A stretch of DNA of 64,000 nucleotides from assembly GCF_029892965.1 (NCBI RefSeq), contig NZ_JARXWN010000002.1, forward strand, positions 62,001-126,000, given 5' to 3'. This DNA comes from Dysgonomonas sp. PF1-14. GTDB lineage: Bacteria; Bacteroidota; Bacteroidia; Bacteroidales; Dysgonomonadaceae. Numbering within the stretch: the first letter of the stretch is position 1; the number at the start of each line of letters is the position of its first letter. The notes beneath the pieces were generated by a model. That model searched no databases and was not told where the DNA came from. It saw only the letters and a list, made by a program, of their open reading frames with translations. The position numbers and the translations under genes are program-made. Of the stretch, positions 1 to 64,000 are shown piece by piece.

Positions 1-1
1 C

Positions 2-124
2 TTTGCCAGCGAAACCATTACGCTGGTAAATAATAACCAGACACCTATTGCCATCACTTATGTCGTATTAAGCTGTGTCATAGGTGTTGCCGCCGTATGG
101 TTGGGAATGTATGTCACCAGATAA
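2..124 (+). CDS. crcB: Fluoride ion channel CrcB/FluC, C-terminal fragment
   Basis: Only the last 40 residues and the stop codon lie in the window; the 5' part is upstream of base 1. The visible part has the FASET-like motif followed by a hydrophobic segment (roughly residues 20-38 of the fragment, VVLSCVIGVAAVWLGMY), which matches the last helix of the small four-helix FluC/CrcB fluoride exporters. The family acts as a dual-topology dimer in the inner membrane and exports fluoride. The assignment rests on a short stretch, so it is moderate. The next gene starts 93 bases later on the same strand. Confidence 0.6.
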   Translation, partial: FASETITLVNNNQTPIAITYVVLSCVIGVAAVWLGMYVTR

Positions 125-217
125 TTTACCTTTTTAGTAAATTTAACGTTCTTCGGAATGCAAATCGTCATCAAAAAGCATCTATACAGTATCGCACAAT
201 AAAAAGAACACAAGCAT

Positions 218-3200
218 ATGAAAAAGCAAATTTTAATTAGTTTAATATTATTATTTAGCATCACCATGTCTGCACAAGTATCAAACAACAAATACGACAG
301 TGACTGGAAACTGGTAACCCAGTATGAAAAACAGAGTCTTCCTCAGTCTGCTACAAAGCAGGTAGACCTCATACTGCAAAAGGCTATCTCGGATAAGAAT
401 AATACACAAATAATCAAAGCACTAATCTATAAGAGTAAGTACAAGAAGAATATAGATAGCAGCGATAACGAAGGTCTGTTCCATGATCTGGATTCGCTAG
501 CAAAACAGACAAGCGACATTGCTGAAAAGTCGTTGCTGCACTCTATGTTGGCAGAGTTGTATGTAAACTATTATCAGAACGACCAGTGGACAATCCGTCA
601 GCGTACCAATTTGGCTGATTTCGTACCAGAAGATATGAAGGAATGGAGCAGTAATATCTTCAAAAATAAGATTATAGAGAATATCGACCTCTCCATAAAA
701 GATGCTGCCGCACTGAAAGGAAAGACAACAAAAGATTACAACGATATCATTCTATTGGGAACTGACGGGCAAAAATACTACCCTACCCTCTACGACTTCC
801 TGATGCAGCGAACTACCTATATAGCCGAAAGCATACAAAGTATCGAAAATCAAGAATTCGACCTTTCCCCTACAGGCTTTAGTATAGAGCAACTGACCGT
901 TCCTGCCGATGAATATATCAAGCTGAATATAAGTACTGATGTGGCAAAGAGTCAGCCTGTGCTGTTGTATTATCAGCAGTTTCTGAAAGAATTGCTTTCC
1001 CGTGACCTGAAATCGACAGCAGCATTGACCGATATAGACCGGATAGAATATCTAGGCAGATATTCCCGTTCTTTCTCCGGAGAAAAAAGATTAGAGGTTT
1101 ATACCAACCTGTATAAGATGTATGAAAACAGCGAAGTATCTACCGAAATAATTGATAAAATCACTGACGCATATAATTACGGACTACCCAACCTTAGTGG
1201 AAAGGAAGTAAATAAATCTATATATGACTGGCTGAACAAAGGCATCGACAAATACCCTGCCTCTTACGGAGCCAGCCTGTTGAGAGAGAAAAAAAATCAG
1301 ATGGAAAACCCCATACTGAATATAATGGGAAACAACCTGCAATATCCCGACAGTCTGGCAAAACTGGATATTATTCATAAAAACATTCAGGCATTAAGCG
1401 AAAAGCCAAAGCTCACCCTGTATAAAGTAGAGAAAGGCAGATACAATATTATAAAAGAATATCCTCAAACCCTTGTATCGGCAACAACATATAATGAAGA
1501 TACCTTATCTGTCGATCTCGGAAATCTGCCGATAGGGAAATACTGTTTTAGCACATTATCGAAAGCAGTTTTAGATAATCCTCCTAAGAATTCTTCGACC
1601 AGAAACAATCGTTACGACTTTGTTGTATCGCGCCTTGTATCTTTCTCACGCAATAGCGGATTACACGAATATGAGATATTTGTGGTAGACCGCATTTCGG
1701 GTAAACCTATGAAGGATGTGAGTATCAGCATTTACCCACAACAAGGTGATAATAAAGTAAAAAAGACCGGACTTATAGAAACACTCAAAACTAACGAACT
1801 GGGACTGGCTGTTTATAAAGATAAATTACATGCCGATGATTACAATAGTTATTATGTGGCATCGTACAAAGTTGCATTAGGTAACGATTCGTGCCTGAAT
1901 GCAGAGAATCTGAACGGATCAAACCACAGATGGAGAGGCGTACAAACTCAAAGCGATCCTCAGCCGGCAATCTCCGTATTCAACGACAGAAGCATTTACA
2001 GACCGGGACAAACTGTATATTTCAAAGCGATTGCCATTGGCTCAGATTCCAAACCATTGGCTAATAAAGCCTATACAGCGCAACTCTATGATGCAAACAA
2101 TGAAGTTGTTGCTAAAAAAGAGATCATAACCAACGAGTTCGGCTCTATATCGGGCGAATTTATCATACCTCAGTCCGGATTACTCGGATCATATCGTATA
2201 GCTGTAGATAAAGGAGCTTGCTATTTCAATGTGGAGGAATATAAACGTCCTACATTCGAGATCACATTCGATAAAGTAGATAAAACATATACCTTCGGCG
2301 AAGAAGTAAAGTTGAAAGGTTATGCCAAAAACTTCTCCGGAATAAGTTTGCAGGATGCCGATGTGAAATACAGCATCATGCGCGAACAGTTCAATTTCTG
2401 GTGGCGATCGGGTGAGAGATCACAATTCGCAGATGGTACTGTGAAGACAAATGATGATGGCTCGTTCGAAATCACCTTTACGCCACAGGCAGGAGATGGC
2501 AACAGAAGGCTTCTTCGTATGGCAAACGACCGTCAGATATATACATTCAGCGTTTCAGCAACAGTTACCGATATAAACGGCGAAACACAGTCGAATACCT
2601 TCGACCTCGTAGTAGGTAATGTATCTATGGTGATAAACATAGATCTGCCCGAACAGATAGAAAAGAGTCAGGACTATAAACTGAGTATAGAAGCACGCAA
2701 CCTACAAGCCCAGAATATAGAATCGACAGGAGTATATGCCATCTACGCCCTCAATGAATCAGATTCCGTACAAAACAAGGTACAGGAAGGCACTTTCAAA
2801 ACAGGCGAACAGGCAGAACTGAAAAGCAAACTGAAATCGCTGGCATCGGGCAAATACCAGATACAGGTAAAAGCACTGGACGATAAGAAGAACGAAGTAA
2901 GCGAAAAGAAAAACTTCATCATATTCTCTTATGCTGACAAGAAGCCACCGATAAAGACAAGCCAATGGCTGGTACAGAAAAACCTTATTTTCGGTAAAGA
3001 TAACAAGCCTGTAGAAGTAATATTCGGTACTACCGACAAGGAAATGTATGTACTTTACCAACTGTCGGATAATGACAAAATATTTGAACGTAAAATTATC
3101 AGACTGAGTGACAGGAACGAGCTATTTACCATACCATACAAAGCCGAATATGGCGATAAGATAAATATGTCTCTTACCTCCGTTAAAGACGGTGAGCTAT

Positions 3201-6151
3201 ACAATCAGAGTTTCTATCTGACAAAAGAAGTTGAGAAACAAGATACCAACCTGAAAGTAAAACTGGAAGTATTCCGCGACAAGCTGCGTCCGGGACAAGC
3301 TGAAACATGGACAGTAAGTGTAAAAGACACCACCGATACGCCGGTACTTGCCGAGTTGCTGGCTTCGATGTACGATACTTCGCTCGATAAATTACGCCCA
3401 TATATGGCATGGTCGCTTGATCGTCCATACAAAGGTGAGCGCTATCTATATCCGGTCTATTATAATTCCCCTTGGTATAATGACAGTCCGCGCTGGTTTA
3501 ATCTGAACTACAAATCCAAGACTAATAAAATACCGGAAAGAACTTTTGATCAGATAAACTGGTTCGGATATATCGAAAATAATACCCCATTAGGATTTAT
3601 GATAACTCAGCGAAATCGAAATAAGAGGAGCTATCGATTATCATCTGGAGAAACAGTAATGTTGAAAAACAGTTCCATTGGATACTTGGATGATTCAGTT
3701 TCACAATTCCAGATGAGAGCAGAGAAATCAGAAGTTGCAATGGATCAGGCTATGGTCATGCCGGAAGCAATGCCAATCACCGGCACTAGCGGAGGCGCAC
3801 TTGCTGTAGAAGGCGGAGCTACACCACAAATCCGTCAGAACTTCAATGAAACAGCATTCTTCTTCCCTCAACTGAGAACAAACGAAAAAGGCGAAACACT
3901 GATCTCCTTTACCGTACCAGAAAGCAATACGACATGGCGATTCAGAGTATTTGCTCACGATAAAGATGCAAGAGTAGGCGTATTGGAACAAATGGTAGTT
4001 ACCCGCAAAGAGCTGATGGTGACACCTAATATGCCACGCTTTGTCCGTCAGGGAGATAAGACCAGTATTTCGACTAAAATATCCAATTTGTCTGAGAATG
4101 CTGTATCGGGCGATGTACGCATCGAGTTCTTCGATCCGTTATCCGACAAAGTTATCGATCTGGCTGTAGCCAATCAGCAGCAGATATTCTCTCTCGATAA
4201 AGACGCTTCTACATTGGCTGCATGGACTTTCGACATCCCTACCGATATAGAACTGTTAGGTTGCCGCATTGTTGCGCAGAATGCTTCATTCAGTGACGGA
4301 GAGCAGCATGTACTTGCCGTATTGCCGAACCGTATGCTGGTAACTGAAAGCATGCCGATAGATGTGATTGCAAAAGGCACAAGCACCTTTACTTTCGACA
4401 AGTTGTATAACAACAATTCGTCCACCATCGGCAATTACAGGCTGACACTTGAATATGCTTCCAATCCGGCATGGTACGCAGTACAGGCATTGCCAACTAT
4501 GAGCAATCCAACGAACGACAATGCTGTAAACTGGTTTGCAAGCTATTATGTAAATACATTAGGTTCGTCCATCGTCCGCCAATACCCGAAAGTAGCCGCT
4601 ATGATTCAGGCTTGGCAAAAACAGGGCGGGGATAAACAAACATTGGTATCCAACCTGCAAAAGAACGAGGAACTGAAAAACGTTCTGCTCGAAGAAACGC
4701 CTTGGGTACTCGATGCCAAGAATGAAAGCGAACAGATGCAACGCCTGTCTCTGTTGTTCGATCTGAACAATACCAAACAACAAACCGATGCCGCTACCAG
4801 AAAGCTATCGGAGCTGATGACTAACGAAGGTGGCTGGACTTGGTATAAGGGATTGTACCCTAGCCGCAGCATTACCCAATATATCCTTTACGGATATGCC
4901 AATCTGCAAAAGGTAGGACAGGTAGAATATCCGGAACAGATAAAAAGAATGCAGATGAGTGCGCTGAAATACATCGACAAACAAATATCCGAAGACTTCA
5001 AAAATCTGAAGAAATATAATAAGGACTGGCAAAAAACAACCTCTATATATACCAATCAGTTGGAGTTTGCCTATGTACGTTCGTCTTACCGCGACATACC
5101 TATAGATCAGGAAGCACGCGCTGCGGAACGATTCTATACAGATGTAGCGACTAAAAACTGGACAAAGCTGAATCTGTACGAGCGTTCTATACTGGCCGTT
5201 GTACTGAAACGCAATGGAGATAAACTGACTGCGGACAAAATAGTGAAATCGCTTAAAGAACATGCTGTTAACGATAAGAAACTGGGTATGTACTGGCCAA
5301 ACAACCGCAGCAATGTGTTTATGTCTATGTCGGCTATCAGCGTGCATACATTCCTTATGGAATCCCTACAGGAAAATGGTGCCACAGAGCAGGAAATGAA
5401 TGCAATGAAACGCTGGCTGCTGATGCAGAAACAAACTCAGGTATGGGAATCGAGCCATGCGTCGATAGATGCTATCAGCGCATTGTTGAGTACAGGTTCC
5501 GACTGGTTCTCAGGGGAGACTACAGCTACCGCCATTACCATAGGCAACCAAAAAGTAGAGCCGGAAAACAAGGAAATGGGAACAGGCTATTTTAAAACAA
5601 CATGGAATAAATCCGAGATAAACAAGGGAATGGGTAAAGTAGAGGTTACTACACAGAGTTCCGACCCTGCTTATGGTGCGCTTTACTGGCAATATTATGA
5701 AAATCTGGATAAGATAACCTCTCAGAAGGGAGACCTCAATGTAGAAAAACAGCTATTTAAAGAAAATACGGCTTCTACAGGAAAGAACCTTACCCAGATC
5801 ACAGAAAGCAGTCCTCTGACAGTAGGTGACAAAGTCATTGTACGCCTGACTGTACGGGTAAATAAGGATATGGAATTTGTACAACTCAAAGATATGCGTG
5901 CTCCATGCTTCGAACCTGAACAAACCACATCGGGCACTAAATGGACTAACGGATTGATATATTATCAGATGCCGAAAGATGCTTCTACAAACTTCTATTT
6001 CGACCGTCTGCCAAAAGGTACTTACGTACTCGAATATCCGGTGTTTGTAAACCGTACAGGTGAGTATTCAAATGGCATTACCACTATTCAGTGTCTCTAT
6101 GCACCGCAGTATGTGTCGCATACACAAGGCATAAGAGTAACTGTAAAATAG
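218..6151 (+). CDS. Alpha-2-macroglobulin family protein (MG2/A2M), no thioester
   Basis: A 1977-residue secreted protein. Residues 1-19 form a signal peptide ending in SAQ. Around residue 590 a RPGQTVYFKA motif marks the MG2 macroglobulin domain; near residue 1010 RDKLRPGQAE marks a later MG domain; residues about 1205-1250 (FFFPQLRTNEKGE, then VPESNTTWRFR) are the A2M core domain. The C-terminal half is an alpha-helical toroid of the thioester-domain type followed by a receptor-binding-like domain. At the site where trapping members have a Cys-x-Glu-Gln thioester, just after ALPTM near residue 1425, this protein reads SNPTNDNAVN, so no thioester can form. Bacterial A2Ms are periplasmic or surface protease inhibitors or envelope-stress proteins; a non-thioester role is inferred here. 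Followed after 7 bases by an L,D-transpeptidase gene, so the two are probably co-transcribed. Confidence 0.93.
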   Translation: MKKQILISLILLFSITMSAQVSNNKYDSDWKLVTQYEKQSLPQSATKQVDLILQKAISDKNNTQIIKALIYKSKYKKNIDSSDNEGLFHDLDSLAKQTSDIAEKSLLHSMLAELYVNYYQNDQWTIRQRTNLADFVPEDMKEWSSNIFKNKIIENIDLSIKDAAALKGKTTKDYNDIILLGTDGQKYYPTLYDFLMQRTTYIAESIQSIENQEFDLSPTGFSIEQLTVPADEYIKLNISTDVAKSQPVLLYYQQFLKELLSRDLKSTAALTDIDRIEYLGRYSRSFSGEKRLEVYTNLYKMYENSEVSTEIIDKITDAYNYGLPNLSGKEVNKSIYDWLNKGIDKYPASYGASLLREKKNQMENPILNIMGNNLQYPDSLAKLDIIHKNIQALSEKPKLTLYKVEKGRYNIIKEYPQTLVSATTYNEDTLSVDLGNLPIGKYCFSTLSKAVLDNPPKNSSTRNNRYDFVVSRLVSFSRNSGLHEYEIFVVDRISGKPMKDVSISIYPQQGDNKVKKTGLIETLKTNELGLAVYKDKLHADDYNSYYVASYKVALGNDSCLNAENLNGSNHRWRGVQTQSDPQPAISVFNDRSIYRPGQTVYFKAIAIGSDSKPLANKAYTAQLYDANNEVVAKKEIITNEFGSISGEFIIPQSGLLGSYRIAVDKGACYFNVEEYKRPTFEITFDKVDKTYTFGEEVKLKGYAKNFSGISLQDADVKYSIMREQFNFWWRSGERSQFADGTVKTNDDGSFEITFTPQAGDGNRRLLRMANDRQIYTFSVSATVTDINGETQSNTFDLVVGNVSMVINIDLPEQIEKSQDYKLSIEARNLQAQNIESTGVYAIYALNESDSVQNKVQEGTFKTGEQAELKSKLKSLASGKYQIQVKALDDKKNEVSEKKNFIIFSYADKKPPIKTSQWLVQKNLIFGKDNKPVEVIFGTTDKEMYVLYQLSDNDKIFERKIIRLSDRNELFTIPYKAEYGDKINMSLTSVKDGELYNQSFYLTKEVEKQDTNLKVKLEVFRDKLRPGQAETWTVSVKDTTDTPVLAELLASMYDTSLDKLRPYMAWSLDRPYKGERYLYPVYYNSPWYNDSPRWFNLNYKSKTNKIPERTFDQINWFGYIENNTPLGFMITQRNRNKRSYRLSSGETVMLKNSSIGYLDDSVSQFQMRAEKSEVAMDQAMVMPEAMPITGTSGGALAVEGGATPQIRQNFNETAFFFPQLRTNEKGETLISFTVPESNTTWRFRVFAHDKDARVGVLEQMVVTRKELMVTPNMPRFVRQGDKTSISTKISNLSENAVSGDVRIEFFDPLSDKVIDLAVANQQQIFSLDKDASTLAAWTFDIPTDIELLGCRIVAQNASFSDGEQHVLAVLPNRMLVTESMPIDVIAKGTSTFTFDKLYNNNSSTIGNYRLTLEYASNPAWYAVQALPTMSNPTNDNAVNWFASYYVNTLGSSIVRQYPKVAAMIQAWQKQGGDKQTLVSNLQKNEELKNVLLEETPWVLDAKNESEQMQRLSLLFDLNNTKQQTDAATRKLSELMTNEGGWTWYKGLYPSRSITQYILYGYANLQKVGQVEYPEQIKRMQMSALKYIDKQISEDFKNLKKYNKDWQKTTSIYTNQLEFAYVRSSYRDIPIDQEARAAERFYTDVATKNWTKLNLYERSILAVVLKRNGDKLTADKIVKSLKEHAVNDKKLGMYWPNNRSNVFMSMSAISVHTFLMESLQENGATEQEMNAMKRWLLMQKQTQVWESSHASIDAISALLSTGSDWFSGETTATAITIGNQKVEPENKEMGTGYFKTTWNKSEINKGMGKVEVTTQSSDPAYGALYWQYYENLDKITSQKGDLNVEKQLFKENTASTGKNLTQITESSPLTVGDKVIVRLTVRVNKDMEFVQLKDMRAPCFEPEQTTSGTKWTNGLIYYQMPKDASTNFYFDRLPKGTYVLEYPVFVNRTGEYSNGITTIQCLYAPQYVSHTQGIRVTVK

Positions 6152-6158
6152 AAACAGT

Positions 6159-6800
6159 ATGAGGATATCAGTATGGCTTATATATATACTATGCTTTTTG
6201 GCTTCTACATCTTTTATCATGTGCGGCAATGCCAATGGACAGAATGAGGAAAGAAACAAAGAACAAATAGAACAGCAAGCTGCTTTTGCCCGATTGAAGG
6301 CAAAAGCAGACTCTGCCAAAGCCTATTGTAAGGCTAAAAACTTTAGTACACAGTATTGCTTTCTAGTCGACTTTAGTATTCACTCCGGCAAGAATCGCTT
6401 TTTCGTATGGGATTTTGCCAAAGACACAATTAAATACTCTAGTCTTTGTTGTCATGGATATGGCCAGAAAAGCACACACAAAAAGCCTGTATTCAGCAAT
6501 ATAGAAGGAAGCTATTGCTCCTCGCTCGGACGATACAAAGTAGGTGCACGATCTTACAGCCAATGGGGAATAAATGTTCACTACAAGCTTCATGGACTGG
6601 ACAAGTCGAACAGCAATGCTTTTAAACGTTGGGTCGTATTGCACTCACATACTCCGGTCTCCGAAGGGGAGATATACCCTGAACATCTGCCACTCGGATG
6701 GAGTCAGGGTTGCCCTGTGGTTAGTGACAATATGATGCGTAAAGTAGACCAACTAATGAAGAATTTGAAGAAGCCTGTTTTACTTTGGGTATATATTTAA
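6159..6800 (+). CDS. Murein L,D-transpeptidase catalytic domain (YkuD_2-like) protein
   Basis: A 213-residue exported protein with a hydrophobic N-terminus (residues 3-22) that could be a signal peptide or, less well, a lipoprotein signal ending at Cys22. The catalytic signature is in the C-terminal half: LHSHTPV with His162/His164, then GWSQGCPVVSD with the putative nucleophile Cys185. This is the arrangement of the murein L,D-transpeptidase family, which forms or trims 3-3 cross-links or attaches proteins to peptidoglycan. The start codon lies 7 bases after the stop of the alpha-2-macroglobulin gene, indicating one transcript. In proteobacteria the A2M gene neighbours a penicillin-binding protein (pbpC); here another cross-linking enzyme takes that place, suggesting an envelope-repair pairing (inference). 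Confidence 0.88.
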   Translation: MRISVWLIYILCFLASTSFIMCGNANGQNEERNKEQIEQQAAFARLKAKADSAKAYCKAKNFSTQYCFLVDFSIHSGKNRFFVWDFAKDTIKYSSLCCHGYGQKSTHKKPVFSNIEGSYCSSLGRYKVGARSYSQWGINVHYKLHGLDKSNSNAFKRWVVLHSHTPVSEGEIYPEHLPLGWSQGCPVVSDNMMRKVDQLMKNLKKPVLLWVYI

Positions 6801-6869
6801 CGATTATATACACGAGACGCCTCAAATATAAAATATTGTATAAATTTTAACAAGTATCATTTTTATTAC

Positions 6870-6877
6870 TAACTTTG
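6870..6877 (+). promoter_or_regulatory. Putative -7 promoter element (TAACTTTG)
   Basis: TAACTTTG matches the Bacteroidota -7 consensus TAnnTTTG and lies 71 bases before the DUF1573 start codon. A TTTT tract at 6846-6849 sits 20 bases upstream in the place of the -33 TTTG box, a weak match. Confidence 0.55.
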
Positions 6878-6948
6878 TGGAGTATTATCTTACAAAATAA
6901 GACTTGGTACAACATTTATTATTTAGTATATAATTAGAGATTTAGGAT

Positions 6949-7338
6949 ATGAAAAAGATTGGATTTATTCTGTTTGCATTAATTTTATCGACAGGCTTAA
7001 CCTTTGCACAGAAAGGGGATAAAGCACCAGAACTTACATTTGCCAAATCTGTACATGACTTTGGTAAAGTAGAAGAAAGAGTCGGAACTGTTAGCTGCGA
7101 ATTTAAAGTAAAGAATACAGGTAGTGCACCTCTTATCATACAGAAGGTACGTACGACTTGCGGATGCACAACTCCTGATTATACAAAAGAACCGATACTT
7201 CCGGGTAAAGAAGGTAACATTAAAGTAACCTATTCGGCAACTGGTCGTCCGGGAACTTTTAACAAGGAAGTTACTGTCTTCACCAATGTACCCGATTCCA
7301 TTTATAAAGTACATATAAAAGGAGAAGTTATCCGCTAA
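6949..7338 (+). CDS. DUF1573 domain-containing exported protein
   Basis: A 129-residue protein with a signal peptide (residues 1-20, cut after TFAQ). The rest is one immunoglobulin-like DUF1573 domain: HDFGKV near residue 36, a FKVKNTGSAPLII strand pair, the family hallmark TTCGCTTP around residue 69, and a closing YKVHIKGEV strand. DUF1573 proteins are common in Bacteroidota, exported, and of unknown function; the fold resembles ASH/MSP beta-sandwiches. It has its own promoter-like box and is closed by a strong terminator hairpin, so it looks like a single-gene unit. Confidence 0.92.
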   Translation: MKKIGFILFALILSTGLTFAQKGDKAPELTFAKSVHDFGKVEERVGTVSCEFKVKNTGSAPLIIQKVRTTCGCTTPDYTKEPILPGKEGNIKVTYSATGRPGTFNKEVTVFTNVPDSIYKVHIKGEVIR

Positions 7339-7361
7339 TAGAACAGACGTTAATATAGAAG

Positions 7362-7395
7362 AAAGGATATATCTTTGTGGTATATCCTTTTTTTA
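7362..7395 (+). terminator. Rho-independent terminator of the DUF1573 gene
   Basis: AAAGGATATA (7362-7371) pairs perfectly with TATATCCTTT (7381-7390) around the 9-base loop TCTTTGTGG, followed by a run of T. Stem length, loop length and loop sequence recur in the terminator at 22570-22598. The left arm and loop also contain TATCTTTG (7370-7377), a match to the -7 promoter consensus for the next gene. Confidence 0.85.
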
Positions 7396-7421
7396 TAGCA
7401 TTATACATCTACTTTACTGAT

Positions 7422-8189
7422 ATGAGATACAGACTTTTACTTCTACTTATTTTCACCCTTGTTATCAGTGGAATGAATGCTCAGCAACAGGAATATCCTG
7501 CCGGAATAAGCAAGTTGCTAAAAGCCTACCCTACTACAATAAAGGCATACGATAAAACGAGTATCATTGTAAACGGGAATAAGATCATTCACTATAATAC
7601 ACCAACAGACAAATCCCATAAGGAACTGATAAACAGCGATGCCATCGAAGATATATTCGCTTATCCTTATCTAAAAGGAGAAGTAAAGGATATCCCCAAA
7701 AACTACGATCCGGGACGCATACGCTGCGAAACCCTACTGAAGAGCATGTACGGTACAACTTCAGCCGAAGTACAAAAGCATCTTGTAACCATTACATGGT
7801 GCCCTACCCTGATAAACCAAAAACTCAAGGTTACCAGCATCAACGGAGTAGACAAGCAGCTACAAAAAATATCGGACGAACTGGATAAACACCCCGAACT
7901 GAAAGAATACCTCCACAGTGCCGGAACATTCAACTGGCGCAAGGTCAGAGGAGCCGACCGCCTCAGCGCTCACAGCTTCGGTACAGCGATAGACCTCAAC
8001 GTGAAATACTCCAACTACTGGCAGTGGGATTGCCGTTGCACCAATGAAGATACCGCACTGAAATACAAGAATCGCATCCCTCAGCTAATAGTCGACATAT
8101 TCGAGAAACATGGCTTTATATGGGGTGGCAAGTGGTACCACTACGATACGATGCACTTCGAATACCGCCCCGAATTACTGGTTGATTAA
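7422..8189 (+). CDS. M15 family metallopeptidase (D-Ala-D-Ala carboxypeptidase-like)
   Basis: An exported zinc peptidase of 255 residues counted from the ATG at 7422. I prefer this start to an in-frame ATG at 7377, because that one lies inside the terminator hairpin of the preceding gene and would place a non-signal extension before the signal peptide MRYRLLLLLIF...NAQ. The zinc-site motifs of the M15 (VanY/DacY type) family are clear: SAHSFGTAIDLN (His184, Asp191) and YDTMHFEYRP (His245). Members trim the terminal D-alanine or cross-bridges of peptidoglycan in the periplasm. It ends at a bidirectional terminator facing aspS. Confidence 0.88.
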   Translation: MRYRLLLLLIFTLVISGMNAQQQEYPAGISKLLKAYPTTIKAYDKTSIIVNGNKIIHYNTPTDKSHKELINSDAIEDIFAYPYLKGEVKDIPKNYDPGRIRCETLLKSMYGTTSAEVQKHLVTITWCPTLINQKLKVTSINGVDKQLQKISDELDKHPELKEYLHSAGTFNWRKVRGADRLSAHSFGTAIDLNVKYSNYWQWDCRCTNEDTALKYKNRIPQLIVDIFEKHGFIWGGKWYHYDTMHFEYRPELLVD

Positions 8190-8218
8190 GCTCATCTTTC
8201 TATATATAACTAAAACAA

Positions 8219-8245
8219 GCGCCCTGACATAAGAAATCAGGGCGC
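8219..8245. terminator. Bidirectional terminator between convergent genes
   Basis: GCGCCCTGA (8219-8227) and TCAGGGCGC (8237-8245) form a perfect 9-bp stem around CATAAGAAA. It lies between the M15 gene (plus) and aspS (minus), but the T tracts are poor on both sides. Confidence 0.65.
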
Positions 8246-8273
8246 CGATCGTATCTAATATCTGATCTGTCCT

Positions 8274-10028
8274 TTATTCCTTTATCTCTACTTTCAGATT
8301 CAGTTCGTCCAGTTGAGACTGATCGAGTACCGCAGGAGCATCTATCATCACATCGCGTCCCGAATTGTTCTTAGGGAAAGCAATACAGTCGCGGATACTA
8401 TCGAGACCTGCAAACAACGACACGAGTCGGTCGAGACCAAAAGCCAGACCTGCGTGCGGCGGCGCTCCATATTTGAAAGCATTCATAAGGAAGCCAAACT
8501 GTGCTTGTGCTTTTTCTTCGGTGAAACCAAGTACCTGAAACATCTTGTTCTGCAACTGGCTGTTGTAGATACGCACCGAGCCCCCTCCTACTTCAACACC
8601 GTTGATTACCATATCGTAGGCATTGGCACGTACAGCACCCGGATCGGTATCCAGCAACGGAATATCCTCTTCCTTAGGACTGGTAAACGGATGGTGTTTC
8701 GCAAAAAAGCGTCCCAACTCTTCATCTTTCTCTAGCAATGGGAAATCTACTACCCACAGGCAGTTGAATACATCCTTATTGCGCAAGCCAAGCTGAGAAC
8801 CCACCTCGAGACGAAGTTCGCCCAGTTGTTTCTGGGCTTTTTCTGTTTCTCCGCATATAATAAGGATAAGGTCGCCTGGCTGTGCCTGACAGCGTTCCGC
8901 CCATTTCTTCAAATCCTCAGGAGCATAGAATTTATCTACTGATGATTTCAATGACCCGTCAGCTTCGTATCGAACATATACAAGCCCTTTCGCCCCTATC
9001 TGCGGACGTTTCACAAAATCGATGAGAGCATCCAATTGCTTACGGGTATATGATGCTGCACCTTTAGCACAGATAGCACCAACATATTCAGACGAATCGA
9101 ATACGACAAAGTCCTTACCCTCGGTCAGGTCTTTTATCTCTACAAATTCCATTCCGAAACGTGTATCCGGTTTATCCGAACCATAATATTTAATAGCGTG
9201 AGCATAGGTCATACGCGGGAAATCGGGAATATCTATTCCTTTCACTTTCTTGAAAAGGTGTTTCGTCATTCCTTCAAACATATTCAGTACGTCTTCCTGA
9301 TTCACGTATGACATTTCACAGTCTATCTGTGTAAATTCAGGCTGACGGTCGGCACGTAAATCCTCATCGCGGAAGCATTTCACGATCTGGAAATAACGGT
9401 CGAAGCCCGATACCATTAGCAACTGTTTGAATAGCTGCGGCGATTGCGGCAGAGCATAAAACTCACCCGGATTCATACGCGAAGGCACAACAAAGTCGCG
9501 CGCACCTTCCGGTGTAGAACCAATAAGTACGGGCGTTTCTACTTCGAGGAACTGACGCTCATCCAGATAACGGCGCGTCTCGAATGCTATACGGTGGCGA
9601 AGCTCCAGATTGTGACGGACTGTATCGCGACGTAAGTCCAGATAGCGGTATTTCATCCGCACATCGTCTCCACCATCGGTATTATCTTCGATAGTAAACG
9701 GTGGCACTTCCGATGTATTCAGTATTACCAGTTTGTTTACTATAATTTCGATCTCACCAGTCGAGCGGTTCATATTCTTATTCGATCTTTCCTCTACCTT
9801 TCCGGTCACCTGCAACACATATTCGCGCCCCAGTCTGTTCGACTGTTCGTACAGTTCGTTGTCGATATCCTTACTGAAAGATAGTTGAGTGATTCCGTAG
9901 CGGTCGCGAAGGTCTACAAAAGTGACACCGCCACCGAGTTTGCGGACAGCCTGCACCCAACCGGCAAGCGTTACTTCTTTGCCTGCGTCTGCTATATTAA
10001 GTTCCCCGCATGTATGAGTTCTGTACAT
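8274..10028 (-). CDS. aspS: Aspartate--tRNA ligase
   Basis: A 584-residue class II aminoacyl-tRNA synthetase of the bacterial type. Residues 1-105 are the anticodon-binding OB fold (starting [10 protein letters not shown]); class II motif 2 is at about 213-236 ([18 protein letters not shown]); the bacterial GAD insertion covers about residues 285-420; motif 3 is near residue 540 ([10 protein letters not shown]). It charges tRNA-Asp with aspartate in the cytosol. The length is typical for AspRS. Transcription runs away from the ABM-domain gene 104 bases upstream; the spacer holds only AT-rich sequence with repeated 'atatgctaatt'-like words, and I find no clean promoter box. Confidence 0.97.
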
Positions 10029-10132
10029 AATTCTAAATTTAATGTGCTAATATGCTAATTCATTAATATGCCAATTATTAAATAAGAATATCTCATTGGC
10101 ACATCGGCATATTAAGTCATCAGTTCATTATT

Positions 10133-10423
10133 TTAATATATTTGTTTAATTACATCTACTGTCAGACTGTCCACCTTTCCCTCTACCGCTTCCACGAAAG
10201 CCTTAAAGTGTGCACTGGCATTGTGCTCATCGATAGCGGCCTGCGATTTCCATACTTCCAGAATAGTATATTTCAATGGATTCTGGCAATCCTGATGCAA
10301 ATCGTATGAAACATTACCCGCCTCTTTACGGGTTGCATCTACCACTGTACGAAAAACATTTTCCAATTCGCCCTGATATGCAGCTTTTACTACAATTGCA
10401 GCGACAATCTTCAATTCCATCAT
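10133..10423 (-). CDS. Putative quinol monooxygenase (ABM domain)
   Basis: A 96-residue protein that is a single antibiotic-biosynthesis-monooxygenase (dimeric ferredoxin-like) domain. Features are an alternating beta-alpha-beta pattern, VWKSQAAIDEHNASAHFKAF near residues 57-76 and the conserved EAGNVSYDL region. Relatives (YgiN type) oxidise quinols or act in reactive-carbonyl defence, but many have no known substrate. There are two adjacent in-frame ATG codons (MMELK); the second is equally possible. A TATTTTTG box lies 33 bases upstream. Confidence 0.85.
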   Translation of the reverse strand: MMELKIVAAIVVKAAYQGELENVFRTVVDATRKEAGNVSYDLHQDCQNPLKYTILEVWKSQAAIDEHNASAHFKAFVEAVEGKVDSLTVDVIKQIY

Positions 10424-10455
10424 AGCTATGTTCTTTTATCTCTTTTTTAAGGATA

Positions 10456-10463
10456 CAAAAATA
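10456..10463 (-). promoter_or_regulatory. Putative -7 promoter element (TATTTTTG)
   Basis: On the minus strand the sequence reads TATTTTTG, a match to TAnnTTTG, 33 bases before the monooxygenase start codon. No convincing -33 TTTG was found at the expected spacing. Confidence 0.5.
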
Positions 10464-10546
10464 TGGATTTTATTTCTGTTTCATACATATAACTAGCGAA
10501 AAAGCTTTCTTCGGTGAACAGTGAATAATATCAGGCACAGGAAAGA

Positions 10547-10736
10547 TTTTAACTAAAATGTAACGAATCAACGATCGGCAGAGCGAAGCGGAGCCAAAGT
10601 AACGGTTTTGCATAGTTTTTATTCTTTGTTACTTTTCCTTGTAGGGGCGAATGCAATTCGCCCCTACAGCATTCACTTTTAACTAAAATGTAACGAATGT
10701 AACGAAACAACGTTCGACAGAGCCAAGCGGAGTCAA
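10547..10736. repeat. Direct repeat pair flanking a GTAGGGGC palindrome
   Basis: The 596-base gap between the monooxygenase and aqpZ contains two diverged copies of one segment, 10547-10600 and 10677-10736. Both start TTTTAACTAAAATGTAACGA and continue into CAACG(A/T)TCG(G/A)CAGAGC(G/C)AAGCGGAG. Related words occur at 53627, 53763, on the minus strand near 63260, and GAAACAACGTTC...AGCGGAG near 36831. I see no coding potential. The rest of the gap (10464-10546 and 10737-11019) is AT-rich with nothing recognisable. Confidence 0.75.
10641..10667. repeat. GTAGGGGC-family palindrome, copy 1
   Basis: GTAGGGGCGAAT (10641-10652) and ATTCGCCCCTAC (10656-10667) form a perfect 12-bp inverted repeat with a 3-base loop. 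Relatives with the same GTAGGGGC/GCCCCTAC ends occur at 23611-23685, 53685-53750 and, one-ended, at 62949. Confidence 0.85.
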
Positions 10737-11019
10737 TTTACACTGTTTTTGTTTTTATTACTTTTTTGTTACCTATCACTAATTCAAAGATCGCTCTCAT
10801 TGGCATATTTGCTAATTAGCACATTGATATCCTATAGATAATTTACCTTCAAACTCATCACTCTAACAAAGAGCAGCAGATGCAGAATACAAGCCATCTG
10901 TAAAAAAAATGCTTTTTTTTTAACTTTATCCAAATTTATATATAACTTCGCCATTGCTTAACATATATAACGCAAGTTTGTACAGACTAGACAAAATGTT
11001 TAATTAAATAAATGATTCA

Positions 11020-11721
11020 ATGAAAAAGTATTTAGCGGAAATGATCGGAACCATGGTTCTGGTTCTTATGGGGTGCGGTAGCGCTATTTTTAATTGGGGA
11101 GTAGGTTCTACTACACAGGTATTGACTGTTGCCTTCGGCTTTGGTTTGTCTGTCGTAGCTATGGCGTACACCGTAGGTAAAGTATCGGGATGTCATATCA
11201 ATCCGGCGATAACACTGGGCGTTTTCTTATCAAAAAGAATGTCTGGCAAAGATGCCGGAATGTATATGTTATTCCAGGTAATAGGAGCTCTAATAGGCTC
11301 GGCTATCCTGTTTGCTATTGTGTCATCCATCGATACAGGTTCAGCCTCTTACATTGCTCAGCAAGGAGCTTTTGCTACAAAGACGGGTGCTAACGGATTA
11401 CAACCGGGAGTGAGCCTGACAGGCGGTTTATTAGCTGAAATCATATTTACATTTGTTTTCGTTCTGGTTGTTTTAGGTACTACATCTAAAAATGGTGCCG
11501 GAAACTTTGCAGGTCTGGCTATTGGTCTTAGCCTTGTATTGGTTCACATCGTATGTATACCTCTTACAGGAACATCTGTAAACCCGGCTCGTAGTATCGG
11601 CCCTGCTATCTTTGACGGAGCTGCTGCTCTTTCTCAGCTTTGGATATTTATTGTTGGTCCGTTTGTAGGTGCTGCCTTGGCGGCTCTGGTATGGAAAGTG
11701 GTTGATACCGACGAAGCTTAA
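11020..11721 (+). CDS. aqpZ: Aquaporin Z-type water channel
   Basis: A 233-residue MIP-family channel with six membrane helices and both half-helix motifs: HINPAIT (Asn61-Pro62-Ala63) and SVNPARS (Asn188-Pro189-Ala190). By spacing from the second NPA, the aromatic/arginine filter is Phe41, His176, Thr185 and Arg191, the water-selective combination of AqpZ rather than the wider glycerol-facilitator filter. It conducts water across the inner membrane. The gene is a monocistronic unit closed by a hairpin terminator; a near-consensus TAACTTCG box lies about 80 bases upstream. Confidence 0.95.
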   Translation: MKKYLAEMIGTMVLVLMGCGSAIFNWGVGSTTQVLTVAFGFGLSVVAMAYTVGKVSGCHINPAITLGVFLSKRMSGKDAGMYMLFQVIGALIGSAILFAIVSSIDTGSASYIAQQGAFATKTGANGLQPGVSLTGGLLAEIIFTFVFVLVVLGTTSKNGAGNFAGLAIGLSLVLVHIVCIPLTGTSVNPARSIGPAIFDGAAALSQLWIFIVGPFVGAALAALVWKVVDTDEA

Positions 11722-11744
11722 GCCTTGTACAAATACAATATACC

Positions 11745-11779
11745 GAAAGCCTCTGCCAGTGCAGGGGCTTTCTTGTTTT
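11745..11779 (+). terminator. Rho-independent terminator of aqpZ
   Basis: GAAAGCCTCTGC (11745-11756) pairs with GCAGGGGCTTTC (11761-11772) with one G-T pair and a 4-base loop, followed by TTGTTTT. Confidence 0.85.
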
Positions 11780-11999
11780 AGCATAAATCAACCGAAAGCT
11801 ATTCCCCAAAAGTAATCTATAAATTTAAACAGGTTCTTAAATAAAACACCGTACTACTGTTAAATTATCCTACGGTGTTTGCATCTTTCATAAATTTATA
11901 CTTTATTTGCATCATTAACGCAACAATATTATAAACTTCAAACCCATTAGCCTATAGAATAAACATTACTCTTTTAAAAAACTTTAAATATAAGAGATA

Positions 12000-12590
12000 A
12001 TGGATACATTAATAATGATGACCGACGAGCAGTTGGTTACAGATTATTCTAATGGCAACAATCTAGCTTTTGACATCCTGCTTTCGCGACACAGACAAAG
12101 TGTGTTCGGATACATCTATTTCACTGTTCGCAACAGGGAACTGGCAGAAGATATATTTCAGGAAACCTTTATTAAAGCCATCGTTACCATCAAACAGGGA
12201 CGTTATACCGAAACGGGAAAATTCCGCGCATGGATATCTCGTATTGCACACAACCTCATTATCGACCATTTCCGTCAGGAAAGAAACGAAAATACAATCT
12301 CAAATGATGATGCACCTATAGACTTGTTAAACAATCCGTCTCTTTGTGACGGAACCATTGAAGATGAGTTGGTGAGAATGCAAATCACATCCGATATACG
12401 CAAATTAATCTCATATTTGCCCGACAGCCAACGCGAAGTACTGGAAATGCGTTATTATCAAGATCTAAGTTTTAAAGAAATAGCAGACCTTACAGGCGTA
12501 AGTATCAACACCGCACTGGGGCGTATGCGTTATGCGATACTCAATATCCGCCGTATGGCAGAAGAAAACAACATTGTACTGACAATGTAA
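12000..12590 (+). CDS. ECF-type RNA polymerase sigma factor
   Basis: A 196-residue sigma-70 family protein of the ECF group. Region 2 spans about residues 10-95 (ELAEDIFQETFIKAI, then FRAWISRIAHNLIIDHFRQ); region 4 spans about 135-185, with SYLPDSQREVLEMRYYQDLSFKEIADLTGVS forming the -35-binding helix-turn-helix. It redirects RNA polymerase to a dedicated promoter set. No anti-sigma factor or FecR-like gene is adjacent, so its control cannot be read from context. There are two possible starts, ATG 12000 and ATG 12015; the first gives the usual length. The 278-base spacer after aqpZ has no other gene. Confidence 0.93.
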   Translation: MDTLIMMTDEQLVTDYSNGNNLAFDILLSRHRQSVFGYIYFTVRNRELAEDIFQETFIKAIVTIKQGRYTETGKFRAWISRIAHNLIIDHFRQERNENTISNDDAPIDLLNNPSLCDGTIEDELVRMQITSDIRKLISYLPDSQREVLEMRYYQDLSFKEIADLTGVSINTALGRMRYAILNIRRMAEENNIVLTM

Positions 12591-12643
12591 CAAATAAGCA
12601 TGTAGTTTTATCTTAAGATAGTTAAGTTTTATAAAGTAGCAGA

Positions 12644-12671
12644 AAGGGGAATGCAGTAATGTATTCCCCTT
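12644..12671. terminator. Bidirectional terminator
   Basis: AAGGGGAAT (12644-12652) and ATTCCCCTT (12663-12671) form a perfect 9-bp stem with a 10-base loop, between the sigma factor gene and the convergent aldo/keto reductase pseudogene. Confidence 0.75.
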
Positions 12672-12695
12672 CTTCTGTAATTATATATTCTGATA

Positions 12696-13649
12696 TTATC
12701 CCAATATCTTTTCTATCAGATTCATCTCCTCTGCCGAGAACTCAGCATTTTCTTTCGCTTTCAGATTATCTTTCAATTGATTGAGCGAACTTGTACCCAC
12801 AATGACGGATGTTACCTGCCTGTTATGCAACAACCAAGCCAAAGCCATCTCGGCAAGCGTTTGCCCGCGCTGCTGTGCCAGATCGTTGAGTGCAGCAACT
12901 TTCTGTATCACATCGGGAGTAATTTCACTTTCCTGCAAAAAGCCGTGACTTTTATGAGCACGTGATGTCTCCGGTATGCCATGCAAATATTTATTGGTGA
13001 GTACGCCTTGAGCCAGTGGAGAGAAAGCAATAAAACCGACTCCGTATTTTTCATTTATAGCCATGTGATCCTTCTCCGGATCGCGTACAAGCATACTGTA
13101 CTTATCCTGATAGATAAGGCATGGTACATGCTGTGATTTTAGAATATCGTAAGCCTTGACAAGTTCTTTCGGCGGGTACTTGGATATCCCCACATACAAC
13201 GCTTAACCCTGACGCACAATATCTATCAATGCCTGCATCGTCTCTTCTATCGGTGTTTGCGGATCGTAACGATGCGAATAGAAAATATCAAAATACTCGA
13301 GTCCTGTACGTTTCAGGCTCTGGTCTATACTTGCCATTATATACTTGCGCGAACCACCGTCACCATACGGGCCATCCCACATCAGATGCCCTGCTTTAGA
13401 GGAGATGATCAGTTCGTCACGATGCCCTTTTAGTTCCTTAGCCAGCACTTTCCCGAAATTAGTTTCCGCACTTCCGGGAGGAGGTCCGTAATTGTTTGCC
13501 AGATCGAAATGGGTAATTCCATTCTCAAAGGCGTATAAAATCATGGACGTAGCCGTTCCAAAATCGTCCACATCTCCGAAATTATGCCACAAACCGAGTG
13601 ATATTTCCGGTAATTGTAGGCCGCTGTTGCCGCAAAAATTGTATTTCAT
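12696..13649 (-). pseudogene. Aldo/keto reductase (YghZ/Gpr-like) broken by one in-frame stop
   Basis: On the minus strand one reading frame runs from ATG 13649 (MKYNFCGNSGLQLPEISLG) to the stop at 12696, interrupted only by TAA at 13205-13203. The sequence reads IVRQG, stop, ALYVGISKYPP; relatives of the L-glyceraldehyde-3-phosphate reductase (YghZ/Kv-beta-like) family carry Lys at this place (QGKALYVGIS), so a single AAA-to-TAA change is the likely lesion. All other family landmarks are intact: DLANNYGPPPGSAE, SSKAGHLMWDGPYGDGGS, YFDIFYSHRYDP and the NADPH-binding VIVGTSSLNQL near the end. The lesion is a recent nonsense mutation or a sequencing error. Internal restart at TTG 13199 would give a fragment lacking the first half of the TIM barrel. 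Confidence 0.9.
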
Positions 13650-13797
13650 AATTAATGTTCTTTGATATTTTACCGATCTAAAGTTAGCTTTTTTCCATTT
13701 CATAACAGGAGGTTTTTTATATTTTATATCAATTATATGTTCGAATATCTTAAGCATAACTACTATCTAATTCTGATTTTCAAAGTTTGGTTCATTA

Positions 13798-14265
13798 CTA
13801 ACGCGCACCCCCGTGCTTGTTTTTACTTTTGCATCGCCCAAAAGTAAACAAAAGTCTAGTGCTTCGCTCCTCAGCGACCTGTCATCGGCTTGCCGGCTGA
13901 AAGGGACAAACGGGCTATCGCCCCATCCCTTTCCACGCCGCCTGCACCGGACAGGTGCCCGCTTGCGGAGCTAATGCACAGGGCCGCAAAGCGCTGACAA
14001 GGCAGGGTTATCGTCTCCAGATGGTGCGTCAGCCCTGCGCCGTTAGCTTTATGGACGGGGTACCCGTAGGGTGAGAAAGGCGTAAAACAAAAACGTGTTT
14101 GAGCTGAACTGTCGATTCGTATTATGCAAAAGTCGTGAGCGAGTTTTTTTGTTTAGCCTTTGAGCCCTTTAACGGGTCGTCCTATGAAGCGGGGCGCTAA
14201 AGCGTTTTGCTTACTTTACTGCTTTGGGTAAAGTATGGCAAGCAATTTTCAATTGCGCGCAGTAA
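13798..14265. repeat. G+C-rich foldback element, copy A (full length)
   Basis: A roughly 468-base non-coding segment, much richer in G+C than its surroundings, with related copies at 53971-54290 (3' end missing) and 61148-61400 (5' end missing). Its ends are imperfect inverted repeats: ACTAACGCGCAC...GTGCTTG on the left and CAAGCAATT...AATTGCGCGCAGTAA on the right. Each end carries two hairpins; on the left GCAC/GTGC and TTTACTTTTG (13823-13832)/CAAAAGTAAA (13840-13849); on the right TACTTTAC (14212-14219)/GTAAAGTA (14228-14235) and GCAATT (14242-14247)/AATTGC (14251-14256). The interior holds further short hairpins. The reading frames through it are not conserved between copies (stop codons differ), so it is not a gene. 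Confidence 0.9.
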
Positions 14266-14303
14266 TAAATCCAACATTTATTATACACATTTTCAAATAG
14301 TGA

Positions 14304-14333
14304 TTGTTTAATCTATTTATATTACTACTTTTG
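14304..14333 (+). promoter_or_regulatory. Putative satP promoter
   Basis: TTG (14304-14306), 19 bases, then TACTTTTG (14326-14333): the spacing and -7 box fit the Bacteroidota sigma consensus. The satP start codon is 25 bases downstream. Confidence 0.65.
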
Positions 14334-14358
14334 CGCCCGCAACTTATAATAAACAATT

Positions 14359-14955
14359 ATGGAAACACAACATGTGAAAGTAGAGGTGGCAGATCCTACC
14401 ACTCTCGGATTATTCGGACTGGCTATAGTAACCCTTGTCGCCTCATCCCAAAAATTAGGATTAACAGACGGTCTTGCCTTTGTCCTGCCTTGGGCACTGT
14501 TCTTAGGAGGAGCCGCACAGATAATAGCCTCTATATTCGATTTCAAACACAACAATTTGTTCGGAGCAACAGCATTTTCTGCTTATGGCTTATTCTGGGT
14601 AGGTATGGCAATGAGCTGGCTTATAAAGCTCGGCTGTCTGGGAGAGACGTTAGCTACAGCAGTTGATCCAAAACAACTCGGATTTGTATTTCTCGGTTAT
14701 ATGTTCCTTACTATAGTATTAACTATCTCGGGACTGAAAATGTCAAAAGCAATGTTCATCCTTTTGTTTCTCATTGTCCTCTTATTTTTAGGTCTGGCAA
14801 TGGATTCATTTGGTTTCGGACATATCTGGCATAGCGTAGCAGCTTATTCCGAACTGGCTATTTCACTGGTTACATTCTACGTACTGGCTGCAAAATACCT
14901 AAATAGTTTTTTCGGGAAAACAATCGTTCCCGTAGGATCTCCTTTCCTGAAATAA
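14359..14955 (+). CDS. satP: Acetate/succinate uptake transporter (GPR1/FUN34/YaaH family)
   Basis: A 198-residue inner-membrane protein with six hydrophobic helices. The N-terminal ADPTTLGLFG matches the family signature NPAPLGL at the mouth of the pore, and the segment FVLPWALFLGGAAQIIASIFDFKHNNLFGATAFSAYGLFW is characteristic of YaaH/SatP proteins, which move acetate and succinate and form hexamers. It has its own promoter and terminator. The start sits just downstream of the large foldback element, so any transcription from that element would run into it. Confidence 0.92.
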   Translation: METQHVKVEVADPTTLGLFGLAIVTLVASSQKLGLTDGLAFVLPWALFLGGAAQIIASIFDFKHNNLFGATAFSAYGLFWVGMAMSWLIKLGCLGETLATAVDPKQLGFVFLGYMFLTIVLTISGLKMSKAMFILLFLIVLLFLGLAMDSFGFGHIWHSVAAYSELAISLVTFYVLAAKYLNSFFGKTIVPVGSPFLK

Positions 14956-14975
14956 GGTCGCAATAATAAATATAC

Positions 14976-15020
14976 AGAGGGCTGGCTTTAACTCGATTTA
15001 AACCTGCCCTCTTTTATTTT
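14976..15020 (+). terminator. Rho-independent terminator of satP
   Basis: AGAGGGC (14976-14982) pairs with GCCCTCT (15006-15012), with further pairing in the loop (GG/CC and TTTAA/TTAAA-like), followed by TTTATTTTTT. Confidence 0.75.
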
Positions 15021-15069
15021 TTATAACTCGCAACTAAAACTTATCTTTGTTATCCGATCACAGATTTCT

Positions 15070-17418
15070 ATGGATAATTTACTAAGCCAACTAAATAAAC
15101 AGCAGCGAGACGCTGTAGAATATATCAACGGGCCATCCCTTATTATAGCAGGGGCAGGCTCGGGAAAAACGCGTGTACTTACATATAAAATAGCCTATCT
15201 GCTTCGGCAGGGGCTATTACCTCAAAACATACTGGCTCTGACCTTTACCAACAAGGCAGCCCGCGAAATGAAGGAGCGTATAGCGCAGCTTATCGGCTGG
15301 CAGTATGCACGTTACCTGTGGATGGGAACATTCCACTCTGTATTCTCACGCATACTGAGAACCGAAGCCGAAAAGATAGGATTCACAGCTAACTTCACCA
15401 TCTTCGACTCGGCAGATTCGCGCAATATGATAAAGACAATTATCAAGCAATATCAGCTCGATGATAAGGTATATAAGCCTGCACGCATACAGGCCACAAT
15501 ATCGAATGCGAAGAATGCGCTGATATCGCCGCAAATGTATGCACAGAATAAAGAGTTGATAGAATACGATCAGCGGGCGAAGATGCCTGTGATAAAAGAT
15601 ATATACAGGGAATATAACAACAGGCTGAAAGCATCTAATACAATGGATTTCGACGATCTGCTGTTTTATACCAATTGCCTGTTCAGAGACTATCCCGAAG
15701 TACTGCAATCGTATCAGGAACGTTATCAGTTTATTCTGGTAGATGAGTATCAGGATACCAACTTTGCTCAATATCTGGTAGTGAAACAACTTGCCGATGC
15801 GCATCACCGCGTATGTGTGGTGGGTGACGATGCGCAAAGTATTTATTCGTTTCGGGGGGCAAATATCGAGAATATTCTGAAATTTAAAGAAGTATATCCC
15901 GAATCGAAGCTTTTCAAGCTGGAACAGAACTATCGATCTACGCAAAACATTGTGAATGCGGCAAATAGCCTGATAATGCAAAACAAAGACCAGATAAAGA
16001 AAACCATATACTCGGAAAACGATGAAGGCGAACGCATCGAAATAGCCAGTGCATATTCTGACTTCGAAGAAGGAGTGATCGTATCTAATAAAATATGGGA
16101 TCTACGGCGTGAGAAGAAAGCTGCGTACAGCGAGTTTGTTATTCTTTACCGTACCAATGCCCAGTCGCGCATATTTGAGGAAGCATTGCGAAAAAAGAAC
16201 ATCCCTTACCGTATCTACGGAGGATTATCGTTCTACCAACGGAAAGAAATAAAGGACGTTATCGCCTACTTCCGTATGGTCGTCAACCCTAATGATGAAG
16301 AAGCATTCAGACGGATTATCAATTTTCCGGCACGCGGAATAGGAAACACCACACTGGGTAAAATTGCCGATGCTGCACGCCTGTACAACGTAAGCCTGTG
16401 GGAAGTGATCGGCGACCCGCTGGAATATAACCTGAATGTAAATGCAGGTACGGCAAAAAAACTGACCGATTTCAGAACACTTATAGAAAGTTTTATAACA
16501 GGACTAACAGAATACAATGCCTATGAACAGGCGACCCGTATCGTAAAGCAAAGCGGTATTGCTACAGAAGCCTATCAGGATCAGACACCGGAGGGTATGA
16601 GCCGTCAGGAAAATTTACAGGAACTGCTCGGCGGCATACATGAGTTTTGCGAATCGCGTCAGGAAGAAGGACTCGGAGGTATCGGACTTATGGATTTCCT
16701 GTCGGAAGTATCTTTGCTGAGCGATCAGGATACGGACAAGGAAGCCGACAAGGAAAAAGTAACGATGATGACCATACATGCAGCTAAAGGACTGGAATAT
16801 AACAATGTATTTATCGTCGGACTCGAGGAAGACCTCTTTCCTTCGGCTATGGCAAAGAATGAATTCAGAGGACTCGAAGAAGAACGCCGTCTCTTCTATG
16901 TAGCCATTACGCGCGCTAAAGAGTTTTGTATGATCACTTATGCCAAAAGCCGTTTTCGCAACGGACAGATAAATGCCTGCAACCCAAGCCGGTTTCTGAG
17001 AGATATAGACACATCCTATCTGAATGTGAATGCCGGAGTACTGGGTGGAGGCGGCTTTGGCGTACTCAATCGTCCCGACACCTATACACAAGACCTGTTC
17101 GATTACACTGGTACACCGCGCACCTCGTTTCAGGAACGACCTGTTCAAAGACAGGCAAATCCGCAAAAAGCAGAATCGTATTCAGCCCCATCGCGTACTA
17201 ACTTTGTAAATGCAAAGAAAGCTACGCCCAAAGCATCTGCCGGAGCAAATGCAGGTGAAGTGCAGATCGGAGCAACCATCAAACACGAACGTTTCGGCAT
17301 CGGTAAAGTAACGGCAGTAACAGGCGATCCTGACAGCCGTAAAGCAACTGTTGAGTTCGAAAACTCAGGAACAAAACAGCTATTGTTGAAGTTCGCACGA
17401 TTCGAAATTATTGGGTAG
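15070..17418 (+). CDS. pcrA: UvrD/PcrA-type superfamily 1 DNA helicase
   Basis: A 782-residue ATP-dependent 3'-5' DNA helicase. Motifs in order: Walker A AGAGSGKT (27-34), motif Ia LTFTNKAAREMKERI, Walker B VDEYQDTN (about 224-231), motif III GDDAQSIYSFRGA, motif IV LEQNYRST, motif V TIHAAKGLEYNNVFIVGLEE and motif VI YVAITRAKE. The last 60 residues form the Tudor-like domain (GATIKHERFGIGKVTAV) that binds RNA polymerase in PcrA/UvrD. Roles are nucleotide-excision and transcription-coupled repair and plasmid replication restart. The length is slightly above the E. coli protein. It stands alone between terminators. Confidence 0.95.
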   Translation: MDNLLSQLNKQQRDAVEYINGPSLIIAGAGSGKTRVLTYKIAYLLRQGLLPQNILALTFTNKAAREMKERIAQLIGWQYARYLWMGTFHSVFSRILRTEAEKIGFTANFTIFDSADSRNMIKTIIKQYQLDDKVYKPARIQATISNAKNALISPQMYAQNKELIEYDQRAKMPVIKDIYREYNNRLKASNTMDFDDLLFYTNCLFRDYPEVLQSYQERYQFILVDEYQDTNFAQYLVVKQLADAHHRVCVVGDDAQSIYSFRGANIENILKFKEVYPESKLFKLEQNYRSTQNIVNAANSLIMQNKDQIKKTIYSENDEGERIEIASAYSDFEEGVIVSNKIWDLRREKKAAYSEFVILYRTNAQSRIFEEALRKKNIPYRIYGGLSFYQRKEIKDVIAYFRMVVNPNDEEAFRRIINFPARGIGNTTLGKIADAARLYNVSLWEVIGDPLEYNLNVNAGTAKKLTDFRTLIESFITGLTEYNAYEQATRIVKQSGIATEAYQDQTPEGMSRQENLQELLGGIHEFCESRQEEGLGGIGLMDFLSEVSLLSDQDTDKEADKEKVTMMTIHAAKGLEYNNVFIVGLEEDLFPSAMAKNEFRGLEEERRLFYVAITRAKEFCMITYAKSRFRNGQINACNPSRFLRDIDTSYLNVNAGVLGGGGFGVLNRPDTYTQDLFDYTGTPRTSFQERPVQRQANPQKAESYSAPSRTNFVNAKKATPKASAGANAGEVQIGATIKHERFGIGKVTAVTGDPDSRKATVEFENSGTKQLLLKFARFEIIG

Positions 17419-17506
17419 CACCGGATAAGGGGTGTCTATTTGTCTCAAATAGGGGGATATTCTATCTTTATTAAATACAGTATAATCACATCTCAACCCG
17501 AAATAA

Positions 17507-17640
17507 TATATTTGCAGCTATAATCATTGTGGCAAATGGTTATAGTACTATTGCATTTAATCGATCTCACGATGATGTTTTAGGCTATTTTAGGTTATTA
17601 GATTGAAAAAAGGAGCGGAAGATAATTTCGCTCTTTTTTA
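17507..17640 (+). ncRNA. Candidate small RNA between pcrA and the DUF6348-like gene
   Basis: TATATTTG (17507-17514) matches the -7 consensus. It is followed at once by a stem CTATAATCATT (17518-17528)/AATGGTTATAG (17535-17545) with one G-T pair, then about 60 unstructured bases and a terminator hairpin ending at 17639. No open frame fits between promoter and terminator. A transcript of about 115 bases is predicted. The terminator could simply serve pcrA and the box could be chance, so confidence is low. Confidence 0.35.
17606..17639 (+). terminator. Rho-independent terminator downstream of pcrA
   Basis: AAAAAA-GGAGCG (17606-17617) pairs with CGCTC-TTTTTT (17629-17639) with one bulge, giving a stem with its own T run. 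It lies just before the stop codon of the convergent gene. Confidence 0.75.
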
Positions 17641-17641
17641 T

Positions 17642-18835
17642 TCACTTCCAGAACTTCCAGAAAGGCTTTCCTCCCTTTTTCGATTCAGACACTTCCGGTT
17701 CGGGGATAATCTCCTCTACCCTTTCGGCAGGAATAAAGTGGGAAAAATACATGATAGGCGAACCGAATCTAGCTACGTTCAGGTCTTCGAGCTTAGCCCC
17801 TTCATTCAGAGCATTGTTAAATGCATTGAGTTCTGCGCTCTGAAGAAATATTTGTTTAAAGTGATCCATATTTACACAGCTTTCAGTTGCTATTTTTTCG
17901 GCAAGCCGGTATGCTTCCATATAAATAGGCTCATCGCTCAAGTTTATTGTTGTTTCTTTTTCAGTATCATCTATAACGATAGCCTCATCAGGAAATTCGG
18001 CAGTAGTAATACCTTTCAGAAAGATACGCCCAAAAGCAAGAGGCATAAAGACTATTGCCTTTTCGACATCTGTCTCCAGCATCCCCTCCCTTACCAGTTC
18101 TCTTTGAATTTCCTCATTATCCTTATCTCCCATCCACGCCATAGCTGCGGCAACACGACTGACATCACAACCGGCTGTAACGACCAGAAAAACACGCACT
18201 GACAGAAAATCATTTGTTTTGGGATAATCAAAAGAACGAACCGTATTCTCTACCGATTGCCACGTATTATTATCCAGTAAGATTTCAGCCGATATAACTT
18301 CCCGCTGCGATTGTGCATAATACAACCGCATCCAGTGAATTCCGGGAGGTAATACCTGCTTTTTCACCATATCTTCAAACTGATTGAGCCAAGCTAACGG
18401 CAGCGGGTCGGGAGCCTGTCCGCGCATTCCTATCTGACTCATTATCACATCACATCTTTGTCCTCCTATAAGCCATTGGTAGCGATTTATCTGATCATCG
18501 AATTCCCGGGTAAAAAAAGCGGAAAGCAGCACATGGAAAGAATTGCTGAGAAAGTTTTTCCAGGCATCTTTTATCGCTGCATCCTCATCCATCCCAAGCC
18601 CTACGCACGACTCTATAATTTCCTTGCCTAATCCGACTTCGAGAACGACATCGAGCTGCAATACCAGTGTCGATGACGAAGACCTGTTAAATACTTTGGC
18701 ACAAGCTGTCATACGTTGTCGGGGAAAAATCAGCAAATCATCCGTTATCTCACATTCAACATTGTGTCTACGAAAAGCTTCCAGCAAAAATTCTTTTAAC
18801 TCTTTTTCTCGCTGAATGAGTCGAAGTGCATCCAT
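17642..18835 (-). CDS. Uncharacterised protein, probably DUF6348 family
   Basis: A 397-residue soluble protein without signal peptide or membrane helix. The segment LVLQLDVVLEVGLGKEIIESCVGLGMDEDAAIKDAWKNFLSNSFHVLLSAFF (about residues 57-108) resembles the DUF6348 family, whose function is unknown. The C-terminal third is acidic and ends in a basic, aromatic tail (KKGGKPFWKFWK). It faces pcrA and is transcribed alone from a TATATTTG box 35 bases upstream. I cannot propose a function; the family name itself is from memory of the motif and is moderate. Confidence 0.8.
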   Translation of the reverse strand: MDALRLIQREKELKEFLLEAFRRHNVECEITDDLLIFPRQRMTACAKVFNRSSSSTLVLQLDVVLEVGLGKEIIESCVGLGMDEDAAIKDAWKNFLSNSFHVLLSAFFTREFDDQINRYQWLIGGQRCDVIMSQIGMRGQAPDPLPLAWLNQFEDMVKKQVLPPGIHWMRLYYAQSQREVISAEILLDNNTWQSVENTVRSFDYPKTNDFLSVRVFLVVTAGCDVSRVAAAMAWMGDKDNEEIQRELVREGMLETDVEKAIVFMPLAFGRIFLKGITTAEFPDEAIVIDDTEKETTINLSDEPIYMEAYRLAEKIATESCVNMDHFKQIFLQSAELNAFNNALNEGAKLEDLNVARFGSPIMYFSHFIPAERVEEIIPEPEVSESKKGGKPFWKFWK

Positions 18836-18869
18836 AGTGTGTAATTTTTCGTATGCGATTTATGATACT

Positions 18870-18877
18870 CAAATATA
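18870..18877 (-). promoter_or_regulatory. Putative -7 promoter element (TATATTTG)
   Basis: TATATTTG on the minus strand, 35 bases before the DUF6348-like start codon. The -33 box is not clear, and the nearby MITE begins 27 bases further upstream. Confidence 0.5.
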
Positions 18878-18903
18878 AATATCTTTTCTAAAAAATCCGA
18901 TTA

Positions 18904-19097
18904 AGTAACTGTTTAAATTTGATTGGCACTCTTATTTTGTATTATTTCAAATATATATTTTTCTTTTTATTCGCAGGTTTAGCGGGCTAAACCAAGAGTG
19001 AAAAGTAGAAAATAGAGAAGAAAAAATAAAAATAAGAGCCAAAGAATAATCGGAAACAGTTATATGAAATATTTTCAGTCAAATTTAAACAGTTACT
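18904..19097. mobile_element. MITE with 19-bp terminal inverted repeats, copy 1
   Basis: A 194-base element with perfect ends AGTAACTGTTTAAATTTGA (18904-18922) and its reverse complement (19079-19097). The interior is AT-rich and has a central palindrome GGTTTAGC/GCTAAACC around 18977-18994. There is no open frame. A half copy in the opposite orientation lies at 38854-38984 and another full-length copy at 62873-63045. No clear target-site duplication is visible. The matching transposase is not in the window. Confidence 0.88.
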
Positions 19098-19239
19098 AAA
19101 TCTATTCTTTAATTTTCATATTCGCTTACTGATAAATAATCAGAGATAAAATCACCTTTTTTAACATCTTTAAACGCAGCAATCAGGCTCTTAATTGCAT
19201 CTTTATTATATAAAACTAGTGAGTAAAAATAAAATATCG

Positions 19240-19247
19240 TACATTTG
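19240..19247 (+). promoter_or_regulatory. Putative -7 promoter element (TACATTTG)
   Basis: TACATTTG matches TAnnTTTG and is 133 bases before the start codon of the Ser-rich secreted protein, implying a 5' leader of about 125 bases. The remainder of the spacer 19098-19380 shows nothing else. Confidence 0.5.
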
Positions 19248-19380
19248 TTTAATATCTTGGTTTATTTTTACAATTTAGATTAAACCTTTCAGAGCAAGGC
19301 TAGTCTAACAGTTATATAGAAAAAGTATTTGAACACAAAACTTAAAAGAATTATAAATTTTAAAGATAGGAGAGCAGTTT

Positions 19381-20877
19381 ATGAAAGCAAAAAACTTATT
19401 AATCATGTTTCTGATGTCAGTATTGCCTTTCTTAGCTTTTGCACAGGAAGACTGGGATGATATCTATGCTTCTTCTAAATCTAAAGACAACAAGAAGAAA
19501 GAGGTAAAAAATACAGTTTCGCAGAAACAGCAAAGACAGGTAAATCCGACTCAGGTACTTGTAGTACGCGACAATGGTGACGTTACATTGGAAACAACAG
19601 GTAATGTAAACATTGATGTAGATGCATACAACCGCAGGGGAGGAAATGTAGATGTGTATCAATATCAGGACTCTGTTGTATATGCAGACGAGTATCAGGA
19701 TTATGAATATACCGATCGTATCGTAAAATTCCACGACCCTGAAAACAGCGTTAAGATATCCAGTAACAATGAAATAAACGTATTCGTTGCTAACGATTCG
19801 TACAGCAATTACTATCGTAATCGTGGCTGGAATTTCAACGTAAATCTTGGTTGGGGCTGGGGAGGATGGAACAGCTATTATCCTTGGTACGACCCTTGGT
19901 ATTACGATTCTTGGTATTACCCTTCCTATTCTTGGGGCTGGGGTTGGAACAGACCTTGGTACTACAACTCTTGGGGTTGGAACTGGGGCTGGGGCAGCGG
20001 TTGGTATGCCGGAGGCTGGTACGGCGGTGGCTGGTACGGCGGTGGCTGGTACGGACATCATCATCACCACAACTACTATTCAAGACCTGTATATTATAGC
20101 GGAGCATCGCGCTCGAGAGGTACATATTACGGATCGAGATACGGATCGAGCAGCAGAAATAATTACGACAGATACGACAGACGCAACAATAGCTCACGCC
20201 CTAGTTATGGCAGCGCAAGCAGCCGTCCGTCAACAAGACCGGGTTACAGTTCGAGCGGATCGTCCAGACCGAGCTATAATGGTTCGAGCAGCACTCGCCC
20301 ATCAACAAGGCCAAGCTATAACGGATCAACAAGCAGTTCGTCAAGACCGAGCTACAACGGTTCGAGCAGTACTCGTCCATCAACAAGACCGAGCTACAAT
20401 GGTGGTTCAACCACTAGCACCAGACCTAGTTATAACGGATCGGGTAGCTCTACAACCAGACCGAGCTATAACGGAGGATCATCGACCAGTACAAGACCTA
20501 GCTATAATGGTTCGAGCAGCAGTCGTCCATCAACAAGGCCGAGCTACAATGGTGGTTCAACCAGTTCATCGAGACCGAGTTATAGTGGTTCGTCATCGAG
20601 CAGTTCGTCATCAAGACCGAGCTATAGCGGGTCAAGCTCATCTTCAAGACCGAGCTACAGAGGATCAAGCAGTTCATCAAGACCAAGTTATAGCGGATCC
20701 AGTTCGTCTTCAAGACCGAGCTATAGTGGTTCGAGCAGTTCATCATCACGCTCGAGCAGTTACAGTTCGCCAAGCAGTAGTTCTTCATCCAGAGGATCGT
20801 ATAGCTCAGGCAGTTCATCTTCAAGCAGTCGCTCTTCAGGGGGTGGCGGTAGAAGTGGCGGTGGCCGCAGCAGATAA
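19381..20877 (+). CDS. Secreted low-complexity protein with Trp/Tyr/Gly block and RPSY repeats
   Basis: A 498-residue exported protein; signal peptide residues 1-21 (cut after FAQ). Residues about 40-145 look folded and acidic, with VLVVRDNGDVTLETTGNVNIDV-like beta strands. Residues about 150-225 are dominated by Trp, Tyr and Gly, with GGWYGGGWYG copies and a run of five His. From about residue 270 to 470 there are fourteen RPSY units separated by Ser/Gly/Thr tracts, and the end is a GGGGRSGGGRSR tail. No known domain is recognised. Composition suggests an extended, possibly self-associating surface or matrix protein (inference). The repeat DNA makes other frames artificially open, so the overlapping long frames are not real. 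A terminator hairpin follows and a FadL-like porin gene lies 96 bases downstream. Confidence 0.88.
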   Translation: MKAKNLLIMFLMSVLPFLAFAQEDWDDIYASSKSKDNKKKEVKNTVSQKQQRQVNPTQVLVVRDNGDVTLETTGNVNIDVDAYNRRGGNVDVYQYQDSVVYADEYQDYEYTDRIVKFHDPENSVKISSNNEINVFVANDSYSNYYRNRGWNFNVNLGWGWGGWNSYYPWYDPWYYDSWYYPSYSWGWGWNRPWYYNSWGWNWGWGSGWYAGGWYGGGWYGGGWYGHHHHHNYYSRPVYYSGASRSRGTYYGSRYGSSSRNNYDRYDRRNNSSRPSYGSASSRPSTRPGYSSSGSSRPSYNGSSSTRPSTRPSYNGSTSSSSRPSYNGSSSTRPSTRPSYNGGSTTSTRPSYNGSGSSTTRPSYNGGSSTSTRPSYNGSSSSRPSTRPSYNGGSTSSSRPSYSGSSSSSSSSRPSYSGSSSSSRPSYRGSSSSSRPSYSGSSSSSRPSYSGSSSSSSRSSSYSSPSSSSSSRGSYSSGSSSSSSRSSGGGGRSGGGRSR

Positions 20878-20915
20878 ACATCCAAGTTGAATAGAAAATA
20901 ATTACATAATAAATA

Positions 20916-20951
20916 AAGCTGTTTCATAGATGCTATTGAAGCAGCTTTTTT
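20916..20951 (+). terminator. Hairpin terminator or attenuator before the FadL-like gene
   Basis: AAGCTG-TTTCA (20916-20925) pairs with TGAAG-CAGCTT (20937-20947), followed by TTTTT. Only 22 bases separate it from the next start codon and no promoter box fits there, so it may attenuate rather than end transcription. Confidence 0.65.
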
Positions 20952-20973
20952 AAAATACAAAAACTGAAATATT

Positions 20974-22548
20974 ATGAAACGTAAAGTTTTATTATTAGCA
21001 GCATTCGTTATCTCCATCGGGGGAATTTATGCACAAGGTGAAATGGATGCCTACAAGTTGTCACAAAGTGATCTGAGCGGTACCGCACGTTCGGTAGGAA
21101 TGGGTGGAGCTATGGGCGCTCTGGGAGGCGACATATCTGCCGTATCTATCAATCCTGCGGGAATCGGTGTATTTAAAAGTTATGAGGTGGTAACCACACT
21201 CAACTTTCAGAATACAAATACCAAAACGGAACTGAATGCCGGAAAACTGGATCAGAGCAAATTTAAAGTAACGTTCGACAATCTGGCTTTCGTTACCGTA
21301 TTTCCAACTAACAGCGATGTAGCCCCATCTATCAATTTTGGTTTCTCGTATAACAGGTTAAAGAATTTTGACCGTAAATATTCGATGAAGGGGAGCAATC
21401 TGAATAAGCCCATCTCAGAATATATGGCATATCGCGCCAATGGAATAGACCCGAGAGGACTCCTGTTTGAAGACGATTCGGATATTAAACCATTACAAAA
21501 TTACGACTGGTTGGCAGTATTGGGTTACAATAGCTGGATGATAGACGAGTTGGATGAACCCGGAAAGTATGGCTATTTAGGTAGTATCAGAGATAATGCA
21601 ACCAACAATTACTTATCAGTAAGAGAAAAAGGATCTATAAGCACCTATGACTTCAATGTAGGAACAACCTTTGCAGATGTAGTAAGTGCCGGCCTTACAT
21701 TGTCTATTACTGATATCAGTTATCGCCTGTCGTCTGACTACGACGAAGATTATAACGGTATATCGAATGCCAACATGACATTGATGAACGATCTGGAAAC
21801 CGATGGTACAGGATATCAGTTTAGTCTCGGTCTTATATTCAAGCCGATAGATGCCTTACGCATTGGTTTAGCTTATCATTCACCTACATGGTATGATATG
21901 ACCGATTATGCCAGCGCCGGATTAAGATATGACCTGAGAGGTCTTATTCCTAATCTTGAAGGCAATAATGCAACGATAGAGACAGGTGTATTCCGCTACG
22001 ACTACAGACTGCGCACACCGGACAGATATACTCTTAGTTTAGCTGCAATTCTTCTCGACAAAGGTGAAGGATTGTTTCCTAAAGTAAGCCTGAGTGCAGA
22101 TTACGAATATACCAATTACAAAAACAATATGAAATTGTTTGAAGATAACGGAGACAGGATGAACCATGATCCGAACGTGGATATTAAAGAAGACTTTAAA
22201 GGTGCTTCTACCGTACGTGTAGGTGCCGAAGTTCGTTTTACAAATCAATTCTCTATGCGTGCGGGTTATTCGTGGAAACAAAGTCCGCTGAACAAAGAAT
22301 TTAAGAATAACGAAAGAGAAGTGATGACAGTAGGCTCTGTGCCTCACTTCACGCTCGACGGTGACACTCATTATTATACATACGGATTGGGTTACAGATT
22401 TTCACCATACGTATATGCAGACGTAGCATTCGTAATGAGGAATCAGAAAGCAGACCTGTACTCATTCGACCATTCTGAAAAAGCAACATGGAAAGACAAT
22501 ACATTTCAAGGACTGCTTACATTAGGTTTCAAATTCAGAACATTGTAA
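20974..22548 (+). CDS. OmpP1/FadL family outer-membrane protein
   Basis: A 524-residue outer-membrane beta-barrel; signal peptide residues 1-20 (cut after IYAQ). The N-terminal DLSGTARSVGMGGAMGALGGDISAVSINPAGIGVFKS is the hatch signature of the FadL/OmpP1/TodX family in its Bacteroidota form, often annotated as hemin receptor. Alternating strands fill the rest, and the last residues QGLLTLGFKFRTL end in an aromatic-rich strand of the type recognised by the BAM machinery. Members admit hydrophobic compounds through a lateral opening. Its substrate is unknown. It may share a transcript with the Ser-rich protein upstream through read-through. Confidence 0.88.
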   Translation: MKRKVLLLAAFVISIGGIYAQGEMDAYKLSQSDLSGTARSVGMGGAMGALGGDISAVSINPAGIGVFKSYEVVTTLNFQNTNTKTELNAGKLDQSKFKVTFDNLAFVTVFPTNSDVAPSINFGFSYNRLKNFDRKYSMKGSNLNKPISEYMAYRANGIDPRGLLFEDDSDIKPLQNYDWLAVLGYNSWMIDELDEPGKYGYLGSIRDNATNNYLSVREKGSISTYDFNVGTTFADVVSAGLTLSITDISYRLSSDYDEDYNGISNANMTLMNDLETDGTGYQFSLGLIFKPIDALRIGLAYHSPTWYDMTDYASAGLRYDLRGLIPNLEGNNATIETGVFRYDYRLRTPDRYTLSLAAILLDKGEGLFPKVSLSADYEYTNYKNNMKLFEDNGDRMNHDPNVDIKEDFKGASTVRVGAEVRFTNQFSMRAGYSWKQSPLNKEFKNNEREVMTVGSVPHFTLDGDTHYYTYGLGYRFSPYVYADVAFVMRNQKADLYSFDHSEKATWKDNTFQGLLTLGFKFRTL

Positions 22549-22569
22549 TAAATACATTATTATAGAAGG

Positions 22570-22601
22570 AAAGCGTATCTCTTTGCGGGATACGCTTTTT
22601 T
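22570..22601 (+). terminator. Rho-independent terminator of the FadL-like gene
   Basis: AAAGCGTATC (22570-22579) pairs perfectly with GATACGCTTT (22589-22598) around the 9-base loop TCTTTGCGG, followed by TTTTTT. Same stem length and nearly the same loop as the terminator at 7362-7390. Confidence 0.88.
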
Positions 22602-22679
22602 CATTTATAACTAACATTATTATAGCCTTTTTTAAATCTTTTTAGGCAATATGATTTAAAGGAATAAGTTAATTACATG

Positions 22680-22687
22680 TACATTTG
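22680..22687 (+). promoter_or_regulatory. Putative -7 promoter element (TACATTTG)
   Basis: TACATTTG, 54 bases before the TPR gene start. A TTTA tract at 22655-22658 is in the approximate -33 position. Confidence 0.55.
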
Positions 22688-22740
22688 CCTTGTATTGAGA
22701 GAGAGGTATATAATCTATCTTATTTATTATTTTACAGACA

Positions 22741-23562
22741 ATGAAAAAAATACCAGTTATACTCATATTCCTGTTTTTTACAATTTCCTCATTTTCTCAG
22801 ACTTATGAGGATATGATAAGCCGCTCGATGGATTATGTGGAAATGAATGACTATGCAGCAGCAGAACAAGCACTGAAAGCGGCATTACGCAAAGAACCCG
22901 GTAATCCGAACAATGCCATGCTTATGGTAAATCTGGGTACTATACAACGGAATCTCGGGGAATTGGAAGAGGCGCTGATATCATATAATGTAGCACTCGA
23001 AAAATATCCGAATACAACCTTTATCCGCCACAACAGGGCGGCTCTTTTCTGTGAAATGAACAGGTTCGACGATGCACTGAAGGACTACAATACCATACTG
23101 CTTACAGACGAAAAAGATACGGAGGCCCTGTATCGCAGAGGGCTTATATATTTAAGTGAAAAAGACCTGTTTCGTGCCGAAGAGAATTTCGAGAAGATAC
23201 TGGAAATAGAGCCTAAAAACCTGAATGCAAAAATGGGAATTGTACAGATAGCCAAGCGTCGCAGCGAATGGAAAGAGGCCGAACAGCAGTATAGCGACCT
23301 CATCTATGAGAACAAAACAAATGCAGACCTGTACTTCAACAGAGCTGAATGCTATCTCCGCCTAAACAGGCTGGGGCGCGCACAGGAAGATATTAACAAA
23401 GCAATAGAGCTGGGCTACGATGGAGCACCTATCTATGTATTGAGGGGACAACTGAAACTGGCACAATACGAGAAACGATCAGCCAGAGAAGATTTCCTGA
23501 AAGCAAAGGAACTCGGTACTGACGAAGCTGCTATCGAGGATTTTTTGTTATTATGTAAATAG
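22741..23562 (+). CDS. Exported tetratricopeptide-repeat protein
   Basis: A 273-residue protein with a signal peptide (residues 1-20, cut after SFSQ) followed by about six tandem TPR units. Visible repeats include NNAMLMVNLGTIQRNLGELEEALISYNVALEKYP, FIRHNRAALFCEMNRFDDALKDYNTILLTDEKD and TEALYRRGLIYLSEKDLFRAEENFEKILEIEPKN. TPR proteins scaffold protein-protein contacts; this one would act in the periplasm. Its partners cannot be read from the neighbours, which are a FadL-like porin upstream and the convergent porE-porD pair downstream. Confidence 0.92.
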   Translation: MKKIPVILIFLFFTISSFSQTYEDMISRSMDYVEMNDYAAAEQALKAALRKEPGNPNNAMLMVNLGTIQRNLGELEEALISYNVALEKYPNTTFIRHNRAALFCEMNRFDDALKDYNTILLTDEKDTEALYRRGLIYLSEKDLFRAEENFEKILEIEPKNLNAKMGIVQIAKRRSEWKEAEQQYSDLIYENKTNADLYFNRAECYLRLNRLGRAQEDINKAIELGYDGAPIYVLRGQLKLAQYEKRSAREDFLKAKELGTDEAAIEDFLLLCK

Positions 23563-23610
23563 AACAGCCTTCAATCTATTGTTATGTTAAGAGTGAAATA
23601 TCGATTACTT

Positions 23611-23685
23611 GTAGGGGCGGATTATCATCCGCCCGAATGCGAGAATAATGTTTCTAAAAGCGGGCGGATGATAATCCGCCCCTAC
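23611..23685. repeat. GTAGGGGC-family palindrome, copy 2 (long inverted repeat)
   Basis: A 25-base left arm (23611-23635) is the exact reverse complement of the right arm (23661-23685), with a 25-base centre. Each arm is itself nearly palindromic (GGGCGGAT...ATCCGCCC). It lies between the convergent TPR and porD genes and could also stop transcription, though there is no T tract. Confidence 0.9.
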
Positions 23686-23724
23686 TGCAAGCCCCGAAGC
23701 CATTGTTATATGCTTAACACAACG

Positions 23725-24621
23725 CTATTTTAATTGATTGATGATATAGTTCTTGGTAGGGAATACCTGTGATAATAGCTTCTTCACTCCATTTTTTTCC
23801 TCATCAGTTGCCTGAACGCAGATTTTCATCAATTCATCTACTTTACTTTCACCTACAACTGCTGTTACAATAGAGGATGGACGAGCTTCGTGTAGTTTCT
23901 GCAAATCACTAAGCGATTCTATTATACGAATTCTGCCTCTTGACGGATTTGCTGCCATTTCGTCCAATCCCATGCGATGATAGTTGTACCAAAAAGAATG
24001 AAAACTTGCTGAACTCTCTTCGGTAAGCCCCATTGCCAGATCGTAGCGGTTATTGTTCTTACCCGAGAAAGGCTCCCACCCTTTTGTATTCAACGACTGT
24101 GCCATATTCGCTATTTCCATAGCCTTAGCAAAATAAGGGCGTCCTCCGTTGGGAGAAAACGAATCGGCATCGAGTCCTATTATCACATAAGCATAAAATG
24201 CTATAACAGCTACAATATTGTTATCTATATTCATACTGTTATAGTATAGCGATTGTCCCTGTATATAACTGAAAGCAAACTGAGTATCTCTGAAATTCAG
24301 TAAGGATGTAATATATGAAGAATTATAAACAGGACGCCGCGAAGCTACCTGTATCTCTGCCGAAAAGCTATTCTGATCGGTCATTTCATTCACAATAATG
24401 GCAACCGAACAGTCTATACGCTCGTTCTTACCATATGTAAGGTCTGTCCACTTCTGCTCATTCAGCAGTTGGTTTATATTTGTCTCCAATGACGAGAAAA
24501 GCTCCTTATTAGGCGTAGATAATTTCTGTGTGTTTATCGTCAGGCGGGCATTCAACTCCTGAGCCTGTACTGCACAGCACAAGGAAAAAAAGATAAACAA
24601 ACATGCAACGAATCTCATCAT
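23725..24621 (-). CDS. porD: DUF4835 family protein (PorD-like)
   Basis: A 298-residue exported protein; signal peptide residues 1-20 (cut after VQAQ). It matches the DUF4835 family along its length: QELNARLTINTQKL at the mature N-terminus, SSLETNINQLLNEQKWTD, ASRRPVYNSSYITSLLNFRDTQFAFSY, then LDADSFSPNGG and SFWYNYHRMGLD. The family is also annotated as PorD of the type IX secretion system, but relatives occur in Bacteroidota without a known T9SS, so the role is not certain. Its ATG directly abuts the TAA of the upstream PorE-like gene (TAAATG), giving a tightly coupled two-gene operon. In many relatives this family sits beside coaBC and recN, which are absent here. Confidence 0.85.
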   Translation of the reverse strand: MMRFVACLFIFFSLCCAVQAQELNARLTINTQKLSTPNKELFSSLETNINQLLNEQKWTDLTYGKNERIDCSVAIIVNEMTDQNSFSAEIQVASRRPVYNSSYITSLLNFRDTQFAFSYIQGQSLYYNSMNIDNNIVAVIAFYAYVIIGLDADSFSPNGGRPYFAKAMEIANMAQSLNTKGWEPFSGKNNNRYDLAMGLTEESSASFHSFWYNYHRMGLDEMAANPSRGRIRIIESLSDLQKLHEARPSSIVTAVVGESKVDELMKICVQATDEEKNGVKKLLSQVFPTKNYIINQLK

Positions 24622-26607
24622 TTATTCCAGATTATAAGTTACACTCAATACTTTAAATTCTGTACGGCGATTTACCTGATCGGCCATATCCTGTTGTTCA
24701 GGAGGTAGTTCCTGTATAAACTCTTCGGTCAGCACCTGCCCCTCTTCAAGAAAATCGTATTTCTTTTTCACCGCCTTAGTCACTGTTTTCGGCTCGGTTT
24801 TCCCCTTTCCTACTGCAGTAAGACGATCGGGAGCAATTCCGGCTGCTATCAGATACGTAACTACCGATTCCGCCCTGCGTTGCGACAAGCCGATGTTGTA
24901 CTCTGCCGAACCTTTGCGGTCGGTATGTGCCGATAATTCTATCGTAACATTCGGATTCACATTCAATAGGTCTATCAATCCGTCTAGTTCCTCTTTCGAT
25001 TCGGGGCGGAGAGTCGCTTTGTCGAAATCATAGAAAATATTCTCAAGCACAACCGGCCTGTTTATCGGAGTCAGTACAAAGTCGAGCGGATAAATGGAAT
25101 CTTTCTCCATCTCTACCGTACTCAGCGACATCCTTGTATTCAGAAAATTTTCGCCACTGGCCAGAAACACATAACTCACACCCTGATTAAGATCGAGCGT
25201 ATATGTACCATCAATTTTTCCGGGAAACTTCTTATTCGTTCCATCGCGCCCGACTACACGTATGGTAGCATCGGTAACAAACTCATCATCGGTATCCACA
25301 ATGTAGCCTTCTGCCATTGTCTTTATCACAGGATAGTCGAAACTGTAAATATGGTCGAATCCTTTTCCATCTCCCCTGTTGGAACTAAAGAACCCCGATT
25401 CCTTTTCTCCGGCAAAGGTGATACCAAAATCATCGGCCTGAGAGTTGATCGGATATTTCATATTTTCAACAACCCAGCGTTTTGTCTTGAAGTCATACGA
25501 AGCTTTATAGATATCCAGTCCGCCCATTCCGATATGCCCATCGGAAGAGAAATACAGCGTAGAATCGTTCCTCAACACAGGAAACATTTCATCGCCTGCC
25601 GTATTTATATCCGGCCCCAGATTTTCGATGTATTCGACCAGATCGCCGACCATAGAAGCCCGCCATATATCCTTGCCTCCGTAGCCGCCTTTCATATCGG
25701 AAACGAAGTACATATAATCTCCTGTAGAGTTGATAGCCGGATGTGCGTATACGCTCAATGTATCTCTCTTATTTACCTCGATCTTCGTACTTTCACCCCA
25801 CGATCCACCTCCGCGCTGTGATACATAGATAGCCGGAAATGAAACTTCCATCGAATCGGCTACCCGCGTATGAGTATAGTACATAGATGTTCCGGCAACA
25901 CTAAAAGATATACCACCTTCGTCCGATGGGGTATTGATGACAGACTCCACCACTTCGGGCTTCATCCAGTTGCCTGCTTCGTCTTTCCGAGCCATGAATA
26001 TATCGTTCAGCTTTGCTCCCGTTATGCCGCTGATAGTATCGCCTGTAGCTTCCTTCCTGTTCGATGCAAAATATATCTGGTCATAGTCGGGAGGTAGTAA
26101 TGCAGGGCCGAATTCCCCTCTGTTGGAATTAAACAGTTCCATCCGCTTCACAACATATTTTGTAGGTTTAGCCCTCCATTGAGGAGCAACTTTCGTACCT
26201 TCCAACCCATTCAGGGCAAACTTATTATCAGGGAAGAGTTTCAGAAATTCGTCATAGTATTTGGCAGCCTGTTTATACTCTCCTGTTTTATGCAAAGAAC
26301 GTGCATATTGCAGGGTAACAGTACTGTCACTGGCTTTATACCGGATAGCATTGGCATAAGCTCCGTTCGCGCGTGCAGGATAGTTTATCAGGCGATAACT
26401 CTCAGCCATGCGCAGGGCAACTTCTCCTCTGAGCTCTCTTTTCTTCGCCGATGTTTTACGATAGATTTTACGGTACATATCGGCTGCAACAAAGTATTCA
26501 CCCTGTGCAAACTTCTTATCGGCATCTTCAAGTTTCACCGATTTACATGAAACGAAAGCTGTCAATAATATAATTATAGCAGATATGTAGTAAGTATATT
26601 TTTTCAA
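24622..26607 (-). CDS. porE: PorE-like lipoprotein: TPR, PD40 propeller, CRD and OmpA domains
   Basis: A 661-residue lipoprotein with signal peptide ending FVSC (Cys21). Domains in order: TPR repeats (about 30-135), a PD40/WD40-like beta-propeller (about 150-425, with repeated PDYDQIYFASNR, GTSMYYTHTR, GDYMYFVSDMKGGYGGKDIW and LYFSSDGHIGMGGLDIY blades), a carboxypeptidase-regulatory-like beta-sandwich (about 430-510) and a C-terminal OmpA peptidoglycan-binding domain (about 530-660, FYDFDKATLRPES, then SAHTDRKGSAEYNIGLSQRRAESV). This order matches PorE of the Porphyromonas type IX secretion system, an outer-membrane lipoprotein anchored to peptidoglycan. Similar architectures occur in other OmpA-family proteins, so the identity is probable rather than proven. 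Confidence 0.85.
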   Translation of the reverse strand: MKKYTYYISAIIILLTAFVSCKSVKLEDADKKFAQGEYFVAADMYRKIYRKTSAKKRELRGEVALRMAESYRLINYPARANGAYANAIRYKASDSTVTLQYARSLHKTGEYKQAAKYYDEFLKLFPDNKFALNGLEGTKVAPQWRAKPTKYVVKRMELFNSNRGEFGPALLPPDYDQIYFASNRKEATGDTISGITGAKLNDIFMARKDEAGNWMKPEVVESVINTPSDEGGISFSVAGTSMYYTHTRVADSMEVSFPAIYVSQRGGGSWGESTKIEVNKRDTLSVYAHPAINSTGDYMYFVSDMKGGYGGKDIWRASMVGDLVEYIENLGPDINTAGDEMFPVLRNDSTLYFSSDGHIGMGGLDIYKASYDFKTKRWVVENMKYPINSQADDFGITFAGEKESGFFSSNRGDGKGFDHIYSFDYPVIKTMAEGYIVDTDDEFVTDATIRVVGRDGTNKKFPGKIDGTYTLDLNQGVSYVFLASGENFLNTRMSLSTVEMEKDSIYPLDFVLTPINRPVVLENIFYDFDKATLRPESKEELDGLIDLLNVNPNVTIELSAHTDRKGSAEYNIGLSQRRAESVVTYLIAAGIAPDRLTAVGKGKTEPKTVTKAVKKKYDFLEEGQVLTEEFIQELPPEQQDMADQVNRRTEFKVLSVTYNLE

Positions 26608-26672
26608 TATGTGGCTTTGTTAAAGTATCAGACCTTTTTTACTTTGTCAAGTGTAAATAGATAATTAATACA

Positions 26673-26680
26673 CAAATATA
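26673..26680 (-). promoter_or_regulatory. Putative -7 promoter element (TATATTTG) of porE-porD
   Basis: TATATTTG on the minus strand, 66 bases before the porE start. A TTG lies 23 bases further upstream, a little too distant for the usual 19-20. Confidence 0.5.
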
Positions 26681-26734
26681 ACTCATTTCGACGCAGAATA
26701 TTGCAATAAGGAGCTAGAAACCTCGCATACAACA

Positions 26735-27370
26735 TCATTCTTCGCCTTTCAATACCGGTAGTTTAAGATGGTATTTTGTAGCCAGTACCCGTATAAGAAC
26801 GACAAAAAATGCTGTCGAAACCTCTATTATGATAAGGTCTACATTCAGATAGCTCAATATACTAAACAAAATACCCCCTAATATACAAGCTACCGCATAT
26901 AGCTCCTGTGTGAATATAATAGGTATTTCATTGATCAGTATATCGCGGATTATCCCTCCCACTATACCTGTAATGGTTGCCATAGATACACATACCCAGA
27001 TCGGATAATCGAGTGCCATTGCTTTTTCGTAACCTACAACAACGAACAATCCCAAGCCGATACAGTCGAACCAGAATATAGTGTTATTAAGATGAACCAG
27101 ATATTTACGGAAACAAAGCACCACCACAAAGGCAAATAATGTACACCAGATATAACGGCTTGCCTGCATCCAAAAAACAGGAACATCAAGCAAAAGGTCG
27201 CGAAGCGTACCACCGCCTACCGCTGTTACGAAACCGATAACAACAGCCCCGAACCAATCGAACCGCTTAGCCGATGCCAGACGAATACCACTGATGGCAA
27301 ATGCGATAGTTCCCAGAAATTCGATTATATCGACAAGCTCTATCTGGGCGAGATCATTGAAGAGAAACAT
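26735..27370 (-). CDS. TRIC-type cation channel family protein (YicG-like)
   Basis: A 211-residue inner-membrane protein with seven predicted helices formed by two homologous three-helix units plus one. The unit hallmarks are visible: AFAISGIRLASAKRFDWFGAVVIGFVTAVGGGTLRDLLL and GIVGGIIRDIL. Bacterial members (UPF0126) are trimeric potassium or cation channels related to animal TRIC proteins. The neighbours give no functional hint. It is 77 bases downstream of mnmA on the same strand. Confidence 0.92.
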   Translation of the reverse strand: MFLFNDLAQIELVDIIEFLGTIAFAISGIRLASAKRFDWFGAVVIGFVTAVGGGTLRDLLLDVPVFWMQASRYIWCTLFAFVVVLCFRKYLVHLNNTIFWFDCIGLGLFVVVGYEKAMALDYPIWVCVSMATITGIVGGIIRDILINEIPIIFTQELYAVACILGGILFSILSYLNVDLIIIEVSTAFFVVLIRVLATKYHLKLPVLKGEE

Positions 27371-27447
27371 TTAATCTAAATTATAAATTATGAGTTATAA
27401 ATTATGAGTTAATCAGGCAGAAGCATTTGCTAATTTACTAATTATCT

Positions 27448-28521
27448 CTATTCCTCGTTGGCGATCATACCACTACCGATACATAGCTTAGAGTCTGCAT
27501 CATATACCACTCCAAATTGTCCGGCAGCTATACCCTGTATCTTATCATTGGAGCTGATACGGTAAAGATCACCTATCTTCTCTATACGCCCATGTGTAAA
27601 CTCAGGTGTATGACGTATTTTAAAGGTAATATCTTTTGTGCCTTCAAAGTCGCCCCAGATATCTTCTGTTATAAACGAGAATCCGGCCAGATTTACAACA
27701 TCGCCATATTGGGTAGCAGGGTCGTAACCATTGGAAACATAAATAATATTACGCTTAGTGTCTTTTTTGATCACAAACCAAGGGCCACCACTCAGTCCCA
27801 GACCTTTACGCTGTCCGATAGTATGAAACCAGTAACCATCGTGTTTACCTAGTACTTTCCCTGTCTCGAGTTCTACAATCTTTCCTGTACGCTCTCCCAG
27901 ATAACGGCGGATGAAATCATTGTAATTGATCTTTCCCAGAAAACAGATCCCCTGACTGTCCTTACGTTGAGCAGAAGGCAAAGCCTGCTGTGCGGCAATA
28001 GCACGCACTTCACTTTTCAGTAAATCTCCAATCGGGAACATCAGTTTTGAGACTTGCATATAGTCTATCTGCCCGAGAAAGTATGTCTGATCTTTCACAT
28101 GGTCTTTTGCTGTAGATAGCCACGTCTTACCGTCCAGTTCTGTAGTTGTGGCATAATGTCCTGTAGCGATCTTATCGAATTCGTGACCCCATTTCTGTTC
28201 GAAGCACCCGAATTTGATCATCTTATTACACATCATATCGGGGTTAGGGGTAAGCCCGCGCTTTACGGCTTCTATTGTATAGCTTACTACATTTTCCCAA
28301 TATTCTTCGTGTAATGAAACAATTTCCATCTTACAACCATATTTTTTTGCTATATAGGTTGTTATCTCAATATCTTCTTCGGCAGGACAATCGATATAGC
28401 CCTGCTCATCTTCCATACCTATCCGTATATAAAATATCGTAGGATCGTAGCCCTGTTCTTTCAGTTGATGTACAACTACCGAACTGTCTACTCCTCCTGA
28501 TACCAATGCTGCTATTTTCAT
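27448..28521 (-). CDS. mnmA: tRNA-specific 2-thiouridylase MnmA
   Basis: A 357-residue cytosolic enzyme that places the 2-thio group on U34 of tRNA-Lys, -Glu and -Gln, receiving sulfur through a relay. The PP-loop SGGVDSS is at residues 8-14; the two catalytic cysteines are Cys98 (PDMMCNK) and Cys193 (DSQGICFLG). The central domain and the C-terminal beta-barrel ([12 protein letters not shown], then KIRHTPE and the final [17 protein letters not shown]) are complete. Bacteroidota often carry two MnmA paralogues; this window shows one. It starts 44 bases downstream of a small secreted-protein gene pair, and I see no separate promoter. Confidence 0.95.
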
Positions 28522-28565
28522 TTTTCAATTCTCCTCCTTAGAGAACTAAATTTGTTATATTTTCT

Positions 28566-29057
28566 CTACTTTGTCCAGCCTTTCATCACCATTGCTACTC
28601 CTGCTCCAATACCAACAGCAATACGCACAAAGAATTGTCCATCTTTAGCTCTTACATTATAGTCGTATCCGACACGCAAATGTAAGCCTAAGCCATATTC
28701 AAAATGCAGATTTGGGGTCAATACTACTCCATCTTTTGCATGGTTCAACCCAAAGAGATAGCCAGCGTCGAGTCCCGGTTGCACAATAAAAGGTAATTTA
28801 CTTTCATCCAGCACGTAAGGCACAGAAAAAGACGCTGCTTTGAGATTCAATCCGGATATATCACCTGCTTTGGTTGAATATTCTAACCCGCTGGTTAGGA
28901 ATACAGAACCGTTCTTTTCAGGAATCAGCCATGGATATGCTACTGTGGCAACAAACTGGTGTTTCTTGAAATCAGCATATTGATATCCGACTCCAATATA
29001 TTGTCCGAATGCTAATATCGGAAATAATGAAATGAATAGAAGAATACACTTTTTCAT
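28566..29057 (-). CDS. Small outer-membrane beta-barrel-like protein, paralogue 1
   Basis: A 163-residue exported protein; signal peptide residues 1-18 (cut after AFGQ). The mature part has alternating hydrophobic strands typical of a small beta-barrel and the segment DAGYLFGLNHAKDGVVLTPNLHFEYG. It is a clear paralogue of the protein encoded 10 bases upstream (same order of motifs, including YDYNV and FFVRI). No known family is recognised and no function can be given. The pair is likely translated from one transcript that may continue into mnmA. Confidence 0.75.
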   Translation of the reverse strand: MKKCILLFISLFPILAFGQYIGVGYQYADFKKHQFVATVAYPWLIPEKNGSVFLTSGLEYSTKAGDISGLNLKAASFSVPYVLDESKLPFIVQPGLDAGYLFGLNHAKDGVVLTPNLHFEYGLGLHLRVGYDYNVRAKDGQFFVRIAVGIGAGVAMVMKGWTK

Positions 29058-29067
29058 AAGATGTGCT

Positions 29068-29577
29068 TTACCAGATTTTAGTCTTCACAAAATTCTTAAA
29101 CGTACCTATTCCGAAATTAAATCCGAGACGTACAAAAAACTGTTGTTTTCCTCCTGTTACATTAAAATCATATCCGGTCTTTACGAAAACTCCTTTATAA
29201 TCAAAATAGGCATTGGGCGTAATGACTACACCATCTTTCCCATGACGGAAATTGAACAGATATCCGGCATCGCAACCCACCAGTATAGTAAATGGATGAT
29301 CGTTAAACAATGATTCGCTGATAAATGACGTAAACTGTATAGGTTTGATGTTAAGCCCTGCTACTGGAGAGCTTCCTCCTGTATAGTCTATCCCACTTGA
29401 TATATATGAGTTCAACGGATTCTTCTTGTGCCATACAGGAAATGAAGCATTTGCCGCAAATTGTATAGCATTTCCTTTCCCTTTTGCATCTGCATACTGC
29501 GCTCCTATTCCTATCAGCTGTGCGGAACAGGCCAGAGGCAATAACAGAAGTAAAGCAATTATCTTTATAGTTTTCAT
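29068..29577 (-). CDS. Small outer-membrane beta-barrel-like protein, paralogue 2
   Basis: A 169-residue exported protein; signal peptide residues 1-19 (cut after ACSAQ). The core segment DAGYLFNFRHGKDGVVITPNAYFDYKG matches the downstream paralogue, and GYDFNVTGGKQQFFVRLGFNFG near the end fits a barrel strand pair. The two genes are a tandem duplication. A TAATTTTG promoter box lies 26 bases upstream. Function unknown. Confidence 0.75.
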   Translation of the reverse strand: MKTIKIIALLLLLPLACSAQLIGIGAQYADAKGKGNAIQFAANASFPVWHKKNPLNSYISSGIDYTGGSSPVAGLNIKPIQFTSFISESLFNDHPFTILVGCDAGYLFNFRHGKDGVVITPNAYFDYKGVFVKTGYDFNVTGGKQQFFVRLGFNFGIGTFKNFVKTKIW

Positions 29578-29602
29578 GTGCTGCTATTTCTCATTTGAGT
29601 TG

Positions 29603-29610
29603 CAAAATTA
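29603..29610 (-). promoter_or_regulatory. Putative -7 promoter element (TAATTTTG)
   Basis: TAATTTTG on the minus strand, 26 bases before the first small barrel gene. No -33 box at the right spacing. Confidence 0.4.
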
Positions 29611-29679
29611 CACTTTATTTCTCAATTTATAAGCCTGATTATCTTATATAATCACTACAAACAAGTGTTTAAACTCCTA

Positions 29680-30618
29680 TCATTTGGCTTCGGCAACCAC
29701 TTCTTCTTTTTCCACATCGGCACGCGACTTACTCTTCGTTACCAGATATACCCCTCCGAAAATAAAGACAGCGGCTATCAGTTTCTCTACTGTGAAATGA
29801 TCCATCCCCATATAAATGGCGACACCCGAAGCTATGAGCGGCTGCATGTTATTGTACATAGATATAGTTGTAGGGCGTATGCGGCGTTGAGCAAAAGGAA
29901 TCAGTAGATAGGTAAGGAATGTAGCACCTATCAGTGTAAATGAAAGCAACAGGAATGGTGTAGCATCCGACTGATGAAAAAGCGGTGCTTTCAATACCTC
30001 TCCGTAACTGAATGGCAAAGCTGTGATACAGGCAAAGAGGAACATCCATTTCATCATAGTTACCGAAGAATATTTCTCGGACAACGGACGGGTTATAACC
30101 AGATAGAATGCATAGAAAAACTGTGCTCCTGCTATTGCCATATTGCCTGCCATACTTGCATCCTGCCCTGTATCTCCGCTATGGCTCGAGTAAACAAGAA
30201 AAATAGCTCCTGCCGCACCGACAAGCACCCCTCCGGCTTTCATCCATGTGATGGGTTCTTTGAGAACAATAGCAGCTATAATCATGGCAAACAACGGGCT
30301 ACTGGTAGTAATGATGGATGCATCTACAGGTGAGGTCTGTCCCAGCCCATAGGCAAACAGTCCCTGATTGAATACCATTCCGCAAAGTCCGCCGGCAAGC
30401 AGCAGCAACATATCTTTTTTCTCTATCTTTTCGCGAGGCAGGAAAAGCGATACCAACCAAAATGCGATGGCAGCAAATGACATACGCAGGGCTGTCATTG
30501 CCATCGGTGTAAGCAGACCTTCTGCAAACAGATATTTATTGATAGGGATATTCAACCCGAAAATCAGTATAACGACCAGCATTATAAGATTTCCCTGCTG
30601 TTTTTGAGAAAGAGCCAT
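29680..30618 (-). CDS. DMT family transporter (two EamA domains)
   Basis: A 312-residue inner-membrane protein with ten hydrophobic helices in two EamA halves (about 10-140 and 155-290). Family landmarks are FGLNIPINKYLFAEG in helix 1, LLLAGGLCGMVFNQGLFAYGLGQTSPVDASIITTSSPLFAMIIAAIVLKEPI at the end of the first half, and the matching SMYNNMQPLIASGVAIYMG in the second. Such transporters export metabolites or amino acids; the substrate is unknown. It follows the yjdF-like gene by 61 bases on the same strand. Confidence 0.92.
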   Translation of the reverse strand: MALSQKQQGNLIMLVVILIFGLNIPINKYLFAEGLLTPMAMTALRMSFAAIAFWLVSLFLPREKIEKKDMLLLLAGGLCGMVFNQGLFAYGLGQTSPVDASIITTSSPLFAMIIAAIVLKEPITWMKAGGVLVGAAGAIFLVYSSHSGDTGQDASMAGNMAIAGAQFFYAFYLVITRPLSEKYSSVTMMKWMFLFACITALPFSYGEVLKAPLFHQSDATPFLLLSFTLIGATFLTYLLIPFAQRRIRPTTISMYNNMQPLIASGVAIYMGMDHFTVEKLIAAVFIFGGVYLVTKSKSRADVEKEEVVAEAK

Positions 30619-30679
30619 AAAAGTAATTATGAATGATGAATGATGAATTATAAATTATGAATCCACAGAATTGGCATAT

Positions 30680-31285
30680 TTATTCTGTCATTTTTTTTAT
30701 TTGCTTATCCTGCAATTTGGAGAAGAGAATAAGCATACAGATCGCACCTATCGTAGCACAGAGCATATCCGACTGGGTGTCCCATTCGTAGCCCTGCATG
30801 CCGAGAAAATCGTCGGCTCCGTCACCGGACAATACGGCAACCCACCATTCTATAAGCTCGTAGAATGCACTTATCGCCATACAGATGCAAACTACAAAGA
30901 ATGGAATCCAGCTTTTTTTCTTTACCACATCGAGGCGGATTATCAGTTCGCGAGCTATCATGGCAGGAATAAATCCCTGTGCAAAGTGCCCTACTTTATC
31001 GTAATTATTACGGCTCTGGTCAAATACTTCCTTTATCCAATCAAACAATGGTACTCTGGCATAAGAATAGTGTGCTCCTATGAAAAGAATAATCAAATGA
31101 ACAAGGATAAAGAAATAGGTCATATCTGTAAACTTAAACCGCTTGAAAGTCAGTGCCAGAATAGCCACTCCGACCAGACACATACCGGCCTCGAGAAACC
31201 AAAGACCTGTTTCGTAAGCTCCGATACCCGACCAAATGGCTACTGCAAAAAAGATAGCCAGAAATACAATATATTTCTTTTCCAT
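30680..31285 (-). CDS. DUF2238 (YjdF-like) integral membrane protein
   Basis: A 201-residue protein with about six hydrophobic helices. The signatures YDKVGHFAQGFIPAMIARELI and FYELIEWWVAVLSGDGADDFLGMQGYEWDTQSDMLCATIGA, with conserved acidic and His residues at the membrane face, identify the DUF2238/YjdF family of inner-membrane proteins of unknown function. It starts 17 bases after the nitroreductase gene, so it is likely in the ribE-nitroreductase transcript. Confidence 0.88.
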   Translation of the reverse strand: MEKKYIVFLAIFFAVAIWSGIGAYETGLWFLEAGMCLVGVAILALTFKRFKFTDMTYFFILVHLIILFIGAHYSYARVPLFDWIKEVFDQSRNNYDKVGHFAQGFIPAMIARELIIRLDVVKKKSWIPFFVVCICMAISAFYELIEWWVAVLSGDGADDFLGMQGYEWDTQSDMLCATIGAICMLILFSKLQDKQIKKMTE

Positions 31286-31302
31286 CGCTCTGTAAGTTTG
31301 TT

Positions 31303-31857
31303 CTATTTATATGTGTTATAGGAGATTATCTCTTCTGTCGACTTCCGTTTTTTCTCACGTAAGGGTTGAGCCGGATAGCCGATTACAATATCGAGCACTA
31401 CACGTCTATTTTCGGGAATGTTTAGTAGCTTCTTCATTTTAGCTTCGGCAAACCATCCGAGAATGCAACTGCCTAGTCCTTCGGCTTCGGCTGCCAGACA
31501 AATATGCGCTGTGGCAATACCTATATCGAGAAAGGCAAAGTGCTTATCTTTTACCATACCTCCTATACCCGAACTGAGATTGACTTTTTCTTCGACAACG
31601 ATGATATGAACAGGGGCTTGCTTTGTAAAGTGATTCATACCCAATAAACGGGCAGACGCTGCATCAGCAACCTTGTTCTTCAATTCGGGCTCGTCTACTA
31701 CAATGAAATGCCATGGCTGCGCATTGCAGGCAGAAGGTGACAAACGCCCTGCTTCGAGTATGCGTCCAATCGTCTCACGATCTACTGTACGCGAAGTATC
31801 GAATGCACGTGTACTTTGACGGTGTTTTACCAGTTCGTAGAAGTCTGTAGCCTCCAT
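31303..31857 (-). CDS. Nitroreductase family protein
   Basis: A 184-residue FMN-dependent NAD(P)H oxidoreductase. The N-terminal KHRQSTRAFDTSRTVDRETIGRILEAGRLSPSACNAQPWHFIVVDE is the family signature (FMN phosphate contacts through the RQS-R motif), and AEAEGLGSCILGWF is the second conserved block. Members reduce nitro compounds, quinones or flavins. The gene lies 2 bases after the ribE stop codon, so riboflavin synthesis and a flavin enzyme are coupled in one operon. Confidence 0.93.
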   Translation of the reverse strand: MEATDFYELVKHRQSTRAFDTSRTVDRETIGRILEAGRLSPSACNAQPWHFIVVDEPELKNKVADAASARLLGMNHFTKQAPVHIIVVEEKVNLSSGIGGMVKDKHFAFLDIGIATAHICLAAEAEGLGSCILGWFAEAKMKKLLNIPENRRVVLDIVIGYPAQPLREKKRKSTEEIISYNTYK

Positions 31858-31859
31858 AA

Positions 31860-32459
31860 TTAAAGCTGTGTGATGCGGCTTATATATTTACCGATAATAT
31901 CGAATTCAATATTTACTACACTGCCAACCTTAAACTGGTGGAAATTCGTATATTCGTATGTATATGGAATGATAGCTACTTCAAATGTATTGTTAGTAGG
32001 GGCTACGACTGTCAGACTTACTCCGTTTACCGTTACCGAACCTTTATCTACAGTCAGATAACCTTTTTTAGCCATTTCTCGGTCGAAATCGTATTCAAAT
32101 TTGAAATACCAGCTACCATCAGCTTCGCGGATCTCTACACAGCGGGCTGTCTGGTCTACATGTCCTTGTACGATGTGTCCGTCGAGGCGGCCGTTCATCA
32201 GCATACTGCGTTCGAGGTTTACTTTGTCTCCTACCTGCAACAGCCCCAGATTGGAACGTTCGAGCGTTTCTTTTATAGCGGTTACGGTGTATGTATCGCC
32301 ATCAAGATTTACTACTGTAAGGCATACTCCGTTATGAGATACGCTTTGATCTATTTTCAACTCATGAGTGAATGAACACTTCATTGTCAGATGCAGATTT
32401 TCTGCTTCTTTGCGCAACGAAACTACTGTAGCTGCTTCTTCTACTATGCCTGAAAACAT
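31860..32459 (-). CDS. ribE: Riboflavin synthase, alpha subunit
   Basis: A 199-residue enzyme that dismutates two 6,7-dimethyl-8-ribityllumazine molecules to riboflavin. It has the two lumazine-binding barrel repeats: residues 1-97, starting MFSGIVEE and containing SHNGVCLTVV, and about 98-190, with GHIVQGHVDQTARC and VTVNGVSLTVV. Length and start are typical. No FMN riboswitch is visible in the 250 bases upstream; a TACCTTTG box lies 29 bases before the start. Confidence 0.96.
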   Translation of the reverse strand: MFSGIVEEAATVVSLRKEAENLHLTMKCSFTHELKIDQSVSHNGVCLTVVNLDGDTYTVTAIKETLERSNLGLLQVGDKVNLERSMLMNGRLDGHIVQGHVDQTARCVEIREADGSWYFKFEYDFDREMAKKGYLTVDKGSVTVNGVSLTVVAPTNNTFEVAIIPYTYEYTNFHQFKVGSVVNIEFDIIGKYISRITQL

Positions 32460-32487
32460 ATTATTTATATTTTATTTTTTTGCAGTA

Positions 32488-32495
32488 CAAAGGTA
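32488..32495 (-). promoter_or_regulatory. Putative -7 promoter element (TACCTTTG) of ribE
   Basis: TACCTTTG on the minus strand, 29 bases before the ribE start codon. A TTTG lies 29 bases further upstream, too far for a standard -33 box. Confidence 0.55.
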
Positions 32496-32710
32496 CGCAT
32501 TTATTAAATTAAAAGAGAGCATATCAAAAGTAAAATATGCCATCAAAGTGTTTCGCTCTTTGTTATCATGAACGTAATGAAGAAAATCTTCTTTCTGAAA
32601 AAGAGATGCCTGACGACACCACGTTCTGTCGATTTTCAGTTCGCTCCTCAATATGACAAAAAGAATAAAAGACAAAAAATCAAGAGAATTTCATACTCTA
32701 TTAATAATTT

Positions 32711-33391
32711 TCAGCAGATAGCAGAAAGGTTTAATCCTGCATATTTCCTTATAAGTACAATAATAGCATATGCTCTATATAGTTCTTCTACATTAGGACA
32801 ATTTTCGAGATACCCTTTGGGACAGTGATAAGTATAAGTTCTTTTCTTTTTTTTCGTTCTTAGCTCCACTCTGTATATCATACCATCGAGTATTGCAGGA
32901 GCATAATATGGCCACCCAGCTAACTGATTAGGCGGATAGAATACAGCAAGAGTATCGGTTGAATAAATCCTCATCCTGTCTCTTATAGAATCCTGCGTAG
33001 GTAAAGTAAGTACTTGATTTTCTACCAGTTTCGCCCATAACTCGTTCAGTTTTTCACTGTCCAAATCTTTCTTTTTCCAATAAGGGATATATTTATCACC
33101 CTCTTTACGAATAGCTTGGGCATAATATTGTGCTGTCCATTTATTATCTTTCTGTTGCATAACGAATACCGACGGTCCTAACACAGGAGCAGGATCCGTC
33201 CATAAACGGAGTTCGAAGTCATAGTCGTTTTTAAGTTTAAATTCTGTATTTATTTCTTTGTTTCTTCTCCCGAAATTATACCATTTTTTGTTTTTCTCCT
33301 TGAAACTTTTCGGTTCATCTTTAAAATCTATCTGCGAATAAGAAAGATCAGTAAACAAAATTCCTATAATCAGAATCAGTATCTTTTTCAT
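32711..33391 (-). CDS. Uncharacterised exported protein, tandem paralogue B
   Basis: A 226-residue protein counted from ATG 33391, which gives a normal signal peptide (MKKILILIIGILFTDLSYSQ); an earlier in-frame ATG at 33427 overlaps the preceding gene and would disturb the signal. It shares with the upstream neighbour the motifs SQIDF, DYDFELRLW, the identical VLTLPTQDSIRD followed by RMRIY/KMKIY, TLAVFY and a near-identical end (PKGYLE..PNVEE.YRAYAI..LIR). Unknown family and function. Confidence 0.78.
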   Translation of the reverse strand: MKKILILIIGILFTDLSYSQIDFKDEPKSFKEKNKKWYNFGRRNKEINTEFKLKNDYDFELRLWTDPAPVLGPSVFVMQQKDNKWTAQYYAQAIRKEGDKYIPYWKKKDLDSEKLNELWAKLVENQVLTLPTQDSIRDRMRIYSTDTLAVFYPPNQLAGWPYYAPAILDGMIYRVELRTKKKKRTYTYHCPKGYLENCPNVEELYRAYAIIVLIRKYAGLNLSAIC

Positions 33392-33419
33392 AGACCTTAT
33401 ATTAAAAATCATTATTCTT

Positions 33420-34055
33420 TCACTCATCTATACGCTGCCCGAGCTGACGCCTTATCAAAGCAACGATAGCATAAGCCCTGTAAAATTCTTCTACATTGGG
33501 GAATGGCTCCAGATATCCTTTTGGAGAATGGTAATTATACACACGCTGTTTCGTCTTATTTTTCAGTTCATACCGATAACCGATACCGTCGGTAATAGTA
33601 GCTGTCTTATACACATCGGCCTGCGAATAAAAGACGGCGGTGGTATCAGCTGCATATATTTTCATCTTATCGCGAATAGAATCCTGAGTAGGTAGTGTCA
33701 ATACCTTCTGCCGTTCGAGGGCATACCATAATCTATCGAGTCCTTGCTGGTCGACTCCCGATGCTTCCCATGTCTTACTTATACCGTCATATTCTATATA
33801 TCTGGCACTCCACACATCATTTTTTAACCTCAGTATGAATAAAGAATAAAAATTGGCAAGGCCTTCATTCGTCCACAAGCGAAGCTCAAAATCGAAATCA
33901 TTCGTTAGCCCTAGTTTTTGATCTGCCCTGCGGTTCATATCCTGATAATTTGTATGCTTATCATTGACTGATGCAGGATCGTTACGAAAATCAATCTGCG
34001 AGTATGCCTGATATACAAATAAAAGCAACAGGCTTATTGTGAAAAATCGTTTCAT
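33420..34055 (-). CDS. Uncharacterised exported protein, tandem paralogue A
   Basis: A 211-residue protein with signal peptide residues 1-19 (cut after AYSQ). It is the upstream member of a tandem duplication with the gene at 32711-33391: SQIDFRNDPAS, DFDFELRLWTNEG, QKVLTLPTQDSIRDKMKIYAADT and PKGYLEPFPNVEEFYRAYAIVALIRR are shared. It lies 17 bases after the phosphodiester glycosidase-like gene, so the three genes form one operon. Function unknown. Confidence 0.78.
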   Translation of the reverse strand: MKRFFTISLLLLFVYQAYSQIDFRNDPASVNDKHTNYQDMNRRADQKLGLTNDFDFELRLWTNEGLANFYSLFILRLKNDVWSARYIEYDGISKTWEASGVDQQGLDRLWYALERQKVLTLPTQDSIRDKMKIYAADTTAVFYSQADVYKTATITDGIGYRYELKNKTKQRVYNYHSPKGYLEPFPNVEEFYRAYAIVALIRRQLGQRIDE

Positions 34056-34072
34056 AAACTAATATATAAATA

Positions 34073-34816
34073 TTACTTCTTAATATCTTCTGTTACTGCT
34101 ATTATCACTCCGAATTTGCCATCTATCTGCATCCTGTTCTTTTCGGGCAGATACATACGGGAAACAAAGCCATCGAGATACAGCGCATCTGTACACCCCT
34201 GAGACCTGAAATAAGCGGCAAAGTCATAAAGATTAACCTTTGTAACGGATATGGCAAATAGAACTTTACCATCGGGTAATACTCCTACCCCATTGCGGAT
34301 ATGCACATTGGACGAACCTTCTTTGAACTGCGGATGAATCTGCCCGCCGGTGAGCAACATAGGCCCCGACTGTGTGGCATATTTCACTTGTCCGCCGTTC
34401 TCAAAGTTTTCCGTTTTGCACACAGCAGCTTTATTCTCAGTTGTAATATAGAATACACCATTGGGTTTCATATAAAAGTTTCCACTTCCCGAAGCTGTAT
34501 CTAATGGGATCAACTGTAGACAATCTTCTATATAAAGCCCCTGCGGTGTATAGAGCGAATCAAACATTCCTCCGTTCATCGCAAAAATAAGTTTCTTATC
34601 CTTTGTCTCTGCATAGGTCTTCAGATTCTGTATGCTACGGATTATCTTTCCGCTATCATCGCGCCAATAGAATGCCAAGTCCTGCGAACAAGGATCGGCT
34701 ACATAGCTTATGATACGGTCGTCTGCCGGATTCCTATTTGCAGAGCAACTTACAAAACCGACTATCGATAAAATGAGTATTATTAAAGAAAGAGAGAGCT
34801 TATTGTTAAGATTCAT
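34073..34816 (-). CDS. Phosphodiester glycosidase family (NAGPA/DUF2233) lipoprotein
   Basis: A 247-residue lipoprotein; the signal ends at FVSC (Cys24). The NAGPA-like domain covers most of the mature part, with AMNGGMFDS followed by PQGLYIED, TQSGPMLLTGGQ, RNGVGVLPDG and ALYLDGFVSRMYLP, including the conserved acidic residue near its end. Relatives cleave sugar phosphodiesters such as the mannose-6-phosphate uncovering enzyme; bacterial substrates are mostly unknown, with cell-wall or exopolysaccharide phosphodiesters proposed. It leads an operon with two duplicated exported proteins of unknown function. Confidence 0.88.
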   Translation of the reverse strand: MNLNNKLSLSLIILILSIVGFVSCSANRNPADDRIISYVADPCSQDLAFYWRDDSGKIIRSIQNLKTYAETKDKKLIFAMNGGMFDSLYTPQGLYIEDCLQLIPLDTASGSGNFYMKPNGVFYITTENKAAVCKTENFENGGQVKYATQSGPMLLTGGQIHPQFKEGSSNVHIRNGVGVLPDGKVLFAISVTKVNLYDFAAYFRSQGCTDALYLDGFVSRMYLPEKNRMQIDGKFGVIIAVTEDIKK

Positions 34817-34970
34817 TTTATATCACAAATATTCTATTATCAGATTCAGCTTTGTTTATCTATAAAGAAAATAAAGGTAACGAAACTATTCATATAAATA
34901 AAAAGTGAAGCAAAAAAGTTACAATCAAAAAATTAGAACCAATGTGAGTTACTTTTGTTACCTTTTCCTA

Positions 34971-35089
34971 TTGCCTCCTGCTTTAGCTGGAGGTATAAAG
35001 GCTAATTTGTTACATGGCTTTAGCCAAAAAAGGTTTGACTAAAGTCTTTTTTACATAGTTTACACCCCACGACTTAAAAGTCGTGGCAA
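34971..35089. repeat. TTGCC...GGCAA palindrome cluster, copy 1
   Basis: Within the 441-base gap before the PDZ gene. Order: TTGCCTCC/GGAGG hairpin, GGCTTTAGCC (35026-35035), a GACTAAAGTC-type palindrome at 35037-35046, and CCACGACTTAAAAGTCGTGG ending in CAA. It shares this order with 36751-36913 (reverse), 59481-59604 and 63053-63174. No coding potential. The flanks also contain several 'gttacctttgttacc'-like words. Confidence 0.85.
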
Positions 35090-35221
35090 TTAAGAAAAGT
35101 AACAGAAGAATAATGCAAAAGGGTTACCTTTGTTACCTTTTTGATATTAATGGCTCATAAAATCAGTTGCAAACAGATGGCTAATACTCTTATTGTAAGG
35201 GGAGAAATTCAAAAAAAATCA

Positions 35222-35229
35222 TATCTTTG
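35222..35229 (+). promoter_or_regulatory. Putative -7 promoter element (TATCTTTG)
   Basis: TATCTTTG, 28 bases before the PDZ protein start codon; no -33 box at the usual distance. Confidence 0.5.
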
Positions 35230-35257
35230 CCACCTGATTTCCTAACAAAACTGTAAA

Positions 35258-36697
35258 ATGAAGAAAATACTGTGTACGTGTCTCATTCTTTGCTTTTCCT
35301 CCATCAACTATATACAATCGCAGGTGTATGACAAAAACTGCTATTTCGGATTTACGTTTGAAGTTAGCAAAAATCCCAACTGGGGATACGGTGAACTGGT
35401 AATAACCGAAATAGAGCCATACTCTCCTGCCGAAAAGACAGGTATAAAAGTCGGCGACATCATTATGGAAATAGACAGTAAAGCCACATACCTGAGAGAC
35501 AACCAGACAATTGCACACTGGCTATTCGATAATATGTATGTTCCTACGGTAAACTTCACTATCAGAAACATGAATACTTATTTTAAGGAATATACGCTGA
35601 CGCGTGAATGTATTGCAACTAACTCGGTGAATGAAAGGCAACTATCGGAAATATTTTCATTCTACAGCCTCGAAAACACGAATCGCCGTACATTCTCACT
35701 GCCTTTGGAAGTAGAACCTAACAAGGATGTAGACTATACAGATTATCATTCTTTCGATTTCTATACCGATGGGAATCCCGTTCCGGCAATAGATACGGAA
35801 ATAACTGCCCTACTGGAACAAGACCTGATAGCGAAAGGATTGGTGCGCGACACCTCCGATCCCGACATTGTAGTACAGGTATATTACAGCTACGGACCTA
35901 ATCCTAAATTCACAGGATTGGACAACCCAAACTATGCTCCGGGCACATGGCGCTACGACAGCCAGAAACAACAACTCGTACTGCTGCCTATTTTCGACCC
36001 GAAGGAACGGAATAAAGAAAAGGCCGGACAGTTTATCGTGGAATTCGGATTCAGTTTTTATGATCGCAAATACATCGACACCAACAAGCTGACCCAGATA
36101 TGGGATTGTAATATAAAAGACTACATGTCTTCTCAATATACATTGGACGAATATATAAGGCTGCATACCCCGCTTATGCTGAAACAGTTTCCGTTCGCCA
36201 TAGCCAAAAGTGAGGCGACCTACAGAGTCGACCTCAATAAGTACAATTATACAGGGATGCATTTTGATGCTGACGACCTGACTACCGTAAAAGACGTGGA
36301 TATGGACTCTCCAGCCTTTCGTGCCGGAATACGTCCGGGATATGTAATAAAAAAACTGAATAACAAAAAGTTCGAACATACGAAGGAAAGCCTGTCCGAT
36401 GCTTATAAGCGTTTTATATCGGAAACAATGGTGTACCGCGATCAGGCTACCCTGTTTACTAATGCCGACGGATATGCAGATTGCATGTTCTGGAATACTG
36501 CATACTATAGCGACATAAACAAGGCATTCAACAAGTCAGATTATCAGACTCACTTTTCATATCTGTACGACTTCGAAAAGTATATAAATAGCAAAAATGA
36601 CAACAAAATAGAAATTGAAGCATGGACCGGTATGCAGCTTCGCCGCTTCACCATTACCCCACAGATACGTAAATCAATCGCAGTAAAAGCCTTATAA
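35258..36697 (+). CDS. Exported protein with two PDZ domains and a DUF4136-like centre
   Basis: A 479-residue exported protein; signal peptide residues 1-21 (cut near IQSQ). A PDZ domain lies at about 25-110 (YGELVITEIEPYSPAEKTGIKVGDIIMEIDSKAT) and a second at about 350-405 (TTVKDVDMDSPAFRAGIRPGYVIKKLNNKKFEH). The middle, about 135-330, with FYTDGNPVPAIDTEITALLEQDLIAKGLVRDTSDPDIVVQVYYSYG, resembles DUF4136 lipoprotein domains. There is no protease or peptidase domain, so the PDZ modules most likely serve binding in the periplasm. The gene stands alone between two palindrome clusters. Confidence 0.85.
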   Translation: MKKILCTCLILCFSSINYIQSQVYDKNCYFGFTFEVSKNPNWGYGELVITEIEPYSPAEKTGIKVGDIIMEIDSKATYLRDNQTIAHWLFDNMYVPTVNFTIRNMNTYFKEYTLTRECIATNSVNERQLSEIFSFYSLENTNRRTFSLPLEVEPNKDVDYTDYHSFDFYTDGNPVPAIDTEITALLEQDLIAKGLVRDTSDPDIVVQVYYSYGPNPKFTGLDNPNYAPGTWRYDSQKQQLVLLPIFDPKERNKEKAGQFIVEFGFSFYDRKYIDTNKLTQIWDCNIKDYMSSQYTLDEYIRLHTPLMLKQFPFAIAKSEATYRVDLNKYNYTGMHFDADDLTTVKDVDMDSPAFRAGIRPGYVIKKLNNKKFEHTKESLSDAYKRFISETMVYRDQATLFTNADGYADCMFWNTAYYSDINKAFNKSDYQTHFSYLYDFEKYINSKNDNKIEIEAWTGMQLRRFTITPQIRKSIAVKAL

Positions 36698-36750
36698 ACC
36701 TGACATAGTTTCTCTGTCCCACAGAGAGCAGGGCTGTTAAGCTTTATGAG

Positions 36751-36913
36751 TTGCCACGCCTTTTAAGGCGTGGGTTTGAAGTAACCGCTAAGAAGACTTT
36801 AGTCAAAACTGTTTGACTCTTTAGATTCTTTGAAACAACGTTCAGCGGAGCTAATTCGGCTAAAGCCATTTCACGATTATCAGACTTGTTCCTCCACTCG
36901 AAAGTGGGGGCAA
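36751..36913. repeat. TTGCC...GGCAA palindrome cluster, copy 2 (reverse, with insertion)
   Basis: Reverse orientation: TTGCCACGCCTTTTAAGGCG at the left, GACTTTAGTC, then a stretch GAAACAACGTTCAGCGGAG that resembles the segment at 10702-10735, GGCTAAAGCC, and CCTCCACTCGAAAGTGGGGG ending in CAA. It lies in the 409-base gap between the PDZ gene and the ABC-F gene; the rest of that gap is a promoter-like box and leader. Confidence 0.82.
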
Positions 36914-36917
36914 TTGA

Positions 36918-38720
<1,803 letters not shown>

Positions 38721-38853
38721 TAACGACTAAATTTATATACATAAAAGAATGAGGACTGGTAAAGTCCTTATTCTTTTTATAGGCATATCTGCATTATTTC
38801 AAGACTGGTTTATCTATAGTTTGCATCAGATCAGATCTGGCAAGGATATATTT

Positions 38854-38984
38854 AGTAACTGTTTAAATTTGAGCGAAAAAATCTCATATAACTATTTCTT
38901 ATTATTCTTTGGCTCTTATTTTTATTCTTTCTTCTCTATTTTCTACTTTCCACTCTTGGTTTAGCACGCTAAACCTGCGAAGTA
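38854..38984. mobile_element. MITE copy 2, one end only (reverse orientation)
   Basis: Begins with the terminal repeat AGTAACTGTTTAAATTTGA (38854-38872) and follows the reverse complement of copy 1 closely up to and past the central palindrome GGTTTAGCACGCTAAACC (38958-38975). The other half is missing. The conserved palindrome has loop AC where copy 1, read in the same direction, has CC. Confidence 0.85.
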
Positions 38985-39162
38985 AAAGTTAAAATAAACA
39001 ATAAGTATATCTATCGACGAGATCAAGCAAATCAGATTACAGATACTTCCGCCATATTATCATAAAATTGATTATCTCAGTACTTATTAGTAGAATACAC
39101 AAAAATCCCGCTACAGGATTAATTTTAACATAATAATTTTTAATTATTACATTATCTATATA

Positions 39163-39421
39163 TATATTTGCAACACGAAACGAAAAATGTGTTATATTTA
39201 CACAATACGAGCAGACTCAAACAAATAAAAAAACATTTCAAAAAATATATATTACTTTTTCAGCAAAGAATATATCAAGGAGGAGTTATTCAAAGGTGTT
39301 CTGGGCATTAAAAACCTCCAATCACCAAGTAAGGTTCAGACTTTTTACTAATCTTACAAATTCATAAATTTGCTTGTGAAAGTTAATCTTGATTCATCTG
39401 GTTTTTGGACATAGCTCCTCC
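39163..39421 (+). other. Orphan promoter box followed by an inverted repeat, no gene
   Basis: The 747-base gap between the ABC-F gene and serB has, beyond the MITE half, a TATATTTG box (39163-39170) pointing into sequence with no open frame. An 11-base pair of arms, GGAGGAGTTAT (39279-39289) and ATAGCTCCTCC (39411-39421), would close a roughly 140-base structure with one G-T pair. I found no T-tract terminator. This may be a small RNA or nothing. Confidence 0.25.
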
Positions 39422-39467
39422 GAGATATTATACCCAGTCATTCTAAAAATAGTAAATACCGATCAGC

Positions 39468-40688
39468 TTATTCTTCTCCCACAAGCATCGAGTCTCTGTA
39501 TCCTAAAAAGTACAGAATACCATCGAGCCCCACAGTCGACAGGGATTGTTTTGCATTCTCTTTCACTTTCGGTTTAGCATGGAATGCAATACCAAGACCG
39601 GCAATACCAAGCATCGGCAAATCGTTGGCTCCATCTCCTACTGCCACCGTCTGGCGCATATCTACTTTCTCTACCTGAGCCAACAGACGCAGCAATTCGG
39701 CTTTGCGTTTGCCATCAACAATGTCGCCCAGATAATTTCCGGTCAGCTTACCGTTCTCTATTTCAAGCTCATTGGCATATACGTAATCGAATCCGTATTT
39801 ATCTTTGAGATAATTACCAAAATAGGTAAATCCTCCGGACAATATGGCGAGCTTATAGCCCCCCTTCTTCAATATACGGATAAGGCGGGTCATACCTTCG
39901 GTTATAGGAAGGCTCTCGGCAATTTCTTTCATCACCGACTCGTCCAATCCTTTCAGCAGGCTTACACGCTTTTTGAAACTCTCTGAAAAGTCAATTTCCC
40001 CACGCATTGCTGATTCTGTGATTGCTTTCACTTCGTCCCCTACCCCTGCGCGCTCGGCCAGTTCGTCGATCACTTCGGTTTGTATCAGGGTAGAATCCAT
40101 ATCGAAACATACAAGACGGCGCATACGGCGATACATGCTCTCTACCTGAAAGGCAATATCTATACCATGCTCATCGGCAAGTTGCATGAAGTCGTGCTTC
40201 AATAACTGCACATCATCAACCATACCTCTGATAGCCATTTCGATACATGAACGGCTCGGACGGTTTTCCGATTCTAATGGGACACGTCCTGTAAGACGGG
40301 TTATTTTTTCTATGTTGAGCTTATATTTCTGACTAATACGAGCCACTGCTGATATCTGCGTAGGGGTCAGTTTACGTCCCAGCATGGTGACTATATAGCG
40401 GTTTTTGGTTCCCTGCATACATACCCAACGGGTATATTCTTCCTTACTGATAGGGGAAAAGCGTATGATCACACCTAGATCTGTGGCCTTAAACAGCAGG
40501 GCTTTTATAACCTCTCCGGCATTCTCTGCCTCAAACATTATGGCTAATGATAATGAGTGATGTATATTCGCCTGACCTATATCTAATATATTAGCATCGT
40601 GAGCAGCCAATACTGCTGTCAGGGCAGCCGTAACGCCCGGCTTGTCCTCTCCGGACAGACTAGCTAATATTATTTCTGAATCTTCCAT
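39468..40688 (-). CDS. serB: Phosphoserine phosphatase SerB with N-terminal ACT domains
   Basis: A 406-residue enzyme making serine from phosphoserine. Residues 1-85 and about 95-180 are two ACT-like regulatory domains (GEDKPGVTAALTAVLAAHDANILDIGQANIHHSLSLAI). The HAD phosphatase domain has motif I DMDST with nucleophile Asp196 and Asp198, motif II ILSGGFTYF and motif III/IV VGDGANDLPML. The ACT extension suggests feedback by amino acids. It is the last gene of the pyrE-SRPBCC-argH-serB operon, 32 bases after argH. Confidence 0.96.
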   Translation of the reverse strand: MEDSEIILASLSGEDKPGVTAALTAVLAAHDANILDIGQANIHHSLSLAIMFEAENAGEVIKALLFKATDLGVIIRFSPISKEEYTRWVCMQGTKNRYIVTMLGRKLTPTQISAVARISQKYKLNIEKITRLTGRVPLESENRPSRSCIEMAIRGMVDDVQLLKHDFMQLADEHGIDIAFQVESMYRRMRRLVCFDMDSTLIQTEVIDELAERAGVGDEVKAITESAMRGEIDFSESFKKRVSLLKGLDESVMKEIAESLPITEGMTRLIRILKKGGYKLAILSGGFTYFGNYLKDKYGFDYVYANELEIENGKLTGNYLGDIVDGKRKAELLRLLAQVEKVDMRQTVAVGDGANDLPMLGIAGLGIAFHAKPKVKENAKQSLSTVGLDGILYFLGYRDSMLVGEE

Positions 40689-40720
40689 AACAAGACAATG
40701 TAGTTATAATATATGGTAGT

Positions 40721-42061
40721 TTAATTGACGGAATCCAACAAGGCCTTCTCTGCAGATGACACTCTATCGAATCCAAACTGATTTATAATTTGTTGCTTCA
40801 AGATATCTATCTGATCATTGCATAAGTTGCCGATACTTCCTTCGTGCGTATGCTGCACTTTTTTATCATGGGCGAAGTTCCCCTTCTCTATCTCCAGACC
40901 GACCTGCTTGTAAGCATCCCTGAAAGGAACTCCCTGCAATACCAGGCGGTTTACTTCTTCTACACTGAATATAAGCAAGTACTTAGGATCATCGAGTATA
41001 TTTTCGTTAATCTTCACTTCGCTCATCATCCTATTTACCATTTGCAGGCAATCGTTCATCTCTTCGAATGACGGGATAAATTGTTCCTTTATTACCTGTA
41101 GGTCACGAAAATAACCGGAAGGAAGATTGTTGATAATCAGCGTTATATCGTTAGGCAAAGCCTGTAACTTATTACACTTAGCGCGTGTAAGCTCAAATAC
41201 ATCCGGATTTTTCTTATGAGGCATGATGCTGGAACCTGTAGTATATTCGTCCGGAAGCTTTATAAACCCAAAGTTCTGGCTATTGTACAGACAAGCATCA
41301 TAAGACAATTTAGATAACGTTCCGGCAATAGAAGCGATAGCAAAAGAAACTATACGCTCAGTCTTTCCCCGCCCCATTTGGGCATAGACTACATTGTAGT
41401 CCATCGAGTCGAAACCGAGCAGATCGGTTGTCATTTGCCTGTTCAATGGAAAAGAAGAGCCATATCCGGCTGCCGAACCTAAGGGGTTTCGATTGCAAAT
41501 CTTATACGCAGCTAAAAGCAGTTGCAAGTCATCTACAAGACTCTCGGCATAAGCGCCGAACCACAGACCGAAGGATGACGGCATAGCTATCTGCAAATGT
41601 GTATATCCGGGAATAAGTACATCTTTATATTTCTCACTCTGGAGAAGCAATGTATCTATTAGTTTGGATACGCTATCGGTAAGCATCTGTATCTGGTCGC
41701 GGGTAAACAGCTTTAGATCGACCAATACTTGGTCGTTTCTCGAACGGCCGCTATGTATCTTTTTCCCCACATCTCCCAGCTTGCGGGTAAGTATAAGCTC
41801 TACCTGAGAGTGAACGTCTTCTATACCTTCTTCGATAAAGAATTTCCCTTCAACTGCTATCTGATATATAGCTTTCAGCTCCTTCAACAATATGGACAAT
41901 TCATCCTTAGTGAGCAAGCCTATAGACTCTAACATTGTTATGTGTGCCATAGAGCCCAAAACGTCATAAGGGGCAAGATATACATCCATGTCCCTGTCGC
42001 GTCCTACTGTATAAGATTCAACATCTTTATTTACCTGAACACTCTTTTCCCAAAGTTTCAT
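40721..42061 (-). CDS. argH: Argininosuccinate lyase
   Basis: A 446-residue fumarase/aspartase superfamily enzyme that splits argininosuccinate into arginine and fumarate. Key motifs: HSGRSRNDQV (about 101-110), PGYTHLQIAMP with the catalytic His, and the mobile signature loop TTGSSIMPHKKNPDVFE with the catalytic Ser. The length is typical. It lies 7 bases after an SRPBCC gene. Other arginine genes are not nearby, so its position in a pyrimidine/serine operon is a local arrangement. Confidence 0.95.
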   Translation of the reverse strand: MKLWEKSVQVNKDVESYTVGRDRDMDVYLAPYDVLGSMAHITMLESIGLLTKDELSILLKELKAIYQIAVEGKFFIEEGIEDVHSQVELILTRKLGDVGKKIHSGRSRNDQVLVDLKLFTRDQIQMLTDSVSKLIDTLLLQSEKYKDVLIPGYTHLQIAMPSSFGLWFGAYAESLVDDLQLLLAAYKICNRNPLGSAAGYGSSFPLNRQMTTDLLGFDSMDYNVVYAQMGRGKTERIVSFAIASIAGTLSKLSYDACLYNSQNFGFIKLPDEYTTGSSIMPHKKNPDVFELTRAKCNKLQALPNDITLIINNLPSGYFRDLQVIKEQFIPSFEEMNDCLQMVNRMMSEVKINENILDDPKYLLIFSVEEVNRLVLQGVPFRDAYKQVGLEIEKGNFAHDKKVQHTHEGSIGNLCNDQIDILKQQIINQFGFDRVSSAEKALLDSVN

Positions 42062-42068
42062 TTAGCTA

Positions 42069-42509
42069 TTATCCGATTGTTCCTTTATCTAATATCTTAT
42101 TGTAAGGTAACGCAGCAAGGCTGTCCGCCACTTTATCCAACCCGGCCTGCAATGGCTTCGACACCATTGGTTTCAAGAAAGGATTCAGATCGGCATGTAC
42201 GGTAAGTTTCATCTTTGTTTCTCCGTTATTATCCGGTAAAAGCTGAATCCACATATTTACTCCAAAAGGCAGCTGCTCTGCCTGAAACTTGATTGTCTTA
42301 TTAGGCTCTCTTTCTACAACTACAAACCTTATTTTCCCGATAGGATCTACTGTCACTGTACAGGAATCCGAATCGAAACTAAAGTCTTTGATTTTATCTT
42401 GTGGGATTCTTTCTTTTGCCAGTTCCAGATTATTCAGGTCTGAAAGCACTGCATATACATCCGTATCGGTATACGGTATAGTTTTTACTTCACTAAAAAA
42501 TTCTGTCAT
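42069..42509 (-). CDS. SRPBCC (START-like) family protein
   Basis: A 146-residue cytosolic protein with the polyketide-cyclase/START-like fold: beta strand FFSEVKTIPYTDTDVYAVLSDLNNLE at the N-terminus, a central antiparallel sheet (IGKIRFVVVEREPNKTIKFQAE) and a long C-terminal helix (LQAGLDKVADSLAALPYNK). Such proteins bind hydrophobic ligands; no specific function is known. It sits 15 bases after pyrE and 7 bases before argH, within the operon. Confidence 0.85.
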   Translation of the reverse strand: MTEFFSEVKTIPYTDTDVYAVLSDLNNLELAKERIPQDKIKDFSFDSDSCTVTVDPIGKIRFVVVEREPNKTIKFQAEQLPFGVNMWIQLLPDNNGETKMKLTVHADLNPFLKPMVSKPLQAGLDKVADSLAALPYNKILDKGTIG

Positions 42510-42524
42510 AATATCTTTATCCGC

Positions 42525-43154
42525 TTATTTCCAATCGGCAGGAGCTTTTCTCCACTCTTGCAATGTCTCAAGATCGGACTCGGCTATATAATCTATACGT
42601 AAAGCCTCTTCTAATACTGCATCGTAGTTTGTTAACGTCAGTAGTTCTACTCCGGCTTGGCTAAACTTCTCGGTAGCTATAGGAAAACCATAGGTGAAAT
42701 TCGCCACCATTCCTATGACCTCCGAACTGTCGCGGCGAATAGCGTCTACTGCTTTCAGGCTACTAGAGCCTGTAGAAACAAGGTCTTCAACAACAACTAC
42801 TTTGCTTCCCGGCTTCAATTCTCCTTCGATCAGGTTTTCGAGACCATGATCTTTCGGAGTAGCACGTATATATACGAAGGGTAATCCTAAAGCATCTGCG
42901 ACCAATGCACCGGGAGCTATAGCCCCTGTAGCGACCCCTGCGATAGCATCTACTGCGGGGAAGTGCTCTATAATAAGCCTGGAGAGTTCTATCTTAATAA
43001 AAGTGCGTATCTTAGGATAAGATATCAACTTTCTATTATCACAATAAATAGGCGATTTCCAACCCGAAGCCCATGTAAAAGGGTTAGAGGGCTGCAATTT
43101 GATGGCCCTGATACTAAGAAGCTTTTCGGCAGTCAGTTTTTCTAAAGTGCTCAT
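42525..43154 (-). CDS. pyrE: Orotate phosphoribosyltransferase
   Basis: A 209-residue PRTase of de novo pyrimidine synthesis, converting orotate and PRPP to OMP. The PRPP-binding loop VVVVEDLVSTGSSS (about 118-131) is the family signature, and IYCDNRKLISYP near residue 36 contacts orotate. The start at 43154 gives a normal N-terminus MSTLEKLTAEKLLS. First gene of the operon with an SRPBCC protein, argH and serB; a TATATTTG box lies 43 bases upstream. Confidence 0.95.
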   Translation of the reverse strand: MSTLEKLTAEKLLSIRAIKLQPSNPFTWASGWKSPIYCDNRKLISYPKIRTFIKIELSRLIIEHFPAVDAIAGVATGAIAPGALVADALGLPFVYIRATPKDHGLENLIEGELKPGSKVVVVEDLVSTGSSSLKAVDAIRRDSSEVIGMVANFTYGFPIATEKFSQAGVELLTLTNYDAVLEEALRIDYIAESDLETLQEWRKAPADWK

Positions 43155-43196
43155 ATTTATCTATTCTAAATAACAACAATCAATATTATTTGCCTA

Positions 43197-43204
43197 CAAA
43201 TATA
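43197..43204 (-). promoter_or_regulatory. Putative -7 promoter element (TATATTTG) of the pyrE operon
   Basis: TATATTTG on the minus strand, 43 bases before pyrE. The next 20 bases upstream lack a TTTG -33 box. Confidence 0.5.
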
Positions 43205-43274
43205 CAATTAATAGGCAGAATAAAAGAAATTATAGCAGAAAGAAAATGTGTTTTTTTGCTGGAGGTATATAAGG

Positions 43275-43310
43275 CAAAGGGATTTGTCTTATGATAGACA
43301 AATCCCTTTG
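43275..43310. other. Strong perfect hairpin in the pyrE upstream region
   Basis: CAAAGGGATTTGTC (43275-43288) and GACAAATCCCTTTG (43297-43310) form a perfect 14-bp stem with an 8-base loop. The word TACAAAGGGAT (minus strand) occurs at the hairpin arm and again about 70 bases upstream. There is no T tract on either side, so this is not a standard terminator; it could be an RNA element in a long pyrE leader or a DNA-binding site. The rest of 43205-43553 shows no gene that I can support. Confidence 0.5.
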
Positions 43311-43553
43311 TATAGAAAAGTCGTATTGGTGGATATAGCCGAAACTCCGTAAAACAGGATTTGAGCGCTTCGATCCCTTTGTAATCCACTGTGCTATGCA
43401 ACCCGGAGGTGTGGCCCGCCATTAGAATCAAAAGCTTGTCTCGGATATTTTATTAATTGATGAGCTTCCCAATCGACCAACACGACTTAGAACTAGCTTT
43501 TTATTTCTTTATATCAAATTTACGCAAAACTATCGAACTATGCAAATATAGGA

Positions 43554-43712
43554 TCAATATTTTATAGACTTTTGTTTTGTGCTGCATCCGCATTTTGAAC
43601 ATCCGCAACTGCCTTTTTGTTCAGTTTTGGAGAAGAAAAAACCGTATATTTTATAAATAACTATCAGCGCCACCGATAGTCCTACTAATGCAACTATTAT
43701 TTCTTGAAACAT
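43554..43712 (-). CDS. FeoB-associated Cys-rich membrane protein
   Basis: A 52-residue protein from ATG 43712 (MFQEIIVALVGLSVALIVIYKIY); an ATG 30 bases earlier would add a charged tail and is less likely. One membrane helix (about residues 4-23) is followed by a cysteine cluster SCGCSKCGCS. This matches the small FeoB-associated Cys-rich membrane proteins found beside ferrous-iron transporter genes. Here the feoAB gene is on the same strand but more than 5 kb upstream, with SusD and SusC between. It probably helps FeoB in iron uptake (family inference). Confidence 0.82.
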   Translation of the reverse strand: MFQEIIVALVGLSVALIVIYKIYGFFFSKTEQKGSCGCSKCGCSTKQKSIKY

Positions 43713-43793
43713 CTTTATTTCCTTTCTTTTTACTGAGATCAAAGTTATGCAATTATATCGAAAAAGGGCGTTAATGAAGGGTTAAAAGAAATA

Positions 43794-43825
43794 AAAAGCC
43801 TCCAAATTCAGGATTTGGAGGCTTT
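43794..43825 (-). terminator. Rho-independent terminator of the SusC/SusD operon
   Basis: AAAAGCCTCCAAAT (43794-43807) pairs with ATTTGGAGGCTTTT (43812-43825), a perfect 14-bp stem with a 4-base loop. On the minus strand it is followed by TTTATTTC and comes 24 bases after the susD-like stop. Confidence 0.85.
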
Positions 43826-43849
43826 TGGTTAATATAGATATATTCTCTA

Positions 43850-45412
43850 TTAATTAGATGGTTGCGGCAATACTGATAACGTATTATAGTCTGTTTCAAG
43901 TCGTGGAGTACTCCAAACCCATCCGTTATTTGCATCTGTTGCTATCTTAACAGCCAAATCTGAAATAAAGCTACCGCCAGTCGCTCTATCGGCTCTGGAG
44001 ACAGGACGATTCGTCCTTTTCAAATCAAACCAATCGAATCCTTCCCCCCAAAGTTCAATAGTACGATATTTCCATATCTCTTCTAACAAATCCTGTCCGG
44101 TGTTAGTCGTATTATAATTTGGATCACGACCACTTGTTTTGTTCAATGCGATCATCAGCTTTTGAGCATCTGCATCTTTAGATGGATTCTGACGAACGAG
44201 TGCTTCGGCTTCTATCAGATACATCTCAGAAGATCTGAAGTGACAGGTATTACCTACACCCGGTAAGTCATTCGCCTGAATCTTAAAATGCATATAATTA
44301 TATGTTATGGCATTTGACGGAAGTTTTGAATATGCAGATCTGATCTTTGCATCTACAACTTTCCCTGCTTCTGTTTTCACATTGATTTCACTTGGAGGAG
44401 TTGTCGCATCCCCCGGATAATACCACCAGTTGCGTCTCACGTCAGTCTCAGGTATTTGGGCATATAATTCTTTAGGAATACACATTGGATAAAGCCTTAC
44501 TATGGAACCAGATGAATTATAAGCTATATATGACTGATAAGAATAATAGTAGAGATTCTGTTCTGAACCGCCATAAGATCCCCATATCCATTCGCTTGTA
44601 GGGTCTGAGAAACCAGCCAGCATCTCTCCATTACTCATTAAAGGGTAGTCTGCTCTCGCCGCAGCAGCCATCGTAGCTGCTGTTGCAAAATCTTCGCGCG
44701 TCAAAGCCGCACGAGCGTAAATCGCACGAGCTGCATTAATAGTCATGTCATAAAACTCACTACTTCCTTTTTTTGATTCACCAAAATAGATTATCGCCTG
44801 ATCCAAATCTTTGTACACTCGATCATACGTTTCTTTTAGTGTAGAGAACGGCATATCATTCTCTGTAACAGACTCTAAGCGAAGAATCATTCCTTGAGAG
44901 GTTCCTCCATTACTATCACTCCAACGCTTACAATATAGTTGCGAAAGCATAAAATAACTATATGCTCTATACGTTAAGGCTCTGGCTTTTATCTCTTTCT
45001 TATCCTCTTCCGAACCTTCTGCAGCATCCACATAATCCAATATTGTATTTGCATCTCCGATCAGGCGATAATAATAATACCATGGATAGTACAAATAAAT
45101 ACTGGTAAGATTGGTCATGTACTGTTGATTAATGATTGCAGCCCATCCTGGAAGATCTTTCACAAAGTTGTTCCCAGGATATTCTCCATACCAAAGTTTT
45201 ATAGTACCCTCACCGTTAAGCCCCTGACTACCAAGATACTGCTTAGCTGTCAGCAAATTCAAACCATTTACGGCAAAGTATGCGTATTCTGTTGTACTGA
45301 ATACAACTTCTTTAGCGACTGTATCATATGGGTCTGTATTTAACGAATTATTACACGAAGGGTATAATAACCCAACACATACAACAAGTATTATGTATAT
45401 ATATTTTTTCAT
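43850..45412 (-). CDS. RagB/SusD family outer-membrane lipoprotein
   Basis: A 520-residue surface lipoprotein; signal peptide ending LLYPSC with Cys20. The SusD fold is shown by the helical TPR-like region (about 80-250: YPWYYYYRLIGDANTILDYVDAAEGSEEDKKEIKARALTYRAYSYFMLSQLYC) and the C-terminal signature LLEEIWKYRTIELWGEGFDWFDLKRTNRPVSR. SusD proteins close over the SusC barrel and capture glycans or peptides. The two genes are 16 bases apart. No glycoside hydrolase, sulfatase or peptidase gene is adjacent, so the ligand is unknown. Confidence 0.96.
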   Translation of the reverse strand: MKKYIYIILVVCVGLLYPSCNNSLNTDPYDTVAKEVVFSTTEYAYFAVNGLNLLTAKQYLGSQGLNGEGTIKLWYGEYPGNNFVKDLPGWAAIINQQYMTNLTSIYLYYPWYYYYRLIGDANTILDYVDAAEGSEEDKKEIKARALTYRAYSYFMLSQLYCKRWSDSNGGTSQGMILRLESVTENDMPFSTLKETYDRVYKDLDQAIIYFGESKKGSSEFYDMTINAARAIYARAALTREDFATAATMAAAARADYPLMSNGEMLAGFSDPTSEWIWGSYGGSEQNLYYYSYQSYIAYNSSGSIVRLYPMCIPKELYAQIPETDVRRNWWYYPGDATTPPSEINVKTEAGKVVDAKIRSAYSKLPSNAITYNYMHFKIQANDLPGVGNTCHFRSSEMYLIEAEALVRQNPSKDADAQKLMIALNKTSGRDPNYNTTNTGQDLLEEIWKYRTIELWGEGFDWFDLKRTNRPVSRADRATGGSFISDLAVKIATDANNGWVWSTPRLETDYNTLSVLPQPSN

Positions 45413-45428
45413 ATTCTCAGTATTTTTA

Positions 45429-48400
45429 TTATAGGGTAATATTTAATGAGAAGGAGAATGTTCTAGCTGGCACAAACTGATAATCAGATTCCCCATTAAA
45501 CGAACGCTGTGGATCAAACCCTTTACGCTTCGTAAAATAGGCAAGATTTTCGATATTCGCCCCAATAGTCAAACCGTTCAAATCAAGCTTATTAGTAATA
45601 AATTTAGGGAAGTTATAACTTAGACTCACATTTTTAAAATAAAAGTATGAAGCATTAGTCAGAAAACGAGTAGATATAGCGGAATGGTTATAAGCATTCT
45701 TTGTATTATTAAGAGCCGGAACCCCATTTTTATCTATCCTATTTGATGAAGTTTCTGTCAGTCCAACAGGCACTCCTGTCCACGCTTTTGCCAGATCCTT
45801 ATGTACAGCACTTGGAGTCGCACCCATTGACATATAATCTGCGTAATTTCCATCCACAGCCTTCCCTCCTATACCATAAGTACATAGTACAGATAAGCTG
45901 AAATCTTTATATGCTAATGAAGTCTTTATACTACCATATGCATCAGGAATTGCTGACCCAGAATTCTCACGTAATGCATAACTAGCCTGCGTAGTGTATT
46001 TCTTCCCTTGTATTTCCACATAACGCTTTGCGTTTATCGCTGCTTTTTCCTGTGCAGGATCAAGATAATATAAAGATTCTCCTGTCATTTGGTCTACTCC
46101 TGCCCATTGGTACAAATAAAGATCATAGCGGCTTAGGCCTTCTTTCCATCTACTCCATCCGTTGATTTGTCCATTTTTAGACATCTGGTCAGTAAGTTTG
46201 GTAATCTTATTTTTCAAGAATGTCACATCTGCTCCCAGATTCCATGTCCAATCTCTATTTTTTATAACATCTCCATCTAATGCCAATTCAAATCCATAGT
46301 TTTTCATCGTTCCGGCATTCATTCTTACAACAGGTGATGCTGGTGTAGAGCTTGTAACAGATCCTGAAGACAACGGTTTTACAACATCAAGCAACAAATC
46401 TTCATTAACCTTACTAAAATAATCAAACGAGAAGTTTATACGATTAAATAATCGAGTATCCAAACCTACAGAAAAACTCTTCATCGCCTCCCATGTGAGC
46501 GTTGGCTCTGAAATCAAAGATCTAAATACAGCACCTGTACCCCCATTAAAATCTAATGAATATTGATCTTGATACATCTGATAGTTTCCATTTATTGAAG
46601 GGTCGAAACCTGTATTACCTACCTCACCATAGGATATTCTGGTTTTCAGCATATTAACCCATCTCAAATCAGACATAAATGCCTCTCTTGAAATAATCCA
46701 ACTGGCTCCGGCCGACCAAAATCCACCCCAACGAGTATCTTTATGGAACATAGAAGTACCATCGCGACGATACGACCCTTCTACGAAATATTTTTCATCA
46801 TAATTATAACGTATACGTCCCAAATAACTTTCGAGATTATACCTTGCTCTGTATGAGTCTAATGCATTAGTAGTTGAGAAATTTACGAAATCGGTAAGAT
46901 TAGGTAAACTTTCTCCTTGTTTAAATAGATATTTATAATCACGAAACCAGCTATTATATTCATGAACCAATACAGCATCAAGGTTATGTACATCTTTGAA
47001 AGTTCTTGCCCAACTCAATTGCTGAGAAGTGGTATATTCCTTAAAATCATAATCATACAGATAAGATCTTCCTACTCCGGCACCATCACCAATTATAGAG
47101 TTACCATATCGTGTGTCTGCCGATGTCCTTATTGACATATTTCCTTTTACCAAGAATTTAAAATCATTAAGGAACGAAAATTCCATAAATGGCTCAATCG
47201 TTGTTCTATTGGTTTTTACCTCATACTTATTCAGTTGGTTTTCCCAGATAGCATGTCTTGCCGTATATTGAGGTCTTCTGTTTGCTTCTCCAGTATCATA
47301 TTGCTTATTGCCATCGACATCCAATATATAATCCCCTGTTTCCATATTATGCAAATGCACAGGATATATAGGAGACATAGTCCGAGCGTTATAGAATACA
47401 TTTACATAAGAATTACCTCCATCACCAACGGTCCTGTGACGTTTTTCATAGGTCCCTGATAATGTCAATCCCGTTTTCAACCACTTACGAGGAGAATAAG
47501 ATGCATTAATTCGACCAGTAAGACGCTCATAGTCTGATGTTTTCACATATCCTTTTTCATTAAGGTAACCAAAAGAATAAAACAAGCTTAATTTATCTGT
47601 AGCCACAGAACCACTTAAATTATAGTCTTGACGATAGCCTGTTCTTTCCATATCCTTAAACCAATCTAAGTCACCTGCAATACCCGGTAATATTTTTGCA
47701 TTAGGATTAAAAATACCATCTTCGTCAAATAGTTCATCATTTGGAACATCATATATATTATAACGTAAAATACTTGAGATAATACCGGTATTAGCTAAAG
47801 CATTTGCCTCCTCCATTGATAAATTCGGGCGGCTAGTCATTAAACCATTACGGTAGCTAGTCCAAGATGCCTGCATAAATTGATCAGCTCCCATACGATC
47901 ATATTCTGGCATTGCTTTATTAGTAATACCCTGACGAATAGAAACCGTCATTGACCCCTTCGATCCGGCCTTCGCTCTTTTTGTTGTTATCAAAATAACC
48001 CCATTAGCACCACGACTACCGTATAATGCTGTAGAAGCCGCATCTTTCAACACTGAGATATTTTCGATATCATCAGGATTGATATTAGCAATATTTCCTG
48101 TGTAGGTAGATCCATCTAGTATAATAAGTGGATCATTAGCACCAACCAGCGAGGAGAAACCACGTATACGAATAGTTGGAGCTTGTCCCGGCTCTCCGAA
48201 AGAGCTGCTTACCTGTATACCTGTACCCATACCTTCGAGAGCCGATCCAACATTCGAAACCGGACGTTTCACAATATCAGATGCAGAAATAGCTGATACA
48301 GATCCGGTCAATGCTTCCTTCTTCGATACACCATAAGCAACAACAACCACTTCATCCAAAATTTGGTCATCATTGGCCATTATTACTTTCATACCCTGTG

Positions 48401-48656
48401 TAGCTCTGGCTTCTACGGTTTTCATACCAACCAGAGTAAATACCAACGTATTACGCCCATCCGGCACATTTATCGAAAAATTACCATCAAGATCCGTTAC
48501 GGTACCAACAGTAGTTCCTTTCACTACAACCGAAGCGCTAATAACAGGCTCTTGGTTACTGTCTACAACAGTACCACTAACCCTTGTTGTCTGCGCTACG
48601 ATAAATCCCACGCTCAATAATAAGCAGGAGAGAATTAACATCACTCTTTTATTCAT
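45429..48656 (-). CDS. SusC/RagA family TonB-dependent outer-membrane transporter
   Basis: A 1075-residue outer-membrane protein; signal peptide residues 1-21 (cut after IVAQ). Residues about 25-95 are the carboxypeptidase-D-like extension (VSGTVVDSNQEPVISASVVVKGTTVGTVTDLDGNFSINVP), then the SusC signature DEVVVVAYG, the plug domain with PTIRIRGFSSL and NPDDIENISVLKDAASTALYGSRGANGVI, and a 22-strand barrel ending in FSFSLNITL. It takes up the ligand captured by its SusD partner, powered by TonB. A perfect TTTG-19 bases-TAAATTTG promoter lies upstream, with a pair of 12-base direct repeats further up that could bind a regulator. Confidence 0.97.
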   Translation of the reverse strand: MNKRVMLILSCLLLSVGFIVAQTTRVSGTVVDSNQEPVISASVVVKGTTVGTVTDLDGNFSINVPDGRNTLVFTLVGMKTVEARATQGMKVIMANDDQILDEVVVVAYGVSKKEALTGSVSAISASDIVKRPVSNVGSALEGMGTGIQVSSSFGEPGQAPTIRIRGFSSLVGANDPLIILDGSTYTGNIANINPDDIENISVLKDAASTALYGSRGANGVILITTKRAKAGSKGSMTVSIRQGITNKAMPEYDRMGADQFMQASWTSYRNGLMTSRPNLSMEEANALANTGIISSILRYNIYDVPNDELFDEDGIFNPNAKILPGIAGDLDWFKDMERTGYRQDYNLSGSVATDKLSLFYSFGYLNEKGYVKTSDYERLTGRINASYSPRKWLKTGLTLSGTYEKRHRTVGDGGNSYVNVFYNARTMSPIYPVHLHNMETGDYILDVDGNKQYDTGEANRRPQYTARHAIWENQLNKYEVKTNRTTIEPFMEFSFLNDFKFLVKGNMSIRTSADTRYGNSIIGDGAGVGRSYLYDYDFKEYTTSQQLSWARTFKDVHNLDAVLVHEYNSWFRDYKYLFKQGESLPNLTDFVNFSTTNALDSYRARYNLESYLGRIRYNYDEKYFVEGSYRRDGTSMFHKDTRWGGFWSAGASWIISREAFMSDLRWVNMLKTRISYGEVGNTGFDPSINGNYQMYQDQYSLDFNGGTGAVFRSLISEPTLTWEAMKSFSVGLDTRLFNRINFSFDYFSKVNEDLLLDVVKPLSSGSVTSSTPASPVVRMNAGTMKNYGFELALDGDVIKNRDWTWNLGADVTFLKNKITKLTDQMSKNGQINGWSRWKEGLSRYDLYLYQWAGVDQMTGESLYYLDPAQEKAAINAKRYVEIQGKKYTTQASYALRENSGSAIPDAYGSIKTSLAYKDFSLSVLCTYGIGGKAVDGNYADYMSMGATPSAVHKDLAKAWTGVPVGLTETSSNRIDKNGVPALNNTKNAYNHSAISTRFLTNASYFYFKNVSLSYNFPKFITNKLDLNGLTIGANIENLAYFTKRKGFDPQRSFNGESDYQFVPARTFSFSLNITL

Positions 48657-48772
48657 ACAAACACTACTTTATTAAAATTAAAACAACTTCAATATATTAA
48701 TATTATGATTATTCTCTGATTACACTTTGTTGTTTTATAGTGACTTTTAGCATCACTTTGCTTTCCAATATG

Positions 48773-48803
48773 CAAATTTATACATTTTTCACGAAAAAAC
48801 AAA
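48773..48803 (-). promoter_or_regulatory. SusC/SusD promoter, full Bacteroidota consensus
   Basis: On the minus strand, TTTG (48803-48800), exactly 19 bases, then TAAATTTG (48780-48773). This is the textbook -33/-7 pair. The predicted transcript start is about 110 bases before the SusC ATG. Confidence 0.8.
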
Positions 48804-48869
48804 CCTTAGATTAAATTATATAAATTTTGACATTTTGAAAGCCAGAAAGGGTATTACAATCATTATATA

Positions 48870-48901
48870 TGTTAATTAAAGCCCAAATGTGTTAATTAAA
48901 G
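48870..48901. promoter_or_regulatory. Direct repeat TGTTAATTAAAG, candidate operator
   Basis: TGTTAATTAAAG occurs at 48870-48881 and 48890-48901, start to start exactly 20 bases, about two helical turns. It lies 67 bases upstream of the SusC -33 box. The rest of the 449-base SusC-FeoB gap is AT-rich without a gene. Confidence 0.5.
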
Positions 48902-49105
48902 ATCACATTGAAAGGCTTATGGCATTTTTTAGGATTAAAAGTCAAAACACATAGCATACAATTCGTCTTAAAAGGGTCAAGATTTAACACTTTTCTCTCT
49001 CACATACATCAAACAAAAGAAAAGACACTATTTATTGATATTTTCACAATATCAAACAACAAAGATCAACACATCAATTACATATGAACACAAAAATGCA
49101 ACAAA

Positions 49106-51595
49106 CTACAACAAACTTCCAATTTGATAGACCAAGAATGATACAATCCAAGCTAACAACGTTGTATAGATAATACTAAAAATACCCCATTTCCATGAAC
49201 CGGATTCCTCTTTTATTGCAGCGATAGTTGCGACACAAGGAAAGTAAATAAGCACAAATAGTAGCAAACTGACAACAACCAAAGGCGTAAAGGCAGGAGT
49301 ACCATCAACCTTCGTATCACTAAGTAAACGAACCTCAAGAGACTCCTGATTTTCCGGATCTCCGGTATACAGAACACCCAATGTACTCACCACAACCTCT
49401 TTAGCTGCCATACCCGATAGCAGGCTGACACTGATCTTCCAGTCAAATCCGAGCGGACGCATTACAGGTTCTATGGTTTTACCGATGCGACCGATATATG
49501 ACTCTTCCTGATGAGCTATATTTCGATGATCCTCAACACCTTCTATCTGTTCTTGTTTAGCTGTTTCATCTATCTGCTTAGTATCGAAATGGGCTTCTAT
49601 CATTGCTATCTGATCATCGAAAGCGGCCTCTCTAACCTCGTTTCGCGGAAAATATCCCAGAAACCAGATAATAATAGAAGCTATAAGTATCACCCCTCCC
49701 ATCTTGCGAAGGTACTGTCGCGACTTATCCCACATATGAATCAAAACCGCACGTACAGTAGGCATACGATAAGGCGGCAATTCCATAACAAACGGCGTAT
49801 CTTCTTTTGGGAAAAGGAAGCGCTTGAATACTCGTGCCGAAACGACAGCAATCAATATACCTGTAAAATAAAGCCCGAACAGCACAAAACTGGCATATGA
49901 CTTAAAGAATACACCGACAAATAACAGATAAACCGGCAATCGCGCACTGCACGACATAAACGGATTGATCAGCATTGTTATCATACGGCTATTGCGGCTC
50001 TCAATAGTCCTTGTTGCCAGAATAGCCGGCACATTACACCCGAATCCCATTACCAATGGTATGAAAGATTTACCATGCAGTCCCATCTTGTGCATTACTT
50101 TATCCATTATAAATGCAGCTCGGGCCATATAGCCCGAATCTTCCATAAAGGAAATAAATGCATACAATATCAATATATTAGGCAGAAATACGATAACACC
50201 TCCTACCCCGCCTATCACACCGTCTACAATCAGATCTTTGAGCATGCCTTCCGGCATTATACCTCTGATAAAGTTCCCGAGCAAAGCCACTCCGTTCTCT
50301 ATCCATTCCATTGGATAGCCACCCAACCGGAAAGTGCATTCGAACATGACCCACATAAAGAAGAAAAACAGAGGGAAACCCAGATACTTATTAGTTACGA
50401 TGGAATCGATTATACGTGTACGCTCCGATTCGTTCGTCTTTTCCTTCAGAGTCTCCTTCAATCCTCCGGCAATAAACCCGTAACGGGCATTGGTCAGAGC
50501 CGACTCAGTATCTTCTTTGAGAGTTTCCTCTACATATTTTACCTCAGTATCCCTTACATCAAATATTCCTTTACTGTTAGACAAGGAGGAAACATAAGAC
50601 TCGATATCCCTATCCTTTTCTAATAACTTAACCGAAATATAACGACGCGGGAAAACCAGCTTGTCAGCTTTACTTTTCTCCAGTTGTATATTCAACTTGC
50701 TGATAGAGTTCTCTATGGTATTACCATAATATATATGTACACGACGGACAATAGGCTCCTTATCTTCATAAATACGTATAACAGAATCAAACAATTCATT
50801 TATACCGACTCCCGATTTTGCCACAGTGGGCACCATCGGTATCCCTATCATCTTCGACAACTTCTTATAGTTGAACTCACTGCCGCTTCCGAGCAGTTCG
50901 TCATACATATTAAGGGCGATAACAACAGGTACTTCCATATCGATCAGTTCCGTTGTCAGATACAGATTTCGTTCGAGATTGGATGCTGCAACTATATTGA
51001 TCACCACGTCGGGTTTGTCATCTACAATGTGGCTTCTCACAAACAATTCTTCGGGGGTATATGCCGAAAGGGAGTATGTACCGGGTAAGTCCACAATCCT
51101 GAAAGTGTAGCCGCCATGCTTAAACTTACCTTCTTTAGAATCGACTGTCACCCCTCCATAATTTCCGACATGCTCGTGTGCGCCGGAGGCGATATTAAAC
51201 AGAGACGTCTTCCCTGCATTGGGATTACCAACTAATGCGACTGTAATAACTTTCTTCCCCTCATCCTGAGATTTCACCGGTTGCGACTTCCTGATATCTT
51301 CAACTAACATTTCGTTCGCCTCAGAATCGAAACTATGATGCAATGAGGCAACTTCAGCCTTCTTCGACAAGTCGGGATATACAACTTCTATCAGCCTCGC
51401 TTCGCTACGGCGAAGTGAGACCTCGTAGTCCATTATTTTATATTTGATGGGATCCTTTAATGGTGCATTCAGGATTACCTTTATCGTTTTCCCTTTTATA
51501 AACCCCATTTCAAGGATACGTTTGCGAAATGCCCCGCTACCGTTAACGCGGACTATAATACCCCTTTCTCCCGTTTTCAGATCGGATAAAAGCAT
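49106..51595 (-). CDS. feoB: Ferrous iron transporter, FeoA-FeoB fusion
   Basis: An 829-residue inner-membrane protein from ATG 51595; upstream in-frame codons to 51793 encode a hydrophobic stretch without family similarity, so this start is preferred. Residues 1-75 are a FeoA (SH3-like) domain (LSDLKTGERGIIVRVNGSGAFRKRILEMGFIKG). The FeoB G domain follows: G1 GNPNAGKT (123-130), G3 DLPG (169-172), G4 NMYD (229-232). The membrane core has the two Gate repeats with conserved Cys (GFGCNVPAILATRTIESR; PFMSCSARLPVYLLF) and ends with eight or more helices. It imports Fe(II). The fusion of FeoA to FeoB is a Bacteroidota trait. Confidence 0.96.
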   Translation of the reverse strand: MLLSDLKTGERGIIVRVNGSGAFRKRILEMGFIKGKTIKVILNAPLKDPIKYKIMDYEVSLRRSEARLIEVVYPDLSKKAEVASLHHSFDSEANEMLVEDIRKSQPVKSQDEGKKVITVALVGNPNAGKTSLFNIASGAHEHVGNYGGVTVDSKEGKFKHGGYTFRIVDLPGTYSLSAYTPEELFVRSHIVDDKPDVVINIVAASNLERNLYLTTELIDMEVPVVIALNMYDELLGSGSEFNYKKLSKMIGIPMVPTVAKSGVGINELFDSVIRIYEDKEPIVRRVHIYYGNTIENSISKLNIQLEKSKADKLVFPRRYISVKLLEKDRDIESYVSSLSNSKGIFDVRDTEVKYVEETLKEDTESALTNARYGFIAGGLKETLKEKTNESERTRIIDSIVTNKYLGFPLFFFFMWVMFECTFRLGGYPMEWIENGVALLGNFIRGIMPEGMLKDLIVDGVIGGVGGVIVFLPNILILYAFISFMEDSGYMARAAFIMDKVMHKMGLHGKSFIPLVMGFGCNVPAILATRTIESRNSRMITMLINPFMSCSARLPVYLLFVGVFFKSYASFVLFGLYFTGILIAVVSARVFKRFLFPKEDTPFVMELPPYRMPTVRAVLIHMWDKSRQYLRKMGGVILIASIIIWFLGYFPRNEVREAAFDDQIAMIEAHFDTKQIDETAKQEQIEGVEDHRNIAHQEESYIGRIGKTIEPVMRPLGFDWKISVSLLSGMAAKEVVVSTLGVLYTGDPENQESLEVRLLSDTKVDGTPAFTPLVVVSLLLFVLIYFPCVATIAAIKEESGSWKWGIFSIIYTTLLAWIVSFLVYQIGSLL

Positions 51596-51622
51596 ACCTA
51601 AGATTCTCTTTAATTCAGGGTA

Positions 51623-51630
51623 CAAAGATG
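51623..51630 (-). promoter_or_regulatory. Near-consensus -7 element of feoB (CATCTTTG)
   Basis: On the minus strand CATCTTTG lies 27 bases before the feoB ATG; the first base departs from TAnnTTTG. A TTG is 23 bases upstream. Its divergent partner is the lytTR promoter at 51828. Confidence 0.4.
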
Positions 51631-51827
51631 CGCAATTTTTGCCACATACACACAACAAACACTCCCTATTATTTAGAACGAATATAAAAAAGAACGCTTT
51701 AGTTTTCCAGAGGAAAAATGGAGAGTTCATCATCCAACAACAATAAAGTAAGCTCACAAACATAAACTTCATCCCATCAATCTTAAAGTTCATCTGATTA
51801 TATTCGTATTCCCATCTTGTTTATCCG

Positions 51828-51835
51828 TATTTTTG
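51828..51835 (+). promoter_or_regulatory. Putative -7 promoter element (TATTTTTG)
   Basis: TATTTTTG, 24 bases before the response-regulator ATG at 51860. Confidence 0.55.
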
Positions 51836-51859
51836 TACACTATACAAATCATATATCTA

Positions 51860-52618
51860 ATGATAAAATATCTGATAGTAGAAGACGAACGTTTCGCCTA
51901 TGAAGAAATACAGCGAATGACAGGGCGCTTACGCCCCGGCTATCAACTTACAGCCCGAACTGAAACAGTCCGCGAAACCATCCAATTCCTGAAAACCAAT
52001 ACCCCCGATCTGATCATATTGGATATCCATCTGGCAGATGGCAGCTGCTTCGAAATATTTGAACAAATCGAAGTTTCAACTCCTATAATATTCACTACAG
52101 CCTATGATGAACATGCCATCCAAGCATTTAAGGTCAACAGCATCGATTATCTTCTGAAACCTATCGAAGAGGCAGATTTACTTGCGGCACTGAACAAATA
52201 CGAGCAACTACACTCTGCCAAGCAACCCGATACCGACTATAAGAGACTGCAAGAAACACTGATAGGTAATTACAAAAGGAATCGTTTCCTGACTCAAATA
52301 GGTGATACATACCACCATATCGGTATAAATGAAATCGCATTCTTTTACAGTGAAGATAAAGTCACATTCCTGCACACATTTGCTGACAAACGATATATTA
52401 TAGACTATACATTAACCCAAATAGAAGGCCAGCTGGATAACAAAACATTTTTCAGAGTATCGCGCAATTGCATAGCTAATATTAGTTCCATCAGAAAGAT
52501 CTCCAAATACTTTAATAGTCGTCTGAAGCTAAGCTTCCAGCCGGAGTGCCCGCACGAAATATTAATCAGCCGCGAACGAGTTTCCGATTTTCTGAAATGG
52601 GTAGATGGCATTATCTAA
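51860..52618 (+). CDS. LytTR-family response regulator
   Basis: A 252-residue DNA-binding regulator. I use ATG 51860 (MIKYLIVEDERFAYEE), because the earlier in-frame ATG at 51833 overlaps the -7 box. Receiver domain residues 1-120, phosphoacceptor Asp55 (LIILDIHL), acidic pocket Glu8/Asp9, and the LLKP loop near residue 104. The LytTR domain covers about 150-250 (EIAFFYSEDKVTFLHTFADKRYIIDYTLTQIEGQLDNKTFFRVSRNCIANISSI). It should bind direct repeats near target promoters. The cognate kinase gene starts 10 bases later. Its targets are not evident; the repeat at 48870-48901 is one idea. Confidence 0.94.
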   Translation: MIKYLIVEDERFAYEEIQRMTGRLRPGYQLTARTETVRETIQFLKTNTPDLIILDIHLADGSCFEIFEQIEVSTPIIFTTAYDEHAIQAFKVNSIDYLLKPIEEADLLAALNKYEQLHSAKQPDTDYKRLQETLIGNYKRNRFLTQIGDTYHHIGINEIAFFYSEDKVTFLHTFADKRYIIDYTLTQIEGQLDNKTFFRVSRNCIANISSIRKISKYFNSRLKLSFQPECPHEILISRERVSDFLKWVDGII

Positions 52619-52628
52619 ACACTTTGCA

Positions 52629-53624
52629 ATGAATAAAAAACATATACTCCTGTTTATTCTGATAACCGCACTAATCCAACTAATGTGTCAGGCTGCGTTT
52701 ATGTTATTGAATGCGGACTATACTAAACAAGATTTCTTGTTTCAATATCTGATAAACCTCCCTGCGTCCATTTTTATAGGAGCGATAGATTTCCTTATCA
52801 TTAACACCGTCTATAAGAGACTGAGGTTGAAAGACAATGCTATCCGCGTTCTGACCGATCTGGTAATAACATCTTTGTTCGTTATAGCCTTTGCTATTAT
52901 CGGGAACTATATTCTTTCGCCATTGAATATATTCGATTATATTACCAGACTTGCGCTCTCCCTGATAGTTTGGAATACTATCATGGTCTTACTCATCGAG
53001 ATATTTTTCTACAACCAGAGGCAAGCCGACACCGAAAAAAGGCTGGCAATAGCCGAAAAAGAAAAAATACAATACCAATACGAGACACTAAAGGCTCAGG
53101 TTAATCCTCATTTCCTGTTCAACAGTCTGAATGTACTTTCATCACTGGCATACGAAAGCCCCGACAAAACAAATCTCTTTGCTAAAAAGATGTCCGGTGT
53201 TTACCGCTATCTGTTATTAACCAATGACAAACCTATAGTTACCCTAAAAGAAGAACTCTCGTTTCTGGAATCATATATATTTCTGGAACAGGTACGTTTC
53301 GAAGATGCGCTTCATATCGAAATAATTAAAGATGACAACTCAAGCTTAAATAAATACATAATACCCGTCAGTTTACAGTTGATAGCCGAAAATGCAATAA
53401 AGCACAACATCACAACTAAAGACTCTCCGCTCACTATCCGGTTTCATATCACAAGCGAAAATATAATTATATCCAACAACCTTCAGCTACGGAGTTCGGT
53501 AGATAAAGGTGGTGTAGGGCTAAGTAACCTGCAAAAACAATATTCCCTACACAATAAAATCATTGATATAACTCAGTCCGATACTGAGTTCATTGTGAAA
53601 ATTCCATTTATAAGCAGTCTGTAA
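52629..53624 (+). CDS. LytS/YehU-type sensor histidine kinase
   Basis: A 331-residue inner-membrane kinase from ATG 52629, 10 bases after the regulator's stop; another ATG at 52605 overlaps that gene. Four hydrophobic helices (about 5-28, 40-62, 78-97, 105-128) form the input part without an extra sensor domain. His161 lies in the His_kinase motif AQVNPHFLFNSLNVL, and the ATPase domain shows QLIAENAIKHN (N box) and GVGLSNL (G box). It is paired with the LytTR regulator in one operon. The signal is unknown. Confidence 0.93.
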   Translation: MNKKHILLFILITALIQLMCQAAFMLLNADYTKQDFLFQYLINLPASIFIGAIDFLIINTVYKRLRLKDNAIRVLTDLVITSLFVIAFAIIGNYILSPLNIFDYITRLALSLIVWNTIMVLLIEIFFYNQRQADTEKRLAIAEKEKIQYQYETLKAQVNPHFLFNSLNVLSSLAYESPDKTNLFAKKMSGVYRYLLLTNDKPIVTLKEELSFLESYIFLEQVRFEDALHIEIIKDDNSSLNKYIIPVSLQLIAENAIKHNITTKDSPLTIRFHITSENIIISNNLQLRSSVDKGGVGLSNLQKQYSLHNKIIDITQSDTEFIVKIPFISSL

Positions 53625-53970
53625 TTTTAACTAAAACCTTACACTTCTTACAAATTTTGTATTGTTTTATTGCTTGCTTTTCCCGTAGGGGCATCCCTTG
53701 CAGGTGCCTGCCTATATAATCAACGGGCAGGGACAAGCCGCTGCCCCTACAGTTCCATCCAACTTTTTAACTAAAGCCTTACAAAACTTACATCTTTTCT
53801 CCCATTTTGGCTTCGCCGTTTTTCTTCAAAGATCGCTTTTCTATCAATCGGATATAAGATTTTACGCCCCTACCTTTATAATTTATAACTCATACGAATC
53901 AGTAGTCGGAATTAATTGTTCAATTTGTATAACCTTAATCTTAGTCTGGAGTTAATAGATTTAGCTCATG
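53625..53970. repeat. Intergenic repeat block with TTTTAACTAAA words and GTAGGGGC palindrome, copy 3
   Basis: The 796-base gap after the kinase holds two TTTTAACTAAA-type words (53627 and 53763) on either side of a palindromic element 53685-53750, with ends GTAGGGGCA and TGCCCCTAC and inner GGCAGG/CCTGCC pairing. The same order (word, palindrome, word) occurs at 10547-10736. No gene is visible. The foldback element copy B follows. Confidence 0.75.
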
Positions 53971-54290
53971 ACTAACGCGCACTCTCGTGCTTGTTTTTAC
54001 TTTTTCATTGCCAAAAAGTAAACAAAAGTCTAGTGCTTCGCTCCTCTGCGACCTGTCAACGGTTTGACGGCTGAAGGGGACAAACGGGCTATCGCCCCAT
54101 CCCCTTCTACGCCGCCTGCACCGGACAGGTGCCCGCTTGCGGAGCTAATGCACAGAGTCGCACGCGCCGACAAGACAGGATAATCATCACCCAATCGTGC
54201 GTTAGTCCCGCGCCGTTAGCTTTATGGACGGGGCACCCGTAGGGTGAGAAAGGCGTAAAACAAAAACGTGTTTGAGCTTAGCCGTTGGTT
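53971..54290. repeat. G+C-rich foldback element, copy B (3' truncated)
   Basis: Starts ACTAACGCGCACTCTCGTGC and follows copy A closely through the G+C-rich interior up to the 'cgtgtttgagct' region, then stops matching near 54290. Its left hairpin is TTTACTTTTT (53996-54005)/AAAAAGTAAA (54013-54022); copy A has G/C where this copy has T/A, a compensated change. The right terminal repeat is absent. Confidence 0.88.
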
Positions 54291-54420
54291 CGTATAAATC
54301 ATAAATAAGCATTTTTCTCACTATATCTTAAAATATTTTTTAGTCTCAGTCGTCTTCAATAGTAGAGAGCTCTTAGTAAAAAATAGATTGTAAAATGTAA
54401 AACAAAAAAGAATTATAGCA

Positions 54421-54726
54421 ATGAGAGAATTTGGAATGGGATTTTTCGGAAGAAACCCTTTTGATAAAGATGCAAGAAATAAAATGAGAGAAGAATGGTC
54501 TAAAATGACCGACAGTGAAAAACTGGAGTTTATGAACAAGCGTATGGAAGGCTTTGACAAATGCGAAGGCCGTTTCTCTGTAGAAGCTATAGATGCCCGC
54601 TGCGAGGAATGGATGAAGATGTCGGATAATGAAAAACAGGCATTTGTCGATGAAAAGAAAAAAGCTTTCGAAAGCCGGATGCAAAGCATGCACAATATGC
54701 ATGGACATTTCGGTTTCGGACGATAA
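54421..54726 (+). CDS. Uncharacterised small acidic/basic helical protein with internal duplication
   Basis: A 101-residue cytosolic protein rich in Met, Lys, Glu and Phe, without signal or membrane helix. Two similar helical units are visible: REEWSKMTDSEKLEFMNKRM (24-43) and DARCEEWMKMSDNEKQAFVD (59-78). Both ends are Gly/Phe rich (GMGFFGRNPF, HFGFGR). I recognise no family. A perfect terminator follows and the codon use looks like its neighbours, so I treat it as real. Its promoter is not obvious; the truncated foldback element lies 130 bases upstream. Confidence 0.72.
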   Translation: MREFGMGFFGRNPFDKDARNKMREEWSKMTDSEKLEFMNKRMEGFDKCEGRFSVEAIDARCEEWMKMSDNEKQAFVDEKKKAFESRMQSMHNMHGHFGFGR

Positions 54727-54744
54727 TAAACAAAATAATAATGA

Positions 54745-54781
54745 AAAGCCGGTTGTATAATACTATTGCAACCGGCTTTCT
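54745..54781. terminator. Rho-independent terminator of the 101-residue protein gene
   Basis: AAAGCCGGTTG (54745-54755) and CAACCGGCTTT (54769-54779) form a perfect 11-bp stem with a 13-base loop, followed by CTT. It can also serve the convergent gene at 54804. Confidence 0.82.
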
Positions 54782-54803
54782 TAGATTAAGGATATATTAT
54801 TTC

Positions 54804-55466
54804 TTATTGGTCAGTTATTTCTGATATTTCATTCGATTCATAAACATGATAGCCTACCGTTCCCTGCTGTGCGACGGCATACATAGCCTTAGCAACAGTT
54901 TTAGATTTTATCGGGCGGTATTTTCTGAGCTTACCAAGCAGCAGGAATGAAAATATTTTAAGAATAAACCCACCTATTTTTTCCCCTGCGCGAAATTCTT
55001 TCCTGTTACCATCGAGAAAGGAGGGGCGGAAGATGGATACAGACTGAAAAGCAAGTTTTCTGAGTTCTTCTTCGCAGCGTCCTTTTGTCCGCAGATAAAA
55101 GTTGCCGGACTGGATATTTGCTCCTATCGAGGATATGATGGAAAATTGTTTTATCCCTTTTTGTACGGCTACTTTTGCAAACTGTACAGGATATTCGAGG
55201 TCTACCTTCTCGAATGCAGCTTCGCTTCCTGCTTTTTTGATGGTAGTACCCAGACAGCAGAACATATCGTCCCCTTCCATTAGTTCTTCGTACGAATCGG
55301 GATTGTCAAAATCTACAATGTGCTGTGTCAGTTTAGGATGCGATATTTTGGTGCTTTTACGTACAAAACTAATAACCTTGTCGTAGGCATCGCCTGCAAG
55401 CAGTGTTTTTAGCAGGTGTGTGCCTGTTAGCCCTGTACTTCCTATTATAATTGCTGTTTTTGCCAT
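54804..55466 (-). CDS. NAD(P)-binding oxidoreductase (HTATIP2-like short-chain family)
   Basis: A 220-residue Rossmann protein. The N-terminal IIIGSTGLTGTHLLKTLL contains the GxxGxxG nucleotide-binding motif (residues 8-14); DMFCCLGTTIKKAGS and VDLEYPVQFAKVAVQKGIKQFSIISSIGAN are typical of TIP30/HTATIP2-like atypical short-chain dehydrogenases, and FYLRTKGRCEEEL carries the Tyr-x3-Lys-like pair. The substrate is unknown. The gene is single and convergent with the preceding small gene. Confidence 0.88.
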   Translation of the reverse strand: MAKTAIIIGSTGLTGTHLLKTLLAGDAYDKVISFVRKSTKISHPKLTQHIVDFDNPDSYEELMEGDDMFCCLGTTIKKAGSEAAFEKVDLEYPVQFAKVAVQKGIKQFSIISSIGANIQSGNFYLRTKGRCEEELRKLAFQSVSIFRPSFLDGNRKEFRAGEKIGGFILKIFSFLLLGKLRKYRPIKSKTVAKAMYAVAQQGTVGYHVYESNEISEITDQ

Positions 55467-55557
55467 TTATTCAAATTAATAGTTTCTTGATATATCTATA
55501 TCAATAATAGTGCCAGTTTATATTTTGATTGATATGATGATTTCCCGAATCAGTGAG

Positions 55558-55803
55558 TTATGTAATATAATATTTAATGATAATGTAATATACGATGATA
55601 GCTGTCAGGATATATATAATAATAGTCAGCAATATGGTTGCGATCACAATGTATAACATTTTCGGCTTATCCGGTCTTGCCTTTCTGCCTAATATCCATC
55701 GGGAAAGGAAAAAAGAAGGTATAGCTATAATTAATAGTGCGATGATAATATCGAAAGAAAAATCAAACGATAACGCTCCGTCGTTGCCAATGATAATATC
55801 CAT
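55558..55803 (-). CDS. Small two-helix membrane protein
   Basis: An 81-residue protein with two hydrophobic segments (about 17-35 and 48-72) separated by a basic loop WILGRKARPDKPKM. No family is recognised. It is 31 bases downstream of another small membrane protein that has the same kind of KKKDAPFRPNM/RKARPDKPKM loop after a helix, so the two may be related and co-transcribed. Function unknown. Confidence 0.6.
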   Translation of the reverse strand: MDIIIGNDGALSFDFSFDIIIALLIIAIPSFFLSRWILGRKARPDKPKMLYIVIATILLTIIIYILTAIIVYYIIIKYYIT

Positions 55804-55834
55804 TAATTAGTATTTCTTTAGTAACTAAATTGTT

Positions 55835-56350
55835 TTACATACCGGCTTTTATAACCTCATATACTTTGCCATCTTCAAAATGAATAAGTAGCCAGTAGCG
55901 ATCTATAGCTGATTGATTGCCCAAATCGTATCTAATTCCAAAACTGAAATAATTAACCGTATCATTTCCTAATATGGCTACTACCTCTTCTTTGGTTTTT
56001 CCGATGAGTAGTTGATTGTCTACAATCTGATTTGCATATTCAGTACGTTTTTCTGCATACTTATGCCAGTTTTCACTTGAAAATTCTTTAGAGGAGTCTT
56101 CTATTAAATAACTATCAACTACTAATGTTATTATTAATCCTATAATCAGAATGAAAGGAATGGATATAAGTGTCTGAAAAAATACATTAATCATGTTTGG
56201 TCTGAATGGTGCATCTTTCTTTTTGGATATTTTCCACCATATGGCCGGACAAATAAGAATAAGTAAGGCGGTAATCACTATCCCACTGACCCAAACGATA
56301 TGTTGTAAAGCATTAGTATCCATACTTATACAGATTGGTTTCGAATTCAA
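55835..56350 (-). CDS. Membrane protein with a C-terminal BamE/SmpA-like segment
   Basis: A 171-residue protein; ATG 56350 or ATG 56323 (MDTNALQHIVWVSG) are both possible. Two membrane helices (about 18-38 and 60-83) are followed by a soluble part, where LLIGKTKEEVVAILGNDTVNYFSFGIRYDLG and WLLIHFEDGKVYEVIKAG resemble the helix-hairpin and strand pattern of SmpA/BamE-like domains. Unknown function. It lies 10 bases after mutS2 on the same strand and may be co-transcribed with it. Confidence 0.65.
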   Translation of the reverse strand: MNSKPICISMDTNALQHIVWVSGIVITALLILICPAIWWKISKKKDAPFRPNMINVFFQTLISIPFILIIGLIITLVVDSYLIEDSSKEFSSENWHKYAEKRTEYANQIVDNQLLIGKTKEEVVAILGNDTVNYFSFGIRYDLGNQSAIDRYWLLIHFEDGKVYEVIKAGM

Positions 56351-56360
56351 ATGTAAATAT

Positions 56361-58823
56361 TTATTCCAAATCTACAACTGTAATGCCCGAACCTCCAAAC
56401 TGTACGTGTTCGTCCTGATAATTGCTGACACCCGATGCCGAACGCAGGTAATCGCGGATAATCTGGCGCAAAGCTCCTGTTCCTGTTCCATGTAGTATGC
56501 GCACACGCGACATACCTACAAGTATGGCATCGTCGATGAAGTACATGACGGCTTGCAGGGCTTCGTCGCCACGCATACCGCGCACATCTATATCCTGCCT
56601 GAAGTTCAGCTTCTTTTCACGCATATCACTGCTAACGGCTGCGCCTACAAGGGTAGTCTTAGTTTCGCGTTTTACCTGATTCTTACTTACATACTCTAAT
56701 GTATCCAGTTTTACGGTCGACTTTATCATACCGAAAGCTATTGTTGCATTATTTTTCTGTATATCGAGTACCTGCCCCACAGATGTTTGCCCTTTGATGC
56801 GCACATTGTCGCCGATGGCAATAGTATGTTGTTTCTGCTTTTCGGGTAGCTTATCCTTTTGCTTTTTATTCTTTTCCTTGTCTTTCAGTTTCTGTATTTT
56901 GCGTGCTATCTTATCATCGGCTATACCGTCTTCGTTAGCTAGCCCTTCTCTGAATTCACCTAAAGCCTGACGAGCAAGCTTTGTCTTCTCTTTATCAGCC
57001 TGAGATTCGCGGATAGTGCGTATTGTATTTTCTATCTTCGCATTGGCTTCTGACAGGATGCGTTCGGCTTCGGTTTTTGCCTGACGGACGATCTCTTTTC
57101 GCTGTTTCTCTACTGATAAGAGGTCGGTTTCATATGTTTCCGTTATTTCTTCCAACCGCTTCTCTTTCTGGCGAATGTTCTGTCGTTTGCTTTCCCAATA
57201 GCGTTTGTCACGCACAATATCTTGCAGGTACTTGTCCATATTGATATAGTCACTGCCAACAATCTCAGAGGCATCGGCAATTACATCTTCGGGTAAGCCT
57301 ATCTTGCGTGCAATCTCTATGGCGAACGAACTGCCCGGATTACCTATAGCCAGTGTAAACAACGGCTGCATCAGGTGGCGGTCGTACAACATGGCTCCAT
57401 TTATAACACCTTTGTTCTCATTGGCAAAGTGTTTCAGATTCTGATAGTGAGTAGTAATGACCCCAAAAGCACCTTTTTCATTGAAGCGTTTGAGTAACGA
57501 TTCGGCAATAGCCCCGCCAATTTGCGGCTCGGTTCCACCCCCGAATTCGTCTATCAGCAGAATGGTTTTCTTGTCGCAATTTTTGACAAAGAACTTCATG
57601 TTAGTCAGATGCGAACTGTATGTACTCAGGTCGTTCTCGATAGACTGCTCATCACCTATATCTATAAATATATTCTCGAATATACCCACTTTGGAGTTTT
57701 CTGCTAACGGGATCGGTATTCCGCATTGCACCATATACTGAAGGAGTCCTACAGTTTTGAGGCATACGGATTTTCCTCCGGCGTTAGGCCCCGATATAAT
57801 GAGCAGGCGGTTGTCGTCTTCCAGTTCTATATCCAGCGGTACTATTTGCTTGTTCTGTTTACGGTGCGATATAAATAGGAGAGGGTGTTTAGCTCTGTAC
57901 CAGCGTATCAGCGGCTTGTCCTCCATGTCGGGTTTTATGGCATTGAGGTCTATTGCAAATGTAGCTTTAGCCCTGATAAAATCTATCATTGCCAGAAACT
58001 CATATGACTGAATAATCTCGGGGACTAACGGGCGCAACAGGTCGGTGAATGCGATCAGTATTTTTATGATTTCGCGCCGTTCTTCACTTTCCAGTTCACG
58101 TATGCGATTGTTTGCTTCCACTACTTCTGCCGGTTCTATAAATACGGTCTTTCCCGAAGCCGATTCGTCATGTACTATTCCCTTTATCTTGCGCTTAAAG
58201 GCAGGGGCTACAGGTATTACAAGCCGCCCGTCACGCATAGTCGGCGTTACGTCCTTTTCTACAAGCCCCTCGCTTTGAGCCGAACGCAGTATGGCATTCA
58301 GGCTTTTAGATATGCCTCCCGAAATGTGGGCTATGTCTTTGCGTATGCGGTTCAGTTCGGGCGAAGCATTGTCTTTTATACGCCCGAATTTGTCGAGGAT
58401 ATTATCTATCTTACTTATCAGTTGTGGAAATACAACTACTTCTCCGGCCAATGCATAGAGGTGCGGATAAGGTGTGTTCTCTTCATCTTCTTTTTTCAGG
58501 AAGCTTACTATATCGCGAATTGTCTGTAGCGAACGGCGAAGGTCGAATAATGCCGATTCGTCTATCCATGTACCTTCTACTCTGATGTTTCGCAGGGAAG
58601 GACGTACATCCAGGAAATAGTTTGTAGGGAAATCGTCCTCTTCTTGTACTATGCGGATAAATTCCTCAGTTTGGGATAGTGCTTCTGTTATATATGTGTA
58701 GCCGGCAGAGAAAGACATTTCCTCTACCTGTTCTTCTCCAAGTGGACTCAGGCATCTGGCTGTGAGTAGCTGGCGTATCTTGTCGAATCCAATTTTTGAT
58801 TCGAAATTCTCAGGATAAATCAC
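56361..58823 (-). CDS. mutS2: MutS2 family endonuclease/ATPase
   Basis: An 820-residue MutS homologue lacking the mismatch-recognition domain. Core helices (1-290), then the ATPase with Walker A SGPNAGGKS near residue 345, Walker B LIDEFGGGTEP, and the dimer region; a long coiled coil (about 515-640) and a C-terminal Smr nuclease domain (about 745-820, DIDVRGMRGDEALQAV and RILHGTGTGALRQIIRDYL). MutS2 suppresses recombination and resolves collided ribosomes in other bacteria. A TATCTTTG box lies 22 bases upstream. Confidence 0.96.
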   Translation of the reverse strand: MIYPENFESKIGFDKIRQLLTARCLSPLGEEQVEEMSFSAGYTYITEALSQTEEFIRIVQEEDDFPTNYFLDVRPSLRNIRVEGTWIDESALFDLRRSLQTIRDIVSFLKKEDEENTPYPHLYALAGEVVVFPQLISKIDNILDKFGRIKDNASPELNRIRKDIAHISGGISKSLNAILRSAQSEGLVEKDVTPTMRDGRLVIPVAPAFKRKIKGIVHDESASGKTVFIEPAEVVEANNRIRELESEERREIIKILIAFTDLLRPLVPEIIQSYEFLAMIDFIRAKATFAIDLNAIKPDMEDKPLIRWYRAKHPLLFISHRKQNKQIVPLDIELEDDNRLLIISGPNAGGKSVCLKTVGLLQYMVQCGIPIPLAENSKVGIFENIFIDIGDEQSIENDLSTYSSHLTNMKFFVKNCDKKTILLIDEFGGGTEPQIGGAIAESLLKRFNEKGAFGVITTHYQNLKHFANENKGVINGAMLYDRHLMQPLFTLAIGNPGSSFAIEIARKIGLPEDVIADASEIVGSDYINMDKYLQDIVRDKRYWESKRQNIRQKEKRLEEITETYETDLLSVEKQRKEIVRQAKTEAERILSEANAKIENTIRTIRESQADKEKTKLARQALGEFREGLANEDGIADDKIARKIQKLKDKEKNKKQKDKLPEKQKQHTIAIGDNVRIKGQTSVGQVLDIQKNNATIAFGMIKSTVKLDTLEYVSKNQVKRETKTTLVGAAVSSDMREKKLNFRQDIDVRGMRGDEALQAVMYFIDDAILVGMSRVRILHGTGTGALRQIIRDYLRSASGVSNYQDEHVQFGGSGITVVDLE

Positions 58824-58845
58824 GATCTTTTATTATTTTAGCGTA

Positions 58846-58853
58846 CAAAGATA
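58846..58853 (-). promoter_or_regulatory. Putative -7 promoter element (TATCTTTG) of mutS2
   Basis: TATCTTTG on the minus strand, 22 bases before the mutS2 ATG; no clear -33 box. Confidence 0.55.
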
Positions 58854-59185
58854 ACAATTTGAGTAATTTTAAATGGCTCTTTGGAAGATTTAAGGCTGTT
58901 AGTGTTTGCATAATAAAAAGAAAATAGTATTTTTACAGCGTGAATTAATAAGTAAGCGAGAAGCATTAGTGCGTCAAAATAAAATACACAATAACAGAAC
59001 TATAATAACGTTAATGCTTTACACTAACGAATAAACAGTAATAGGTTGATATTGAATATTTGTCTAATCCCACTTTGTAAACAAAGTTTTAATTAAGAAT
59101 ATTGACTAACTACAAAAAAATACATTTTCCATTAAATTAGATGTTGAACATTATTGAAATAATAGTGTTACAAATAATATAACAT

Positions 59186-59333
59186 AAAACCAATGCTGCA
59201 AGGACACTTCGGATATATTGGGCATTTATTACTCCGACAATGGCTCCTTTAAGATAAGCATTCTCGTACCTAGCTTGTGAAAGTGATGTGTGGGTTTGGC
59301 CGTTGACTTACAACCTTAAAGCATTGGTTTTTT
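59186..59333 (+). ncRNA. Candidate structured RNA with closing stem and terminator
   Basis: In the 843-base gap between mutS2 and the next gene. AAAACCAATGCT (59186-59197) pairs perfectly with AGCATTGGTTTT (59320-59331), followed by TT and AT-rich sequence like an intrinsic terminator. Inside, AAGG (59200-59203) pairs with CCTT (59314-59317), CGGA (59210-59213) with TCCG (59233-59236), and CAATGGC (59238-59244) with GCCGTTG (59299-59305), giving a multi-branched fold of about 148 bases. No open frame and no downstream gene on this strand, so a free RNA is more likely than a riboswitch. No match to 6S, SRP, RNase P or tmRNA signatures is visible, and no TAnnTTTG box was found. The neighbouring 58854-59185 and 59334-59480 show only AT-rich sequence and one hairpin (59372-59381/59411-59420). 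Confidence 0.5.
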
Positions 59334-59480
59334 ATTTCGAAAACGATCAGAATAACATATTATACGAAAAAATTGATTCCCAAAGAATATTCTGTTAGAG
59401 TATAGCCTTCGGGAATCGATCGTTTATATATAATAGAAATGGAATTTGTATTGAATTGAGTTATATAAACTGAATATTAG

Positions 59481-59604
59481 TTGCCTCCACTTTTAAGTGG
59501 AAGTGAAAAAGTAATACTGGCGTAAGGCTTTAGTCAAAATGGCTTCGACTAAAGTCATTACCGGTTCTTCTTACTATCCACGACTTTTAAGTCGTGGATA
59601 GTAA
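59481..59604. repeat. TTGCC...palindrome cluster, copy 3
   Basis: Order: TTGCCTCCACTTTTAAGTGG, GGCTTTAGTC, GACTAAAGTC, CCACGACTTTTAAGTCGTGG. Same layout as the copies at 34971, 36751 (reverse) and 63053; the right end departs from GGCAA. Confidence 0.85.
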
Positions 59605-59666
59605 TGCGCCTAAAAATTACATTCGATACTTTTATTGCATATAATGTCTAATAAAAAGGGAAATGC

Positions 59667-59963
59667 TTAGGTTCTGCGTTTCTTGGCGGGTTTGCCTTTT
59701 CTCTGTTCTTTATTCCATTTTACTAATTTGTCGTCGGTGAAAACAAGTTTATATACACCATTGTCAGCCGTTTTGTAGCCTAGTGTATAGGTGTTGTTCT
59801 GAGATGAAATGACTTCGTAGTTGTCGCCCATAATTGAAATGACTTTTTTCTTCGACATTCCTGTAGTTACCTTTTTCATATTATTATCAGTGCTTGCTAT
59901 ATCTTTATGGGATGCACAAGATGTTGCGATACATATAAGTATCAGGAGGATAATCTTTTTCAT
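59667..59963 (-). CDS. Small lipoprotein, BamE/SmpA-like
   Basis: A 98-residue lipoprotein; lipobox IATSC with Cys16. The mature part MKKVTTGMSKKKVISIMGDNYEVISSQNNTYTLGYKTADNGVYKLVFTDDKLVKWNKE has the helix-turn-helix then strand pattern of SmpA/OmlA-like (BamE fold) domains, and a basic tail GKPAKKRRT. It lies 11 bases after a beta-barrel protein gene, so the two may work together at the outer membrane (inference). Confidence 0.78.
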   Translation of the reverse strand: MKKIILLILICIATSCASHKDIASTDNNMKKVTTGMSKKKVISIMGDNYEVISSQNNTYTLGYKTADNGVYKLVFTDDKLVKWNKEQRKGKPAKKRRT

Positions 59964-59974
59964 AATAGTTGTTT

Positions 59975-60880
59975 TTAGAATTTGTATTTGAATCCGATGG
60001 CGAAATAGCCGGCTGGATAGAAGTCCATATTACGGTCTTTGTCGTGAAACAGATTATTGAAGAAATCTTTGAGAGAACGTTTAGTCAGAGAAGTTGATCT
60101 TAGCCATGCTCCTCCTGCATTCATATACAGCGTCGAATGTTTACCTATTTTATATTCCGGACTGAGGTATGATTTTATGGTAAGGGAGGAATAGATCATA
60201 GATTGTCCATCGATATCCATAACCGCCGACATACCGTCCATCTCCATTGCTACCAGTTTTACCTTAAACTTATCATTGAGTTTCATGGCTCCGTAAATTT
60301 TCATTCCGTTGGAAATATTGGCTCTTACTTCGTACTTGCCCGACAGATGCCAGTTGACTACAGCAATAGGCATTACGATGGGCGGGCCAAACGAGTTGGT
60401 AAGTCCCAGTCCTATCCCCAGATCGAAATTCTTTCTTACCTTATACATAAAAATAGCTCCTCCGTTAACCAATATACTTTTTGCCCCGATTTCGTCAGGT
60501 GATGAGTATATGCCGCCACCTAAGGTGGAAACAAGCATCCATTTTTTTGATAGGGGTCTCATATATGTAATATTGATGCCGGCATTGAGTATTTTATCCG
60601 GGTTGAAGCTTGTTGCTGCTCCATCATTTTGCAGAATGCCGTATGATCCGGCAAGTGATACCATCCAGGAGGTTGGCTGCCCCAGACTATTTAGTTTTGT
60701 GGAGATGGGCAGGTCATATCTTCCTGAGATTTTGTATAGGCTGCCAGAACCCAGATTTTCCCCATCTTCGCTTTTGAATGAAGAGGGAGTCATGTATTCA
60801 GTTTTCAAATCAGCCTGTGCCTGAAGCTTTATACTTATTGCCCAAATGAATAAGATAGAGATATACAAGATTTTTTTCAT
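59975..60880 (-). CDS. Outer-membrane beta-barrel protein, probably DUF6268 family
   Basis: A 301-residue exported protein; signal peptide residues 1-21 (cut after LQAQ). Regular amphipathic strands with aromatic ends (e.g. GAIFMYKVRKNFDLGIGLGLTNSFGPPIVMPIAVVNWHLSGKYEV) and a final GYFAIGFKYKF strand indicate a barrel; the layout resembles DUF6268 proteins, of unknown function. First gene of a two-gene operon with the small lipoprotein. Confidence 0.8.
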   Translation of the reverse strand: MKKILYISILFIWAISIKLQAQADLKTEYMTPSSFKSEDGENLGSGSLYKISGRYDLPISTKLNSLGQPTSWMVSLAGSYGILQNDGAATSFNPDKILNAGINITYMRPLSKKWMLVSTLGGGIYSSPDEIGAKSILVNGGAIFMYKVRKNFDLGIGLGLTNSFGPPIVMPIAVVNWHLSGKYEVRANISNGMKIYGAMKLNDKFKVKLVAMEMDGMSAVMDIDGQSMIYSSLTIKSYLSPEYKIGKHSTLYMNAGGAWLRSTSLTKRSLKDFFNNLFHDKDRNMDFYPAGYFAIGFKYKF

Positions 60881-61093
60881 CGCTTTTTATTGAAATTGAT
60901 GTAAAGAAACATATATGCAGGCTTTTACGAAATATTTTACTGATGAGGTTTATAATCGGGCAGATGAAGTTTAGTTTAAGGGGAGTGGGATAAAAATGAA
61001 GAATAGAAAAATTTATCTATAAGACGGAAAGAATTATAAATTATGAGTAATGCAAATCAGTATTTGAGATTATATGTTCGTTTATTGGTTACT

Positions 61094-61130
61094 AGTTACT
61101 TCGCCCTTTGGGCAGTTACAAGTTACAAGT
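61094..61130 (+). repeat. Short dispersed repeat AGTTACTTCG..., copy 1
   Basis: AGTTACTTCGCCCTTTGGGC followed by AGTTACAAGTTACAAGT. Nearly the same sequence occurs in reverse orientation at 63293-63330, so the two bracket a 2.2-kb region. The inner CGCCCTTTGGGC is palindromic. Confidence 0.75.
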
Positions 61131-61147
61131 AACCCCCTTTATTTATT

Positions 61148-61400
61148 GTCTCCAGATCGTGCTTTAGCCCGTGCCGTTAGCTTTATGGACGGGGTACCCG
61201 TAGGGAGAGAAAGGCGTAAAACAAAAGCGTGTTTGAGCTTAGCCGTTGGTTCGTATTATGTAAAAACCATGAGCGAGTTTTTTTGTTTAGCCTTTAAGCC
61301 CTTTTACGGGTCGTGCTATGAAGCGGGGCGCTAAAGACTTTTTGATTCCTTTTGCGGCTTCTGGCAAAAGGAATACAAGCAATCTATGATTGCGCGTAGA
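61148..61400. repeat. G+C-rich foldback element, copy C (5' truncated)
   Basis: Matches copy A from about 14010 to its right end. The right terminal hairpins are present: ATTCCTTTTGC (61345-61355)/GCAAAAGGAAT (61364-61374) and GCAATC (61379-61384)/GATTGC (61388-61393), both differing from copy A at paired positions. The left end is missing. It lies in the 765-base gap upstream of the YARHG pseudogene, whose remainder shows only AT-rich sequence and a terminator. Confidence 0.88.
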
Positions 61401-61475
61401 AAGAAATCGAACGTTTATTCAATACAATAACAAATACTGATTGGCATAAATAATAGGTAGCTATATAAAACGAAC

Positions 61476-61515
61476 AAAGGAGATCTGTATGTGATTCAGA
61501 TCTCCTTTATTTTTT
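61476..61515. terminator. Strong hairpin terminator with no upstream gene
   Basis: AAAGGAGATCTG (61476-61487) and CAGATCTCCTTT (61497-61508) form a perfect 12-bp stem with a 9-base loop, followed by ATTTTTT. On the plus strand the only thing upstream is foldback element copy C; on the minus strand it would follow the YARHG pseudogene. Confidence 0.82.
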
Positions 61516-61645
61516 GAAATTAACAGCGTAGAATTGTAGTTTGTGTTAAGTTTGGATTTTTAACTCATTCAATACAAATATATGGCGAATGGATTATATG
61601 ATTGTTAATTTTTATAATTTCTAACCACAAGTTTTATAATTTCTA

Positions 61646-62114
61646 TCATCCTGCAATTGCGAGTTTGTAGAAAACAATGCTGTTATCTGTATTTATTCTG
61701 AATATCCACATATAGGCAAATTCATTTTCCGACATATATTCGGTACATTCATCAAAGCCGTTGATGATCTCAGAAATAGTTATCAATAGCCTTGTATTTA
61801 TCTTTCCTTGATCCTTCTTCGATAGAAATAAGCGCAATATTCTCCTCTTCTGTTTTATTCAGTTTTATCTGTTTATTGTCGGCTATGGGTTTATACCAAT
61901 GTTGTGAATTAAAGTAATCACTGAGCATTTCATTTGAAAAAACGTAACCATGACGGGCATAAATCTCATTACGTATAATAAGTAATTCTCTGTCGCATTT
62001 TTCCTTGATTACATTTTTCGACAGTACAGTCTTGTCTAGGTCATATTCCTGTGAAAAAATGCCTGTAGAGCTGATCTATAAAAGAAAGTAAATTAATATA
62101 TTCTTCATGTGCAT
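61646..62114 (-). pseudogene. Decayed exported YARHG-domain protein gene
   Basis: Reading the minus strand from ATG 62114 (or ATG 62108) gives MKNILIYFLL, an in-frame TAG at 62078-62076, then ISSTGIFSQEYDLDK, so the stop falls inside a signal peptide. The frame continues as CDRELLIIRNEIYARHGYVF and MLSDYFNSQHWYKP, the YARHG domain, to a TGA at 61772-61770. Shifting one base there (TTCTGAG to TTCGAG) continues the protein as EIINGFDECTEYMSENEFAYMW to a stop at 61646. Two lesions, a nonsense codon and a one-base frameshift, make it a pseudogene. YARHG domains occur in extracellular proteins of unknown function, often tied to peptidoglycan. Confidence 0.82.
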
Positions 62115-62197
62115 AGCTTTTTTTGAGTTAAGATGTGTAATTATTTACATTGTGCTAATGTACTGAAATGTATTTAGAGTATGTATTATTTCCCAAT

Positions 62198-62245
62198 AAC
62201 TTTATCTATACCTGAAAAGTATAAACCAATAAAAAAGATAAAGTT
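62198..62245 (+). promoter_or_regulatory. Inverted repeat touching the start codon of the HTH gene
   Basis: AACTTTATCT (62198-62207) pairs with AGATAAAGTT (62236-62245); the right arm ends on the base before ATG 62246. Inside, TATAC (62207-62211) pairs with GTATA (62219-62223). It could hide the ribosome site in an RNA hairpin or be a DNA operator for the HTH protein itself. Confidence 0.5.
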
Positions 62246-62818
62246 ATGAAATACTCAGACCGTTTAGTTGAAAAAATGATCCGCCTGATAGAAGAAGACA
62301 CCTACACCATCACCGAAATATGCGAAGCCCTGAAGATCAGCCGACACACCTACTATGAATGGCGGAACACCAAGCCCGACTTTCGCCGTAAGATAGACGA
62401 AGCCATAGACCGCCGCGACGATGCACTGGTAGTCATTGCCCGCAAATCGCTAAAACAAAAACTCGAAGGCTGTGTACTCACCGAAGAGCGCTGCGTGTAT
62501 GAACTCGCCAGAAGCAACTCGGAAGTACAAATACTAAAAACCCGTACCGTCCGTAAGAAACAATGTCCGCCCGATCTGCGCGCCATCAAATACGTGCTCG
62601 ACCGCAACGACAAACGCCGCGAAGCCGACAACAGCCCCTCGCGCCGTCCGATGATCATCAATGTACCCGACCAGCATACAGCCGACATGCTGCGTGCGAT
62701 GGATGAGCCCGACTACTGGGACAAGCGTCAGAAGATGATAGACGAGAAATATGCTCCCGGCGGCATTTGGTCTGATAAAGAAAGGGTTGACGAGACCGCG
62801 TTTAAGAAGGATGAATAA
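62246..62818 (+). CDS. HTH protein resembling a phage terminase small subunit (orphan)
   Basis: A 190-residue cytosolic protein. Residues 8-45 form a helix-turn-helix (VEKMIRLIEEDTYTITEICEALKISRHTYYEWR) followed by helical PDFRRKIDEAIDRRDDALVVIARKSLKQKL and a basic segment TRTVRKKQCPPDLRAIKYVLDRND. This matches phBC6A51-type HTH proteins often annotated as terminase small subunits. No large terminase, portal or other phage gene is near. The gene is much richer in G+C than its neighbours (37 of 60 bases in 62581-62640), indicating foreign origin. It is bracketed by repeat elements. Whether it still binds DNA for packaging or now acts as a regulator is unknown. Confidence 0.8.
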   Translation: MKYSDRLVEKMIRLIEEDTYTITEICEALKISRHTYYEWRNTKPDFRRKIDEAIDRRDDALVVIARKSLKQKLEGCVLTEERCVYELARSNSEVQILKTRTVRKKQCPPDLRAIKYVLDRNDKRREADNSPSRRPMIINVPDQHTADMLRAMDEPDYWDKRQKMIDEKYAPGGIWSDKERVDETAFKKDE

Positions 62819-62872
62819 CAGCCCCTACCGACCTCTCCAAAGGGCATGCTTGTTATGTTCTAATTTCTTTTT

Positions 62873-63045
62873 AGTAACTGTTTAAATTTGATTGGCAATT
62901 TTATTTTGCATTAAGTAATACATAATATTTATTGTCGTTTTCAATTCTGTAGGGGCGAAATATCTTTCGCCCGATATAGTTGCGGGCAAAAGAATAATCA
63001 GAAGCAGTTATATGAAATGTTTTCGGTCAAATTTAAACAATTACT
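62873..63045. mobile_element. MITE copy 3, centre replaced by a GTAGGGGC element
   Basis: Left end AGTAACTGTTTAAATTTGA (62873-62891), right end TCAAATTTAAACAATTACT (63027-63045; one mismatch to the left). About 50 bases at each side match copy 1 (18904-19097), but its central palindrome is replaced by a GTAGGGGC unit at 62949-62987. Confidence 0.88.
62949..62987. repeat. GTAGGGGC-family element, copy 4 (one-ended), inside a MITE
   Basis: GTAGGGGCGAAA followed by TATC and TTTCGCCC (hairpin), then CGATATAGTTGCGGGC. The right GCCCCTAC end seen in the other copies is missing. Confidence 0.75.
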
Positions 63046-63052
63046 TAATCAG

Positions 63053-63174
63053 TTGGCCCCACTTTTAAGTGGAGGAATAAGGTAGATCATTACGAAATGG
63101 CTTTAGCCAAAACAGATTTTGACTAAAGTCGTTTTAGGTATTACTTCTAACCTACGCCTTAAAAGGCGTGGCAA
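63053..63174. repeat. TTGCC...GGCAA palindrome cluster, copy 4
   Basis: Order: TTGGCCCCACTTTTAAGTGG, GGCTTTAGCC, GACTAAAGTC, CTACGCCTTAAAAGGCGTGG ending in CAA. It begins 8 bases after the end of MITE copy 3. The remaining part of the 521-base gap (63175-63292) holds only a reversed TTTTAACTAAA-type word near 63260. Confidence 0.88.
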
Positions 63175-63292
63175 CAGGTAGAACTAAATAATCCTGCTTC
63201 TTTGAAGAGGCTTAAAAAGAGAGTAAAAAAAAATGGTAAAAAGAGTAAGTTTTGTCAGGTTTTAGTTAAAAAGGCCTCACGCAAAGATAAAT

Positions 63293-63330
63293 ACTTGTAA
63301 CTTGTAACTGCCCGATAGGACGAAGTAACT
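63293..63330 (-). repeat. Short dispersed repeat AGTTACTTCG..., copy 2 (reverse)
   Basis: The reverse complement reads AGTTACTTCGTCCTATCGGG then CAGTTACAAGTTACAAGT, matching 61094-61130 apart from a 1-base insertion and 3 changes in the small inner palindrome. Confidence 0.75.
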
Positions 63331-63339
63331 CAGCACTAA

Positions 63340-64000
63340 CTATTCCCTCACCAGTGGTAAAGTGGAGCAGCGCAGTAGCCCACCCATTTTCGATATTTCG
63401 TAGTAGGGTACAACTTCTACAGTTAGCTCCCATTGGTCGCGCATATATTGATTGAGGCGAGTAAAGCGTTCTTCGCTGACAACAACAGTGGGTGATATGG
63501 AGAACACATTGGTATTCATGTAGTACATTTCTTCGCGTGTAATGTCGAATACATTCTCTTTGCCGAAAAAGTCTACAAGGAACTGGTAATCGTTTATGTC
63601 TTTGAATCCGCCCTTGTATATAATGGCCTTGTCGTTACCGACAGGCATAAATGTGCAATCGAGGTGCAGGATTCCTTTGCGCGGATCGGTGTCATCCTTT
63701 TCCAGTTCGAGCGGGATGAAAGTCTTTTCGGAGAATAGCTCTCTCAGAAATGCAATGGCATAGGCATTAGTACGTGCGGTCTTATACTCGGGGTAGTCGC
63801 GCTCCGTATATGTACCTACGAATATGGTGTCGTTGTACAATACTACATCTCCGCCTTCCACATGGGCTTTTTCGGGCAGGTTGTATATCTTGTTGAATGC
63901 TATTTCGCTGTATATAGGGGCGTAGGCCTCCTGTTCATCGGCACGATCGGGAATGATGTTCGATGTAATGATTTTGTCGTCTATCACAAATGCCACATCG
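63340..64000 (-). CDS. Amidinotransferase / dimethylargininase-like protein, 5' end outside window
   Basis: The visible 220 codons are the C-terminal part; the frame stays open to base 64000 (DVAFVIDDKIITSN at the visible start), where family members continue upstream from a PRD motif, so the true start lies beyond the window and no start should be assigned inside. The guanidino-modifying enzyme signatures are HVEGGDVVLYND (catalytic His/Glu region), LHLDCTFMPVGNDKAII with the second His, and the nucleophile Cys in GGLLRCSTLPLVRE near the C-terminus. Such enzymes act on arginine derivatives (hydrolysis or amidino transfer); the exact substrate cannot be read. Confidence 0.85.
   Translation of the reverse strand, partial: DVAFVIDDKIITSNIIPDRADEQEAYAPIYSEIAFNKIYNLPEKAHVEGGDVVLYNDTIFVGTYTERDYPEYKTARTNAYAIAFLRELFSEKTFIPLELEKDDTDPRKGILHLDCTFMPVGNDKAIIYKGGFKDINDYQFLVDFFGKENVFDITREEMYYMNTNVFSISPTVVVSEERFTRLNQYMRDQWELTVEVVPYYEISKMGGLLRCSTLPLVRE

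Follow-up and report, generated by a model that had tools for sequence, protein, structure and literature searches.

A MITE family with a covarying G+C-rich interior in Dysgonomonas and its probable mobilisation by an IS982-like transposase

The window, a stretch of 64,000 nucleotides from Dysgonomonas sp. PF1-14, contains three copies of a dispersed repeat with a G+C-rich interior, the core of copy A having a G+C content of 52.4% against 40.5% for the window as a whole. A first-pass annotation of the sequence had described these three copies together with a set of paired changes in their stems, all of which are present, but the coordinates that it took for their full extent cover the interior only. 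When host copies are aligned with their flanks, similarity runs past the G+C-rich block into A+T-rich ends, and the mobile element is ∼390–600 bp in size, occupying 13713–14310 (copy A), 53892–54295 (copy B) and 61050–61447 (copy C), in each case on the forward strand. In the same alignment the left end opens with ATGC(G/C)AATCAGTA(G/T)TTGA, and the right end carries the reverse complement of this sequence. The terminal inverted repeat ATGCSAATCAGTAKTTGA lies at both ends of the element, and its pattern gives 79 matches compared with 11 for a reversed-pattern control. Between these ends the element consists of hairpins, in which no conserved reading frame is seen, arranged as a series of G+C-rich arms flanked by two mirror-image subterminal hairpin modules.

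Two forms with both ends occur in the host genome, a long form of ∼590–600 bp (591–598 bp in intact copies) and a short form of 390–407 bp, to which copy C and some dozen further copies belong. Alignment with intact long copies makes copy A a long form of ∼598 bp, with boundaries that are approximate because both outer terminal repeats have decayed; its right hairpin module (14198–14262, forward strand) is matched by the right-end covariance model R1 with an E-value of 9.9e-17. Copy B is a long form in which the left repeat ATACGAATCAGTAGTCGG is intact and the right end is the internal GGTTCGTAT, the 3′ part having been lost, as previously noted, apparently by a deletion between internal GTTCGTAT and terminal TTCGTAT. 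The same deletion is found in another copy (L014), whose full-length twin (L007) has the same flanks. Copy C had been read as lacking its 5′ part; it is instead a 398-bp short form with both terminal repeats (contig C2, 123050 on the plus strand and 123447 on the minus strand), and this short architecture has a left part and a left terminal repeat of its own, common to about a dozen copies; the right hairpin module of copy C lies at 61332–61399 on the forward strand (R1, E = 3.6e-20). The model, which was built from the right end only, also detects the left hairpin modules of copy A (13798–13860, E = 0.0036) and copy B (53972–54034, E = 0.00094) on the opposite strand, so the terminal modules are inverted repeats of each other, as the first-pass annotation had proposed; these matches, together with the ∼40 copies in the host genome, exclude chance as the origin of the resemblance. 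Two tiny palindromes made of terminal repeats only also occur in the host, one of 57 bp (C7:204692–204748) and one of 43 bp (C10:176344–176386) at L107 and L108, and another dispersed repeat, one end of which resembles AGAGYCTGTTTAAATTT, adjoins L022, L039, L108, and L111 and recurs in the host genome. Elsewhere in the window, Rfam assigns 43313–43487 (minus strand) to Bacteroidales-1, an RNA suggested to be 6S-like (136.8 bits, E = 9.4e-23).

The copy number given above comes from a search of the draft host assembly (4.58 Mb in 49 contigs), in which most copies are 79–91% identical to copy A. The element is present in 16 of 25 Dysgonomonas genomes, and the named relatives that carry it are Dysgonomonas species and termite-gut MAGs. 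The matches at L078 (G007) and L184 (Dysgonomonas sp. 521) are identical, which links the genus to Dysgonomonas. Each species is represented by one genome in these comparisons. Within a sample of 295 genomes from the order, the right-hairpin-module model was positive in three, namely the host, G009, and G156. The last of these belongs to another genus of the same family and has at least 17 MITE copies with the same ends, several of them with exact 5-bp duplications, and with an interior resembling the form found in D. alginatilytica, the central arm of which, taken in inverted orientation, resembles the host form at 77–80% over 44 bp. Relatives were found with a terminal-hairpin pattern where a central-core pattern gave none, neither in genome contigs nor in viral contigs, and a blastn search of phage and plasmid records did not match the element.

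Signs of transposition are seen at the flanks of the copies. Of 52 elements, 24 have the same 5 bp on either side, compared with 2.4 in shuffles and with other lengths at chance, and in a non-redundant set an exact 5-bp target duplication accompanies 23 of 45 elements (shuffled mean 2.3, maximum 9). One host copy between convergent genes (L004) has an empty counterpart in four sister genomes, whose divergence is that of separate species: the rejoined flanks are matched contiguously in G004 and G005, and the gap at the site in G006 and G011 is too small for the element. Among 16 host sites examined, the rejoined flanks of 13 are not spanned by an ORF of 90 codons or more. At four loci (L009, L031, L137, and L279), the insertion lies a few tens of bases 3′ of a putative intrinsic terminator.

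One sister genome contains a relative that shares the MITE ends and carries a transposase. The complete genome G019 contains a 282-bp element that has these ends and a transposase-like C-terminus (a 41-aa fragment that on its own gave no Pfam match), and its use as a query led to a 1064-bp element in G012 (L237, 211–1274) with the same ends, a TAATT duplication, and a single intact ORF of ∼300 amino acids. The encoded protein is a DDE_Tnp_1 transposase (Pfam) whose best NCBIfam model is IS982 (NF033520, E = 6.5e-34), although at 117.6 bits it scores under the curated threshold of 130; its relatives include plasmid proteins annotated as IS982 at 25–27% identity and an Aureibacter protein annotated as "transposase" at 42% identity. 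A frameshifted relative at 75% identity occurs in G011 and remnants occur in G016, G018, and G019, internally deleted relatives of the L237 element in the last two genomes keeping its ends. The sequence common to the MITE and this IS is limited to the terminal ∼18–30 bp, the interiors being different. In the host, no close homologue of the L237 transposase was found, and a search by element ends for an autonomous copy returned only MITE copies, solo ends, and the two tiny palindromes; a partner search in G156, for which that genome offers no positive control, was also empty. Two other candidates were rejected, as the best transposase homologue in the host (L244, 29% identity) is without the MITE ends and two ends lying 2.4 kb apart in G019 (L208) enclose ordinary genes and no transposase.

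The terminal repeats, the 5-bp duplications, the copy number, the empty orthologous sites, and the same-ended transposase element together indicate that the repeat is a MITE family, probably mobilised by an IS982-like transposase, a reading to which a probability of roughly 0.85 is assigned. On this reading, an IS982-like DDE transposase encoded elsewhere would recognise the terminal repeats (ATGCGAATCAGTAGTTGA...) and move the element, which would insert into A+T-rich intergenic DNA via a 5-bp staggered cut. The host copies may have been moved by the L237 transposase itself or by a similar one that has been lost or is unassembled. The interior is not transposase-derived and stays foldable through compensated changes, for which the likeliest reason may be that folding helps a copy to spread or makes it better tolerated in intergenic transcripts or during replication. 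Counting against mobilisation by an IS982-like enzyme are the lack of a close transposase copy in both the host and G156, the sub-threshold model score, and the shortness of the sequence that MITE and IS share. Because the host has no close homologue, the MITE may outlive its enzyme or the enzyme may come from outside, and with copies so diverged those in the host appear to be mostly remnants of past bursts. The first-pass annotation, which had suggested a non-autonomous foldback transposon, was thus essentially right on this point and is partly supported overall, having overlooked the actual ends along with the target duplications, the number of copies, and the partner; a dispersed structured RNA, which it had offered as the other possibility, is not needed as the primary nature of the repeat. 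A competing reading makes the repeat a relative of REP or IS200/IS605 elements, mobilised by a HUH transposase that recognises hairpins. It would suit the hairpin modules close to both ends and the position of some copies beside terminator-like hairpins, but it is very improbable, being already contradicted by the target duplications, which are clear and 5 bp long, by the inverted repeats at the termini, and by a partner enzyme of the DDE type.

The family is a new one of a known kind. The earlier statement that no named family fits stood insofar as Rfam gave no match over any copy at the gathering score, and a 1-kb locus carrying a complete copy gave none even at E-values of up to 1, but the kind of element is known, and an IS982-derived MITE, MITECca01 of Cardinium with ISCca4 as its parent, has been published (PMC9769881). 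Like MITECca01, the Dysgonomonas MITE has the terminal repeats of an IS, here an IS982-like one, and many copies in a Bacteroidota genome; MITECca01 is ∼240 bp long and is reported to derive from its parent IS (PMC9769881), whereas the element described here is 390–600 bp long, has an interior that is G+C-rich and bears no relation to the IS, and has no parent in the host. The BrickBuilt repeats and MITE239/464/700 of Porphyromonas gingivalis are likewise intergenic MITE-like repeats in Bacteroidales, but they have different terminal repeats (starting CCGAAAGG in one of the printed copies) and a 23-nt minisatellite interior, and no link to IS982 was found in the paper (PMC4596501). Hairpin MITEs such as QMITE2 of Coxiella are similar in their terminal and direct repeats, intergenic sites, and stable stem-loops in predicted transcripts (PMC10969869). 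A 2024 review describes stable folds and MITEs that are typically A+T-rich, with compensatory changes unmentioned (PMC10969869), and the strongly covarying G+C-rich interior of the Dysgonomonas MITE is unusual in comparison with the elements reviewed there. No paper on a Dysgonomonas MITE family was found in the literature searched.

The fold of the interior was assessed on whole elements and on alignments of the two halves. On either strand, the fold of a whole element is more stable than those of its dinucleotide shuffles, with z-scores of −4.0 to −14.5 (20 shuffles each). Across 47 right halves, 96.9% of the cells are paired compared with 37–49% when the alignment is slid, and both-sided changes occur in 20 of 73 pairs, giving 115 double-change cells against 29.7 in shuffles; across 39 left halves, 94.7% of the cells are paired, and both-sided changes in 24 of 66 pairs give 161 double-change cells against 54.0. 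The structures were derived from the same alignments, which biases the slid control (35–49% paired over all controls) in their favour for paired cells, and the double changes, whose counts were reached in none of 500 shuffles for either half, are therefore the stronger evidence. Long-range stems with branched interiors covary as well. On trees, ∼75 double Watson-Crick changes were counted, compared with 160 cases in which a change on one side alone departed from a Watson-Crick pair, and stems are kept far above chance overall rather than being broken as often as they are preserved. Paired columns also diverge less than unpaired ones (6.3% compared with 17.1%, and 10.2% compared with 17.8%), a contrast that could be inflated by misalignment of the loops.

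These data lean towards a fold that is under real constraint. The earlier claim that selection acts on structure draws support from the strong covariation and the lower divergence of paired columns, but it has an alternative in neutral template switching, by which one arm of an imperfect palindrome is copied onto the other and pairing is kept without selection. Such switching would bear on the fold alone and leave the identity of the repeat as a MITE untouched. Block changes in stems, for example CCTGTC/GACAGG in place of CCCACA/TGTGGG and GAAAGGGA/TCCCTTTC in place of GATGCAAA/TTTGCATC, are of the type that it would produce, and the overall symmetry of G-U and A-C intermediates is also in its favour. 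The lower divergence of paired columns is not predicted by homogenisation alone, however, and the covariation of the long-range branched stems also speaks against it, which leaves template switching as a sizeable but minority possibility.

A further explanation, that the MITE has been domesticated and that host selection maintains it as a structured regulatory RNA or DNA, with the fold acting as RNA, would account for the strong covariation, the folding z-scores, and the lower divergence of paired columns, but it is improbable. The orthologous sites of sister species are empty, Rfam contains no match, and promoter and terminator predictions in the surroundings of copy A do not exceed chance. 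Overall, stems show about as many G-U as A-C events (46 and 52), no one strand is favoured, and a reading as RNA of a single strand is not supported. The right half favours G-U (32:13) and the left half favours A-C (39:14), equivalent to G-U when the opposite strand is read; this opposite lean argues against one simple transcript, and the contrast between the halves has a P of 1.5e-5 by events, which are non-independent since copies may convert each other, and a marginal P of 0.05 by pairs. It is conceivable, albeit doubtful, that the interior is a selected two-armed structured nucleic acid whose mirror halves are read oppositely, for example as divergent structured RNAs or a cruciform, and that spread depends on the covarying fold besides the ends.

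Recognition of bacterial MITEs usually relies on the ends alone, with whatever lies between them treated as filler. The Dysgonomonas MITE has a geneless interior of several hundred bases in which many compensated changes have preserved a single fold from species to species, and its likely mobilising enzyme can be named. With dozens of mutually diverged copies per genome, it offers a natural experiment on whether selection or template switching during replication keeps palindromic parasites foldable. An element copy with both ends is present on a 12.6-kb IMG/VR viral contig (L207, 9093–9653), and phages or prophages may on that account carry the element around. The MITE also accounts for a dispersed repeat at contig ends in several assemblies; in the termite-gut MAG Hs463_bin56 (JAISKQ), many contigs start or stop inside the element (for example L118, L133, and L156), which indicates that the repeat breaks assemblies.
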